NCBI GenBank assembly: GCA_007695365.1
Contig: REDV01000092.1
Coordinates: 68,844-114,707, forward strand
Reading direction: 5' to 3'
DNA length: 45,864 bases
Origin: Cryomorphaceae bacterium
GTDB taxonomy: Bacteria > Bacteroidota > Bacteroidia > Flavobacteriales_D > SKUL01
The notes under the pieces were generated by a model that made no database searches, had not been told where the DNA came from, and worked only from the letters and a program-made list of their open reading frames with translations. The translations under genes were made by a program, and so were the position numbers. Below, piece after piece: positions 1 through 45,864 of the stretch (its first letter is position 1; each line of letters begins with the position of its first letter).

Positions 1-1
1 C

Positions 2-2032
2 TTATCGGTGTCTGATATCTCCTCAGTGCTCAACCAAAAAACCGTAGAACCCATCGTAAAAGCATTGCTCGAGAAAGGTGTGGTGATGGTAGAGGAGGAG
101 ATCAAGGAAAAATTCAAGCCCAAAACCACCGATTATGTAAGACTCCATCCGCAGCTTCGCACCGAGGATGACATTCGGCAGGCTTTTGATGCCTTGAGCA
201 ATGCTCCCAAACAGCTTGAACTGCTGATGGGCTTCATCCATCTGAGCAAACATCCCGAGGAAATACCGCTTGTCAAGAAATCCACCTTGCTCGATTTCAC
301 CAAAACCACAACCGCCATTCTCAACACATTGGTGCAAAAGGAAATGCTTGAGGTGGTAGCCATTGAAACGGGACGACTTAAAGAGTTTACAGGAAAAACA
401 GATGCGCCCAAAATTCTCAGCGATGAACAGCGAACTTGCCTGGAGTCGGTTCAAAAGGTTTTTGTAGAAAAGGATGTTTGCCTGCTGAACGGCGTAACCG
501 GAAGCGGAAAAACAGAGGTGTACATCGCCCTCATTGAGCAGCACATGGCTCAGGGAAAGCAGGTGTTGTATCTCCTGCCCGAAATCGCCCTTACCGCACA
601 AATTATTCAGCGTCTGCAAAAGCATTTTGGCGATTCGGTAGCTGTGTATCACTCACGCTTCAACCAGCAGGAGCGGGCCGAGATCTGGCGGGAACTTCAA
701 TGCGATACAGGGCGCTTCAAACTAATTCTGGGTGCGCGCTCGGCCATGTGGCTGCCGTTTACGCGATTGGGTCTGGTAGTGGTGGACGAAGAACACGATT
801 CGTCGTACAAGCAATTCAATCCTTCACCTCGCTACCACGCGCGCGATACCGCTATTGTTCTTTCCCGATTGCACAAGGCTAAGGTACTCCTTGGTTCTGC
901 TACGCCCTCGCTTGAAAGTTACGCCAACGCTCAAAACGGTAAGTATGGCTATGTTGAATTGCTGACGCGCTTCGGTGGAATTAAAATGCCGGAAATTCTC
1001 GTGGCAGACCTAAAGAAGGAAGCCAAAGACCGCACCCTGAAGTCGCATTTCAGTTCCTTTCTACTCACAGAGATGGAAACCGTGCTGAAGGATAAACAAC
1101 AAGTCATCCTTTTTCAGAACCGCAGGGGCTATTCGTCGCTGTGGGATTGCGATTCGTGTGGATGGACCCCCGACTGTGAGCAGTGCGATGTAAGTCTTAC
1201 CTATCACAAGCACATCCACATGCTTGTATGTCACTATTGCGGAAACCGCTACAAGCCGCCCACCGAATGCCCGCGTTGCTCCAGTACCAAGTTATCTATG
1301 CACGGTTTCGGCACCGAAAAAATAGAAGACATTTTGCCTGACTTTTTACCGGGAGTCCGGATTGGAAGGCTTGATCACGATACTACACGCTCAAAAAACG
1401 CTCACCATGAGATCATCGGCAGGTTCGAATCGGGTGAAATTGATGTGCTGGTAGGAACACAAATGGTTACCAAAGGCCTTGATTTTGACCATGTGGGTTT
1501 GGTGGGTGTGATGAACGCCGATCAAATGCTGAACTTTCCTGATTTTCGCTCTTTTGAACGCTCCTTTCAATTGCTGATGCAGGTGGCGGGACGGGCCGGG
1601 CGGAAAGGCAAACGCGGCAAAGTGATTATCCAAACCTGGCAACCGTACCACTGGATTGTGCAGAAAGTCATCGAGAACGATTTTGAGGGCATGGCGCGGC
1701 AGGAACTCAGCGATCGCCGGCAATTCAAATACCCGCCGTATTACAGAATGGTAACTTTTGTACTGCGTCATCGCGATCGGAATGTTTTGGATGCCGGATG
1801 TGAGCGCTTTTCCAACATGATGAGGATGCAATTTTCGGATGGTGTGCTTGGTCCTGAATATCTACCGGTTCCACGCGTCAGAAACCGATACCAGAAGCAG
1901 CTCATCCTCAAACTCGACAAAAAGTACGCCTTTAAAGTGGCCCGTGAACGGATTCGCAACGTAATGGGCGACTTCTACCGGGACAAGCTCAATCGCTCCA
2001 TTCAGATAGCGGTTGATGTGGATCCTTTCTGA
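2..2032 (+). CDS. priA: Primosomal protein N' (PriA helicase), 5' truncated
   Basis: PriA is the 3'-to-5' helicase that recognises stalled forks and loads the replisome for restart. The reading frame is open from base 2, so the N-terminal DNA-binding part lies outside the window. About 676 of the roughly 800 residues usual for the family are present. Counting from the GTG at 8, a Walker A motif GVTGSGKT lies at 162-169, a DEEH Walker B box at 260-263, and eight zinc-binding cysteines at 381, 384, 390, 393, 408, 411, 421 and 424, as in the PriA zinc insertion. The helicase C-terminal region with a QVAGRAGR motif VI follows. The GTG at 8 is only an internal codon. The next gene in the same direction starts 73 nt downstream. 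Confidence 0.96.
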   Translation, partial: LSVSDISSVLNQKTVEPIVKALLEKGVVMVEEEIKEKFKPKTTDYVRLHPQLRTEDDIRQAFDALSNAPKQLELLMGFIHLSKHPEEIPLVKKSTLLDFTKTTTAILNTLVQKEMLEVVAIETGRLKEFTGKTDAPKILSDEQRTCLESVQKVFVEKDVCLLNGVTGSGKTEVYIALIEQHMAQGKQVLYLLPEIALTAQIIQRLQKHFGDSVAVYHSRFNQQERAEIWRELQCDTGRFKLILGARSAMWLPFTRLGLVVVDEEHDSSYKQFNPSPRYHARDTAIVLSRLHKAKVLLGSATPSLESYANAQNGKYGYVELLTRFGGIKMPEILVADLKKEAKDRTLKSHFSSFLLTEMETVLKDKQQVILFQNRRGYSSLWDCDSCGWTPDCEQCDVSLTYHKHIHMLVCHYCGNRYKPPTECPRCSSTKLSMHGFGTEKIEDILPDFLPGVRIGRLDHDTTRSKNAHHEIIGRFESGEIDVLVGTQMVTKGLDFDHVGLVGVMNADQMLNFPDFRSFERSFQLLMQVAGRAGRKGKRGKVIIQTWQPYHWIVQKVIENDFEGMARQELSDRRQFKYPPYYRMVTFVLRHRDRNVLDAGCERFSNMMRMQFSDGVLGPEYLPVPRVRNRYQKQLILKLDKKYAFKVARERIRNVMGDFYRDKLNRSIQIAVDVDPF

Positions 2033-2105
2033 CGCGTCCAACTTATTCGATTATCTTTGATTTTGGAATTTCGTTTCTCGAGGTTCCGCGCAGAGAGCAT
2101 CCGCT

Positions 2106-2873
2106 ATGTTGAGGAAAAACGTGTTTGGGCATTATCTTGCGCTTCGCAGAATGTTGATGGCGATGATAGGTGTGTTCACTTATCCGATGTACAACGTTTT
2201 CAATAAAACGCGGGTCAATGGTCTTGATATTCTGGATGATCTACCCGAGAGCGGCGTGCTTTTCGTGTCGAACCATCAGACCTACTTTTCGGACGTAATT
2301 CTCATGTACCATGCGTTTGCTGCCCGCAGAATGGGCAAACGTCAATTGGGCTTTCCGTGGTACCTCATGCGGCCCCGCCTGAATACCTATTATATAGCTG
2401 CGCGGGAAACCATGCGCTCAGGGCTTATTCCCAGAATATTCGCTTACACGGGGGCGATACAGATCAGGCGTACCTGGCGGGAGTCTGGAAAATCTATTGA
2501 ACGACCGGTTGATCCTGAGGATGTTCAGAAAATAAATATGGCCCTGGGTTCGGGCTGGGTCATTACCTTTCCTCAGGGTACTACCACGCCTTTTGAAAAG
2601 GGTAGAAAAGGTACCGCACATCTAATCAAGCAAACTCAACCCATTGTGGTGCCGGTTACCGTAAAGGGGCTGCGACGCGCTTTCGACAAAAAAGGCCTCC
2701 GCCTCAAAAAAACGGGAATGGAACTGTCGCTCACCTTTAAGACACCTATTCAAATAGATTATGAGGCAGATGCGGAAAAAATCCTCAACAGCATCATGGA
2801 TGCCATTGAGCAAAGTGAGCAATTCAATAAAGTGCCTCCCTTGCGCGAGGATTATCAGTCTGAATTGAAGTAG
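2106..2873 (+). CDS. 1-acyl-sn-glycerol-3-phosphate acyltransferase-like protein (PlsC family)
   Basis: A 255-residue glycerolipid acyltransferase, expected at the inner face of the cytoplasmic membrane, where such enzymes transfer an acyl chain to lysophosphatidic acid or a related acceptor. A hydrophobic N-terminal segment precedes the motif NHQTYFSD, whose His57 and Asp63 are the candidate catalytic pair. A second family motif, FPQGTT, lies at 155-160, with Gln replacing the common Glu. The His-Asp spacing is five residues, one more than the classic HX4D box, so the acceptor may differ from that of standard PlsC. It follows priA in the same direction after a 73-nt gap and may be cotranscribed. 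The family is clear; the substrate is not. Confidence 0.82.
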   Translation: MLRKNVFGHYLALRRMLMAMIGVFTYPMYNVFNKTRVNGLDILDDLPESGVLFVSNHQTYFSDVILMYHAFAARRMGKRQLGFPWYLMRPRLNTYYIAARETMRSGLIPRIFAYTGAIQIRRTWRESGKSIERPVDPEDVQKINMALGSGWVITFPQGTTTPFEKGRKGTAHLIKQTQPIVVPVTVKGLRRAFDKKGLRLKKTGMELSLTFKTPIQIDYEADAEKILNSIMDAIEQSEQFNKVPPLREDYQSELK

Positions 2874-2959
2874 CAAAAAGGCGTAGCCAATTCACCAAAA
2901 GCTTTGCTACCTTCGTGGCCCGTCTTTTGAAGAGTTAGAACCAATAAAAAATCAGTAGA

Positions 2960-3358
2960 ATGAAATTGAAGCTATTTGCATTGTTGTGCCTTGTTTTTTC
3001 TTCCGTTCAAATGGCAACGGCCCAGGAACGTCGTACAGAACTGAAGTCAGATGTTGTGCTCAGTAAATCCGATGCAACCAAAGAGGTGGTTTACCCCAAA
3101 ATTTCGGTAAATGAAAACCGATGTCGGTTTGATAGGCTTTTGCTAGGTACCGACGAGAACGGCAGACATCAGCTTACTTTTCATTTCGGGAATATTTGCG
3201 ATGGTCACCGGAACGTAGCGCTTTCGTTCAATTCACTGCAGGATGCGGTAATGGTAAAAGACCTTGTGATGAACAATACGGACTACGACATCTTCAATAT
3301 GAAGGTAGATAAAGTGGTGCCTCCACGATACGAGTTTGTATACGTGAAAGAGCGTTGA
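2960..3358 (+). CDS. Secreted protein of unknown function
   Basis: A 132-residue protein with a clear Sec signal peptide: a Lys-rich start, a hydrophobic core, and a likely cut after MATAQ at about residue 22. The mature part has only two cysteines, in the segments NRCRFDR and GNICDGHR, which could form one disulphide. I see no family motif, lipobox or sorting signal. It is probably periplasmic or outer-surface. A strong hairpin terminator follows at 3418-3445, so the unit ends here. I do not recognise the family. Confidence 0.65.
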   Translation: MKLKLFALLCLVFSSVQMATAQERRTELKSDVVLSKSDATKEVVYPKISVNENRCRFDRLLLGTDENGRHQLTFHFGNICDGHRNVALSFNSLQDAVMVKDLVMNNTDYDIFNMKVDKVVPPRYEFVYVKER

Positions 3359-3417
3359 GACTACCTGAGTCCAGAAATTAAGGAGATACCGTCAATGATG
3401 TTTCATAACCCAAAAGT

Positions 3418-3445
3418 AAGGTGGCCTTGTCGGCCACCTTTTTTT
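3418..3445 (+). terminator. Rho-independent terminator
   Basis: A perfect 9-bp stem (AAGGTGGCC with GGCCACCTT) around a 5-nt loop runs into a T tract. It lies 60 nt after the stop of the secreted protein gene and 39 nt before the next start. Confidence 0.88.
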
Positions 3446-3483
3446 ATTAGCTTTGGGGCGTCTAACTTAAAACCTACACAATC

Positions 3484-5754
3484 ATGAAGAAAATTTTACT
3501 TAGCCTTGTGTCGGTTATGTTCATTGCAGGCGCTTCTGCGCAGGTAGAGTGTAACATAGCCAACATCCAGGGCGGATTTGCAGGCGGATACCTGAATTGG
3601 GGTCTCGGCGAATCCGGTCTTTACACATTTATCGACCCCGCAGGTGACTACCCTATCGGGTCGGGGTGTGAAGCGAGTTATCCTTACACCATCGAAACCG
3701 TTTCTTTTGCACTGGCAGCTGGACCGGCTTTTGGACCTGGTGGTGGAGACGGAATCGGAACGTTTGCTTACCAACTTAACATCTATGCTGTAGATGGTGA
3801 CGCTTGCAATGAGCCAGGTGCTCTTATTGGAGGAAGCGGCACCATTACTGTTGAACTCACGGGTGTTGCCCTCAACCCACAGAGTGTTGAAATGGACATT
3901 GATGTGAATGATGCTTTTTTCATTAGCTATGAACCCATTTCATGGACGGGCGCTTCCAATCAGGTGCCTACCATTCTTTGGGATGCAGCACCGCTTCCTG
4001 CATGTTTGCAGTTTATAACTGATGACGATGGAGCTACTTTCGAGGATTTCATTGATTACTTTGACACAGACGGCACAGGTCGGGCTGATTTTAACATCTT
4101 CGGTTCCTCTGAAACCGGAAGCGGTGGCGGTTGTGAAGTGGGAGACCTGACCAATGCCAGCACCGAAGAGCTTTGCCCGGATGATTCAACAGAATTAGCC
4201 TCTGTTATACCTGTTTCAGTGCCTGTTGGAGGTGCTGCAGGTGTTCTTCTAACCCCCGGTGTGGACGGTCAAGGAGGTCTTGATGACGAATTCATACTTA
4301 CGGGAGCTTCTTTCCCGTACAACCTTAATGCTGGTTTGAATGGAGTTTTGGCCGCAAACTCGCTGCCAAACCTCTCAGGAACCTGGGAAGTGCAAATTGT
4401 AGTTTACTCTAGTACTGCAGCTCCTTTGGATAATATCTGTGCCGAATCTGATGTGAAAACTGTTGTGTTTCTTGCTGCCTCTGATCCTGCTTGTGACAGT
4501 GGCGTAGAGCCAGGTGACGAATGTTTAACTTGGGTAGAACCAACCCCAACTACCGGTTGGACTGATTTCAATGCTGTGGGCGGTGCGCCTTGTAACGATG
4601 GCGAAGGATGTCCTTTCGTAGAAGTTGATGATTTTGAAGTTTGGCAAAGTGAGGCCTACCAGATGATCAACGTACAAGAGGGTGGTGTTTACACCTTTAG
4701 CCACTGCAATGGTCCTGGTGCGGGAAGCTGGGTTCCTGAATACACCATCATCGCACCGAGTGGTGCCGTTGATGCCTTTGGAGAAGGAAACGGCGATGGA
4801 TGCTCCATCACCTGGACAGCTTCTGAATCGGGTACCTACCTCGTGGTTATTAATGAAGAAGGAGCATGTGGTGTAGCAGGAAATACAGACAATGGTTTCC
4901 CCGCCATCACTTGTGAAGGCACCCCGGATTGTGATCCCTCTGAAGGTTGTGAAGCCGACATTCCTTATGACGAGGATGACGAGTGTGTGCAAATTGTTAT
5001 TGCCCTGGATCCATTTTGCTGCGAAACAGAATGGGATGAGCAGTGTGAGGATGCTTATCAAGCTTGTCTGGACGCTGACTGCCTGACCTGGGTGAACCCT
5101 AATCCTGCAGGAGGATGGAGTGATTTTAACACCGAATTTGGTGGTGCACCCACACCCGATGCTGATGGTGTGTGTGACTTCTTCGAAGTTCAGGATTTTG
5201 AAGTATGGCAGAGCGAAGCTTACGCCATGGACAATATTCAGGAGGGTGTGGAATATACCTTTAGCCACTGCAACGGAGCCGGTGCAGGAAGCTGGACTCC
5301 CACCTATGTAATTGTAGCACCAAGTGGTGCCATCGATGCCGAAGGACTTGGTAACGGTGATGGATGCTCCATTAGCTGGGTGGCCTCTGAATCCGGAACT
5401 TACCTGATAGGTATCAACGACGTGGATAATTGTGGTATTGCCGGAAACACTGATAATGGTTTCCCAGCTATTACCTGTAGCGGCGTTTCAAGTGTTGAGG
5501 AACTCAGCGCTGTTTCTTTCAACGTGTTCCCTAACCCCAACAATGGTGCGTTTACCATTAACTACACCGGCCAGGCCGGCCTGGTTCAGGTTGATGTACT
5601 TGACATCAGTGGTAAATCCGTGTACGGAGAGCAGGTTCAGCTCAACACCAACACTGTAATGGGTATCGATCTTGGCGATGATGCCAAAGGAATGTACTTT
5701 GTACGTATGCTCATGAATGATGAAGTGAGTGTACTGAAAGTGGTGGTGCAGTAA
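3484..5754 (+). CDS. T9SS cargo protein with duplicated extracellular module
   Basis: A 756-residue extracellular or cell-surface protein. A signal peptide ends at about residue 20 (GASAQ). The C-terminal region from about 672 matches the type A sorting domain of the type IX secretion system: FNVFPNPNNGAF opening, DISGK middle, KGMYFVR and a closing VLKVVVQ. Two copies of a roughly 130-residue module at about 348-480 and 533-667 share CLTWV, DFEVWQSEAY, YTFSHCNG, GNGDGCSI, ASESGTYL and AGNTDNGFPAITC. A Cys-rich linker of about 50 residues, containing CCETEWDEQCEDAYQAC, separates them. The conserved cysteines suggest disulphide-stabilised beta domains. Function is unknown, perhaps adhesion or binding. 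Terminators stand on both sides, so it is a single-gene unit. Confidence 0.85.
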   Translation: MKKILLSLVSVMFIAGASAQVECNIANIQGGFAGGYLNWGLGESGLYTFIDPAGDYPIGSGCEASYPYTIETVSFALAAGPAFGPGGGDGIGTFAYQLNIYAVDGDACNEPGALIGGSGTITVELTGVALNPQSVEMDIDVNDAFFISYEPISWTGASNQVPTILWDAAPLPACLQFITDDDGATFEDFIDYFDTDGTGRADFNIFGSSETGSGGGCEVGDLTNASTEELCPDDSTELASVIPVSVPVGGAAGVLLTPGVDGQGGLDDEFILTGASFPYNLNAGLNGVLAANSLPNLSGTWEVQIVVYSSTAAPLDNICAESDVKTVVFLAASDPACDSGVEPGDECLTWVEPTPTTGWTDFNAVGGAPCNDGEGCPFVEVDDFEVWQSEAYQMINVQEGGVYTFSHCNGPGAGSWVPEYTIIAPSGAVDAFGEGNGDGCSITWTASESGTYLVVINEEGACGVAGNTDNGFPAITCEGTPDCDPSEGCEADIPYDEDDECVQIVIALDPFCCETEWDEQCEDAYQACLDADCLTWVNPNPAGGWSDFNTEFGGAPTPDADGVCDFFEVQDFEVWQSEAYAMDNIQEGVEYTFSHCNGAGAGSWTPTYVIVAPSGAIDAEGLGNGDGCSISWVASESGTYLIGINDVDNCGIAGNTDNGFPAITCSGVSSVEELSAVSFNVFPNPNNGAFTINYTGQAGLVQVDVLDISGKSVYGEQVQLNTNTVMGIDLGDDAKGMYFVRMLMNDEVSVLKVVVQ
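4525..5482 (+). repeat. Imperfect direct repeat coding for duplicated module
   Basis: The stretches 4525-4920 and 5080-5482 encode the two copies of the Cys-rich module in the T9SS cargo protein. They are clearly similar in protein and still partly similar in DNA, for example in the segments around the FSHCNG and AGNTDNG codons. Confidence 0.8.
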
Positions 5755-5775
5755 TCGCCAACCAACTTTAAGATT

Positions 5776-5811
5776 AAAAAGTCCCGGTGCGCAAGTGCCG
5801 GGACTTTTTTA
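5776..5811 (+). terminator. Rho-independent terminator after T9SS cargo gene
   Basis: Stem AAAAAGTCCCGG with CCGGGACTTTTTT around a 10-nt loop, starting 22 nt after the stop codon. The A and T tracts on both sides could let it act in both directions. Confidence 0.9.
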
Positions 5812-5971
5812 TTCTGCGAACTTCAATCAGTTTTCAATAGCTATGATGGGCCGTTATTGAATGAATGCAGTTCTACAAATTAGGTAATTGATGGTACAAC
5901 GGTGCTGAACGAAATTTCAATGCGCCGCGGGAATCAGCCTTGCGTTTTGGCAGTGCTATAAATGACCCAAC

Positions 5972-6003
5972 AAAAAAGGCCGGGGTATAAACCCTGGCCT
6001 TTT
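5972..6003 (-). terminator. Terminator of aconitase gene
   Basis: Stem AAAAGGCCAGGGT with ACCCCGGCCTTTT (minus-strand reading, one mismatch) and a 4-nt loop, ending in a T run. It begins about 20 nt beyond the aconitase stop. Between it and the upstream terminator, 5812-5971 holds no gene that I can support. Confidence 0.85.
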
Positions 6004-6024
6004 CATTCTTTCAAACAATTACCC

Positions 6025-8295
6025 CTAAATCCCTTCCTGCTGAAGCTTAATCAGGTTAAGCGCAGATCCGGCGCGGAACCAGCCAATTTGCTGCTTGTTA
6101 TAAGTGTGATTGGTGGTAATTACATCCTTGGTGCCGTCGCTGTGCACAAACTCAATGTTGATGGGTTTGCCTTCCCCAAATTGGTCTAAATCGAGGAAGT
6201 TAATGACATCATCCTCGCGGATTTTGTCGTAATCCGCTTCGTTGGTAAAGGTGAGGGCCAACATTCCTTGCTTTTTCAGATTGGTTTCGTGAATCCGCGC
6301 AAACGACTTCACCAACACAGCGCGCACCCCGAGATGGCGTGGTTGCATGGCCGCGTGCTCACGCGATGAGCCCTCGCCGTAGTTACTGTCTCCTACCACA
6401 ATGGTCGGTACGCCTGCTGCTTTGTACTGCCGCTGGATGGCAGGAACATCGCCTTCTTCGCCGGTATTCATATTCCGAACCACACCTGCCACATCGGTAA
6501 ATGCATTGATGGCTCCGGTAAGGGTGTTGTTAGCGATGTTGTCGAGGTGTCCGCGGTAACGCAGCCATGGCCCCGCCATTGAAATGTGGTCGGTGGTGCA
6601 TTTTCCTTTTGCTTTGATGAGCAATCGGGCGTTGGTGATGTTTTTCCCATCCCAGGGCTCAAAAGCTGTCAAGAGCTGAAGGCGCTCCGAGTCGGGTTTC
6701 ACAACCACTTCAACTCCGCTACCGTCTTCGGCAGGAGCCTGGTAGCCCGCATCCTCCACGTCAAACCCTTTTTCCGGAAGTTCAATTCCCGTAGGAGCCT
6801 CAAGCGTTACCTCTTCCCCGTTTTCATTAACGAGTTTGTCGGTAACGGGGTTAAAGCCCAAATCACCGGCAATGGCAATGGCAGTTACTACTTCGGGCGA
6901 GCCTACAAAAGCATGCGTGTTGGGGTTGCCGTCGGCCCGCTTCGAGAAGTTGCGGTTAAAGGAGTGTACAATGGTGTTTTTTTCCTGTTTGCTGGCGCCT
7001 GCGCGATCCCACTGACCGATGCACGGTCCGCAGGCATTGGCCAGAACCACTCCACCGATTTCATCAAAAACATCCAGCAAACCATCGCGCTGAGCAGTAT
7101 AGCGAACCTGTTCAGAGCCCGGAGTAATGGTAAACTCCGATTTTACTTTCAGGTTTTTCTGGCCGGCTTGTTTTGCAATCGAGGCAGCCCTGGTAAGGTC
7201 TTCGTATGAAGAGTTGGTACAAGAGCCAATCAAACCAACCTCAACTTTGGTGGGCCAGCCGTTTTTCTCAGCTTCTTCTCTTACTTTGGAGAGCGGTGTG
7301 GCGAGATCGGGAGTAAACGGCCCATTCAAATGGGGCTCAAGTTCTGACAGGTTGATCTCAATAATTTGGTCGAAGTAATTTTCCGGATTGGTATATACTT
7401 CGGCATCTGCCGTGAGGTGCTCGCGAATATGGTTGGCAAGGTCGGCAACTTGTGCCCGGCCGGTAGCTCGAAGGTAGCGCTCCATGGAGTCGTCGTAACC
7501 AAAGGTAGAGGTGGTTGCTCCGATTTCTGCCCCCATGTTGCAAATGGTTCCTTTTCCGGTGCAGGAAAGTGATTCTGCGCCTTCGCCAAAGTATTCAACA
7601 ATACAGCCTGTACCTCCTTTTACGGTGAGGATTCCGGCTACCTTCAGTATAACATCTTTTGCAGAAGTCCAGCCGTTGAGCTTACCGGTGAGTTTCACGC
7701 CAATCAGCTTAGGGAATTTGAGCTCCCAGGGCATGCCGGCCATTACATCCACAGCATCGGCACCACCTACACCGATGGCCACCATTCCCAATCCACCGGC
7801 ATTTACGGTGTGTGAGTCGGTGCCAATCATCATTCCGCCGGGAAAGGCGTAGTTTTCGAGCACCACCTGGTGAATAATTCCGGCGCCAGGCTTCCAAAAA
7901 CCGATGCCGTATTTGTTTGATACGGAAGAGAGGAAGTTGAATACCTCGTTGTTTTTATTGATCGAATCCTGAAGGTCTTTGTCAGCCCCTACGCGTGCAA
8001 GAATCAGGTGATCACAGTGCACCGTAGAGGGAACTGCTGCTTGCTTGCGACCGGCTTGCATAAACTGCAACAAGGCCATTTGAGCCGTGGCGTCTTGCAT
8101 GGCCACACGGTCGGGAGCAAAGTCAACGTATGAGTTCCCCCGTTCATATACTTCTGCAGCATTACCTTGCCACAGATGGGTGTACAATATTTTTTCTGTT
8201 GCAGTAAGGGGGCGCCCCAGTAATTTTCGTGCTGCCTCAATTTTGCCGGGGTAGGCGGCATACACCTTCTGAATCATATCAAGATCAAATACCAT
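6025..8295 (-). CDS. acnA: Aconitate hydratase
   Basis: Aconitase isomerises citrate to isocitrate through cis-aconitate in the TCA cycle, using a [4Fe-4S] cluster. The product from ATG 8295 is 756 residues, the length of the mitochondrial-type aconitases common in Bacteroidota. Cluster ligands are visible in [10 protein letters not shown] and in [13 protein letters not shown]. Active-site signatures include [11 protein letters not shown] and the swivel-domain [15 protein letters not shown]. The start [12 protein letters not shown] fits the family. An in-frame ATG at 8460 would overlap the divergent permease gene and its promoter, so I reject it. A box TACCTTCG at 8346-8339 on this strand is a possible -7 element about 43 nt upstream of the start. 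Confidence 0.96.
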
Positions 8296-8391
8296 CGCTT
8301 GTTTTTTGGTTGCGTAAAATCGTGCTTTTTCTGGGTCGCGAAGGTAAAAATTCCTATCGAAATTTTGGGCTTTATGCCTACCTTGGAGCCA

Positions 8392-8399
8392 TAATTTTG
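8392..8399 (+). promoter_or_regulatory. Candidate -7 box of permease gene
   Basis: TAATTTTG matches the Bacteroidota -7 consensus TAnnTTTG and lies only 4 nt before the ATG at 8404, so the transcript would be almost or fully leaderless. A TTG lies 24 nt further upstream, slightly outside the usual spacing. Confidence 0.45.
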
Positions 8400-8403
8400 C
8401 GGT

Positions 8404-9645
8404 ATGCTCGGAATTGAGAAAGAGAACCTGAAAATTGCTTTTCGCGCCGTGCGGAGTCAAGCTTTGCGCACCACCCTAACTGTTTTAATTATCGCTGTGG
8501 GTATTACAGCTTTGGTTGGTATCCTCACCTCTATTGATGCCATCAAAGACAAACTTTCGAGCGAATTTGCGCAAATGGGCTCCAATTCCTTTAACATCCG
8601 CTATCGTTCAATGATGGGGCGCTCATCCGAAGGCGGACGGGCACAGCGCCAGAATCCCCCCATTACCTACGACGAGGCACTTCGGTTTAAGCAGGATTTT
8701 CACTATCCCTCAACCATTGCCATTTCAGCCATGGCATCACAAATAGCTACTGTAAAGTACCAGTCAACCAAGTCCGATCCCAATATTTCCGTGATGGGCG
8801 GTGATGAAAACTACCTGGTTACCTCCGGTTATAAACTAGAAAGGGGGCGGAATTTTTCTCAGTTTGAGATGGAATCAGGGGCCAACGTTGTCATCATCGG
8901 GGGCAATGTGGTGCGCAAAGTATTTAACCCAACCGACGACCCCGTTGGTAAGTATATTTCCATAGGCAGTGCGCGTTACCAGGTGATTGGTGTGCTGGCT
9001 ACCAAGGGTAGCAGTGTTGGTTTTAGCGGCGACAATATGTGTCTGGTGCCCGTTACGCATGTGAAACTCAACTACGCCACCCAGCGTACGAGCTACGTAG
9101 TGACTGTGCAGGTAGAGCGACCCGAACAGGTTGCGCCTGCGTTCGCTGAAGCCGAGGGGGTTTTCAGAATCATTCGCGGTGACCGCCTCGGCACACCCAA
9201 CACTTTCGCAGTGGTGAAGAGCGACAGTATTTCGAATTTCGTGATAGAGAAAACTGCAGAAATACAGATTATTGCCACAGTTATCGGGTTAATTACGTTG
9301 CTAGGTGCAGCCATTGGCCTGATGAATATCATGCTGGTTTCGGTTACGGAGCGAACACGTGAAATTGGTGTGCGAAAAGCCATAGGGGCAAGCAGTCAAC
9401 TCATTCGCAGGCAGTTTTTGGCCGAATCGGTGGTCATTGGGCAGCTCGGCGGGCTGGTGGGCATTGGGCTGGGTATAGCTATCGGAAACCTGGTGGGGGC
9501 CGCCATCGGTAGTGGGTTCATCATTCCCTGGGCTTGGATAGCGCTGGGTGTGGTGTTATGTTTTATTGTGGGGGTTGTGTCGGGTTATTACCCCGCGAGC
9601 AAGGCCGCGCAACTCGACCCAATAGAATCCCTGCGATACGAATGA
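8404..9645 (+). CDS. ABC transporter permease, MacB/FtsX type
   Basis: A 413-residue inner-membrane permease. One transmembrane helix near the N-terminus (about residues 22-42) is followed by a large periplasmic domain of the MacB_PCD kind and a C-terminal FtsX domain with three helices (about 282-305, 333-355, 372-395). The motif [13 protein letters not shown] before the second helix is diagnostic of MacB/LolC-type permeases. These work with a separate ATPase in mechanotransmission, such as export or lipoprotein handling; no ATPase gene is adjacent. The gene is divergent from aconitase, and its start lies 4 nt after a -7 box. It ends at a terminator shared with the converging ribosomal operon. 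Confidence 0.9.
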
Positions 9646-9657
9646 GCAATCCATAAA

Positions 9658-9689
9658 AAAACCCGCTAACCTGAATGGCAGCGGGTTTT
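9658..9689. terminator. Bidirectional terminator between permease gene and rplI
   Basis: Stem AAAACCCGCT with AGCGGGTTTT (10 bp) and a 12-nt loop, with A/T runs on both flanks. It sits between two converging genes and can serve both. Confidence 0.9.
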
Positions 9690-9708
9690 GATGGAACGAA
9701 AATCGTTC

Positions 9709-10155
9709 TTATTCTTCAATCACTTCAAAAGTGAGCGTTTGTGTCACATCGCGGTGCAGTTTCACCTCGGCGGTGTATTTACCCAGCGACTTGATAGGCT
9801 CTTCTTTGATGGTGATGTTCTTGCGGTCAATTTCAAAACCTGCCTTCTGAAGGCCTTCAGCAACCTGAATGGTGTTTACAGAACCGAAGATTTTGCCGTT
9901 TTCACCGGCTTTGGCGCCAATCTGAATGGTGGTGCCTGCCAGTTTCTCAGCCATCGCTTCAGCTTCAGCTTTGATTTTCTCAAGCTTGTGTGCACGTTGC
10001 TTCAGGGTTTCATTCAGCATTTTTTCGGCCGACGCAGTTGCAACAATGGCAAGTCCTTTTGGAATCAGGTAGTTTCTTGCGTAACCATCTTTCACCGTTA
10101 CGAGGTCATTGGCTTCGCCAAGGTTCTCAACGTCCTGTTTGAGTATAATTTTCAT
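9709..10155 (-). CDS. rplI: 50S ribosomal protein L9
   Basis: L9 binds 23S rRNA at the base of the L1 stalk and affects frame maintenance. The 148-residue product begins MKIILKQDVENLGEANDLVTVKDGYARNY, cut here as the N-terminal family signature; the NYLIPKGLA segment is also typical. A long Ala/Lys/Glu-rich helix and a C-terminal domain with FGSVNT follow. It is the last gene of the rpsF-rpsR-rplI operon, 26 nt after rpsR, and is followed by a shared terminator. Confidence 0.97.
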   Translation of the reverse strand: MKIILKQDVENLGEANDLVTVKDGYARNYLIPKGLAIVATASAEKMLNETLKQRAHKLEKIKAEAEAMAEKLAGTTIQIGAKAGENGKIFGSVNTIQVAEGLQKAGFEIDRKNITIKEEPIKSLGKYTAEVKLHRDVTQTLTFEVIEE

Positions 10156-10181
10156 CTTTTCGGAGTATTACGGGTGAAAAA

Positions 10182-10445
10182 TTACTTGAGCATATCGGCA
10201 ACGTAAGGCATCAGGGCGAGGTGACGGGCACGCTTCACAGCCTGAGATACTTTGCGTTGGTATTTGAGTGAAGTTCCTGTTAAGCGACGGGGAAGAATTT
10301 TTCCTTGCTCGTTTACCAGTTTCAACAGGAAGTCGGCATCCTTGTAGTCAATGTACTTGATGCGGTTTTTCTTGAACCGGCAGTATTTGGCTTTTTGCGT
10401 GTCAATACTGATCGGGGTGAGATATCTGATATCTGAATCTGCCAT
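10182..10445 (-). CDS. rpsR: 30S ribosomal protein S18
   Basis: S18 binds the 16S rRNA platform together with S6. The 87-residue product contains [20 protein letters not shown] and the conserved [20 protein letters not shown] region with a basic C-terminus. It lies between rpsF and rplI in the usual order. Length is normal for Bacteroidota. Confidence 0.97.
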
Positions 10446-10478
10446 GATAAGTGATGTTAAAAGGTTTGTACAAAAAGA

Positions 10479-10829
10479 TTAGGCGTTGGCCGGTGCTTCT
10501 TCCGGTTTGCGGTTCCTGCGGCTCTCGGCAAAGGCGATATGATCTTTCTCCATACGCACAGTGAGAAAACGCATGATGCGCTCGTCACGACGGTAGGTAA
10601 TTTCAAGATCGTTGATCAATGACCCTTCAGCCTCAAATTCAATCAGGTGGTAAAACCCGGTTGACTTTTTCTGAATAGGGTAGGCCAGCTTGCGCAGACC
10701 CCAGTGTTCTTCATGTACAATCTTCGCACCCTTCTTGGTGAGAAATTCCTTGTACTTAACAACTGCTTCCTTTGCCTGATCCTCAGACAAAACGGGAGTT
10801 AAAATGAAAACAGTTTCGTAGCGGTTCAT
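10479..10829 (-). CDS. rpsF: 30S ribosomal protein S6
   Basis: S6 pairs with S18 on the small-subunit platform. The start chosen is ATG 10829, giving [18 protein letters not shown] and a 116-residue product of family length. A longer frame to 10892 would run through the promoter. Conserved features include the GLRKLAYPI segment and the FYHLIEFEA strand. It is the first gene of the ribosomal operon and has a well-formed Bacteroidota promoter 33 nt upstream. Confidence 0.97.
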
Positions 10830-10861
10830 AAATGAATGATTTAGTTTTAAAAAATGGAGTG

Positions 10862-10892
10862 CAAAGGTAAGAAAGTATGCGGGTTTTACCAA
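10862..10892 (-). promoter_or_regulatory. Promoter of rpsF-rpsR-rplI operon
   Basis: On the minus strand a TTG (10892-10890) is followed after 20 nt by TACCTTTG (10869-10862). This matches the Bacteroidota primary sigma consensus TTG-N17-23-TAnnTTTG exactly. The predicted transcript has a leader of about 30 nt before the rpsF ATG. Confidence 0.75.
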
Positions 10893-10932
10893 TACCCAGG
10901 ATATCTTTTTGAATGAGATGGTTCAAAGGACT

Positions 10933-12291
10933 TTAGCGATTCCAGATTCCTTTGGCCTTTCCTTTTATAATCAGTTGATATTGAATGGGTTGAATAATAG
11001 CTCGGGGGATGATCCCAATAACTGAAGCCAGAATAACACCCGTGCTTCCAAGCCCGAGTGGACCCGCCAGCCAGATGGAAAGCGGAATATTGATGATGCT
11101 TACAAAGATGGCGTGGTAAACACTGAGTTGAATTTTTCCCACTCCGCTCAGAAAATTACCATAGATGGCAAGACCAGCGGAGAGCGCCACCCAAAGCGCA
11201 AATACAGCGCTAAGCATGGAGGGTATTTGCAACTCCGGACCAACCCACAAGTTGTATACAACGGGTGCTGCCATGAACATCATCACTACCACCACCAGCG
11301 AAACTACCCAAATTCGCATCAAACTGCGCACCGTGCTGCGAATCCACGCATGGTCATTTTTCTGAAAAGCCTCTGTGTAGGCCGACCAATAAGGAACAGT
11401 GATGAGCGTAAAGAAAACCATCACCAGGTTGAAATACTTGAATGCAATTTGATAAGCCGGCACTTCCTCTGGGCCAATCATCTGCGTGATAATCATGTTG
11501 TCGGTAGCAAATACAACCAGCGCGGCCCCTTGGAGTATAAAAAAACGCAGACCCAGATTGGTAAGCCCGCGCATTTCATTCCAACTGGCCAGTTTCAAGG
11601 CAGGACGGTAGGCTTTGTATCTGCCCCGAAAGCCCGTGAAGTTTGCGATTAACAGCAATAATAAATTTCCGCCTCCGACAATCCACGCAACAATTTCTAG
11701 ATTGGCGGGAAGCAGTTTGGATGCGAGAAACACTGCCACCAGTGAAATAAGTGTTCCGAGTGCGTTTACAAGCGTGGTAAGCGCCGGGCGTTGGTCGGCA
11801 AGCCAAATCATTTTAATGAGCTGAAAAACAAATTGAATGCAAAAGAACAGAAAGACCAGGTTCATGGTGCGCCGCAGTTCGGATTCATTGATTTCAGGCG
11901 CGTTGAACACGGCTTTCCAGTCAATAAAAAGCTGAGCGATGCCATACAATACTAGCATGGCCAATGAAATACCTGTGATGATGACGTACGCAGAGCTGAC
12001 ATATCTGCGCGCCAATTGCGGGTTGTTGGCAGCGAGTGCCTCCGCCAGTTTGTTTCGCAAACCATTGCCCAGCCCCAAGTCAAAAATCAGGAACCAGCCA
12101 ATTACAGCTTGCATGGTTAGCCACACTCCGTATTCTGCCTGACCGAGCCAGTGCAGCAAAATCGGTACGGTTACAAAAGAAGCGCCCATCGAAACGGCCC
12201 GATAAATGGCCGATTCCAAAATGTTCTTCCCGATTTTAAGCGTTCGGGGATGCAGCTTTTGAAGCCAGTCTGAGAGTGCGTCGGGTATCAC
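10933..12291 (-). CDS. Polysaccharide flippase, Wzx-like (MOP superfamily)
   Basis: A 452-residue protein with about 12-14 hydrophobic helices over its whole length, as in O-antigen or capsule repeat-unit flippases, which move lipid-linked glycans across the inner membrane. Family-like features are the early YRAVSMGASFVTVPILLHWL segment and the FDLGLGNGLRNKL loop typical of Bacteroidota Wzx-like proteins. The start is a GTG at 12291 that overlaps the stop of the upstream kinase gene (GTGA), so the two are translationally coupled. This places it in the polysaccharide export operon. The glycan carried cannot be told. Confidence 0.85.
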   Translation of the reverse strand: MIPDALSDWLQKLHPRTLKIGKNILESAIYRAVSMGASFVTVPILLHWLGQAEYGVWLTMQAVIGWFLIFDLGLGNGLRNKLAEALAANNPQLARRYVSSAYVIITGISLAMLVLYGIAQLFIDWKAVFNAPEINESELRRTMNLVFLFFCIQFVFQLIKMIWLADQRPALTTLVNALGTLISLVAVFLASKLLPANLEIVAWIVGGGNLLLLLIANFTGFRGRYKAYRPALKLASWNEMRGLTNLGLRFFILQGAALVVFATDNMIITQMIGPEEVPAYQIAFKYFNLVMVFFTLITVPYWSAYTEAFQKNDHAWIRSTVRSLMRIWVVSLVVVVMMFMAAPVVYNLWVGPELQIPSMLSAVFALWVALSAGLAIYGNFLSGVGKIQLSVYHAIFVSIINIPLSIWLAGPLGLGSTGVILASVIGIIPRAIIQPIQYQLIIKGKAKGIWNR

Positions 12292-14684
12292 CGGCTGAAC
12301 AATCTCCTCAGTTTTGAAAATACACCAGCATGGGAGGCTGCATCTTCGTAGTAGCCATAACCTTTACCTGAGCCGTAGCCATAGCCGTACCCATAACCGT
12401 ATCCTCCTTTCGCTCCAGAGAAATTTACCGCATTAAACAGAATGGCGATTCTCCCAAGACGGTCCTGTTTGTAGAGCTGTTCTAAGTGGCGCAGGTGGTG
12501 TTTACTGGTTGAAGCAAAACGAACCACAAAAATGGAAAGGTTGGCAAACTTCATGAGTATCAAGGCGTCGGTTACCAATCCGAGCGGAGGTGAGTCAATG
12601 ATGATGTAATCATAGCGAGATTTGAGTTCATCCAGCATTTGGCTCATCGCCTTACCCATAATCAGTTCAGATGGGTTGGGAGGAATGGGGCCTGACGGGA
12701 TAATGTCGAAAGTTTCGATGACTCCACTTTGTTGAATAATTTCATCCAATTTGTGCTGACCGCTCAAACAGGTACTCATTCCCTTGTCGTTATTGAGCTT
12801 GAAGTCGTCAATGATTCTGGGTTTTCGAAGATCCAGACCTAGCAGCACAACACGGCCACCGCCTATAGCGAGAGCACTGGCAAGGTTCATGGCAGAAAAG
12901 GTCTTGCCTTCTGTTCCTACGGAAGATGTAATAAGTATCACCTTTTGTTCTGCGCTCACACCAAAAAAATTGAGATTGGTGCGTATGGATCGGTATGCTT
13001 CCGAAATGGCGCTTTGAGGCTTTGAAACAAGCACCAGGTTGGAGTCCGATTTGTTTACGCCCACTGCACCGATAACCGGTATGGTGGTTAAGGACTCAAT
13101 TGTTTCGAGGCTGCGCACTTTGTCGTCTAATTGATGAATTCCATAAACCAGTACAATGGGTAACAGCAGTCCCAATATCATGGCGATGCTATATGTTTTG
13201 CTGGTAACTGGGCGAACGGGGCCCAGGCTTGCTCTGGCGCTATCAACAATTCGATTATCACTGCTCGAAGCGGCCAGCGAAATAGAAACTTCAGCCTTTT
13301 TTTCGAGCAAGTACAGGTACAGACTTTCCTGAATTCGGTATTCTCTCTCAATACCAATCAGCTCACGTTCTGTTTTGGGTATGCCCGCTATGCGGCTTTT
13401 AACATTGGCTAAATCGCGCTCCAGTTCCTGATTGTTGGCTTCAATGCTTTTTTCAATGTTTTGGATATTTTCGAGCAATAAAGCCCGCGTAACCCGTATT
13501 TCCGCATCCAACGGCACGAGCTGAGGGTTTCCTGCTTTGAGTTCCACGGTGACCCTTTCGCGATCGGTCTCGAGGTTAATGAGCTTTTCTATCAGGCTTA
13601 CAAGAAGCGGGTCATAGATATTGAGCGAGCTGGGGGCAAGTTCAGAAAGGTCGTTGTTGCTGCGCACATATTCTTTCAGAAAGCCAACCATGCTTTTTCG
13701 AGCCCTGTTACCTGCAATTTCCTGGTCAATGCGTCGGGCAGTTTCCAGAATCATTTGCGATTCGGTACTCAAATTCACAATGCCTTTGTCCGTCATATAA
13801 CTTTCGCGCGAGCTTTCAATGAACTCAAGGTCAAGACTGATTTTGTCTAATTGGTCCTCAATAAAAACAGCAGTGCTTGCGGCATTTCTGTTCTTTTCGT
13901 TGATGTCGTGCTGCAGATAAGTTTGAACCAGCGCATTCAGAAAGTCCATGCCTTTTTGCGGAACTTCATCAAGCATAGATACTTCTACAATGGTGCTCTG
14001 TGTACTAATGGGAGAGATATTCAGGCGTTGCGTGTAGTAATTCCGAAGGCGCTCTCTTCCGTGCAGCTGAAGCTTGTAGTTGCGAATTTCATACTTGGGG
14101 TCATTCAGCAATGCGTGGTTAAAATGCGAACGACGTTCAATAACAAAAGTGCCCAGAGGGGTGTCGAGGGGTTGGCCGAAGTACCCGCGCGAACTAAAGG
14201 GTGCGGCGCCTTCCAGTTCGTACCTAAAATCAAACTCATCACTATTTATAATGTTAACATACAGCGGAATAAAGTAGGCGTAATGGTGAACGCTATCGTA
14301 AGTGAGCTTAAATGGGCAATCGGTGTAAACCTCGCTGGTTTTGATGTTGCCAATGAGAAAGTAGGTTGTGCCGAACTCAAGTTGATCCAGCGCTCCGTCA
14401 ACAATACGGTGGGAGCGAAGAATCTCCATTTCGTTCTCCATGTTTTTGTTTGCTCCTGAAACATCCAGTTCTTTCAGCAGCGACCGCGTTCCGGCCGCGG
14501 CATCGTCTTTAATCAATACTTTACAGGCTACACGGTAAACAGGCGCTGTATACCAGTTGTAGAACCACGCAACGCCCAGCGAAAGAGCCATTGAAACCAC
14601 AAACAAATACCAATACCTCAGGTATTTGCTCAGAAGTAGCTTGAGGTCAAATTCTTTTTCTTCTAAGATGGGTTGTTGCTCCAT
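12288..14684 (-). CDS. Wzc-like polysaccharide co-polymerase and tyrosine autokinase
   Basis: A 798-residue inner-membrane BY-kinase that controls length and export of surface polysaccharide. In order: a cytoplasmic N-terminus, TM1 at about 28-48, a Wzz domain and long periplasmic coiled coil, the GNVR-type segment before TM2 (about 500-522), and a cytoplasmic kinase domain. That domain has Walker A SVGTEGKT with Lys594, Walker A' LLGLDLRKP, and Walker B IIIDSPP near 695. The C-terminal tail at about 757-784 is an unusual Gly-Tyr alternation with a further KGYGYY cluster, the likely site of autophosphorylation. It overlaps the flippase gene by 4 nt and lies 17 nt after the OmpA-like gene. Confidence 0.93.
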   Translation of the reverse strand: MEQQPILEEKEFDLKLLLSKYLRYWYLFVVSMALSLGVAWFYNWYTAPVYRVACKVLIKDDAAAGTRSLLKELDVSGANKNMENEMEILRSHRIVDGALDQLEFGTTYFLIGNIKTSEVYTDCPFKLTYDSVHHYAYFIPLYVNIINSDEFDFRYELEGAAPFSSRGYFGQPLDTPLGTFVIERRSHFNHALLNDPKYEIRNYKLQLHGRERLRNYYTQRLNISPISTQSTIVEVSMLDEVPQKGMDFLNALVQTYLQHDINEKNRNAASTAVFIEDQLDKISLDLEFIESSRESYMTDKGIVNLSTESQMILETARRIDQEIAGNRARKSMVGFLKEYVRSNNDLSELAPSSLNIYDPLLVSLIEKLINLETDRERVTVELKAGNPQLVPLDAEIRVTRALLLENIQNIEKSIEANNQELERDLANVKSRIAGIPKTERELIGIEREYRIQESLYLYLLEKKAEVSISLAASSSDNRIVDSARASLGPVRPVTSKTYSIAMILGLLLPIVLVYGIHQLDDKVRSLETIESLTTIPVIGAVGVNKSDSNLVLVSKPQSAISEAYRSIRTNLNFFGVSAEQKVILITSSVGTEGKTFSAMNLASALAIGGGRVVLLGLDLRKPRIIDDFKLNNDKGMSTCLSGQHKLDEIIQQSGVIETFDIIPSGPIPPNPSELIMGKAMSQMLDELKSRYDYIIIDSPPLGLVTDALILMKFANLSIFVVRFASTSKHHLRHLEQLYKQDRLGRIAILFNAVNFSGAKGGYGYGYGYGYGSGKGYGYYEDAASHAGVFSKLRRLFSR

Positions 14685-14701
14685 AACTTGAATGTGCGAA
14701 G

Positions 14702-15886
14702 TTAAGGAGCTACCGTGATTTCCACGCGCATATTTCGCATGTGGTCCTGGGGAGTATTGGGATTTTCTATGATCTTCTGATCATCAGCGTGCCCCTCGGT
14801 CTTAATGCGTTTAGAATCAACGCCTCGCTTTACGAGGTGTTTTTTCACAGCCTCTGCCCGTTTTTTGGAAAGCTGGCGTGAATTCCCTTTAAAATTCCAT
14901 CCCTCACCAAGATGAACAGTATTGGGGTCGGGTTTAATTTTGCGGGTATTGCCTGAGGTATGACCGTGAACAACAATCTCAAGGTCGGGCTTGCTTTGCA
15001 TGAGCTCATACAAGTCGTTCAGCTGATTGCCCGATTGCTTGGTAAATGCGTAGGTGTTGTTGTGGAAGTAGATTTCGCGAAGTTCAATTTTATTGGCTGC
15101 CTCGAGCTCAAATGCCAGGGCAGAAGCTTGTGCAGGCTCCGAAGATTTTACTTCTGGGACATTGTTTTTTTCGGCTTTGCGTGACGCCATAGGCATCGGT
15201 CTTTCCAGGGGTTCGGCGGCAATGACTTCCGGCTCAGGATCGGGTTGTTCCACAGGCAAAACCAGATCTGTGTCCTCTTCGATAAGCACTTCAGGCTCGT
15301 GGGCAATCCACTCCTGAATGGGTGCAAAACTAAAACAGGGTTGATGGATGGCATTCACCTCTCGCCTTTCTTCTCCTACCTCGTACACCAAACGGTGTCC
15401 GCACCCCCCGTCTGTCATGTTTAGCACAGCCAGATAATAGGAGCTATTTGCGGGCATCACAAAAGTGGAACTGATGCCCATCACCTGGTTGGTTCCCGAA
15501 GACCCCGTTTCAAATGAAGCTTGCACATCAAGTTGCTGAATGGCTCCTCCTACCAGATTCTCGCAAAAATGGGGGCCGCTTTCTTCATAGAGTAAAAAAT
15601 GGTAGGTGTCGTCGGCTTGTGTGGGCCACAGTTCAACAGACAGTACAGTTTCTTTCTCTGCGATGAATCGATACCAGAAAGTATAGTGGTCTTCGCTGCG
15701 GTAATATACATTGATGCCTTCGCCAGCCTTATTTTTCAATTGGAGAACTGAGGTTTTGGTTTCTCCGGAAACATGAAGTACAATAGCCTCAAAACAAGAC
15801 GAGGTATCAGCTTCCTGGGCGCGAAGAGCAGGAGCCAACATCAACATACTTAGCAGAATGATACTGATGGAAAAGGGGGGGCTCAT
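14702..15886 (-). CDS. OmpA-like peptidoglycan-binding outer membrane protein
   Basis: A 394-residue exported protein with a signal peptide ending near LRAQ at 24. The N-terminal half (about 25-190) looks like a beta-sandwich with Cys residues; a Pro/Glu-rich linker (about 195-255) follows. The C-terminal OmpA domain (about 280-394) carries LEIVVHGHTSG, SKKRAEAVKKHLVKRGVD and MRNMRVEI, the last corresponding to the peptidoglycan-binding RRVE motif. There is an insertion of about 15 residues after HTSG. It precedes the Wzc gene by 17 nt, so it probably belongs to the polysaccharide operon, perhaps as envelope anchor. No Wza-type channel gene is present here. Confidence 0.83.
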   Translation of the reverse strand: MSPPFSISIILLSMLMLAPALRAQEADTSSCFEAIVLHVSGETKTSVLQLKNKAGEGINVYYRSEDHYTFWYRFIAEKETVLSVELWPTQADDTYHFLLYEESGPHFCENLVGGAIQQLDVQASFETGSSGTNQVMGISSTFVMPANSSYYLAVLNMTDGGCGHRLVYEVGEERREVNAIHQPCFSFAPIQEWIAHEPEVLIEEDTDLVLPVEQPDPEPEVIAAEPLERPMPMASRKAEKNNVPEVKSSEPAQASALAFELEAANKIELREIYFHNNTYAFTKQSGNQLNDLYELMQSKPDLEIVVHGHTSGNTRKIKPDPNTVHLGEGWNFKGNSRQLSKKRAEAVKKHLVKRGVDSKRIKTEGHADDQKIIENPNTPQDHMRNMRVEITVAP

Positions 15887-16132
15887 AAAGCAAGCAAAGT
15901 AACTATTTTTTGAGCAGGTATCGTCGATTTTTTGCGCCCAGCCTTGCTTTTGAATTGCTGAAACACATCGGGAAAAGGATGCATATAACCCCAGGCAGTT
16001 GATTGTAACATCAGAAAAAGTCTAAGTCGGGTTATCAAGGGGTTTTCCACACAGCAATCGGTAAAATTAGGGTGGCATGCTCTGCGTAACAGGCACGCAC
16101 CTTGCTTATTTTGCTCCTTAAAATAAAGGAGT

Positions 16133-17332
16133 ATGTTCAGCAAGAAGATTTACTGGGTTGGAATAACGTGGTTGGCCATGACCATCACTTCTTATGCGCA
16201 AGGCTTGCTTCAGCAGGTTCGCGAGGAGACCTATAACTACGTTCCTAATCCGGGGTTTGAAGAAACATTGGGAGAGCCCTGCAGGTGGAACCAAAAAGGC
16301 ATTTCATTTATGGAGGAGTATTTTCGTGAGTGGACCAGCCCTACTGAAACGACTCCCGACCTATTCAGCACCCGTGTAGAGCAAGACTGTTGGGCGCATC
16401 CGCGAAAGCACAGCCCCATCAGGCAAATGCCCAAGAGTGGTGATAATATGGTGGGAATAAAAATTCAGGGCACGGGGGGCACGCCCACTTTTTGGCACGA
16501 GTACCTAATGGTTAAGCTGGATAGCACATTGTATGCGGGGCAGCGCTATTACGCCGAAATGTGGGTGCTGAGGTCTGAGCGTTCAGCCCGGGCAAGCAAT
16601 AACCTGGGATTGTTGTTTTCGGATACCCTCATTCAAACCAATAACCGCTTGCCGCTGTACTACACTCCGCAAATCAATGCAGAAAAACCTGTGCAAACAA
16701 AGGGTAATCGCTGGGTAAAGGTGAGCGGTGTTTTTGATGCTCCAACTGATTTGCACTACTTGATTATCGGCAATTTCTACGGCGATGAGCAAACAGAAAT
16801 CATCAAATACCCCGAGGGTGAACGCGGAGCCTATTACTATATTGATGATGTGTTGGTGCGTGATGCCAAACCGGGCGAGAAACTGAGTCCGGCTCCGAAA
16901 AAATCCATTCCACCTCCGCCGAAAAGAAAAATTGAGCAGGTAGCCTCTACCGACGATGAACCCATAACAGCATTTCAATTTGAAGTGGGCGACATCATGG
17001 AACTTCGAAATATTTTCTTTGAGTTCGACAAGGCCGAATTACTGCCCGAGTCCAAGGATGAACTTGATATGCTCGCTGATTTACTCTACGATTTCCCGCA
17101 CATGGAAATTGAAATCAGCGGTCATACAGATAATATAGGTAGCGCAGAATACAACCAAAAGTTGTCCGAGGCTCGCTCAAAGGCTGTGGTTGATTACCTG
17201 GTGAAGAACAAAGCAGATAAATCGCGTCTCAGCTACAAGGGCTACGGAATGTCAAAACCTGTGGCGAGCAACGAAACTGATGAAGGTCGCCAGCGAAACC
17301 GACGTGTAGAGTTTAAAGTGATTCGCAACTAG
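16133..17332 (+). CDS. OmpA family protein with N-terminal carbohydrate-binding-like domain
   Basis: A 399-residue envelope protein. The signal peptide ends at SYAQ, residue 23. Residues about 35-245 begin YVPNPGFEE and end YYIDDVLVRDA, the pattern of galactose-binding-like (CBM) domains found in Bacteroidota surface proteins. A PPPPKRK linker leads to a full OmpA domain (about 285-399) with FFEFDKAELLPES, ISGHTDNIGS, LSEARSKAVVDYL and RQRNRRVEF, the peptidoglycan-binding residues. An AAAGGAG stretch lies about 4 nt before the ATG. It is divergent from the other OmpA gene, with a 246-nt intergenic region, and its TAG stop shares the palindrome CTAG with the converging gene. Confidence 0.88.
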   Translation: MFSKKIYWVGITWLAMTITSYAQGLLQQVREETYNYVPNPGFEETLGEPCRWNQKGISFMEEYFREWTSPTETTPDLFSTRVEQDCWAHPRKHSPIRQMPKSGDNMVGIKIQGTGGTPTFWHEYLMVKLDSTLYAGQRYYAEMWVLRSERSARASNNLGLLFSDTLIQTNNRLPLYYTPQINAEKPVQTKGNRWVKVSGVFDAPTDLHYLIIGNFYGDEQTEIIKYPEGERGAYYYIDDVLVRDAKPGEKLSPAPKKSIPPPPKRKIEQVASTDDEPITAFQFEVGDIMELRNIFFEFDKAELLPESKDELDMLADLLYDFPHMEIEISGHTDNIGSAEYNQKLSEARSKAVVDYLVKNKADKSRLSYKGYGMSKPVASNETDEGRQRNRRVEFKVIRN

Positions 17333-19437
17333 TCTTTGCGCCATATCCACTGACGGCGACTCAGGTTGTAATAGTGTGTTTTCCCGTTGCTTTCAAGGCG
17401 GAGAATATCATCGTCAATTCGTTGATATTTGTCGTGTTCAAAGGTAATGAGGGTGTCGCCGGCAAAGGTGAGCAAACCCCAGTAATCTTCTGATTTAGCG
17501 GCATACAGCACTGTATCAAAAACATCAATTAAACGGAAGGTTGGTTCTACAACATATGCTCCGGTGGTATCAATTACTCCGTAATTCTGCTTGAATTTCA
17601 CAACGGCCATATGATCTTTAAAAGCTGACGCAAACTCGTAGCGAAAGGGAATAACGGTTTTATTATCAATGTTTACGTAGCCCCAATTGCGCTGTTTCAA
17701 TACAGGTATCCACCGCGGATTGTTCCAATCTCCAATGGCATCGTAGTTTGCCGGAAGTATTCGATTGCCGCGTGCATCAATCAGGCAATACTTTCCTTTC
17801 AGAAGCACCGAAACATATCCGTATTGAAATCCAACTTCCTTGATGTTTCTGCCATCTGCCTGGTAAACAAAGTCTATGGCTACGGCTCCGGTGTCGTTCA
17901 AAAATCCGAGTTTTTGACCGCGTACAGCAGCAATCAAGCTTTGGTAGGGCAGGCCAATGTTGTCGTATTCAAAGGGAATGAATAACTTACCCTTTTGATC
18001 GTAAAGCCCATAGAGGTCTTGTTCCCTGGCACGGGTAACACCCCTTTCAAACTCTTCGATATATGTGTGCCGGATTGGAATGACTTCCTCGCCCCGGATA
18101 TTAATTATTCCGTACAGGTCATCCACACCTACTTTGGCAAAACCGTCTCTGAAGGATGTTCCAAAGTCGTATTGGAAAGGCACAATTGTTTTGCCTTTCT
18201 TGTCAATGTATCCCACTTTTTCGTCGAGCACCGCGTAAGTGAGTTTGTCCGTGAAATCACCCAGTTCATCATATTTAAAGGGAATAACCACGGCTCCTTG
18301 CCGGTTAACTGCACCGTACAAATCTTCTTTTTCTACTACAGCCAGTCCACCCAAGAACAATTCGGCCGATTCGTATCGAATGGGAACTACCACGTTGCCC
18401 GATTTATCAATGAATCCCATTTTCCCTCCTTTGCCCACCAGAGCCAATCCTTCGTTAAACGGTTCTACCCAGTCGTAGATGGCAGGTACGGCTACCTTCC
18501 CTTTTTCGTTTACAAAGCCCCAGAGCCCGCGAATTTCAATAGGGAAAAACCTTGTTACAGCAAGGTTGAATTTTTCTTTCAGCTCATCCATTCTGGGGTA
18601 ATCGGGATATTTTAAGGTGAAGCTGGCGAGCGTTTCTGCGGTGAGGCTTCTTACCTCTTTATTGTAAATCAGTTGCCATGCTTCAGGCACGTTGGGGTTG
18701 TCAGGGAAACTCCGGATAAACTGATGCAGCTCCGCCGGGGTTTTGTCAGGCGTACTCAATTCATACACTTTATCGAGGGCAGCTCTTCGGTATGGGCTGT
18801 GGGGGTATGATTCGGAAAAAGCCAGAAATGAACCCAGCTTACCATCGCGGGTCATGTAGGTGTAGAAGGTTTCTTCGTACAAAGCACGCGCTTCAGGTAT
18901 CTGGCGGGCGTCAGGATATTGCTCAATAAAAGCGAGGTAACCTTCGTGGGTGTGGTTGATTTTGACCTGGTCAAAAGCAAGTTGATTTCGAAGCTGAATG
19001 GCTTCCTCCCATTGCAGCGCGTCGGGGTGCTTGTCAATAAACCGCTGGTATGCAGTTACGGTATGAAGCTCTTTGCTTCTTACAAATGCAAAGGAATCTA
19101 TGTACAAAATTTGCGACTGAATGCTGCTGTCGGTAACCCCGTAAAGGAGCATAAACTCCACGCGTTTCGGGTCATCAGCAGGAAACATTTCTCGCGCCAT
19201 TTCTGCATAGTGCAGGGCGGAATCCAGGTTGTGGAAAGGATTGTCGTTGCGGCCGAAGATAATGCTGAGACCGTATGCCGATGCACCAGGCCATTTTTTT
19301 AGCCCGCGTTCAAATTGACTTTTCGCTTCAAAATAGTTGTACACCGAGAGGGCTTCAAAACCCTTTCGGACGCGGCCTTTTGAAAAAGACAGACAAAGAA
19401 TCAGCAGCGGAAGTGCAAAAACCAGCCAGCGCTTCAT
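17329..19437 (-). CDS. Secreted WG-repeat protein with N-terminal TPR-like region
   Basis: A 702-residue exported protein. A short hydrophobic signal segment (about 3-20) is followed by a helical region with TPR-like pairs up to about residue 290. About eleven WG (KWG) beta repeats follow, for example LWGFVNEKGK, KMGFIDKSGN, KVGYIDKKGK, NWGYVNIDNK and YWGLLTFAGD, spaced about 35-40 residues apart. WG repeats are assumed to mediate protein or ligand contact; no enzymatic motif is seen. The stop codon overlaps that of the converging OmpA gene at CTAG. A terminator at 19468-19490 separates it from the upstream gene, so it has its own promoter. Confidence 0.85.
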   Translation of the reverse strand: MKRWLVFALPLLILCLSFSKGRVRKGFEALSVYNYFEAKSQFERGLKKWPGASAYGLSIIFGRNDNPFHNLDSALHYAEMAREMFPADDPKRVEFMLLYGVTDSSIQSQILYIDSFAFVRSKELHTVTAYQRFIDKHPDALQWEEAIQLRNQLAFDQVKINHTHEGYLAFIEQYPDARQIPEARALYEETFYTYMTRDGKLGSFLAFSESYPHSPYRRAALDKVYELSTPDKTPAELHQFIRSFPDNPNVPEAWQLIYNKEVRSLTAETLASFTLKYPDYPRMDELKEKFNLAVTRFFPIEIRGLWGFVNEKGKVAVPAIYDWVEPFNEGLALVGKGGKMGFIDKSGNVVVPIRYESAELFLGGLAVVEKEDLYGAVNRQGAVVIPFKYDELGDFTDKLTYAVLDEKVGYIDKKGKTIVPFQYDFGTSFRDGFAKVGVDDLYGIINIRGEEVIPIRHTYIEEFERGVTRAREQDLYGLYDQKGKLFIPFEYDNIGLPYQSLIAAVRGQKLGFLNDTGAVAIDFVYQADGRNIKEVGFQYGYVSVLLKGKYCLIDARGNRILPANYDAIGDWNNPRWIPVLKQRNWGYVNIDNKTVIPFRYEFASAFKDHMAVVKFKQNYGVIDTTGAYVVEPTFRLIDVFDTVLYAAKSEDYWGLLTFAGDTLITFEHDKYQRIDDDILRLESNGKTHYYNLSRRQWIWRKD

Positions 19438-19467
19438 GGTGTGTTAGCCAGATTGGGTTGACACAAA

Positions 19468-19490
19468 AAAGGGGATCGCTGATCCCCTTT
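19468..19490 (-). terminator. Rho-independent terminator
   Basis: Perfect 10-bp stem AAAGGGGATC with GATCCCCTTT and a 3-nt loop, followed on the minus strand by six T. It lies 20 nt past the stop of the gene at 19511-20251. Confidence 0.9.
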
Positions 19491-19510
19491 GGTAATGATT
19501 CAAACCAGTG

Positions 19511-20251
19511 TTAACGCTGAACCTGATCATACACAATTTTAAATTCGTTGTCGTCTTTGAAAAACGGATAGCCTATGGCCATGGTGGCCCGAGCAGAGTC
19601 CGAACGTCCATCGTCCTTCAGATATTCTGCGTAGAACATCAAACCGAATTTGAACATCTCTTTCTGATCATCATCCATGCGGTCAACAGAAACAGAGCCG
19701 AGCTTGGGGCTCCATTCTCTCATAAGCATGTCAGCTTCTCCGCGGCGATTGATGGTGTAGAGCGTAGCTCCGTACATTAAGGCTGCACCGGCATCGTCAG
19801 GGTCAATATCAACAAGGCTCTTGTATATACGGGCAGCCTGGCTGAGACCTCTTGGATCGCGGTCTTCAAGGTGTATATCAGCTTCGCGCATTGCTTCAGA
19901 CCTTAGTTCCACAAAGAAATCCTTGTGAAGATCCCAATACTCAAGTTCTTTGTCTTTTCGACGGTACTTGGAGGCATACTTCAGGGCATCGCGAAATGCC
20001 TTAGGGTACTCATCGCGGAATTCTTCAAGTCGGCTCATTTCAAAATAAGCCTTTGAGAGGTAGAGAAATGGTTCAGCATCCCTTCGGGTGTCAGATTTTT
20101 CGGTGTACTTTTCTGCTTTTCGAATGAGTTTTTCATAATCGCCATCCACGTAAAGTATCAAAAGGTCGTTGTACTTGTCTTCCTGTTGCGCAAAAAGGCC
20201 GAATGAAAGGCAGAAAATGAAGATGATAGATGTAGAAAATGTGCGTAACAT
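19511..20251 (-). CDS. Secreted TPR-like protein of unknown function
   Basis: A 246-residue product from ATG 20251, chosen because it opens a good signal peptide (LRTFSTSIIFIFCLSFGLFAQ, cut at about residue 21). The longer frame to 20296 adds residues before the signal with no support. The mature part is charged and helical with TPR-like pairs such as YLSKAYFEMSRLEEF and LMYGATLYTINRRGEADML. No catalytic motif is visible. It is probably periplasmic and may be a partner in an envelope complex, but the function is unknown. It is followed by its own terminator and is divergent from trmD. Confidence 0.75.
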   Translation of the reverse strand: MLRTFSTSIIFIFCLSFGLFAQQEDKYNDLLILYVDGDYEKLIRKAEKYTEKSDTRRDAEPFLYLSKAYFEMSRLEEFRDEYPKAFRDALKYASKYRRKDKELEYWDLHKDFFVELRSEAMREADIHLEDRDPRGLSQAARIYKSLVDIDPDDAGAALMYGATLYTINRRGEADMLMREWSPKLGSVSVDRMDDDQKEMFKFGLMFYAEYLKDDGRSDSARATMAIGYPFFKDDNEFKIVYDQVQR

Positions 20252-20359
20252 GCAACTTTGTTTTTTGGGTTCAGAGGCGGTAGGTGCAAAACCCATGCCT
20301 ATCCGAGAATCAAAGATAGAAGGAATTTAATCATTAGACTCATATCGGTACTACTTTCC

Positions 20360-20367
20360 TACTTTTG
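20360..20367 (+). promoter_or_regulatory. Candidate -7 box of trmD
   Basis: TACTTTTG fits TAnnTTTG and ends 6 nt before the trmD ATG, pointing to a leaderless or nearly leaderless message. No clear TTG is seen at the -33 spacing. Confidence 0.5.
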
Positions 20368-20373
20368 CGGGGT

Positions 20374-21060
20374 ATGAGAATTGACATTATCACTGCACTT
20401 CCGGGGCTTTTGGAAAGCTGGCTTAACGACAGTATCATGAAGCGGGCGCAGTCCAAGGGTGTAGTAGAACTCGTTGTGCATAACCTTCGCGACTACAGCA
20501 CCAACAAGCACAAACAAATTGATGATTACGCCTTTGGTGGTGGTGCCGGTATGGTGTTGGGGATTGAGCCTATTGCACGGTGTCTGGATGGGCTGAAGGA
20601 AAAGCGGAATTACGACGACGTAATCTATATGGCTCCCGACGGGGAAGTACTCAGGCAGCCTCTGGCAAACAAACTTTCCGTGAAGCAGAATCTCATTATC
20701 CTTTGTGGGCATTATAAAGGTGTTGATGAGCGTGTGCGAGAGCATTTGGTGACCCGCGAAATATCCATTGGTGATTTTGTGCTTTCGGGAGGGGAACTAG
20801 CCGCCGCTGTGCTGGTAGATGCCGTTGTTCGTTTGGTGCCGGGAGTGCTGAATGACGAAACCTCGGCTTTGAGCGACTCCTTTCAGGATAATTTGCTGGC
20901 TCCACCGGTGTACACAAGGCCGGCGGATTTCAACGGCTGGAAGGTTCCTGAAATTCTGATGTCAGGAAATACACCGGCCATCGAAAAATGGCGACACGAG
21001 CAGGCTTTGAAGCGTACGGCAGAGCGGCGCCCTGATTTACTCTCTGCCGACGAAAAATAA
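20374..21060 (+). CDS. trmD: tRNA (guanine-N1)-methyltransferase
   Basis: TrmD methylates G37 of tRNAs next to the anticodon, using S-adenosylmethionine, and prevents +1 frameshifting. The 228-residue product begins [12 protein letters not shown]. It has the SPOUT-fold signatures [24 protein letters not shown] and [16 protein letters not shown], which build the trefoil-knot cofactor site, and the C-terminal segment [12 protein letters not shown] for tRNA binding. The start is ATG 20374 rather than the TTG at 20365, which overlaps the promoter box. It precedes rplS, as in many bacteria, with a 94-nt gap. Confidence 0.96.
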
Positions 21061-21154
21061 ATTCGTCCGCGTGGTAGATTGTTGCTGTTATTATTCGTAA
21101 TATTGCAGCCCGAAAATTACAGGTGGTTACAAGCCACAGATAAAGCATATCCCG

Positions 21155-21517
21155 ATGGAAAAAATCAAAGCAATTGCGCAGGAGTTGGTACAGGTAGGCG
21201 AGCACCCAAAGTTCAAAGCCGGTGACACTGTTACTGTTCACTATAAAATTCGCGAGGGCGCAAAGGAGCGTATCCAGCAGTTTCAGGGCGTTGTGCTACA
21301 GCGCCGTGGCAACGGAATAACCGAAACTTTCACCGTGCGTAAGATTTCAGGTGGAATCGGAGTAGAGCGTATTTTTCCCATCAGCTCTCCGTTTATCGAG
21401 AAAATTGAACTGAACAAGAGCGGTATTGTTCGTCGTGCACGAATCTTCTACATGCGTGAGCGAACCGGTAAAGCCACCCGTATTAAAGAGCGTCGCTCAA
21501 ACACTTCGGGCAACTAA
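21155..21517 (+). CDS. rplS: 50S ribosomal protein L19
   Basis: L19 sits at the 30S-50S interface near the A-site side. The 120-residue product carries the typical [20 protein letters not shown] strand region, [31 protein letters not shown] and the [11 protein letters not shown] signature, followed by a basic tail. It lies downstream of trmD and has its own terminator at 21540-21569. Confidence 0.97.
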
Positions 21518-21539
21518 GCTTCCGAGATTAATCGAATTG

Positions 21540-21569
21540 AAAAGCCGCACGATTGGAGCGGCTTTTTTT
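21540..21569 (+). terminator. Rho-independent terminator of rplS
   Basis: Stem AAAAGCCGC with GCGGCTTTT, a 9-nt loop and seven T. It lies 22 nt past the rplS stop and just before the glycosyltransferase start. Confidence 0.9.
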
Positions 21570-21600
21570 ATTTATGGTAGAGCAACACTTTTCTCAATCA

Positions 21601-22317
21601 ATGGCTAAGCTTAGCATTATCATTCCAGTCTTTAACGAATCAAAAACTATTGTTGAGGTTTTGTGGAAGATTACGGATTTAGAGCTTTGTCATGGCTTCG
21701 AGAAAGAAATAATTCTCGTGGATGATTGCTCATCCGATGGCTCAGACCAATTGATTGAGGACTACATACAAAAGTTGCCATCGGGCGATTCGAATATCCG
21801 CCTCATCCGGCAGGTTGTGAATCGAGGTAAAGGTGCTGCTGTTAGAAAGGGTATCGAAGCGGCCACCGGCGAATTTTTGATACCTCAGGATGCCGATCTT
21901 GAGTTGGATCCGAATGATATCAATGTTTTGCTGCATTTTGCAGTGACCAACAATGCCACCGTCGTTTACGGGTCGCGGTTTTTAGGCAGAACAGCCATCA
22001 ATGATATGGGGGTGTTGCAAAGAGTAGCCAACCTGTTCCTAACCCGATTGTCTAATGCACTTTCCGGTCAACAGGTTACTGATATGGAAACGTGTTACAA
22101 GTTGATAAAGACGTCGGTAGCGAAAAGTTTAAAACTGCGTGAGAATCGCTTTGGCTTTGAGCCGGAAATCACAGCCCGACTCAGCAAAATCAAAGGCCTT
22201 AGGATAGCTGAGGTGCCCATCTCGTATTTTCCGCGAAACAAGGCGGCGGGAAAGAAAATCAATTGGAAAGACGGGGTAAAGGCCATGTACTGTATTTTTC
22301 GTTACAATTTGTTTTAG
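21601..22317 (+). CDS. Glycosyltransferase family 2, DPM1/polyprenyl-phosphate type
   Basis: A 238-residue cytoplasmic GT2 enzyme that would move a sugar from a nucleotide donor, probably to polyprenyl phosphate. The fold opens with LSIIIPVFNESKTIVEVL. It has DDCSSDGS, the NRGKGAAVRKGIEAATG motif and the metal-binding DADLE box, all close to DPM1-like enzymes. There is no C-terminal membrane domain, unlike ArnC or GtrB. I start at ATG 21601; an in-frame ATG at 21574 is possible but stands only 4 nt from the terminator's T tract. It converges with a polytopic membrane protein that could use the lipid-linked sugar. Confidence 0.87.
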   Translation: MAKLSIIIPVFNESKTIVEVLWKITDLELCHGFEKEIILVDDCSSDGSDQLIEDYIQKLPSGDSNIRLIRQVVNRGKGAAVRKGIEAATGEFLIPQDADLELDPNDINVLLHFAVTNNATVVYGSRFLGRTAINDMGVLQRVANLFLTRLSNALSGQQVTDMETCYKLIKTSVAKSLKLRENRFGFEPEITARLSKIKGLRIAEVPISYFPRNKAAGKKINWKDGVKAMYCIFRYNLF

Positions 22318-22340
22318 CACACTGTACCCCAATTTGCTCA

Positions 22341-23735
22341 TTACTCTGCGGAAAGGTGGCGATAAGGTCCTTTCGGAAGACTGAAAAATCTGGAATTCAG
22401 AAAATCATTTTTTTCAATCTCGAACCGACGCACTACGAAGGTGCCGTCATCGAGACGTTCAAAGTTCTGGTTGTATTCCAAATCTTCTCGCTCTAAAATG
22501 CTCATAGTTTCATTTGGGCCAGCAAATGAAGAAAGTATGAGGAGCTCCATAGGTGTACTCCAGCCAAACCAATAATATTCAGGTTGCCAATCGTCCTTGT
22601 CAATGAAAAACTTTTGGCCATCCACATTCCGGGCCTTTTCAATAATTGCCTCGTGCATTGCGGTTCGTCTGCTTAAGTCTTCACCGAAGCCCCATATTCT
22701 ATGGGCTTCATAAAGAGTGAACGCCGCAATCGCCAAGATCAAAATAGATTTTTGTATTTGATGCAGACGCGGAATGACTTCTGCCAGCAGAAACACCAAA
22801 ACGATAGCAACAAAAGGACTGTACATGGATTGAATGTACCGGGTGTAATTCGTTGCCTCCTTCGCTGAGTTAACCAGTACAATCAAAGCCACCACTCCTG
22901 CAAAAATTTGCAGCGTGCGGAAATAATCTTTTTGCTTTAGGAAGTAGGCAGTACAAAACATAAAAGTAAGAATAGCAAACGTATATTCTGACAGCAGCAT
23001 CAACAGCAATTCCTTGATATATTGCGGATGCCATAGCTGGCTAATGTGGTGATTATGGTCGGTGTAGGCAGAAACCTTCCCCGCCTCATACTCACTGAAT
23101 GTACTGATCTTAATAACGAATATGACAATGATGATGAATACAATCCATGCGGCAACAGGCAACCAGTTCTTGTCGGTCTTGCGAATTGAAGGGGTTAGAA
23201 CCGCTACCGAAATAAAGTGCTCAGGGTGACTTGTTAAAATCAGAATCACGCAAATGGTTAAAAGAACTATTCTTTGAAACCCCGATTCACCGTTTGTCAG
23301 CAAGACATAATAAAGCATAAGCAAAGCACCACCATAGGTAATCTCCATCATTGGGCTGAAATGTAAAAAGTGTTGATTCACAACAGGAATGAGGAGTGCC
23401 CCTAAAGCCAGATAACTATTGGAGTAGCGAAATCTAATGAACAGAGCGAGGAGGACGTAGAACAGGGCGTTACCAAGCGATGCTAAAATGGCAAGCTGTT
23501 TAAGCTCGAGTCCCAGATACAAACCACCCAGCGGAACTAATTGAGAAATGGCCAAAACCAGTCTTCCATGCTCAATATGAAAGGACTGAGCATTTATAGC
23601 GTGAAAAAAGTAATAAGCTGCATCTGCATACAGTCGTTCACGGAAGAAAACCAGTGCAATTAAGATAGTAAAGCCTGCCAATACCAGGCTGAAAAGATCG
23701 GCAGGCTTACTAAGCTTTTTACTGTTTGAGCTCAT
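22341..23735 (-). CDS. Polytopic membrane protein, possible GT-C-type glycosyltransferase
   Basis: A 464-residue protein with roughly ten to eleven hydrophobic helices up to about residue 345 and a soluble C-terminal tail of about 110 residues. The first extracytoplasmic loop holds RERLYADAAYYFF, with an acidic residue just after helix 1, the place where GT-C enzymes using polyprenyl-phosphate sugars keep their catalytic Asp or Glu. No strong family signature is visible, so this is suggestive only. It ends 23 nt from the converging DPM1-like gene, whose product would be a fitting donor-maker. It could also be an unrelated membrane protein of unknown role. Confidence 0.6.
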   Translation of the reverse strand: MSSNSKKLSKPADLFSLVLAGFTILIALVFFRERLYADAAYYFFHAINAQSFHIEHGRLVLAISQLVPLGGLYLGLELKQLAILASLGNALFYVLLALFIRFRYSNSYLALGALLIPVVNQHFLHFSPMMEITYGGALLMLYYVLLTNGESGFQRIVLLTICVILILTSHPEHFISVAVLTPSIRKTDKNWLPVAAWIVFIIIVIFVIKISTFSEYEAGKVSAYTDHNHHISQLWHPQYIKELLLMLLSEYTFAILTFMFCTAYFLKQKDYFRTLQIFAGVVALIVLVNSAKEATNYTRYIQSMYSPFVAIVLVFLLAEVIPRLHQIQKSILILAIAAFTLYEAHRIWGFGEDLSRRTAMHEAIIEKARNVDGQKFFIDKDDWQPEYYWFGWSTPMELLILSSFAGPNETMSILEREDLEYNQNFERLDDGTFVVRRFEIEKNDFLNSRFFSLPKGPYRHLSAE

Positions 23736-23786
23736 CCATCCGAGCTAATAAAGGGAGAAAACAGGGCGAAAAGATTGTGTCGGAAC

Positions 23787-24458
23787 TTAGAATCGTGTCC
23801 AACGTATGTTGTTCAGCTGCACCACTTCACTTTCGGGAGCGTGGCTGTCGGTTTGAACGCCAAACATGATACGAATGTCTGCCAGCATCAAATCGGTAAA
23901 GTCGAGGAAAGGGATGGAAATGGTGTGCCACTCTTCAGAGGGCAATGCGAGCAATGAAATTTCAACCACATGGCTGCGGTTAAACGCAGCGCATTGGCTA
24001 CTTTGCTGCGGACGTTTGCCGTGGGTATATATCTCCAGTGTTTCCACGTCGGTACCCTCTGGTTTCAAGACGTCAAAGTGGACGTAGCCTGTGTTGTAAT
24101 TTCGGGCGGTACGCGGGTTGAGCAACCTGAAATGAAGATGCACCTCGCCGCTGGCATCTGCGAAAATTCGCATCGGCTGCTCCGTAAAAGATGTGTCTGT
24201 GAGTACAGTAATGGAGCCTTTACAGACTTCAGGTACAACGCCATAGGTGGTGAGGTTTCCGTTCCAGCCACCGGGCTGACCATCGCGCCATATCAGTTGA
24301 CTGTCGTTAGAAAAAGTGCAAGAGCCATCATCTACCGTTGCTCTGGGGTCATGATTTTCAGCAAGATGGTCAGTGCAGCCTGTGATTTCTTCTTCGCGGT
24401 CGCACGAAATCAATACCATAGCAACAAGCAGCAGCAGAAACAATCGAATGGATTTCAT
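23787..24458 (-). CDS. Lipoprotein with Cys-rich N-terminal motif and jelly-roll-like domain
   Basis: A 223-residue product from ATG 24458. The signal peptide ends in LISC, a lipobox with the lipid-carrying Cys at about residue 18; an ATG 18 nt upstream would only lengthen the n-region. The next part, GCTDHLAENHDPRATVDDGSC, cut here at its two cysteines, is a short motif common in Bacteroidota surface proteins. The rest (about 60-223) has alternating beta strands and ends VVQLNNIRWTRF, as in jelly-roll carbohydrate-binding or endoglucanase-associated domains. It is probably on the outer membrane. Ligand unknown. Confidence 0.72.
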   Translation of the reverse strand: MKSIRLFLLLLVAMVLISCDREEEITGCTDHLAENHDPRATVDDGSCTFSNDSQLIWRDGQPGGWNGNLTTYGVVPEVCKGSITVLTDTSFTEQPMRIFADASGEVHLHFRLLNPRTARNYNTGYVHFDVLKPEGTDVETLEIYTHGKRPQQSSQCAAFNRSHVVEISLLALPSEEWHTISIPFLDFTDLMLADIRIMFGVQTDSHAPESEVVQLNNIRWTRF

Positions 24459-24630
24459 AGGGCTGGTTCGTTTCACGGCACCAAATTAAGTATTATGTCC
24501 GGCTTGTTGTAAAAGAGTTTTAAACACAGGGCCTTTAACAAAGACAACATGAATCACTGTTGACAGAATTTGGTGAACCTCTATAGCGATTCATTGCAAT
24601 TATCAATGTAGAAATACCATCATCATGGAT

Positions 24631-24638
24631 TATATTTG
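24631..24638 (+). promoter_or_regulatory. Candidate -7 box of oxyR
   Basis: TATATTTG matches TAnnTTTG and ends 15 nt before the oxyR ATG. No TTG is seen at the usual -33 distance, which would fit an activator- or repressor-controlled promoter but does not prove one. Confidence 0.45.
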
Positions 24639-24653
24639 GGCCAAAATTAAAAT

Positions 24654-25613
24654 ATGACCTATACACAACTTCTCTATCTCACGGCTATCGATACCCATCG
24701 GCATTTCGGAAAAGCTGCAGATCAATGCTTTGTAACCCAGCCTACCTTGAGTATGCAAATTCAAAAGCTCGAAGAAGAGTTGGATGTACTGGTCTTTGAC
24801 CGTTCAAAGAAACCCGTAGAACCTACCGAAATCGGCAAGCGCATTATAGCCCAGGCCCGTGTGGCACTCCGTGAGATGGATAAAATCACGGAACTGGTGC
24901 ACCACTCGCGGGGCGTAGTTGCAGGAGAGTTTAAAGTGGGGGTCATTCCCACGGTTGCATCTACACTCATTCCGCGGATTTTGCCCGTGTTTTTGCGGTT
25001 ATTTCCTGATGTTGAACTTATTGTGGAGGAACTGCAAACGGAGGTTATCATTGATAGGCTTCGAAAGGATTTACTCGACGTAGCCATTGCAGCTACACCT
25101 TTGGGTTTACAGGGCATCATTGAGCAGCCTTTGTATTACGAGCCTTTTGTGGCATTCATCCCCGAAAATCATCGCCTGGCCTCAGAGAGTTTTGTGCTTA
25201 ACTCGGAGTTGCGTCTTGATGATATTCTGCTCCTTAACCAGGGACATTGCTTCAGAAACAGCGTGATAAACCTTTGCGAAAGCGCATTCCGCGACCACAG
25301 TACCGAGAATAGTCGCCATATCAAGCTGGAGAGCGGTAGCTTTGAAACACTTATAAAGCTTGTGAAAAAAGGTATGGGAATGACCTTGATTCCTTACTTA
25401 ACCGCCGAAGAGCTTTCTGCCGAGGACAAAAAGCTTGTGAAGCCTTTTGACTACCCCAAACCCACGCGCGAAATTAGCTTGCTGTACAGCAGGGCGCAAC
25501 TCAAAATCAATCTGGTAAACGCGCTGGCAGAAGTGATTACAGACGCAGTACCCGATAAAATGCAAAAACCGGAATCAAACCACATACTCAGTCCTGTTCG
25601 CAATGAGCGGTGA
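24654..25613 (+). CDS. oxyR: Hydrogen peroxide-inducible transcription factor OxyR (LysR family)
   Basis: A 319-residue LysR-type regulator. The N-terminal winged helix-turn-helix (about 1-60) includes HFGKAADQCFVTQPTLSMQI. The effector domain contains GHCFRNSVINLC, placing cysteines at 199 and 208. These are the numbers and spacing of the redox pair of E. coli OxyR, which form a disulphide on peroxide exposure. Thr100 lies in GVIPTVAS, as in the peroxide-binding pocket. It probably activates catalase, peroxidase and iron-storage genes, but none is adjacent here. It is preceded by a TATATTTG box. Confidence 0.92.
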   Translation: MTYTQLLYLTAIDTHRHFGKAADQCFVTQPTLSMQIQKLEEELDVLVFDRSKKPVEPTEIGKRIIAQARVALREMDKITELVHHSRGVVAGEFKVGVIPTVASTLIPRILPVFLRLFPDVELIVEELQTEVIIDRLRKDLLDVAIAATPLGLQGIIEQPLYYEPFVAFIPENHRLASESFVLNSELRLDDILLLNQGHCFRNSVINLCESAFRDHSTENSRHIKLESGSFETLIKLVKKGMGMTLIPYLTAEELSAEDKKLVKPFDYPKPTREISLLYSRAQLKINLVNALAEVITDAVPDKMQKPESNHILSPVRNER

Positions 25614-25635
25614 ACTTTTCATGCCTGAGCTTTCG

Positions 25636-25643
25636 TACCTTTG
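25636..25643 (+). promoter_or_regulatory. Candidate -7 box of the zinc-ribbon module
   Basis: TACCTTTG matches TAnnTTTG exactly and lies 14 nt before the ATG at 25658. No good TTG is seen at -33. Confidence 0.5.
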
Positions 25644-25657
25644 CGCATCTTAAATTT

Positions 25658-25969
25658 ATGAGTGCCACGAGTGAAATAAAATGCAGATCGTGCGGTAAAT
25701 GGACCCCCGGAGGGCAGCTTCATTGCATACATTGTGGCGCATTGGTAGATCCTGGAGAAATTGACCGCAAAGCGCGAAAAAAGCGCGCAGAGGCCCAGCG
25801 TGCACGTGAAAAAGCCGCTGAAACCCGACTCGAGAAATTTATTAAGCGGCTGAAGAAGTCTGAGAACCCGTTTCACCGTTTTGTCTATCACGTGCTCAAT
25901 ATTATCTGGATGATTTACATGGGTATTGTGTCATTTGTAATTTGGTTTACTGCCATTTTTTCCGGATGA
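25658..25969 (+). CDS. Zinc-ribbon membrane protein of unknown function
   Basis: A 103-residue product. The start is ATG 25658, 14 nt after a -7 box; the longer frame to 25610 runs through that box. The N-terminus has CRSC and, about 14 residues later, CIHC, a likely zinc ribbon. A Lys/Arg/Ala-rich helix (about 32-65) follows, then one or two C-terminal transmembrane segments (about 72-100). The protein would be anchored in the inner membrane with its metal site in the cytoplasm. The stop overlaps the next start (ATGA), so the two are coupled. I do not recognise a named family. Confidence 0.7.
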   Translation: MSATSEIKCRSCGKWTPGGQLHCIHCGALVDPGEIDRKARKKRAEAQRAREKAAETRLEKFIKRLKKSENPFHRFVYHVLNIIWMIYMGIVSFVIWFTAIFSG

Positions 25970-26343
25970 CAACCGGTCGTGTATTGTTTGCGGTAATGAT
26001 GGTGCTTTATGCCATGCTTTACCTGCTGCGGGTCCTTGATGTATATATTCCTGTGGTAAGTGATTATCTTGCTGATTTGCTTGCCTTGCCTGTGATACTC
26101 ACCATTTCGCGCTTTCTGATGATTAAGTTTAAAGTGGTGAATCCGAGTTTCGAAATCAACCTTTGGATGGTGCTTCTCACTGCGACGTACGTATCTTTGG
26201 TATTTGAGTGGTGGCTGCCACCTCGCTCGGAGCGCTATACTTCCGATTTAGTTGATGTTATGGCCTATTTTTTGGGAGCTATTGCTTACTATCTTTACCG
26301 ACGAAGTTCCAAATCAACCCCATATGCCGACAAGAATTCCTGA
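25966..26343 (+). CDS. Small integral membrane protein (VanZ-like or similar)
   Basis: A 125-residue protein with about four hydrophobic helices. The start ATG 25966 overlaps the stop of the zinc-ribbon gene (ATGA). A conserved-looking C-terminal segment, RYTSDLVDVMAYFLGAIAYYLYRR, cut here at its ends, resembles the last helix of VanZ-like proteins and a family of small Bacteroidota membrane proteins. No transport or catalytic motif is visible. It overlaps the next gene by 20 nt. Function unknown; the tight overlaps suggest it works with its neighbours. Confidence 0.7.
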   Translation: MTTGRVLFAVMMVLYAMLYLLRVLDVYIPVVSDYLADLLALPVILTISRFLMIKFKVVNPSFEINLWMVLLTATYVSLVFEWWLPPRSERYTSDLVDVMAYFLGAIAYYLYRRSSKSTPYADKNS

Positions 26344-27100
26344 GTTCTTCCTTATTAGTTTCCTGATGATGATTGCCAGCCTCCTGCATGCACAGGAGCG
26401 CGATTTCAAGAAAATGTCAGCACGAGAGCGTACGGAGATGGCCGGGCGCGAAATGCTTGAAGCTGCTCAGGATGGAGCATTTCTCAATTTCATGGATCAG
26501 GGCCACGCACTCTTTGTTCAAAAACACTACCTGAAGGCCATTCGCAAATACGAGGAAGCCGCACAACAACGGCCTAACAACGTCTATCCACCTGTCATTA
26601 TCCGCGATATTGAGCTCTCGATGAAGGACACATTGAAAATTTTGCGCGAACGCGAGGAAGAGCAGATGGCGGAACAAAGAACCAGAAAACAGCCTGAATT
26701 ACCCGACCGGGAACAGCGGATGGAGGAATTCCGAGAGCAGGAAAAAGTCAGGCAGCAACAGGTGGCCAATTGGGAGGATGCGGAGCGCGAACGTTTGGCG
26801 CGTGCGCGGGTGTTGAAAGAGGAAGAGGAAGAGCGCCAACGCCGATTGGGTGATACGCGCGGTAGAGATGTGCCGGATGCGACTTTGGAAGATTTTCAGC
26901 GAGACCTCGCGCAGCAATATAGCGAGGGTGTAACGCAACGCACCTACATGGATGGAAGCAGAACCGTTACCGAACGTATTGTAGTGAAAGGGCAACTGGG
27001 CAACGAGTACAAACGTGTAGAACACCCTTGGGGAGGCAAGTTCTTTTTTAAGAATGGAAAATCCATCTCCGAGGAAACCTGGAACCAGGAAACCCGCTGA
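26324..27100 (+). CDS. Secreted coiled-coil protein with TPR-like start
   Basis: A 258-residue product from ATG 26324, which opens a signal peptide ending LLHAQ (about residue 24) and overlaps the upstream gene by 20 nt. A TPR-like helix pair (about 60-95, with GHALFVQKHYLKAIRKYEEAA) is followed by a long, highly charged coiled coil rich in Glu, Arg and Gln (about 108-185). A compact C-terminal domain ends HPWGGKFFFKNGKSISEETW. Likely periplasmic or outer-membrane associated. No enzyme motif is seen. It stops 3 nt from the converging DUF1684 gene. Confidence 0.75.
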   Translation: MPTRIPEFFLISFLMMIASLLHAQERDFKKMSARERTEMAGREMLEAAQDGAFLNFMDQGHALFVQKHYLKAIRKYEEAAQQRPNNVYPPVIIRDIELSMKDTLKILREREEEQMAEQRTRKQPELPDREQRMEEFREQEKVRQQQVANWEDAERERLARARVLKEEEEERQRRLGDTRGRDVPDATLEDFQRDLAQQYSEGVTQRTYMDGSRTVTERIVVKGQLGNEYKRVEHPWGGKFFFKNGKSISEETWNQETR

Positions 27101-27103
27101 ATT

Positions 27104-27742
27104 TTACTTCTTCGTTTCCATGAGCTTTATTCCTGCACAGACCTCTACGGGTAAATGATTTTCGCGCGGGGGAATGGGGCAACTGTAGCGCGGGTTATAC
27201 GCACAATACGGGTGGTAGCTCTGATTAAAGTCCAGTATCCAGACAGAGTCACCAGATGGTTGAACATCCATGTATCGACCTCCCCCATAGGTGCTCTCAC
27301 CATTGCTCAAATCTGTAAAGGGTAGAAAAAGAGGGATGTCCGAGCGTTTTTGAAGCGCCGGGGCAATTGACATATTTCTATACACCTTCAGGGAGCAAGG
27401 TTCGCCTTTTAACTCAAAATGCAGTATTCCCTCTACGCGATAACGGGCAATGCGCTCGGTTGTAGTAGGCATTTCAACTATTTCGGTTGAATCTGAGGGC
27501 TCAAACCGGGCATTTACAACGAAGGCAGTGTCGGGCTCAAAGTAGGGCAGACCCGAAAATTCTGCGAGGCTTTCTTCGCTGAGCGGAGAAGTTTCAGGGT
27601 TAAAAAAAACACTGTCTTTCAGCGCCCTGAATGCCAATTGCCGCTCTTCGAAATCCGATGGTTGAGCATTGGTTGTTGAGGCAAGGAGCACCCCTGAAAA
27701 GCAGCTAATCAAGCAGATATTTGAAAATAAACGGTAGGTCAT
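27104..27742 (-). CDS. DUF1684 family secreted protein
   Basis: A 212-residue product from ATG 27742, chosen because it opens a signal peptide ending TTNAQ (about residue 27); upstream residues in the same frame do not look like coding sequence. The C-terminal motifs YGGGRYMDV, LDFNQSYHPYCAYN and YSCPIPPRENHLPVEVCAG are the core of the DUF1684 family, found in Bacteroidota and Actinobacteria with no proven reaction. The pattern of Cys and Pro suggests a conserved site. It stands alone, converging with the coiled-coil gene and divergent from the next gene. Confidence 0.85.
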   Translation of the reverse strand: MTYRLFSNICLISCFSGVLLASTTNAQPSDFEERQLAFRALKDSVFFNPETSPLSEESLAEFSGLPYFEPDTAFVVNARFEPSDSTEIVEMPTTTERIARYRVEGILHFELKGEPCSLKVYRNMSIAPALQKRSDIPLFLPFTDLSNGESTYGGGRYMDVQPSGDSVWILDFNQSYHPYCAYNPRYSCPIPPRENHLPVEVCAGIKLMETKK

Positions 27743-27837
27743 GATGAAGGCAAGTTTAACATTTTCAGACGTTCGATGGGCGGGAATTTTCCGGCCGTTT
27801 TGCGGAATTCGTCTATCTTGCACACAGAAATCGAGCC

Positions 27838-28632
27838 ATGGAGATTGCACGCGAATTAAAAGACACCAGTAACGCTTTGCGCGAATTCGTTGCCTCTGTG
27901 CTCGACCGTAATCTCGGGGTGGACTGGCTCATAGAATGCGGATTGCCCGAAGAGCGAATCGAGGCATGGCGAAGAAAAAAAGCGGGAGCTGAGGCCCAGG
28001 TAATGCCTATGGCCGGTGCGGAACATCCCATTTTCTTTGCACCACTTGAGGATATTGCAGAGCTGCTTAAAATTCACTGGGATACCGAATTTTATGCCGT
28101 GTTTGGCGACCTTGAAACCACAGTGGTTTTCATTCGCACGCTCGAGAAATACCTCGATCCGGACATGGCGCGCCGCGAGTTGTTTATTTTTCAGAAACAC
28201 CTTGTGCTGGGCGTAAGCGGTGAGTTGCGGGCGCGTATTATTGCGTACCGGAGTATGTTGGAAGTGGGAAAGGAGGGCTTCCCCAGGATTGAGAGCGTAA
28301 AAGACAGTTTTGGAAATTTGTGGACGGTGGGAAAACCCATGCGCATCAAAACCAACTCCACCCTCAGGGTGGGAGACGTTGTAGAATACATCATCACCGC
28401 TTCCGACCCTGAGCAAGAGCCTCTGCAATACCGTATTTTGGGCTACAAGTGGGAGAGCAGTAACATCCTCCGACTTGTAATCGACGAGAAAATGGTTGGC
28501 AAAGACGGAAAGGTCAACCTTACCATTCGCAGCAATCGTAAATTTCACGCCTATCCGCTGGGATACGACGACCGGGTGGTCTTTGAGTACCAGATACTGC
28601 CACGTGAATTATCCTTCGCCAAAAAAACTTAA
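27838..28632 (+). CDS. Protein of unknown function, possible N-terminal HEPN/Swt1-like domain
   Basis: A 264-residue cytoplasmic protein with no signal or membrane segment. The N-terminal 130 residues are helical: LREFVASVLDRNLGVDWLIECGLP at the start and LEDIAELLKIHWDTEFYAVFGDLETT later resemble Swt1-type HEPN domains, including the helix order. The usual R-x4-6-H site is not clear; RRELFIFQKH occupies that place. Residues about 165-260 look like a beta-sandwich with DPEQEPLQY, as in Ig-like or cadherin-like folds. HEPN domains are often RNases or nucleotide-binding scaffolds, but no activity can be claimed here. The next 494 nt hold structured DNA and no gene. Confidence 0.6.
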   Translation: MEIARELKDTSNALREFVASVLDRNLGVDWLIECGLPEERIEAWRRKKAGAEAQVMPMAGAEHPIFFAPLEDIAELLKIHWDTEFYAVFGDLETTVVFIRTLEKYLDPDMARRELFIFQKHLVLGVSGELRARIIAYRSMLEVGKEGFPRIESVKDSFGNLWTVGKPMRIKTNSTLRVGDVVEYIITASDPEQEPLQYRILGYKWESSNILRLVIDEKMVGKDGKVNLTIRSNRKFHAYPLGYDDRVVFEYQILPRELSFAKKT

Positions 28633-28772
28633 TTACGCATCAATTACACATTAGTCCAAACAACAAGTAACCTTTTGGCACGTTTCTTCGTCATAGTAGT
28701 AGTGCCGAAAGCATCCGAAGTGATGTAGATTGTATCCTGATTCGCAACCAGAAAAACTTGAGTCGGCACCTT

Positions 28773-28797
28773 AAGCCCACCCCCGCGGTGGGCTTTT
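28773..28797 (+). terminator. Rho-independent terminator
   Basis: Perfect 9-bp stem AAGCCCACC with GGTGGGCTT around a 5-nt loop, followed by a short T run. It lies 141 nt after the stop of the gene at 27838-28632. Confidence 0.85.
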
Positions 28798-28918
28798 GCT
28801 TTCTATCATTCGGCGTCTTTACCACTCCTTGGTCAAATAGAACCGCTGCTCGTTTTCGAAGTACCGAAGCCACAATGGTTACACAGCACTTCAAAAAATA
28901 TTTGCACCTTTGTACCGT

Positions 28919-29038
28919 TGGTTAATACAATTGGTTGGTTAACGCAAAAGCTTCACGAAATGTGAAAAACGCATAGGATGTGTTTACCTTTTGCAGAATC
29001 CGGGTCGCCCATCCCAAAGTGGCGACTCGGATTTTTTG
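28919..29038 (+). ncRNA. Candidate structured small RNA
   Basis: Hand folding gives a closing stem GCAAAAG (28944-28950) with CTTTTGC (28988-28994). It encloses two hairpins: TTCAC/GTGAA (28952-28966) and AAACGCA/TGTGTTT (28967-28985, one G-U pair). A 13-bp terminator stem follows directly. A CACCTTTG sequence at 28905-28912, one base off the -7 consensus, could start a transcript of about 120 nt. I do not recognise the family. It could instead be a leader element of the downstream gene. Confidence 0.4.
28997..29038 (+). terminator. Rho-independent terminator ending the structured region
   Basis: 13-bp stem AATCCGGGTCGCC with GGCGACTCGGATT (one G-U pair), an 11-nt loop, then six T. It lies 89 nt before the DUF1883 ATG, so that gene needs either read-through or its own promoter. 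Confidence 0.88.
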
Positions 29039-29126
29039 TAGGTGCTCTCTCCCGGTAAATCAGATTTTTTTGGAGAAGTCATATTTTTTTTGTAACTTCA
29101 AACCATATCACTAATCACTTACCGCC

Positions 29127-29474
29127 ATGAAAATCTTACGTCAAAAAATCTACGGAAAGCGCAAGCAGCTTATCAAAGTTCACATCGACAAGCCGGCTGT
29201 AGTTAAGTTTTTTACCCCGGAAGCTTTTTCAAGGTATAAAAGGGGCTTTACCCACGACTATTGGGGAGGATTTACCGAAGAATCACCGGCAGTTTTTGAA
29301 GTCCCGAAAAAAGGAGTGTACATTGCAGTGGTTGAGAAAGGTACTTTTACTAACCCGATTGAAGTAACAGCAAGGGTGGAGTTGACGCCTCCTGAATTTG
29401 ACTACCTTAATGGAGTTCCGGAGAATGAAACCCACTCCAAACTTGAAGCAGAATACGACGATACACTGGAGTAA
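29127..29474 (+). CDS. DUF1883 domain protein
   Basis: A 115-residue cytoplasmic protein. Residues about 15-90 match the DUF1883 pattern: KVHIDKPAVVKFF, FSRYKRGFTHDYWGGF, ESPAVFEVPKKGVYIAVVEKG, then a closing beta strand. In other bacteria this small beta domain is, as far as I recall, often joined to a TIR domain; here it stands alone with an acidic tail (about 95-115). The function is unknown. A terminator lies upstream, and the stop codon (TAA) directly abuts the ATG of the next gene. Confidence 0.75.
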   Translation: MKILRQKIYGKRKQLIKVHIDKPAVVKFFTPEAFSRYKRGFTHDYWGGFTEESPAVFEVPKKGVYIAVVEKGTFTNPIEVTARVELTPPEFDYLNGVPENETHSKLEAEYDDTLE

Positions 29475-30344
29475 ATGAATCTGATAACGAAACAAAACTC
29501 CCGCCCGAACGGCGGGTTTTTTTTATGGCCTTGGGGGGCAATACAGTTCTTGTCATTGCTAGTGGTGGCTGCTGTGCTCACGGCCTGTGGTGATAGTGAT
29601 CAGCAACAACCTGAATCCCTCGATAAAGCTACAGAGCAGGATCATTTGCCACCTGAATCGGTAGAAAATGCCAAGACAGCAGAAGAAAAGAGAGCGTTTC
29701 CTGTTCTGAAGCAGGCCAACCACGAAAAATTCCTGCGAAAATTTTGGGAAGAAAACCCCGAACGAGTCGTGAGGATTACAACCAACCTCGGCGAAATTGA
29801 TATTCGGCTTTTTGAGGAAACCCCCATTCACAGCGCCAGTTTTTTGATGTTATCAAAAAGGAATTATTTCAAAGAGACTCTTTTCACCCGCGTAGTACCC
29901 GGTTTCATTATCCAGGCAGGAAGCAGCGATCGAGAAGAGCTTTACCTGAAGCGCGTTTTGATAGGATCCTATGCGCCCGATCCCGAATTTAAGCCGCACC
30001 TGATCCATCGGCGTGGAGCTTTGTCTGCCGCGAGACCCTACGAAAAGAACCCCGAAAAGCGCTCATCAGAATACGACTTTTTTATCGTGGTGGGCCGAAC
30101 TTTCGACGAGCCGCAATTGATGGCTTTGGAACGTGATCACGATAAATCGTTTTCAGAAGAGCACCGCAAAATCTATCAAACAGAAGGCGGGGCGCCCCAT
30201 CTGGACGGTGAGCATACCGTTTTTGGTGAAGTTGTTAGCGGGATGGACGTGGTGGATAAGATAAGCCAGGTGCCGACTGACCAGAGGGAATGGCCACGCG
30301 AAGATGTGGAAATCCTGAAAGTTGAAGTGCTCAATGAGCCGTGA
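29475..30344 (+). CDS. Cyclophilin-type peptidyl-prolyl isomerase, lipoprotein
   Basis: A 289-residue product that starts directly after the DUF1883 stop. A signal region with a hydrophobic core (about 22-37) ends in LTAC, so Cys38 should carry lipid. Residues about 95-289 are a cyclophilin domain with LGEIDIRLFEETPIHSASF, FTRVVPGFIIQAG and EHTVFGEVVSGMDVVDKI. It contains a lineage-specific insertion around 200-240. It should catalyse proline cis-trans isomerisation and help fold envelope proteins. Codons 9-17 coincide with a perfect terminator hairpin, so the true start may be a later TTG or GTG. It overlaps the converging GNAT gene by 14 nt. Confidence 0.85.
   Translation: MNLITKQNSRPNGGFFLWPWGAIQFLSLLVVAAVLTACGDSDQQQPESLDKATEQDHLPPESVENAKTAEEKRAFPVLKQANHEKFLRKFWEENPERVVRITTNLGEIDIRLFEETPIHSASFLMLSKRNYFKETLFTRVVPGFIIQAGSSDREELYLKRVLIGSYAPDPEFKPHLIHRRGALSAARPYEKNPEKRSSEYDFFIVVGRTFDEPQLMALERDHDKSFSEEHRKIYQTEGGAPHLDGEHTVFGEVVSGMDVVDKISQVPTDQREWPREDVEILKVEVLNEP
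29500..29524 (+). terminator. Terminator hairpin inside the first codons of the PPIase gene
   Basis: Stem CCCGCC with GGCGGG, a 5-nt loop and eight T. It lies 26 nt past the DUF1883 stop, the normal place for that gene's terminator, yet it falls within codons 9-17 of the next reading frame. Confidence 0.75.
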
Positions 30345-30855
30345 AGCGCCGCTTGATTCTGAAAAGTTTAATCATTTCCGAATCCGGGTTGATTTGCTCA
30401 AACCCCACGCGAAGCAAAATTCGGATTGATGCCTCGTTTTCACGTTTAACCTGTGCTTCAATGCCTTCAAATCCAAGTTGGGTAAAGCCAAATTGAACAA
30501 GGGTTTCCACCGTTTCTGTGCCCAGACCTTTCCGCCAATGCAGTGGAGCAAGACGATAACTCAACTCGGGCAGCACCCTATGCTCGGGTGGATGAAAACC
30601 GGCCAAACCAATGAGTGCTCCGGATTCGCGATCCTTGAGAAGCCATTGACCGTAACCAAGATGGTGGTGGTTTTCCAGTTCTTTAAGCAGGTAGCTGGCC
30701 GTTTCTGAAGGTGAGCCCCAGCCCGAATAGCACAGGTGCCTGGTAAATGCGTAGTCCTGATGCAACCCAAACAACCATAAGGCCAAATCCGGATCAGGAG
30801 GCAAAAAGGAAATGCGCCTACTTGCGGGTAATGATGGATTAGAAACGCTACTCAA
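30331..30855 (-). CDS. GNAT family N-acetyltransferase (RimJ/RimL-like)
   Basis: A 174-residue acetyl-CoA-dependent acyltransferase of the Acetyltransf_3 kind. The conserved parts are GQWLLKDRESGALIGLAGF, LSYRLAPLHWRKGLGTE with the coenzyme A pyrophosphate loop (RKGLGTE), and KRENEASIRILLRVGFEQ at the C-terminal side. The substrate may be an amine or a protein N-terminus; it is not predictable. The only available start is a TTG at 30855, which overlaps the stop of the upstream SiaC gene (TTGA), implying translational coupling. It overlaps the converging PPIase gene by 14 nt. Confidence 0.85.
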   Translation of the reverse strand: MSSVSNPSLPASRRISFLPPDPDLALWLFGLHQDYAFTRHLCYSGWGSPSETASYLLKELENHHHLGYGQWLLKDRESGALIGLAGFHPPEHRVLPELSYRLAPLHWRKGLGTETVETLVQFGFTQLGFEGIEAQVKRENEASIRILLRVGFEQINPDSEMIKLFRIKRRFTAH

Positions 30856-31238
30856 AAGCTGTCAATCGCTACAAAATTCATCGGAACTTCAACAATGCTC
30901 TGATAATCCTGGCCTGCTTCCAACATGTCGTCATCGTCTTCCTCGTACACCCAGTTGATGGTGAGTTGGGTTTTACCGCTCTGGTGCAAGCGGTTCATTT
31001 TTTTGAATACTTCCAGCAGGACTTTGGCGCTACTCGTATTGAAATACTCCAGTGCTACATTCAATTCTGTTTCTTTGGCCGGGTTCTCAATGTATTGATC
31101 CAACCAATCGTGCATGGGTTGAAAAAACTTAAACGAGTCTTCAGGAACAGATTTACCTTTTAACTCGAGCTTGCCGCCGACCCCGTCAAAATGGATGGCC
31201 GGAGTTTTTTCGGTTTCCTGGGTAGTGTAGGTGCTCAT
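30852..31238 (-). CDS. SiaC family regulatory phosphoprotein (DUF1987)
   Basis: A 128-residue protein matching SiaC: GKLELKGKSVPEDSFKFF, then LEYFNTSSAKVLLEV, then INWVYEEDDDDMLEAGQDY. In Pseudomonas aeruginosa, SiaC is phosphorylated on Thr68 by SiaB and dephosphorylated by SiaA, and unmodified SiaC activates the diguanylate cyclase SiaD. Here the Thr of NTSS is also residue 68. No SiaA-, SiaB- or cyclase-like gene is in the window, so its partners must be elsewhere. It is coupled by overlap to a GNAT gene and is divergent from a STAS-like gene 157 nt away. Confidence 0.88.
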   Translation of the reverse strand: MSTYTTQETEKTPAIHFDGVGGKLELKGKSVPEDSFKFFQPMHDWLDQYIENPAKETELNVALEYFNTSSAKVLLEVFKKMNRLHQSGKTQLTINWVYEEDDDDMLEAGQDYQSIVEVPMNFVAIDSF

Positions 31239-31395
31239 GTAAGGGTATTTTGCGAACGAATGTAATGCATTTAACCCAATTGCCGGTCGGTGAGAATAGC
31301 TCTTTGATGCAACCTAAAGTTTGTGGATGGGCCAGAGAAAATTTGATTCTTTACCGAAATATGGTCAAATTCACACCCGATTGTGGTTTTGTGAG

Positions 31396-31782
31396 ATGAG
31401 TGCAAAAAGAAAACGGGAAACAGAAGTATGCGAAATCTGGCTCGATGAAAAGGGCTGGATTCATACCTGTTTTAAGTCCGGTGCCGAGGTGGAAGTGAAA
31501 CACATGCAAGAAATTGATCAACATTTGTCGGTACTTTCTGCCGGAAAACCATTTAAAAATGTGGTTGACCTCCGAAATAAGCATGTGTCGTTTGATCCCG
31601 CCGCACGAAAGTATGCTGCAAAGTCGGAAATAACCAGATTCATCAATGGTTCTGCTATTGTGTTCAATACTTTACCTGCTCGGATGGTGGTCAATTTCTT
31701 TCTTAAATTCGATAAACCGGCCTATCCGGTAAAGGCTTTCAGTGATATGGCAAAGGCCGAAGAATGGTTAAAAAAGCTTTGA
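31396..31782 (+). CDS. STAS/SpoIIAA-like domain protein
   Basis: A 128-residue cytoplasmic protein from ATG 31396; the frame extends further upstream without likely coding sequence. Its strand-helix pattern (EIWLDEKGWIHTCF, KPFKNVVDLRNKHVSFDPAARKYA, GSAIVFNTLPARMVVNFFLKF, KAFSDMAKAEEWL) matches the STAS/SpoIIAA-like proteins of Bacteroidota, whose relatives bind lipids or act in partner switching. No phosphorylatable Ser in a DSSG-type loop is evident. It is divergent from SiaC, itself a partner-switching protein, so a joint role is possible but unproved. Its stop lies 2 nt before the thioesterase ATG. Confidence 0.7.
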   Translation: MSAKRKRETEVCEIWLDEKGWIHTCFKSGAEVEVKHMQEIDQHLSVLSAGKPFKNVVDLRNKHVSFDPAARKYAAKSEITRFINGSAIVFNTLPARMVVNFFLKFDKPAYPVKAFSDMAKAEEWLKKL

Positions 31783-31784
31783 CA

Positions 31785-32225
31785 ATGCACGATTTACTGA
31801 AGATATACAACAAGGTTAATGCCTTTGGGCGGATGATGGGGATGGAGCTGGAGGTTATCCGTCCAGGAGAGGTGCAGTACACCATGTCCGTTACCGATTT
31901 ACATTTGTCGAATCCGCTAGCTGCTCATGGTGGAGCTGTTTCAGCTTTAATGGACGGGATATTGGGCGTTTCGGCTTTGTCTTTATCAGTGGAAAGCGGA
32001 AGACTTGTTTCTACAGTAGAGTTCAAAATCAATTACTTTAGGCCGGTAAAACCGGGAATGATTCTGGTGGGGAGGGGCAAAGTGGATTTCGAAGGTAAAC
32101 GACTCATTTCCGCTTCGGGCACTATTCACGACAAAGAATCGGGAGTGCTTCTCTGCACTGGCTCAGGAACGTTTAACCAGTACCCTGCTGATAGTATTGG
32201 CTTTGGAACGACGGCTAAACCGTAA
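31785..32225 (+). CDS. PaaI-type hot-dog thioesterase
   Basis: A 146-residue acyl-CoA thioesterase of the PaaI/YbgC-like hot-dog fold. The active-site helix is HGGAVSALMDGILGVSA, with the aspartate of MDG as probable catalytic residue. STVEFKINYFRPVKPG and a GKLRLISAS-like strand (actual KRLISASGTIHD) complete the fold. I take ATG 31785; an in-frame ATG at 31764 would overlap the STAS-like gene. Both genes are probably in one operon. Overlaps the converging carotenoid gene by 11 nt. Substrate not known. Confidence 0.85.
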   Translation: MHDLLKIYNKVNAFGRMMGMELEVIRPGEVQYTMSVTDLHLSNPLAAHGGAVSALMDGILGVSALSLSVESGRLVSTVEFKINYFRPVKPGMILVGRGKVDFEGKRLISASGTIHDKESGVLLCTGSGTFNQYPADSIGFGTTAKP

Positions 32226-32853
32226 AATTCAGCACCCCGAAGAAAACGATTTGCATAAGCAATAAAACCAAGGCTAGTGGATTTGCCTTGTTCTTCACAA
32301 CGCTCAGGTACACCCCGAAAAAGATGAAGGCGGTTATAAGCCAGCCCAAATAGTTGTGAGTAGGAACCGTGGTTTGGTGCCAGTGCCAGAAATCATAGGC
32401 TATTGCCACCGGTTCAATGAGATAATCAATCCCAACCAAAGCCATTGCACCCAACATAGCCTTGATAACAAATGGTGTTTTGATTCGTGAAATCAACGCA
32501 GCCACCGCAACCACCAACATCATCCAGTTTACGCCAATTATAGGAGGAGTACCACCTATTTTAGGTCCCAAAGCACGGTCGTAGCTGTATTCTCCAAAAA
32601 TGACCCCGGTTTGTATGCCGATCAGTTCAATCAAATAACCCGCAGCCATCAACCCAACAACTGCGAACCAAAATGTTTTGTTTTTATCCTCTTGATTGGC
32701 CAGCAATAGTCCCGCAGAAAGCAGCAGATGTATTGGGGTGAGGGAAATAAACAACTCCTGCCAGGGCGATACAAATCCAATCATCCCCACCAGATGTGTG
32801 ACCACAACAATGAGAATGGAAATTTGGAGGAAACTGGGTTTAATATGCTTCAT
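32215..32853 (-). CDS. cruF: CruF-like carotenoid 1',2'-hydratase
   Basis: A 212-residue membrane protein with about seven hydrophobic helices. It belongs to the carotenoid biosynthesis family (DUF422): IELIGIQTGVIFGEYSYDRALGPKIGG is cut here to GVIFGEYSY, and GVNWMM, GIDYLIEPVAIAYDFWHW and NYLGW follow. Members such as CruF add water to the psi end of gamma-carotene or lycopene to give a 1'-hydroxyl. The ATG overlaps the stop of the upstream desaturase (ATGA), so both are cotranscribed. The desaturase and the CrtA-like gene nearby act on the same end group. Confidence 0.85.
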   Translation of the reverse strand: MKHIKPSFLQISILIVVVTHLVGMIGFVSPWQELFISLTPIHLLLSAGLLLANQEDKNKTFWFAVVGLMAAGYLIELIGIQTGVIFGEYSYDRALGPKIGGTPPIIGVNWMMLVVAVAALISRIKTPFVIKAMLGAMALVGIDYLIEPVAIAYDFWHWHQTTVPTHNYLGWLITAFIFFGVYLSVVKNKANPLALVLLLMQIVFFGVLNFTV

Positions 32854-34307
32854 TTAATCAGGTCTGCTACAATCTTTCCGGACAGCAAACATAGCGGAAT
32901 TCCGCCGCCGGGATGCACACTTCCGCCGCAAAAATACAAGCCTTTTACGCGTTGACTGAAGTTGGGATGCCTGATAAACGAATTGAACAGCCCATTGGAG
33001 CTGGCTCCATAAAGCGAACCCTGATAAGAGGAAGTTCTCATTTCAATGCGTCGGGGATCTAGAAAGTCCTCTGCTTCAATCAATGGCTCAATGTCTTCAC
33101 CCAGTTCTTTACTCAAACGACTGATGACATTTTTGCGCGTGCGGGCTATGATTTCGTCCCAGTTTTGCCCGGTATTGTGCGGTGCGTTCACCAAGATATA
33201 CCAGTTCATGCAGCCGGGAGGCGCATCATAGGACTCGAGCACAGACGATATGTGGAGATATACGGTTGGATCATCACTGATATTCTTGACCTCGTTCAAA
33301 AAGCGGAACTCTTCGCGGTAGTTGTCGGAAAAAAAGATGTTTTGCAACCCGAGATTGTCAAAATTCTTGCGAATACCCCAGTAAAAGATGACGGCGGAGG
33401 TGGAGCGGTCTTGCCGAAGAGTGCGCTCCGGAGCCGGCTGGTTGGGCATGAGCCTGCGATAGGTTGGCACTACATCCATGTTGCTCACCACCCGATCAAA
33501 AAGCCGGTTTTCACCGTGTACGCGTACGCCCATGGCTGTGTTTTGTTCAATGAGAATTTGTTCTACCGGAGAATTAAATTCAAAAGCTACTCCCAACTCA
33601 CGGGCGAGTTTTTCAGTGCTGCGGCTAATACTGGCCATGCCGCCCTCAGGAAAAAACGTGCCTATGCTCATTTCCAGGTGGGGAATGATATTAAGCACTC
33701 CCGGAGCAATGTATGGATTGGAACCGTTGTAAGTAGCAAACCTGTTGAACAACTGAACCAGCTTGGGGTGCCCCAGCCGATCTTCATTGGCCCTGTTCAT
33801 GGTTTTGGTGAGCTCTAACTTGTGAATCTGCAGAAACGACCGGAAGGTATCAAAGCTAAGATACGTTCGGAGCTTGTGAAGGGAGTTCTTCATAAACAGA
33901 TCAGCGGTAAGATTGAACAGGCGTTCGCTGTGGGCCAGGTAGTCGCGCACTTTTTTTTTGGGCACACCGAGTACCTTTTCACACTCCTGTGCAAACCTCT
34001 CGGGATTGTCATAAGCGATAAAGTGTGTGCCATCCGGATAGAAATATCGGCACGATTCGCCCACGCGTTTGTACCTGAAGTAATCATCGGGGTTTTTTCC
34101 GGCATCGGTAAAGAGATCCGTTACGTTTTCGGGCATGGTAAAGAGCGAAGGCCCCGCGTCAAAGCGATATCCGCCCACGACAATATCCGTAAGCTTTCCA
34201 CCGGCATAGCTGTTGGCCTCAAAAACGGTTACTTCATGTCCGTTGAGGCGGAGGCGGATTGCTGCTCCAAGTCCTCCAATTCCTGCACCGATTACCGCAA
34301 TTTTCAA
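32850..34307 (-). CDS. CrtI/CrtD-type carotenoid desaturase
   Basis: A 485-residue FAD enzyme. The N-terminal dinucleotide site is AVIGAGIGGLGAAIRLRLNG with an acidic FEAN end; the C-terminal FAD motif is LYFCGGSVHPGGGIPLC. The start is a TTG at 34307: an in-frame TGA lies two codons upstream, so no earlier start exists. CrtI enzymes desaturate phytoene, while CrtD enzymes introduce the 3',4' double bond into hydroxylated carotenoids. Coupling to a CruF-like hydratase, absence of a phytoene synthase gene, and the divergent CrtA-like gene favour the CrtD role. This is an inference from context, and phytoene desaturase cannot be excluded. Confidence 0.88.
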   Translation of the reverse strand: MKIAVIGAGIGGLGAAIRLRLNGHEVTVFEANSYAGGKLTDIVVGGYRFDAGPSLFTMPENVTDLFTDAGKNPDDYFRYKRVGESCRYFYPDGTHFIAYDNPERFAQECEKVLGVPKKKVRDYLAHSERLFNLTADLFMKNSLHKLRTYLSFDTFRSFLQIHKLELTKTMNRANEDRLGHPKLVQLFNRFATYNGSNPYIAPGVLNIIPHLEMSIGTFFPEGGMASISRSTEKLARELGVAFEFNSPVEQILIEQNTAMGVRVHGENRLFDRVVSNMDVVPTYRRLMPNQPAPERTLRQDRSTSAVIFYWGIRKNFDNLGLQNIFFSDNYREEFRFLNEVKNISDDPTVYLHISSVLESYDAPPGCMNWYILVNAPHNTGQNWDEIIARTRKNVISRLSKELGEDIEPLIEAEDFLDPRRIEMRTSSYQGSLYGASSNGLFNSFIRHPNFSQRVKGLYFCGGSVHPGGGIPLCLLSGKIVADLIK

Positions 34308-34323
34308 CTTTCAGGTAGTTGGG

Positions 34324-34356
34324 TTGTAATCACAATACAATATTAGAATAGTTTTG
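34324..34356 (+). promoter_or_regulatory. Promoter of crtA-like gene
   Basis: TTG (34324-34326), 22 nt, then TAGTTTTG (34349-34356), a full match to the Bacteroidota consensus. The box ends 19 nt before the ATG at 34376. The opposite desaturase gene starts only 17 nt away from this promoter. Confidence 0.65.
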
Positions 34357-34375
34357 TGCGCTCACCTTTGAAAAA

Positions 34376-35101
34376 ATGACTGAATTTTCCTCCGATCAGG
34401 TAGTAACTGTATCTTTTTTTCGCTACCGTGGCCTTAACAAGATGTGGGGCATGAAACAGATGTACAGTGCCCGCGCACCCATGCGCAAAATGACAGGTTT
34501 GGAGTTTTTCAAGCCTCTCGGAACGGGAAGTGGATACGGATACAGCATCTGGCCCGACTTCAGTGTGTATGGCATGCTTGGCGTATGGTGCGATGAAGAG
34601 GCTGCTGAGGCATACATCCAAAGCGCACTTATGGCTGAATTTAAAGCGCACAGTGTGGAACAGTTTACGGTTTTTCTCAGACCCCTCAGTTCGCGCGGAT
34701 CGTGGAGTGGGTTTAGCCAGTGGCGAATTGCTTCGCCGGACCCAAACAACAGGTTGATAGCTGCCCTGACCCGAGCCACGCTCAAGCCTCATTTCTTGTT
34801 CAGGTTCTGGAAAATGGTTCCCAGAGTTAGTCGCGAACACGAAGATTACCTGGGATTGATTTTTACCAAAGGGATAGGAGAGATACCGCTGATGGAGCAG
34901 GCTACTTTCAGCATTTGGGAGAACAAAGAGCAAATGGAATCATTCGCCATGCGAACTTTTCATGGAGAGGCTGTTCACGTTACGCGCGAGCGAGACGGAT
35001 TTAAGGAAGAAATGTTTACCCGTTTACAGCCGTACAAATCGTTGGGAACATGGAAATCCGGTTCACCGCTCAACGAATATCTAAAGCCTCAAAATCATTG
35101 A
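34376..35101 (+). CDS. crtA: CrtA-like spheroidene monooxygenase (carotenoid 2-ketolase)
   Basis: A 241-residue protein matching spheroidene monooxygenase: VTVSFFRYRGLNKMWGMKQM, a GLEFFKPLGTGSGYGYSIWPDFSVYG stretch cut here to GTGSGYGY, FTVFLRPLSSRGSWSG, ALTRATLKPHFLFRFW and FTKGIGEIPLMEQATFSIW. Known CrtA enzymes are heme proteins that add an oxo group at C2 of acyclic carotenoid ends. With the CruF-like and CrtD-like genes beside it, the expected product is a 2'-oxo or 2'-hydroxy derivative of a myxol- or flexixanthin-type pigment. It has its own promoter and is divergent from the other two genes. Confidence 0.87.
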   Translation: MTEFSSDQVVTVSFFRYRGLNKMWGMKQMYSARAPMRKMTGLEFFKPLGTGSGYGYSIWPDFSVYGMLGVWCDEEAAEAYIQSALMAEFKAHSVEQFTVFLRPLSSRGSWSGFSQWRIASPDPNNRLIAALTRATLKPHFLFRFWKMVPRVSREHEDYLGLIFTKGIGEIPLMEQATFSIWENKEQMESFAMRTFHGEAVHVTRERDGFKEEMFTRLQPYKSLGTWKSGSPLNEYLKPQNH

Positions 35102-35199
35102 TATCATAAATTTCTTGGTCTCGTTCGCGCATCATTCGTTTCATTTATTAGTTTCGTCCCCTAACACAATACTGGCTACACTCAAACTCTGCGGTAGGC

Positions 35200-35583
35200 A
35201 TGAAACGGATTATAAAGGACTACAAAAACATCACTCCGGAGCTTCTGGATATTCTCAATGATCGTTATCCTGAAGGAATTGACGAGGACGACCTGATTAC
35301 TTTTTCCAATCATTTGGGCGAACTGGTCAAAGCAGTTGAAATTCGCTACGAGGACGATATCTACCTCATCAAGGTCAGTAAGCAGCTCGCTGCCAAAATG
35401 GATGAGGCCATGGAGGACGACGATTCTGATGACGACGATGATGATATGGATGATTTCGATACAGATGATTCAGACATCGCGGATGATGTAGATGATTTCG
35501 ACGACGATGATGACGATACCGAAGAATCTCCACGCCGCCGGTCAGAAGAGGATGACGATGATGATGATGAGGACGATCTGTGA
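35200..35583 (+). CDS. Acidic protein with poly-Asp/Glu tail
   Basis: A 127-residue cytoplasmic protein. The first 70 residues form a small mixed alpha/beta domain (ITPELLDILNDRYPEGIDEDD, then YEDDIYLIKVSKQL). The rest is almost all Asp and Glu with one RRR island near residue 113, giving a strongly negative tail. Such tails may mimic nucleic acid and bind basic proteins. The N-terminal domain occurs in other Bacteroidota proteins of unknown role, as far as I recall. A TAGTTTCG sequence near 35153 may be the -7 box. Converges with the TPR gene at 35589. Confidence 0.72.
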   Translation: MKRIIKDYKNITPELLDILNDRYPEGIDEDDLITFSNHLGELVKAVEIRYEDDIYLIKVSKQLAAKMDEAMEDDDSDDDDDDMDDFDTDDSDIADDVDDFDDDDDDTEESPRRRSEEDDDDDDEDDL

Positions 35584-35588
35584 TTGTT

Positions 35589-35966
35589 CTATTCGTTGAG
35601 GTATTCCTCTAAGTCCTCAATGAACTGCTGATTGCTTTTTGTATCCTTTGACCTGCCCAAAAGGGAATCAAGCATTAAATCTGCCTTGTAGCTGCCAATT
35701 CGTGATGCCTTGTTGAGGTCACGTAAAGCGCGTTTGTTCTGGTTAATTTTCAGTAATACCTTGGCCCGAAGAATATACATGTCAGGGTTTCGCTTCGTAG
35801 ACATGATGCTGGTGTTGAGGTACTTCAAAGCTTCATCATAGCGCTCCTCAGCGTAGGCCTCTTTGGCAAGTTCGTATTGGTGTTCAGCACCTTTAAGAAT
35901 CTGTACGTCTTGTGCGTTTGTGGATAAAACCAAGCATGTGCCGATTAAAATCAGGAAAATCCTCAT
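35589..35966 (-). CDS. Small secreted TPR protein
   Basis: A 125-residue exported protein. The signal peptide ends STNAQ at about residue 19. Two to three TPR motifs follow (YELAKEAYAEERYDEALKYL, DMYILRAKVLLKINQNKRALRDL). It is probably a periplasmic scaffold. It lies 5 nt after the IMPase gene on the same strand, so it is likely its operon partner, though no functional link is evident. Confidence 0.78.
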   Translation of the reverse strand: MRIFLILIGTCLVLSTNAQDVQILKGAEHQYELAKEAYAEERYDEALKYLNTSIMSTKRNPDMYILRAKVLLKINQNKRALRDLNKASRIGSYKADLMLDSLLGRSKDTKSNQQFIEDLEEYLNE

Positions 35967-35971
35967 GGCAT

Positions 35972-36781
35972 TTAAGTTACAAAATGTTTGCCAACTATGG
36001 ATTGAATTTCGCGAAAAGCCGCCGGTGAGGCAGCTATAATTTCGCGACCAAATACCGGTTTTCCGTCATTTCTGAAATCGTCCACCATCCCTCCGGCACA
36101 GCGCACGATGCACGTACCGGCTGCAACGTCCCAGGGGTTGAGACCTACCTCGTAAAAACCGTCGAAGCGTCCTGCCGCAACATAACACATATCTAAAGCA
36201 GCCGATCCCATTCGTCTGATTCCGCGCGTGCGCACCGTAAGCTCACCTATAGTTTTAAGATTGGCTTCCAATGTTTTCACAGAATCGTATGGGAATCCTG
36301 TTACAATGAACAACGATTCCAAAGGTGCTTCAGGTGATACGCTGATTACAGAGTCATTACAGAGTGCTTGACCGCCTTTCACCGCATGGTACATTTCATT
36401 ATGTTCAGGGGCGTAGATGACTCCCAAAATGGGATCTTCGTTTTTTACCAATGCAACGCTCGTACAGTAAAAAGGAATGCTGTGCATGAAATTGGTGGTG
36501 CCATCAAGCGGGTCAACCACCCAATTCAGTCCACTTTCAGAGGGTGTGCCGGTTCCTTCTTCGGCGATGAAGCCCGCTTCAGGCAATATCTTTTGCAGCG
36601 CTGAAACCAGCATTTGCTCAGCTTGTTGATCAACGTGGCTAACAAGGTCGTTAAAGCCTTTTTGCTGAATCATGTCGCGGTGAAACAGAGATTGCTGCTC
36701 TTTCAGAAAGGCACCTGTCTGCCTGCTGATGAAGGCTACCTCAGCTGCCAGTTCTTCCAGTTCATGAGTGGTGAAATTCAT
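35972..36781 (-). CDS. Inositol monophosphatase family protein
   Basis: A 269-residue Mg2+/Li+-type sugar-phosphate phosphatase (SuhB-like). The metal-binding motifs are AEEGTG, DPLDGTTNF and WDVAAGTCIVRCAGG. Family members hydrolyse myo-inositol phosphates or related phosphates; SuhB also binds RNA polymerase in E. coli. The start ATG shares one base with the stop of mtaB (TGATG), a sign of translational coupling. The 5-nt gap to the TPR gene suggests a three-gene operon. Confidence 0.92.
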   Translation of the reverse strand: MNFTTHELEELAAEVAFISRQTGAFLKEQQSLFHRDMIQQKGFNDLVSHVDQQAEQMLVSALQKILPEAGFIAEEGTGTPSESGLNWVVDPLDGTTNFMHSIPFYCTSVALVKNEDPILGVIYAPEHNEMYHAVKGGQALCNDSVISVSPEAPLESLFIVTGFPYDSVKTLEANLKTIGELTVRTRGIRRMGSAALDMCYVAAGRFDGFYEVGLNPWDVAAGTCIVRCAGGMVDDFRNDGKPVFGREIIAASPAAFREIQSIVGKHFVT

Positions 36782-38103
36782 CAGAAAAGCGGTTCAGCAA
36801 TTTTGGTTAAAACCTCACTTTCAACCCAGCCGTCTGCCCGAAGTTTTTGAAGCTCTACCTTTTGCAGGGTGTTTACCAACTCCGGATTGTAGGGTATCCC
36901 AACTTTCACGTAATTCTCTGTAAAACCAAACATAACACCTTCCGCAGTGTCTGATTCTACAAGAACCGTAGCGGTTTTTCGCAGTTGCTCCTGGTAAAAA
37001 CTGCGTTTCTTTTTGTGCGAAAGCGAGCGCAGAGCCTTGCTGCGGGTGGTGCGCACCTCCATCGGAACCACGCCATCCATGCGCACAGCCGTTGTATTGT
37101 CTCTTTCAGAATAACTGAAAACATGCAGGTAATGCACATTCAGCGAATGAAGAAAAGAATAGGTGCCGTCAAAGTGCGTGTCGGTTTCACCCGGAAAACC
37201 AACAATCACATCCACACCAATACAAGCATCCGGCATTTTCTGAAGAATGTGCTCTACACGGTTGCGGTATAATTCGGTACGGTATCGTCGGCGCATTCGC
37301 ATAAGAATATCATCGCTTCCTGACTGCAAGGGAATATGAAAATGGGGTACAAATTTGTTCGAAGCGGATACAAAATCAATGATTTCATCGGTCAATAGAT
37401 TGGGCTCAATGGATGAAATTCTGAAACGCTCTATTCCTTCAATTTTGTCAAGCTCCCTGATCAGGCCTAAAAAGTTTTCGTCTGAGCCATGTCCAAAGTC
37501 TCCGATGTTTACGCCGGTGAGCACCACCTCTTTGGCACCGCTTTGAGCCACCTTCCGGGCTTCATGGACGGTCTGCTGAATGCTCGCGCTCCGGCTCACA
37601 CCTCGAGCCAGCGGAATGGTACAGAAAGCGCAAAAGTAGTTGCACCCGTCCTGCACTTTTAGAAAAGTTCGGGTTCGGTCGCTGCGGCTCCACGCCGGGT
37701 GAAAGTCGCGGGTTTCCTTGATGGGAGCATTGAAAATCCTTGCCGCAGATTCTTTTTCGGTTTTCTGTAAATGCTCCAGAACCTTAAACTTTTCTTCGGC
37801 CCCCAAAACGAGTGATACTCCCGGAATGGAGGCAATCTCTTGGGGTTTGAGCTGGGCGTAGCAGCCAATCACAATCACCTGCGCATCGGGGTTGTTGCGC
37901 AATGCACGTTTCACCTCGTACCGACATTTTTTATCGGCATTGTCGGTCACCGAGCATGTGTTGATGACGTAGTAATTGGCCGGTTCGTCGAAAGATACGC
38001 GGGCATAACCGGCCTCGGTAAAGGCGTGGGCAATGGCCGATGTCTCCGAAAAATTCAGCTTACATCCTAGGGTGTGAAATGCAACGGTGCCGAGGTGATT
38101 CAT
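36781..38103 (-). CDS. mtaB: tRNA t6A37 methylthiotransferase MtaB
   Basis: A 440-residue radical-SAM enzyme that adds a methylthio group to N6-threonylcarbamoyladenosine at position 37 of tRNAs reading ANN codons. The N-terminal UPF0004 domain has cluster cysteines in TLGCKLN, NTCSVTD and IGCYAQ. The radical-SAM motif is QDGCNYFCAFCTIP, and a C-terminal TRAM-like region follows (FGFTENYVKVGIPY). GCKLN and the overall length favour MtaB over MiaB or RimO. A TACCTTTG box at 38119-38112 on this strand ends 8 nt before the ATG, suggesting a very short leader. Confidence 0.94.
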   Translation of the reverse strand: MNHLGTVAFHTLGCKLNFSETSAIAHAFTEAGYARVSFDEPANYYVINTCSVTDNADKKCRYEVKRALRNNPDAQVIVIGCYAQLKPQEIASIPGVSLVLGAEEKFKVLEHLQKTEKESAARIFNAPIKETRDFHPAWSRSDRTRTFLKVQDGCNYFCAFCTIPLARGVSRSASIQQTVHEARKVAQSGAKEVVLTGVNIGDFGHGSDENFLGLIRELDKIEGIERFRISSIEPNLLTDEIIDFVSASNKFVPHFHIPLQSGSDDILMRMRRRYRTELYRNRVEHILQKMPDACIGVDVIVGFPGETDTHFDGTYSFLHSLNVHYLHVFSYSERDNTTAVRMDGVVPMEVRTTRSKALRSLSHKKKRSFYQEQLRKTATVLVESDTAEGVMFGFTENYVKVGIPYNPELVNTLQKVELQKLRADGWVESEVLTKIAEPLF

Positions 38104-38111
38104 AAGGCCCG

Positions 38112-38119
38112 CAAAGGTA
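38112..38119 (-). promoter_or_regulatory. Candidate -7 box of mtaB operon
   Basis: TACCTTTG on the minus strand, 8 nt before the mtaB ATG. No clear TTG at the -33 distance. Confidence 0.45.
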
Positions 38120-38160
38120 CGAAATACTGAATGTGCGCTAAAAGCTTGCCCTTACACTCG

Positions 38161-39228
38161 TTATAAATCCTTCCCGATTCGGTATCCAAAGAACAACTTC
38201 ATCTTGAGAGGCGCATAGTCAATACGGGTTTCCTCGCCGGCCCGTACCAGAAAGTTGTCGTATATGAGGTTGAAGATGAGGTAAAACCGCTTTGCGTTAT
38301 AGCCTACGGCGTTGCGCGTAAACAGACGCATGTTGAAACGCGTATCCTCAATGTCATCAAATTCAGGGTGATTTACCTCTGCCAGCGTGGCATTGAGCAT
38401 AAGCAGGGGCGCACCGGAAAGCGTAATGAAAAAATTGCGCGGTAATACAAATGTGTGTGCATAGCCAATGCCTGTTCCGGTAGACAGGTTCGCCACTTGG
38501 GTGATGTGCGCTTGTCGGTCGAGACCATTGCCAAATTCGTGGCGTACAAGGGCAGAGTCTGCGGATAGACCGTAAAGCCCGGCAAATCCGTGTAGCGTGA
38601 CGCTCCCTGCGCTTTTGCGTTGAATCACGTCACCTAGAAAAGACGCCTGAAACGAAAACTGATCGTGGTTGAGTACATACAAATACGAAAGGGCGAGGTC
38701 AATGGAGGAGATATCCGACCGCATGGAGAGGGCACTTTGCGGTGGATTGCCATCAAAAACAGTGTTTGCGTTTGCAAGGTCGTAGCCCTCGTAGTACTGA
38801 AGTGTGAGGTCAAAAACGTGTTTCTTGCCGTAGAGGGTGCTCAGCAAGTCGAATTTGGTGGTGGGGTTATCGCCCCGGTAACGCATGGAGGCGGGTATTA
38901 CAAAACCAAGGTCGAGCGCCAATATCTTGTATGTAAACCCCAAACCAATACCCAAACCGTTGTTGGGGCGGAAAATCAACGGTTGACCCACATCGCGGTT
39001 GCGAACCTGAAGGTCGGTTGTTTTGATGATGTTGTAGGCCCGGATAGAGAGGTACTGACGCATGGGTAACACGTAGGAGCTGTCTTGAGGAGAAGAACTT
39101 AAGGGTGTCCATGGTGTGTTGGCCACGCTTTGGTTAACGTCATAAAGCAGGAAGACGCCAATTGCCGCAAGAGCCATTTTCCATCGCAGTGCCGCCCGGA
39201 TTTTTTCTTTGAAACTCACCACCTTCAT
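38161..39228 (-). CDS. DUF4421 family outer membrane beta-barrel protein
   Basis: A 355-residue protein. A positively charged start and hydrophobic segment (about 15-35) serve as signal peptide. The rest shows alternating strands ending in an aromatic residue, typical of outer membrane barrels, for example GLGIGLGFTYKILALDLGFVI cut here at 20, FDLTLQYYEGYDL, and the closing MKLFFGYRIGKDL. The RQYLSIRAYN segment after the signal and the GLGIGLGFTYK segment fit DUF4421, a Bacteroidota family of unknown role. Single-gene unit before the repeat region. Confidence 0.75.
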   Translation of the reverse strand: MKVVSFKEKIRAALRWKMALAAIGVFLLYDVNQSVANTPWTPLSSSPQDSSYVLPMRQYLSIRAYNIIKTTDLQVRNRDVGQPLIFRPNNGLGIGLGFTYKILALDLGFVIPASMRYRGDNPTTKFDLLSTLYGKKHVFDLTLQYYEGYDLANANTVFDGNPPQSALSMRSDISSIDLALSYLYVLNHDQFSFQASFLGDVIQRKSAGSVTLHGFAGLYGLSADSALVRHEFGNGLDRQAHITQVANLSTGTGIGYAHTFVLPRNFFITLSGAPLLMLNATLAEVNHPEFDDIEDTRFNMRLFTRNAVGYNAKRFYLIFNLIYDNFLVRAGEETRIDYAPLKMKLFFGYRIGKDL

Positions 39229-39345
39229 CGTGGCGCAAAATTAACACATTGGTGACGTTGGTGCTAAACCCGGTTTTCCGGACAGAATTATAACATATAA
39301 TCGGCGATGCATATGGAATACCTCCGACCGCATGAGCAAGTGAAT

Positions 39346-39378
39346 AAAAAAAGCCCCAACTTTCGATGAGGCTTTTTG
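39346..39378 (-). terminator. Terminator copy in repeat unit nearest DUF4421 gene
   Basis: On the minus strand, AAAAGCCTCA pairs with TGGGGCTTTT (one G-U) around an 8-nt loop and runs into seven T. The same hairpin recurs at 39497-39529 and behind the tRNA at 39648-39680. Confidence 0.85.
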
Positions 39379-39496
39379 TTGTGATCCCGCTGGGGCTTAC
39401 CGATATGTGTTTTCAGCCGCTCGTTACTCGCGTGAAAACATCATCGGCATAAACTTCTCGCCCCGCTGTATCATGGATGTATTCACATGTTTGAAT

Positions 39497-39529
39497 AAAA
39501 AAAGCCCCAACTTTCGATGAGGCTTTTTG
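39497..39529 (-). terminator. Terminator copy in middle repeat unit
   Basis: Exact copy of the 39346-39378 hairpin, 151 bp away. Confidence 0.85.
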
Positions 39530-39647
39530 TTGTGATCCCGCTGGGGCTTACCGATATGTGTTTTCAGCCGCTCGTTACTCGCGTGAAAACATCATCGGCA
39601 TAAACTTCTCGCCCCGCTGTATCATGGATGTATTCACATGTTTGAAT

Positions 39648-39680
39648 AAAAAAAGCCCCAACTTTCGATGAGGCTTTTTG
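39648..39680 (-). terminator. Terminator of tRNA-Lys
   Basis: Same hairpin, starting 4 nt past the tRNA 3' end (39684). It is the presumed original from which the two others were copied. Confidence 0.88.
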
Positions 39681-39683
39681 TTG

Positions 39684-39756
39684 TGATCCCGCTGGGGCTC
39701 GAACCCAGGACCCACGCCTTAAAAGGGCGTTGCTCTACCAACTGAGCTACGGAATC
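39684..39756 (-). tRNA. tRNA-Lys, anticodon TTT
   Basis: 73 nt on the minus strand. The acceptor stem GATTCCG pairs with CGGGATC (one G-U). The D arm contains GCTCAGTTGGTAGAGC, the anticodon arm ACGCC-CTTTTAA-GGCGT gives anticodon TTT, and the T arm is CTGGG-TTCGAGC-CCCAG. The discriminator is A and CCA is not encoded. All helices form without mismatches apart from the wobble, so it should be functional. Confidence 0.96.
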
Positions 39757-39860
39757 AATACTGATTTTTTCGGAGTGCAAATATACAGGCTATTTTGATT
39801 TAAAAAATGTTGCCCTTGTAAAACTTTGGTCTAAATTTGTAACCAGCATCAAATCAGTAG

Positions 39861-41027
39861 TTACTCAACCATTGGTGCCCGCTTAAAAGGTGCGCTGCGG
39901 TCAAAAAGATAGCGCATAGTAGCCAGAGTTCTGAAGCGACGTCCGCCGAGATTTTCGCAAACGCGCAACATTTTCGGATTGAAGTCGCCAATCCAGGTGA
40001 GTATGGTTTCGCTGTATCTGCGTTTGGCAACCACCACATGGTCTTCGGCCCATTTAATCATAGCCCCTTCAATGCCTTTGCCCTGATATTCGCGCACCAC
40101 CCCGAAAACAATTCCTACCATCGTTTCAGGCGGATTCAGATTTTGATAGAGCAAAAATTTAATCTTGCCCCATAGGTTGAGGTTTCCGTTTACGTACCTG
40201 AAAATTTCGTTGAGCTCGGGTATGTTAATGTAAAACGCAATGGGCTGATTGTCATAATACACAAAGATTACCACGTCGCGATCTACGATGGGCTTGAGGG
40301 CTTTGATGGTTTTTCGTGCTGTTTCAATGGCCATGGGTTTAAAGTGCTCATGGCCACCCCATGCGCCGTTGTACACGGTCATAAAATCCTGGGATACCTG
40401 CTCCCAGCTTTTTCCTTGAATGTTGGTGATTTTGTACTTCGGATCAAAGGCCATCTGATTGTACTTGCGCACAAAAATGGGCTGGGCCGGAATAAACAAG
40501 TCGCGCTTATATACGTACTGCTCAAAGTACAAGCCAAAGCCGTAATTCTCGAAAAGCGTCCTGTAATAAGGCGGGTTGTAGTTCATTCCGTAGCTGCTGG
40601 GGTCGGTGAAGTTGTGAATTAGGAGTCCCCAAAACTGGTTGCGCTCTCCGAAATTAATGGGGCCGTCCATGGCTTCAATGCCTCGTTTGGCCAACCAATC
40701 TCGCGAGGAATCAAAAAGCATGTTTGCAGCTTCTTGGTTGTCAATACATTCAAAAAAACCAATTCCTCCGGTGGGCTGGTCAAAATTGTTGACTGTTTTG
40801 GGGTTAACGAAAGCGGCAATGCGACCAATGGGCAGCCCCTTTTTGTTTTTGAGTAAGAATCGCACGGCTGCTCCTTCCATGAAAAGCTTGTTGCGTTTAG
40901 GGTCAAAAATCTTCTCGATATCCTGCTTTAAATGAGGAATCCAGTTGGGGTCGTTGGCGTAAATGTGTTCGGCAACACGGTGAAAATCGCGAACATCAGC
41001 GCTGCTCTCAACAACTTGAATCTGCAT
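39861..41027 (-). CDS. GNAT-fold conserved protein of Bacteroidota
   Basis: A 388-residue cytoplasmic protein from ATG 41027 (MQIQVVESSADVRDFH); the upstream in-frame ATG at 41084 would overlap the shikimate kinase start and run through a possible -7 box at 41051-41044. The opening HRVAEHIYANDPNWIPHL and the later VFGVVREYQGKGIEGAMIKWAED, cut to YQGKGIEGAMI here, show a double GNAT-like fold with an acetyl-CoA-type loop. Related proteins are widespread in this phylum, but I know of no proven substrate. It is divergent from aroK. Confidence 0.78.
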   Translation of the reverse strand: MQIQVVESSADVRDFHRVAEHIYANDPNWIPHLKQDIEKIFDPKRNKLFMEGAAVRFLLKNKKGLPIGRIAAFVNPKTVNNFDQPTGGIGFFECIDNQEAANMLFDSSRDWLAKRGIEAMDGPINFGERNQFWGLLIHNFTDPSSYGMNYNPPYYRTLFENYGFGLYFEQYVYKRDLFIPAQPIFVRKYNQMAFDPKYKITNIQGKSWEQVSQDFMTVYNGAWGGHEHFKPMAIETARKTIKALKPIVDRDVVIFVYYDNQPIAFYINIPELNEIFRYVNGNLNLWGKIKFLLYQNLNPPETMVGIVFGVVREYQGKGIEGAMIKWAEDHVVVAKRRYSETILTWIGDFNPKMLRVCENLGGRRFRTLATMRYLFDRSAPFKRAPMVE

Positions 41028-41076
41028 ACAGTCCGTTTTCGTGCGAAAGTAAGGATATTTCAACACCTTTACACCC

Positions 41077-41589
41077 GTGAACATCTACCTCACAGGCTAT
41101 ATGGCAAGCGGTAAAAGTACCGTAGGAAGAGCCCTCGCGGCCCGGCTCGGAATCGATTTTTGCGATCTTGATGATTTATTCGTGCAACGCACCGGCCAAC
41201 AGATAGCGGACTACTTTGCGACGGCGGGCGAGGCGTCTTTCAGGGAAAAAGAATCGGAACTGCTTACCGAAGTCTCGGCGCGAACGAATTTCGTTGTTTC
41301 TACCGGAGGAGGAACTCCGTGCAGAGAGCAGAATCTTAAAACGATGCTCAACTCAGGAAGGGTATTTTTTCTGGATGTGCCTGCCGATGAGCTGTCTCGA
41401 AGACTTCTTCCTGAGAAAATGCTTCGGCCGTTGATTCGGAATGTGAAAAACGAGGAGCTGGAATTATTCGTGCAAAGCCACCTTGAGGAGCGCTGGTATT
41501 ACTACAACCAAGCACATTTTAAGGTAATGGCAAACCAACCGCCTGATAAAGTTGTGGATGCCATTGTTGAATTGCTCACCAAACGATAG
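41077..41589 (+). CDS. aroK: Shikimate kinase
   Basis: A 170-residue enzyme that phosphorylates shikimate with ATP in chorismate synthesis. The Walker A loop is GYMASGKST (about 7-15); CDLDDLF and FREKESELL bind shikimate; STGGGTPC is the third family motif; and a lid region with RPLIRNVKNEE follows. The start is a GTG at 41077; the family needs MNIYLTGYMASGKS, so no shorter start is possible. It stops 5 nt from the converging phosphoribosyltransferase. Confidence 0.95.
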   Translation: MNIYLTGYMASGKSTVGRALAARLGIDFCDLDDLFVQRTGQQIADYFATAGEASFREKESELLTEVSARTNFVVSTGGGTPCREQNLKTMLNSGRVFFLDVPADELSRRLLPEKMLRPLIRNVKNEELELFVQSHLEERWYYYNQAHFKVMANQPPDKVVDAIVELLTKR

Positions 41590-41594
41590 CGGTC

Positions 41595-42101
41595 TTATTC
41601 AATCCAGGCTTGCTCCTTGCCAGGGGTAAGGTCAACGGTGATATGGTCTTGCATGGTGGTGCTGAGTGTCAAACCAACGAAGTCGGCTTTGATGGGGAAT
41701 TTTCGGTGCCTGCGGTCCACCAGAGCTACTGTGGTGAGTTTGGCAAGCGGTTGTTTCAGTACTTCGCCCACCGCGTATATTAAGGTGCGACCTGAGTTGA
41801 GCACGTCATCTGCTATTATGACCGAGCGTTTGGACCAGTCCAACACTTTACCTTCAAAACGGTAATCTCCGTTAAGGGGCTTTTTCTTGTCCATCACAAG
41901 TTTTACCAAATGCACTTTGATGTTACTGTTGGCTTCCACCACCTTCCCTATTCTGCCGGCGAGCATCCATCCCTGCGAAGCAATGCCTATCAGCACAACC
42001 TCTTTTTCGTTGTAGTTGAACTCAATAATCTGATGAGCGATGCGTTCAATTTTCCGTTGAATTTGCACTGCATCCAAAACCGAAACCTGTTGCTCTTTCA
42101 T
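41595..42101 (-). CDS. Phosphoribosyltransferase, PyrR-like
   Basis: A 168-residue type I phosphoribosyltransferase. The PRPP-binding signature is VIIADDVLNSGRTLIYAV, preceded by a GIASQGWMLAGRI pyrophosphate loop and followed by VALVDRRHRKFPIKADFVG, the layout of PyrR/uracil phosphoribosyltransferases. I start at ATG 42101 (MKEQQVSVLDA); the open frame extends to 42236 only as shadow of the next gene. It may salvage a pyrimidine base; an RNA-binding PyrR role is not evident, as no pyr gene is near. Confidence 0.85.
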   Translation of the reverse strand: MKEQQVSVLDAVQIQRKIERIAHQIIEFNYNEKEVVLIGIASQGWMLAGRIGKVVEANSNIKVHLVKLVMDKKKPLNGDYRFEGKVLDWSKRSVIIADDVLNSGRTLIYAVGEVLKQPLAKLTTVALVDRRHRKFPIKADFVGLTLSTTMQDHITVDLTPGKEQAWIE

Positions 42102-42135
42102 ATAGGCAGTTTGGCCAAAGGTAGCAATTAGGGCT

Positions 42136-42738
42136 TCAATCCTTTTTTTCGAGAAGGATGAAAAGCTCTCTTTCAGCGCGGGGTTGAATGGAGTTGTAAC
42201 AGCGCTCAAGTACCAACACTTTAAACAGTGGTTCAAAATAGCTGCGGTATTCTTCTTCGTGACCCCCGTAAGGTGGATGCTCAGTGTTCAGGGCATCGTC
42301 AAACAGCACACCCATTAATCGGCCACCGGGCTTTAGCACGCGGTGCATGTGTTCGGCGTACTTCTGACGTAAGTCAGGATGAAGCGCACAGAAAAAAGTT
42401 TGCTCCACCACCAAATCGTACTGCTCGCGGTGTTCAAAAAAGTTACCTTCTATGAGATGTTCCGGCGGAAAGTCGGGAACGCGCGACAATATATTCTGTA
42501 ATGCACTGGGAGCTAAGTCAATAACCCAAACATTTGTGAAGCCGTTACGGTGCAGGTATTCAGCTTCGTAGGCGTTACCTGCACCGGGTATAAGAATACG
42601 TATGTGCTTATCGGTAAGCTGGTCGAAATAGGCTTTAAGCGGAGTTGAGCAGTATCCAATATCCCAACCTGTTTGATTGTTTTTGTACCGGTCTTCCCAG
42701 TACTTCGCATCGAGCAATTCTTCGGGTGTTAGTGCCAT
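42136..42738 (-). CDS. TPMT-like SAM-dependent methyltransferase
   Basis: A 200-residue class I methyltransferase of the thiopurine S-methyltransferase type. YWEDRYKNNQTGWDIG is the family's opening motif; IPGAGNAYEAEYL forms the SAM loop and VWVIDLAPSAL the acidic strand after it; EQTFFCALHP follows. Bacterial members may methylate thiols, or selenium and tellurium compounds. ATG 42738 lies directly after the TAA stop of the universal stress protein gene (1 nt between), so both are in one operon. Substrate unknown. Confidence 0.85.
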   Translation of the reverse strand: MALTPEELLDAKYWEDRYKNNQTGWDIGYCSTPLKAYFDQLTDKHIRILIPGAGNAYEAEYLHRNGFTNVWVIDLAPSALQNILSRVPDFPPEHLIEGNFFEHREQYDLVVEQTFFCALHPDLRQKYAEHMHRVLKPGGRLMGVLFDDALNTEHPPYGGHEEEYRSYFEPLFKVLVLERCYNSIQPRAERELFILLEKKD

Positions 42739-42739
42739 A

Positions 42740-43561
42740 TTAATGCAACACCAATAGTGGTATTTTCGTTTTGATGGCTGTTTCAAGGGTAGGTGATTTC
42801 CTGAAGACCTTGCTTCCCCATGGATATTCGTGCTTTATCATCACCACCGTATCACACTCTGTTTGATCCAGGTGTTTTAGGAGCGCTTTGGTAACGTCTT
42901 CTCTTACAGCGAGAATAAACTGGTGTTTCAATTCGCCCAAAACCGCATTAATGTCTTTGCGTGCCTTGGCTCCTTCCTGTTGCAATTCTTCCATGTATTC
43001 AGGATCGGGGGAGAAATGTACCACATCAACCTGAGCGTTGAACACCCTGCTGAGTTGGCACAGTGGTTTGAGAATCTCCGCATAGTTGAGATCACTCAAG
43101 TCAGACGCAAAACAAAAACGGGTTAAGGGTGCAAAAGTCCATTTCTCCGGAATCAGCCAAACAGGCACATTGGAGCCTTCAATCGTGTCAACGGCCACGC
43201 TGCCAAACAATTTGTTGCTAAATCCAGAGCGACCGGTTTTTCCCATCACAATTAAATCAATGCGCTCCATGCCCACCGTTTTGTGAATCATCTCGGGAAC
43301 GTCACCTTTAACGGCTTTCAAACTTGTCTGAACTCCCGGACAGTACTCCTTTACTTCCACAAGTTCCTGGTCGAGGTCTTGTAACGCGTGCTGTTCTAGC
43401 TGAGAACTTAAATCGCGCAATACACTTTGACCGCTGGACGGCTTGTCATACACATAGAGAAGCAATACCTCACCACCAATTTCCCGCGCTAATTTGAGAG
43501 CCGCAATCAGTGCGTTGCGGGCGTTTTCCGAAAAATCGGTAGGAACAAGAATGCGTTTCAT
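42740..43561 (-). CDS. Universal stress protein, two tandem Usp domains
   Basis: A 273-residue protein from ATG 43561 (MKRILVPTDFSENARNAL). The first Usp domain (about 1-140) keeps the ATP-binding motif GKTGRSGFSNKLFGS. The second (about 150-273) lacks it, with only a weak similarity ending TKIPLLVLH. Tandem Usp proteins are common in Bacteroidota respiratory and stress loci. The frame upstream to 43672 is not needed. It is followed at 1 nt by the TPMT-like gene and preceded by the 61-aa membrane protein gene. Confidence 0.88.
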   Translation of the reverse strand: MKRILVPTDFSENARNALIAALKLAREIGGEVLLLYVYDKPSSGQSVLRDLSSQLEQHALQDLDQELVEVKEYCPGVQTSLKAVKGDVPEMIHKTVGMERIDLIVMGKTGRSGFSNKLFGSVAVDTIEGSNVPVWLIPEKWTFAPLTRFCFASDLSDLNYAEILKPLCQLSRVFNAQVDVVHFSPDPEYMEELQQEGAKARKDINAVLGELKHQFILAVREDVTKALLKHLDQTECDTVVMIKHEYPWGSKVFRKSPTLETAIKTKIPLLVLH

Positions 43562-43631
43562 GCCTTTGAAAAGTGTTTTGTAAGCCTGAGCCGTAAGAGA
43601 GCAGGCGAGCGGTGTGCCTTTAGTCGTTTTA

Positions 43632-43817
43632 TCAATGCTCTGCAGTGGACTTGCTTTCTGACACGAGCACAAAGGCTCCGAGCAGACCGATAACAGTTAG
43701 CACAAACATAAATACGTTAAAGGCATCACTGTTATCGCTGTTATTCAGAAACGACCAGCGAAAGGGGCCAAGTAATGTGATGGTGCAAACGATGAGTGCA
43801 ATGAGTTTGTTTTTCAT
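43632..43817 (-). CDS. Small two-helix membrane protein
   Basis: A 61-residue protein with two hydrophobic helices (about 3-19 and 33-53) joined by a short polar loop with NNSDNSD. No family is recognised. It lies 70 nt before the Usp gene on the same strand and is divergent from the copper ATPase gene. Its small size leaves some doubt, but the helix pattern and position favour a real gene. Confidence 0.6.
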   Translation of the reverse strand: MKNKLIALIVCTITLLGPFRWSFLNNSDNSDAFNVFMFVLTVIGLLGAFVLVSESKSTAEH

Positions 43818-43947
43818 GTCGGGTAGTGTTTATTCGCCAAAATTCGGCATTCTGATTTTACGTCGATAAGACTTTGGTCAGCAAAAAAACTAATTTTAAT
43901 CATATTTAGGGCTGAGGAGAGTCAGCATCTGCTTTTTTCCACCGCCT

Positions 43948-43955
43948 TACTTTTG
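43948..43955 (+). promoter_or_regulatory. Candidate -7 box of ccoI
   Basis: TACTTTTG, 16 nt before the ATG at 43972. No TTG at the -33 spacing, so an activator such as an Fnr/Crp-type protein may be needed; I could not find a clear TTGAT-N4-ATCAA box. Confidence 0.4.
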
Positions 43956-43971
43956 GGTTTCCCTTAGAACG

Positions 43972-45864
43972 ATGGACTCAACCCGCAAAAAACGACAACA
44001 AAAAAATTGCTTTCACTGCGGAGATACCTTTGCGGGAAGAGCTATTGAAATGGATGACAGGCAGTTTTGTTGTCAGGGCTGCGCTACTGTGTATGAGCTG
44101 CTCTCCGAAAACGGCATGGATGCCTTTTACACCCTTGAGGATCGCCCCGGGGTAAGGGTGGAGGCTTTGGATAGAGATCGTTACGCTTTTCTTGATTTGC
44201 CTGAAGTTGCGCAGAGACTGTTGCAGTTTGAAGAAGGCAAACATGCTCGTGTAACGCTTCGATTGCCAGCCATTCATTGTAGCTCCTGTATTTGGCTGCT
44301 TGAGAATCTGCACAGAATCAATCCGGCCGTGATTTCCTCCGGAGTACATTTTACCCGAAAGCAGGCTTCCATTCTGTTTAACAAAGAACAAGTTACGCTT
44401 AGGCAGGTTGTGGAATTGCTCGTTAAACTGGGCTATCCTCCTGAAATCAACCTTTCTACATTTGAGCAGAAAGATGCGCGGCCTTCCCGAAAATGGGTCA
44501 TAAAAATTGGTGTTGCCGGGTTTTGCTTCGGAAACATCATGCTGCTGAGCCTGCCCGAGTATCTCGGAATGGGAGAGGGTTATGAATCCTATGCCATGTT
44601 TTTCGGTGCATTGAATATCCTGCTGGCGCTGCCGGTATTTTTTTATGCTGCTACCGATTACTATCGCTCTGCCTGGGCAAGTTTGCGCAGCGGACAGGTA
44701 AACATAGACGTGCCCATCACCCTGGGGATTTTCGCGCTTTTCGGGCGTTCGCTGTATGAAATTCTCAGTCAAACCGGTGCAGGTTACATGGATTCGCTTG
44801 CAGGCCTTTTGTTTTTCCTGCTCATCGGAAAATGGTTTCAGGAAAAAACCTATCAAAGCCTTGCTTTTGATCGCAACTACGAATCTTATTTTCCGGTGGC
44901 AGCCCGGGTGGTTAAAGACAATCGCGAGGAACAGGTGCCTCTGAAAGACCTCAAACCGGGTATGGAAATCATCGTGCGCAACCGCGAATTGATACCTGCA
45001 GACTCTTTGCTGGTCTCCGATCGCGCCAGTATTGACTTCAGTTTTGTGACGGGAGAATCTCAGCCTGTTCAGAAAAATTCGGGTGATTTGATTTATGCGG
45101 GTGGACGCCAATCAGGAACCGCCATCAGGTTGAGAATAGAAAAACCGGTAGATCAGAGTTACCTCACCGACCTTTGGAACCAACAGGTTTTCCGTAAAGC
45201 CGATGCCAACCCAACGGTTGCTCTTATTAACAAAGTAAGCCGCTATTTTACCATGGTTGTGCTGTTGATTGCCGCACTTGGTGGATTGTATTGGATATTA
45301 ACCGAGCCATCGCGTTGGGCGCAGGTTGTTACGGCCGTATTGATTGTGGCCTGTCCATGCGCACTGGCACTGGCTGCACCGTTCAGTTTTGGTCATACTT
45401 TGCGGGCCATGGGCAGAAATGCTCTGTATTTGCGAAATTCCGAAACCGTTGAAACCATGGCCGCTGTAACCGACATCGTGTTTGACAAAACAGGTACACT
45501 CACGCGCAATGATCGCTACGAGTTGGAATTCATTGGTGCCGGGCTCACCAAATTTCAAGAACAGCTTATCAGTTCTTTGGTTTCGCAATCATCGCACCCA
45601 CTGAGCCGCGTCATTGATGAATACCTGGATTGTGACCCGGAGTATGAGCCCATTCGCTACAAGGAAGTGGCAGGTGCCGGTTTGCAGGGTATGTTTGGCG
45701 ATGAGTGGGTGGTTGTTGGCTCAGAACAATTTGTTACCGGTGATGTGCTCGATAGAGACGGAGCCACCAGGGTGTTCGTGAAAATTGGCGGTAAGCTACT
45801 TGGGTACTTTCTATTCGAGGCCGGTTATCGCTCGTCTTTTCAGCATGTGCTCGAAGACCTTTCA
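43972..45864 (+). CDS. ccoI: Copper-translocating P-type ATPase, CcoI/FixI type, 3' truncated
   Basis: The open frame runs off the window after 631 codons. The N-terminus has CFHC (13-16) and a FCCQGC cluster, a metal-binding start typical of FixI/CcoI. A heavy-metal-associated motif HCSSC (102-106) follows, then several transmembrane helices. TGES lies at 360-363, the metal-transport CPC at 461-463, and the phosphorylated Asp in DKTGT at 505-509. CcoI exports Cu to build the cbb3-type cytochrome oxidase, so ccoN/O/P genes probably lie downstream outside the window. The adjacent divergent Usp operon is a common neighbour of such loci in Bacteroidota. Confidence 0.93.
   Translation, partial: MDSTRKKRQQKNCFHCGDTFAGRAIEMDDRQFCCQGCATVYELLSENGMDAFYTLEDRPGVRVEALDRDRYAFLDLPEVAQRLLQFEEGKHARVTLRLPAIHCSSCIWLLENLHRINPAVISSGVHFTRKQASILFNKEQVTLRQVVELLVKLGYPPEINLSTFEQKDARPSRKWVIKIGVAGFCFGNIMLLSLPEYLGMGEGYESYAMFFGALNILLALPVFFYAATDYYRSAWASLRSGQVNIDVPITLGIFALFGRSLYEILSQTGAGYMDSLAGLLFFLLIGKWFQEKTYQSLAFDRNYESYFPVAARVVKDNREEQVPLKDLKPGMEIIVRNRELIPADSLLVSDRASIDFSFVTGESQPVQKNSGDLIYAGGRQSGTAIRLRIEKPVDQSYLTDLWNQQVFRKADANPTVALINKVSRYFTMVVLLIAALGGLYWILTEPSRWAQVVTAVLIVACPCALALAAPFSFGHTLRAMGRNALYLRNSETVETMAAVTDIVFDKTGTLTRNDRYELEFIGAGLTKFQEQLISSLVSQSSHPLSRVIDEYLDCDPEYEPIRYKEVAGAGLQGMFGDEWVVVGSEQFVTGDVLDRDGATRVFVKIGGKLLGYFLFEAGYRSSFQHVLEDLS

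Follow-up and report, generated by a model that had tools for sequence, protein, structure and literature searches.

Tandem tail units behind a tRNA-Lys gene of a Cryomorphaceae bacterium and a family of putative tRNA-linked repeats in Bacteroidota

The window, that is, the whole stretch of DNA analysed here, comprises 45,864 nucleotides from a contig (REDV01000092.1) of a Cryomorphaceae bacterium. An intact tRNA-Lys(TTT) gene is located on its minus strand and is followed by an array that extends from the gene toward lower coordinates, which is downstream on this strand. The array has the following features:

39683..39756, minus strand: tRNA-Lys(TTT), intact, without encoded CCA (ARAGORN; Rfam RF00005, 70.5 bits)
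39643..39699, minus strand: first 57-nt copy, made of the last 16 nt of the tRNA (from A58), the trailer and an intrinsic terminator
39492..39642, minus strand: unit 1 (151 bp), a 94-nt spacer with a hairpin, then the second 57-nt copy
39540..39618, minus strand: hairpin of unit 1, with arm GCGGGGC, core GAGAAGTTTAT, inner helix and tail start GCCCCAGC (fold and covariance model R1)
39596..39613, minus strand: conserved core of unit 1, GGCGAGAAGTTTATGCCG
39492..39548, minus strand: second 57-nt copy of tail and terminator
39341..39491, minus strand: unit 2 (151 bp), identical to unit 1
39389..39467, minus strand: hairpin of unit 2 (covariance model R1, match G000:C92:108232-108310)
39445..39462, minus strand: conserved core of unit 2, GGCGAGAAGTTTATGCCG
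39341..39397, minus strand: third and last copy of tail and terminator, presumably the ancestral one

Each 57-nt copy starts, on the tRNA strand, at the T-loop residue A58 (AGCCCCAGCGGGATCA) and consists of 16 nt of the tRNA, the trailer and the terminator; the three copies are 100% identical, and the two 94-nt spacers between them are identical as well. The same 100% identity holds for the two 151-nt units (39341-39491 and 39492-39642), which an earlier note on this DNA had described with correct coordinates. The exact 151-nt repeat excludes a chance origin, and the exact identity of the units within the array points to a recent tandem amplification, as judged by sequence; two units is the copy number as assembled in the 154-contig host assembly. 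The hairpin of unit 1 matched covariance model R1 with E=2.4e-8 (match G000:C92:108383-108461), a value obtained with training rows that include the hairpin itself. In the window, arm and tail pair as GGGGC/GCCCC, and a terminator lies between the tRNA-Lys gene and each hairpin. No ORF of 60 or more amino acids was found inside the 94-nt spacer and no GIY-YIG ORF in the unit, and neither the 94 nt between the tail copies nor the neighbourhood of the array holds an integrase gene or island. The flank past the third copy (CACTTGCTCATG) is similar to the flank past the single terminator of a congeneric sister genome, G001 (ACACTTGCTGATC).

The earlier note had regarded the 94-nt spacer as unique, which did not hold. 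A search of the host genome identified, on a different contig, a hairpin 79% identical to that of the spacer; it stands behind a tRNA gene with anticodon CAT (tRNA-Met) and is followed by a copy of the tRNA-Met gene's own 3' end and a terminator. A census of the 31 host tRNA genes found with the Rfam tRNA model, with the reversed tail as the control, located own-tail copies downstream of five (Lys, Met, Asn, Arg(CCT) and Leu(CAG)) and reversed-tail copies at none of the 31. Over four genomes, nearby own-tail copies were found at 12 of 125 tRNA genes, versus 0 of 125 for the reversed tail. The Leu(CAG) array of the host genome contains three units that are exact copies. The hairpin loops of the host Lys, Met and Leu units are clearly related, and the arms and tails match each respective tRNA, as in the Leu unit with arm GGACTGGAC and tail GTCCAGTCC.

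The sister genome G001 has a bare tRNA-Lys gene with one terminator and no unit; its Met and Leu tRNA genes do have units, with loops matching the ones in the host. In Flavobacterium aquatile LMG 4008, hairpins identical over 28 nt stand behind tRNA-Gly and tRNA-Gln, with different tails and arms. Related hairpins behind different tRNAs, together with a sister genome without the Lys unit, indicate that the units appear to spread between tRNA genes, and on these comparisons the hairpins evidently move or are copied from one tRNA gene to another. It is possible that the empty tRNA-Lys gene of G001 reflects loss rather than non-insertion, and the common hairpins could have been spread by gene conversion.

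Two further arrays deserve mention. At a tRNA-Ala gene (L112), two adjacent units have a common arm and tail and different inner loops, which suggests that loops are exchangeable inside arrays. Behind a tRNA-Lys(CTT) gene (L093, 3135-3830), a tail unit contains a gene for a 23S-rRNA-intervening-sequence protein (PF05635, four-helix bundle), the only clear protein cargo found in core-bearing units.

A search for the spacer in related genomes, proposed in the earlier note, located its hairpin core in relatives. The core GGCGAGAAGTTTATSCCG, with at most one mismatch, gave 35 matches in 20 of 150 relatives, and the reversed pattern gave one. Among the matches listed for the exact core in a species-level genome collection, almost all were from Bacteroidota, with Flavobacteriales, Cytophagales, Bacteroidales, Chitinophagales/Saprospirales and Pedobacter represented; one exception was a Clostridiales genome in which the core lies inside a coding sequence (L133). 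Also among the matches listed, 82 of 110 exact cores were found at most 700 nt behind a same-strand tRNA (14 anticodons, at least about 80 loci), and many of the remaining ones sit at contig starts or ends, where assemblies break at repeats. Of 396 genomes sampled from the whole phylum, 6 had the exact core, and the family is therefore patchy.

The hairpin alignment was built from pattern matches, a bias that is relaxed by the covariance model made from the aligned rows. This model gave 46 matches in 26 of 120 relatives; 24 of the 30 loci inspected lay behind a tRNA gene and two behind a tmRNA gene, and the rest were tail remnants or contig ends. The genes carrying units encode tRNA-Lys, Met, Asn, Gln, Leu, Ala, Gly, His, Thr, Trp and Arg as well as tmRNA. 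In the tmRNA (ssrA) units (L356 and L364) the arm is CGGGAG, versus the usual GGGC, and matches the tmRNA tail ACTCCCG; this arm variant was outside the training set of the covariance model. In all inspected covariance-model loci, as in the tRNA-Lys array, the tail copy begins in the T-loop (GGTTCG^A), at position 58 or beside it. Among 114 related units from the core matches, 84 end in the host tail in near-exact form.

Three loci (L075, 5536; L122, 1867, from a Saprospiraceae MAG; and L105, 7685) also hold core hairpins that have a repeat or stem on their downstream side, but an Rfam search recognised no tRNA, tmRNA or Rfam RNA upstream of them. These hairpins possibly accompany the tail of another stable RNA.

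Assembly error, which the earlier note had named as a possible source of the repeats, is an unlikely cause of the phenomenon as a whole: three units were found behind tRNA-Asn in a genome assembled as a single contig (G002), and the arrangement is thus not generally an assembly artefact.

Sixty-four distinct units were aligned and follow the scheme arm - GAGAAGTYTAT - SCCGA..loop..TCGGSR - tail, in which the 11-nt internal loop is conserved phylum-wide. In the two proposed helices, standard pairs accounted for 82.0% of the positions, versus 74.1% after shuffling, and covariation was 0.270 versus 0.141, falling to 0.09 or less when the helices were slid by 1-3 columns. One inner pair was C-G in 53 units, G-U in nine, A-U in one and G-C in one, and was never unpaired. 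The inner helix contained 29 G-T/T-G cells versus two A-C/C-A cells, which argues that the fold forms on the tRNA-sense strand, as RNA or as sense single-stranded DNA. Tandem G-A/A-G replaces two inner pairs in 21 of the 64 rows, and a tandem GA motif was also reported for RtT RNA (PMC7657543). Pairing between the arm and the host tail exceeded that of shuffled arms at positions 62, 63 and 66 (0 of 2000 shuffles; n=84 units with a close tail copy) and, less strongly, at positions 64 and 65; past position 62 it amounted to about 50-60%.

The likeness to the E. coli tyrT locus and its rtT RNA pointed out in the earlier note was borne out. In E. coli K-12, where tyrT and 13 further tRNA regions were read, units at tyrT and argVYZQ and several lys units share the layout of a complementary 5' arm and a tail copy beginning in the T-loop. 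The arms of the tyrT/tyrV repeats are complementary to the tail copy over 10 of 10 positions, as in tyrV with arm GGGGAAGGAT and tail copy ATCCTTCCCC, and the complementarity elsewhere is 3-10 bp; arm lengths reach 8 at argVYZQ and 10 at lysT and are mostly 5-10 bp in both spacers. A hairpin, AACGTTGC..GCAACGGCCCGAAGGGCGA, precedes the tail copy behind both Lys and Arg tRNAs. In the distal repeats of tyrV the arm is followed by GAGAAG, which may be a coincidence. The Rfam model classes the E. coli tyr and lys units as RtT, and the TLR-type arm-hairpin-tail units at argQ-argZ-argY-argV (L392) are below its threshold.

The E. coli units have been named tRNA-linked repeats (TLR), of which there are 22 at ten loci, with 18-19 bp in common with the upstream gene (PMC8144298); they were described by Rudd 1999 and Egan & Landy 1978, as cited in PMC8144298. 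They have no known function, and an early claim concerning amino-acid starvation was retracted (PMC8144298). Variable-number tandem repeats of rtT have been reported from Salmonella (PMC2658671), and RtT has also been reported beside tRNA genes of Pasteurellaceae (PMC4986893). The earlier note knew of no description of such an arrangement; this stands for the Bacteroidota hairpin family, for which none was found in the open literature searched, but the kind itself had been described in E. coli as TLR (PMC8144298).

As in the definition of TLR (PMC8144298), the 3' end of the Bacteroidota units corresponds to the tail of the upstream gene, and the units lie downstream, on the same strand, in tRNA operons. 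The definition also has TLRs transcribed with, and processed out of, the primary transcript of the tRNA or rRNA genes; in the array of the window, each hairpin comes after a terminator. In both groups the unit ends in the upstream gene's own 3' end from the T-loop on, the copies are in tandem, the 5' arm is complementary to the tail, related hairpins occur behind different tRNAs and there is no agreed function. The Bacteroidota units differ in that the core GAGAAGTYTAT-SCCGA..TCGGSR is phylum-wide, in that each unit has a terminator and in that they also use tmRNA and are patchy and mobile-looking. RF00391 (RtT) gave no match at E<=5 or E<=10 in the window or at six loci from Bacteroidota, and Rfam searches covering the window and several relatives matched only the tRNA. 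Given the TLR layout and no match to RF00391, the Bacteroidota units were filed as a TLR variant and not as members of Rfam RtT, an assignment by analogy of layout with the E. coli units.

On balance, the array is probably a Bacteroidota form of TLR/RtT-like repeat, a non-autonomous mobile unit that enters the T-loop and is amplified by recombination between tails. The unit consists of a host copy from A58 with trailer and terminator, a short spacer, and the complementary arm, GAGAAGTYTAT and inner hairpin, up to the next A58. It would enter tRNA and tmRNA genes at the conserved T-loop GGTTCG^A (R57/A58), and the gene would stay whole, since its 3' part would either be brought in or be duplicated. 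Homologous recombination between identical tails would then raise or lower the number of units. In read-through transcripts, each extra tail would be folded up in a T-stem-like hairpin, which would shield the tRNA from mispairing with a decoy tail; as with E. coli RtT and RrB, a small RNA could also be processed from the folded tail. The earlier note's suggestion that a tiny element had inserted gains from the related hairpins behind other tRNAs, the empty sister tRNA-Lys gene and the fixed point of entry. On the other hand, the analysis found neither an integrase nor a transposase, and the lack of either enzyme tied to the hairpin unit counts against mobility, as does the limited arm pairing past position 62. 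The identity of the three 57-nt copies indicates that the native terminator was itself duplicated or was homogenised later, and simple insertion predicts neither.

A different possibility is that the units are useful to the host, as conserved small-RNA or 3'-processing modules that mimic the tRNA 3' end and from which maturation nucleases release a short RNA, an idea already put forward for E. coli RrB/RtT. The covarying sense-strand structure with its G-U wobble pairs and the phylum-wide internal loop are what such modules would show, and in E. coli the RrA/B/F RNAs are transcribed and bind Hfq and CsrA in vitro, with the tail copy proposed as an RNase E signal (PMC8144298). The rrA/B/F TLRs also hold their position in Enterobacteriales (PMC8144298), which suggests retention for function. 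However, the Bacteroidota units are patchy, as the 26 of 120 relatives and the 6 of 396 genomes indicate, species differ in the tRNAs used, and a terminator separates the tRNA from the hairpin. This explanation, the main rival, is rather unlikely, and it is compatible with a mobile unit.

The earlier note also suggested tandem duplication; in its simple form, slippage or unequal crossing-over would have copied the tRNA 3' end and downstream sequence, with no mobile element. Such duplication accords with the exact unit copies in the Lys array and the threefold Leu array and with the variable rtT copy number in Salmonella (PMC2658671), and it probably explains the growth of an existing array. 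By itself it is insufficient and improbable, since it leaves unexplained how, in many families, unrelated tRNAs and tmRNA come to be followed by a hairpin with common core and loop, and why arm and tail follow the host gene. A still more doubtful alternative concerns att-site scars, in which a tyrosine integrase acting in trans integrates tiny folded single-stranded DNA circles with a tRNA-like stem. The 3' ends of tRNA genes are classic att sites, and CTX phage integrates at dif as folded single-stranded DNA; in addition, the arm/tail stem amounts to a double-stranded copy of the tRNA tail, the boundary lies in the T-loop and one array (L119) holds an integrase remnant. Nevertheless, the wobble asymmetry favours RNA over single-stranded DNA, no integrase partner was found and many units adjoin no integrase. 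A search of 2.9 million viral contigs gave 16 exact core matches; most of them plainly fall within coding sequence (EKFIP-type) and no match adjoins a tRNA, so that no viral carrier emerged.

In the same bacteria, small GIY-YIG genes (PF01541) were found 43-260 nt behind tRNAs at about 25 of 30 loci. They often precede a partial tRNA copy whose T-loop or anticodon arm is interrupted by a palindrome, and are often in tandem; palindromes such as TCCGCCGCGGCGGA and CCGTCAGCTGACGG were observed at loci L178-L207, L034, L043, L048 and L070. These genes look like a family of tRNA-homing elements. They resemble the tail units in their location behind tRNAs, the partial tRNA copy and the tandem arrangement, whereas they code for a nuclease and lack the GAGAAG core, and the window array has no such ORF. 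The phage GIY-YIG enzyme SegB, encoded beside tRNAs, drives tandem amplification (PMC13096335). Genome by genome, GIY-YIG genes beside tRNAs and the core tended to occur together (14 of 16 versus 47 of 104, Fisher p=0.002), a comparison confounded by lineage and genome size. A direct partnership of GIY-YIG genes with the hairpin unit was considered and set aside: none of the 30 fetched loci carries the core, and the arrays end in other palindromes. By analogy, the GIY-YIG arrays lend support to T-loop entry as a strategy. We tentatively propose, with less confidence than for the mobile unit in Bacteroidota, that TLRs are a class of minimal mobile elements over Bacteroidota and Enterobacteria, in which entry at the T-loop, regeneration of the gene and an arm fitted to the host tail would let one hairpin colonise many tRNAs, and of which the GIY-YIG cassettes would be the protein-coding counterpart.

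The first TLR/RtT repeats came to light in E. coli in 1978, and no function or origin has gained acceptance since. A second phylum with many copies, gains and losses makes TLR a comparative problem, with testable features in the conserved core, the insertion point R57/A58 and the rule that the arm follows the host tail. The tail units also explain assembly breaks at tRNA genes, and they are a candidate new RNA family that can be checked in RNA-seq of cultured strains.

A mirror image of the 3' arrangement was observed on another contig of the host genome (L191, contig C85, 1-665), where tRNA-Arg(ACG) has two tandem GIY-YIG genes upstream and a copy of the tRNA 5' half with the palindrome CCTGCCTGCCGGCAGGCAGG precedes each of these genes.

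Like REP and MITE sequences, the tail units are short, non-coding, palindromic and repeated in the genome, and some inner loops contain palindromes of the GAGCGNAGTCGAG type; REPs and MITEs are intergenic, whereas the hairpin core is confined to tRNA and tmRNA tails and has a host-specific arm and tail. Three related inserts of about 170 nt (behind Asn in the host genome and behind Met and Leu in G001) lie between GAGAAG or GAGAGG and TTTAT of the tail-unit hairpin. Although located in the core, they proved to be something unrelated, a MITE-like repeat that has inverted repeats at its ends. This structured repeat of about 170 nt, with ends AACCCAAA..TTTGGGTT, was observed in the host genus at loci L331, L333, L335, L337, L332, L334 and L330, in unit 2 of L230, and at L250 and L285.
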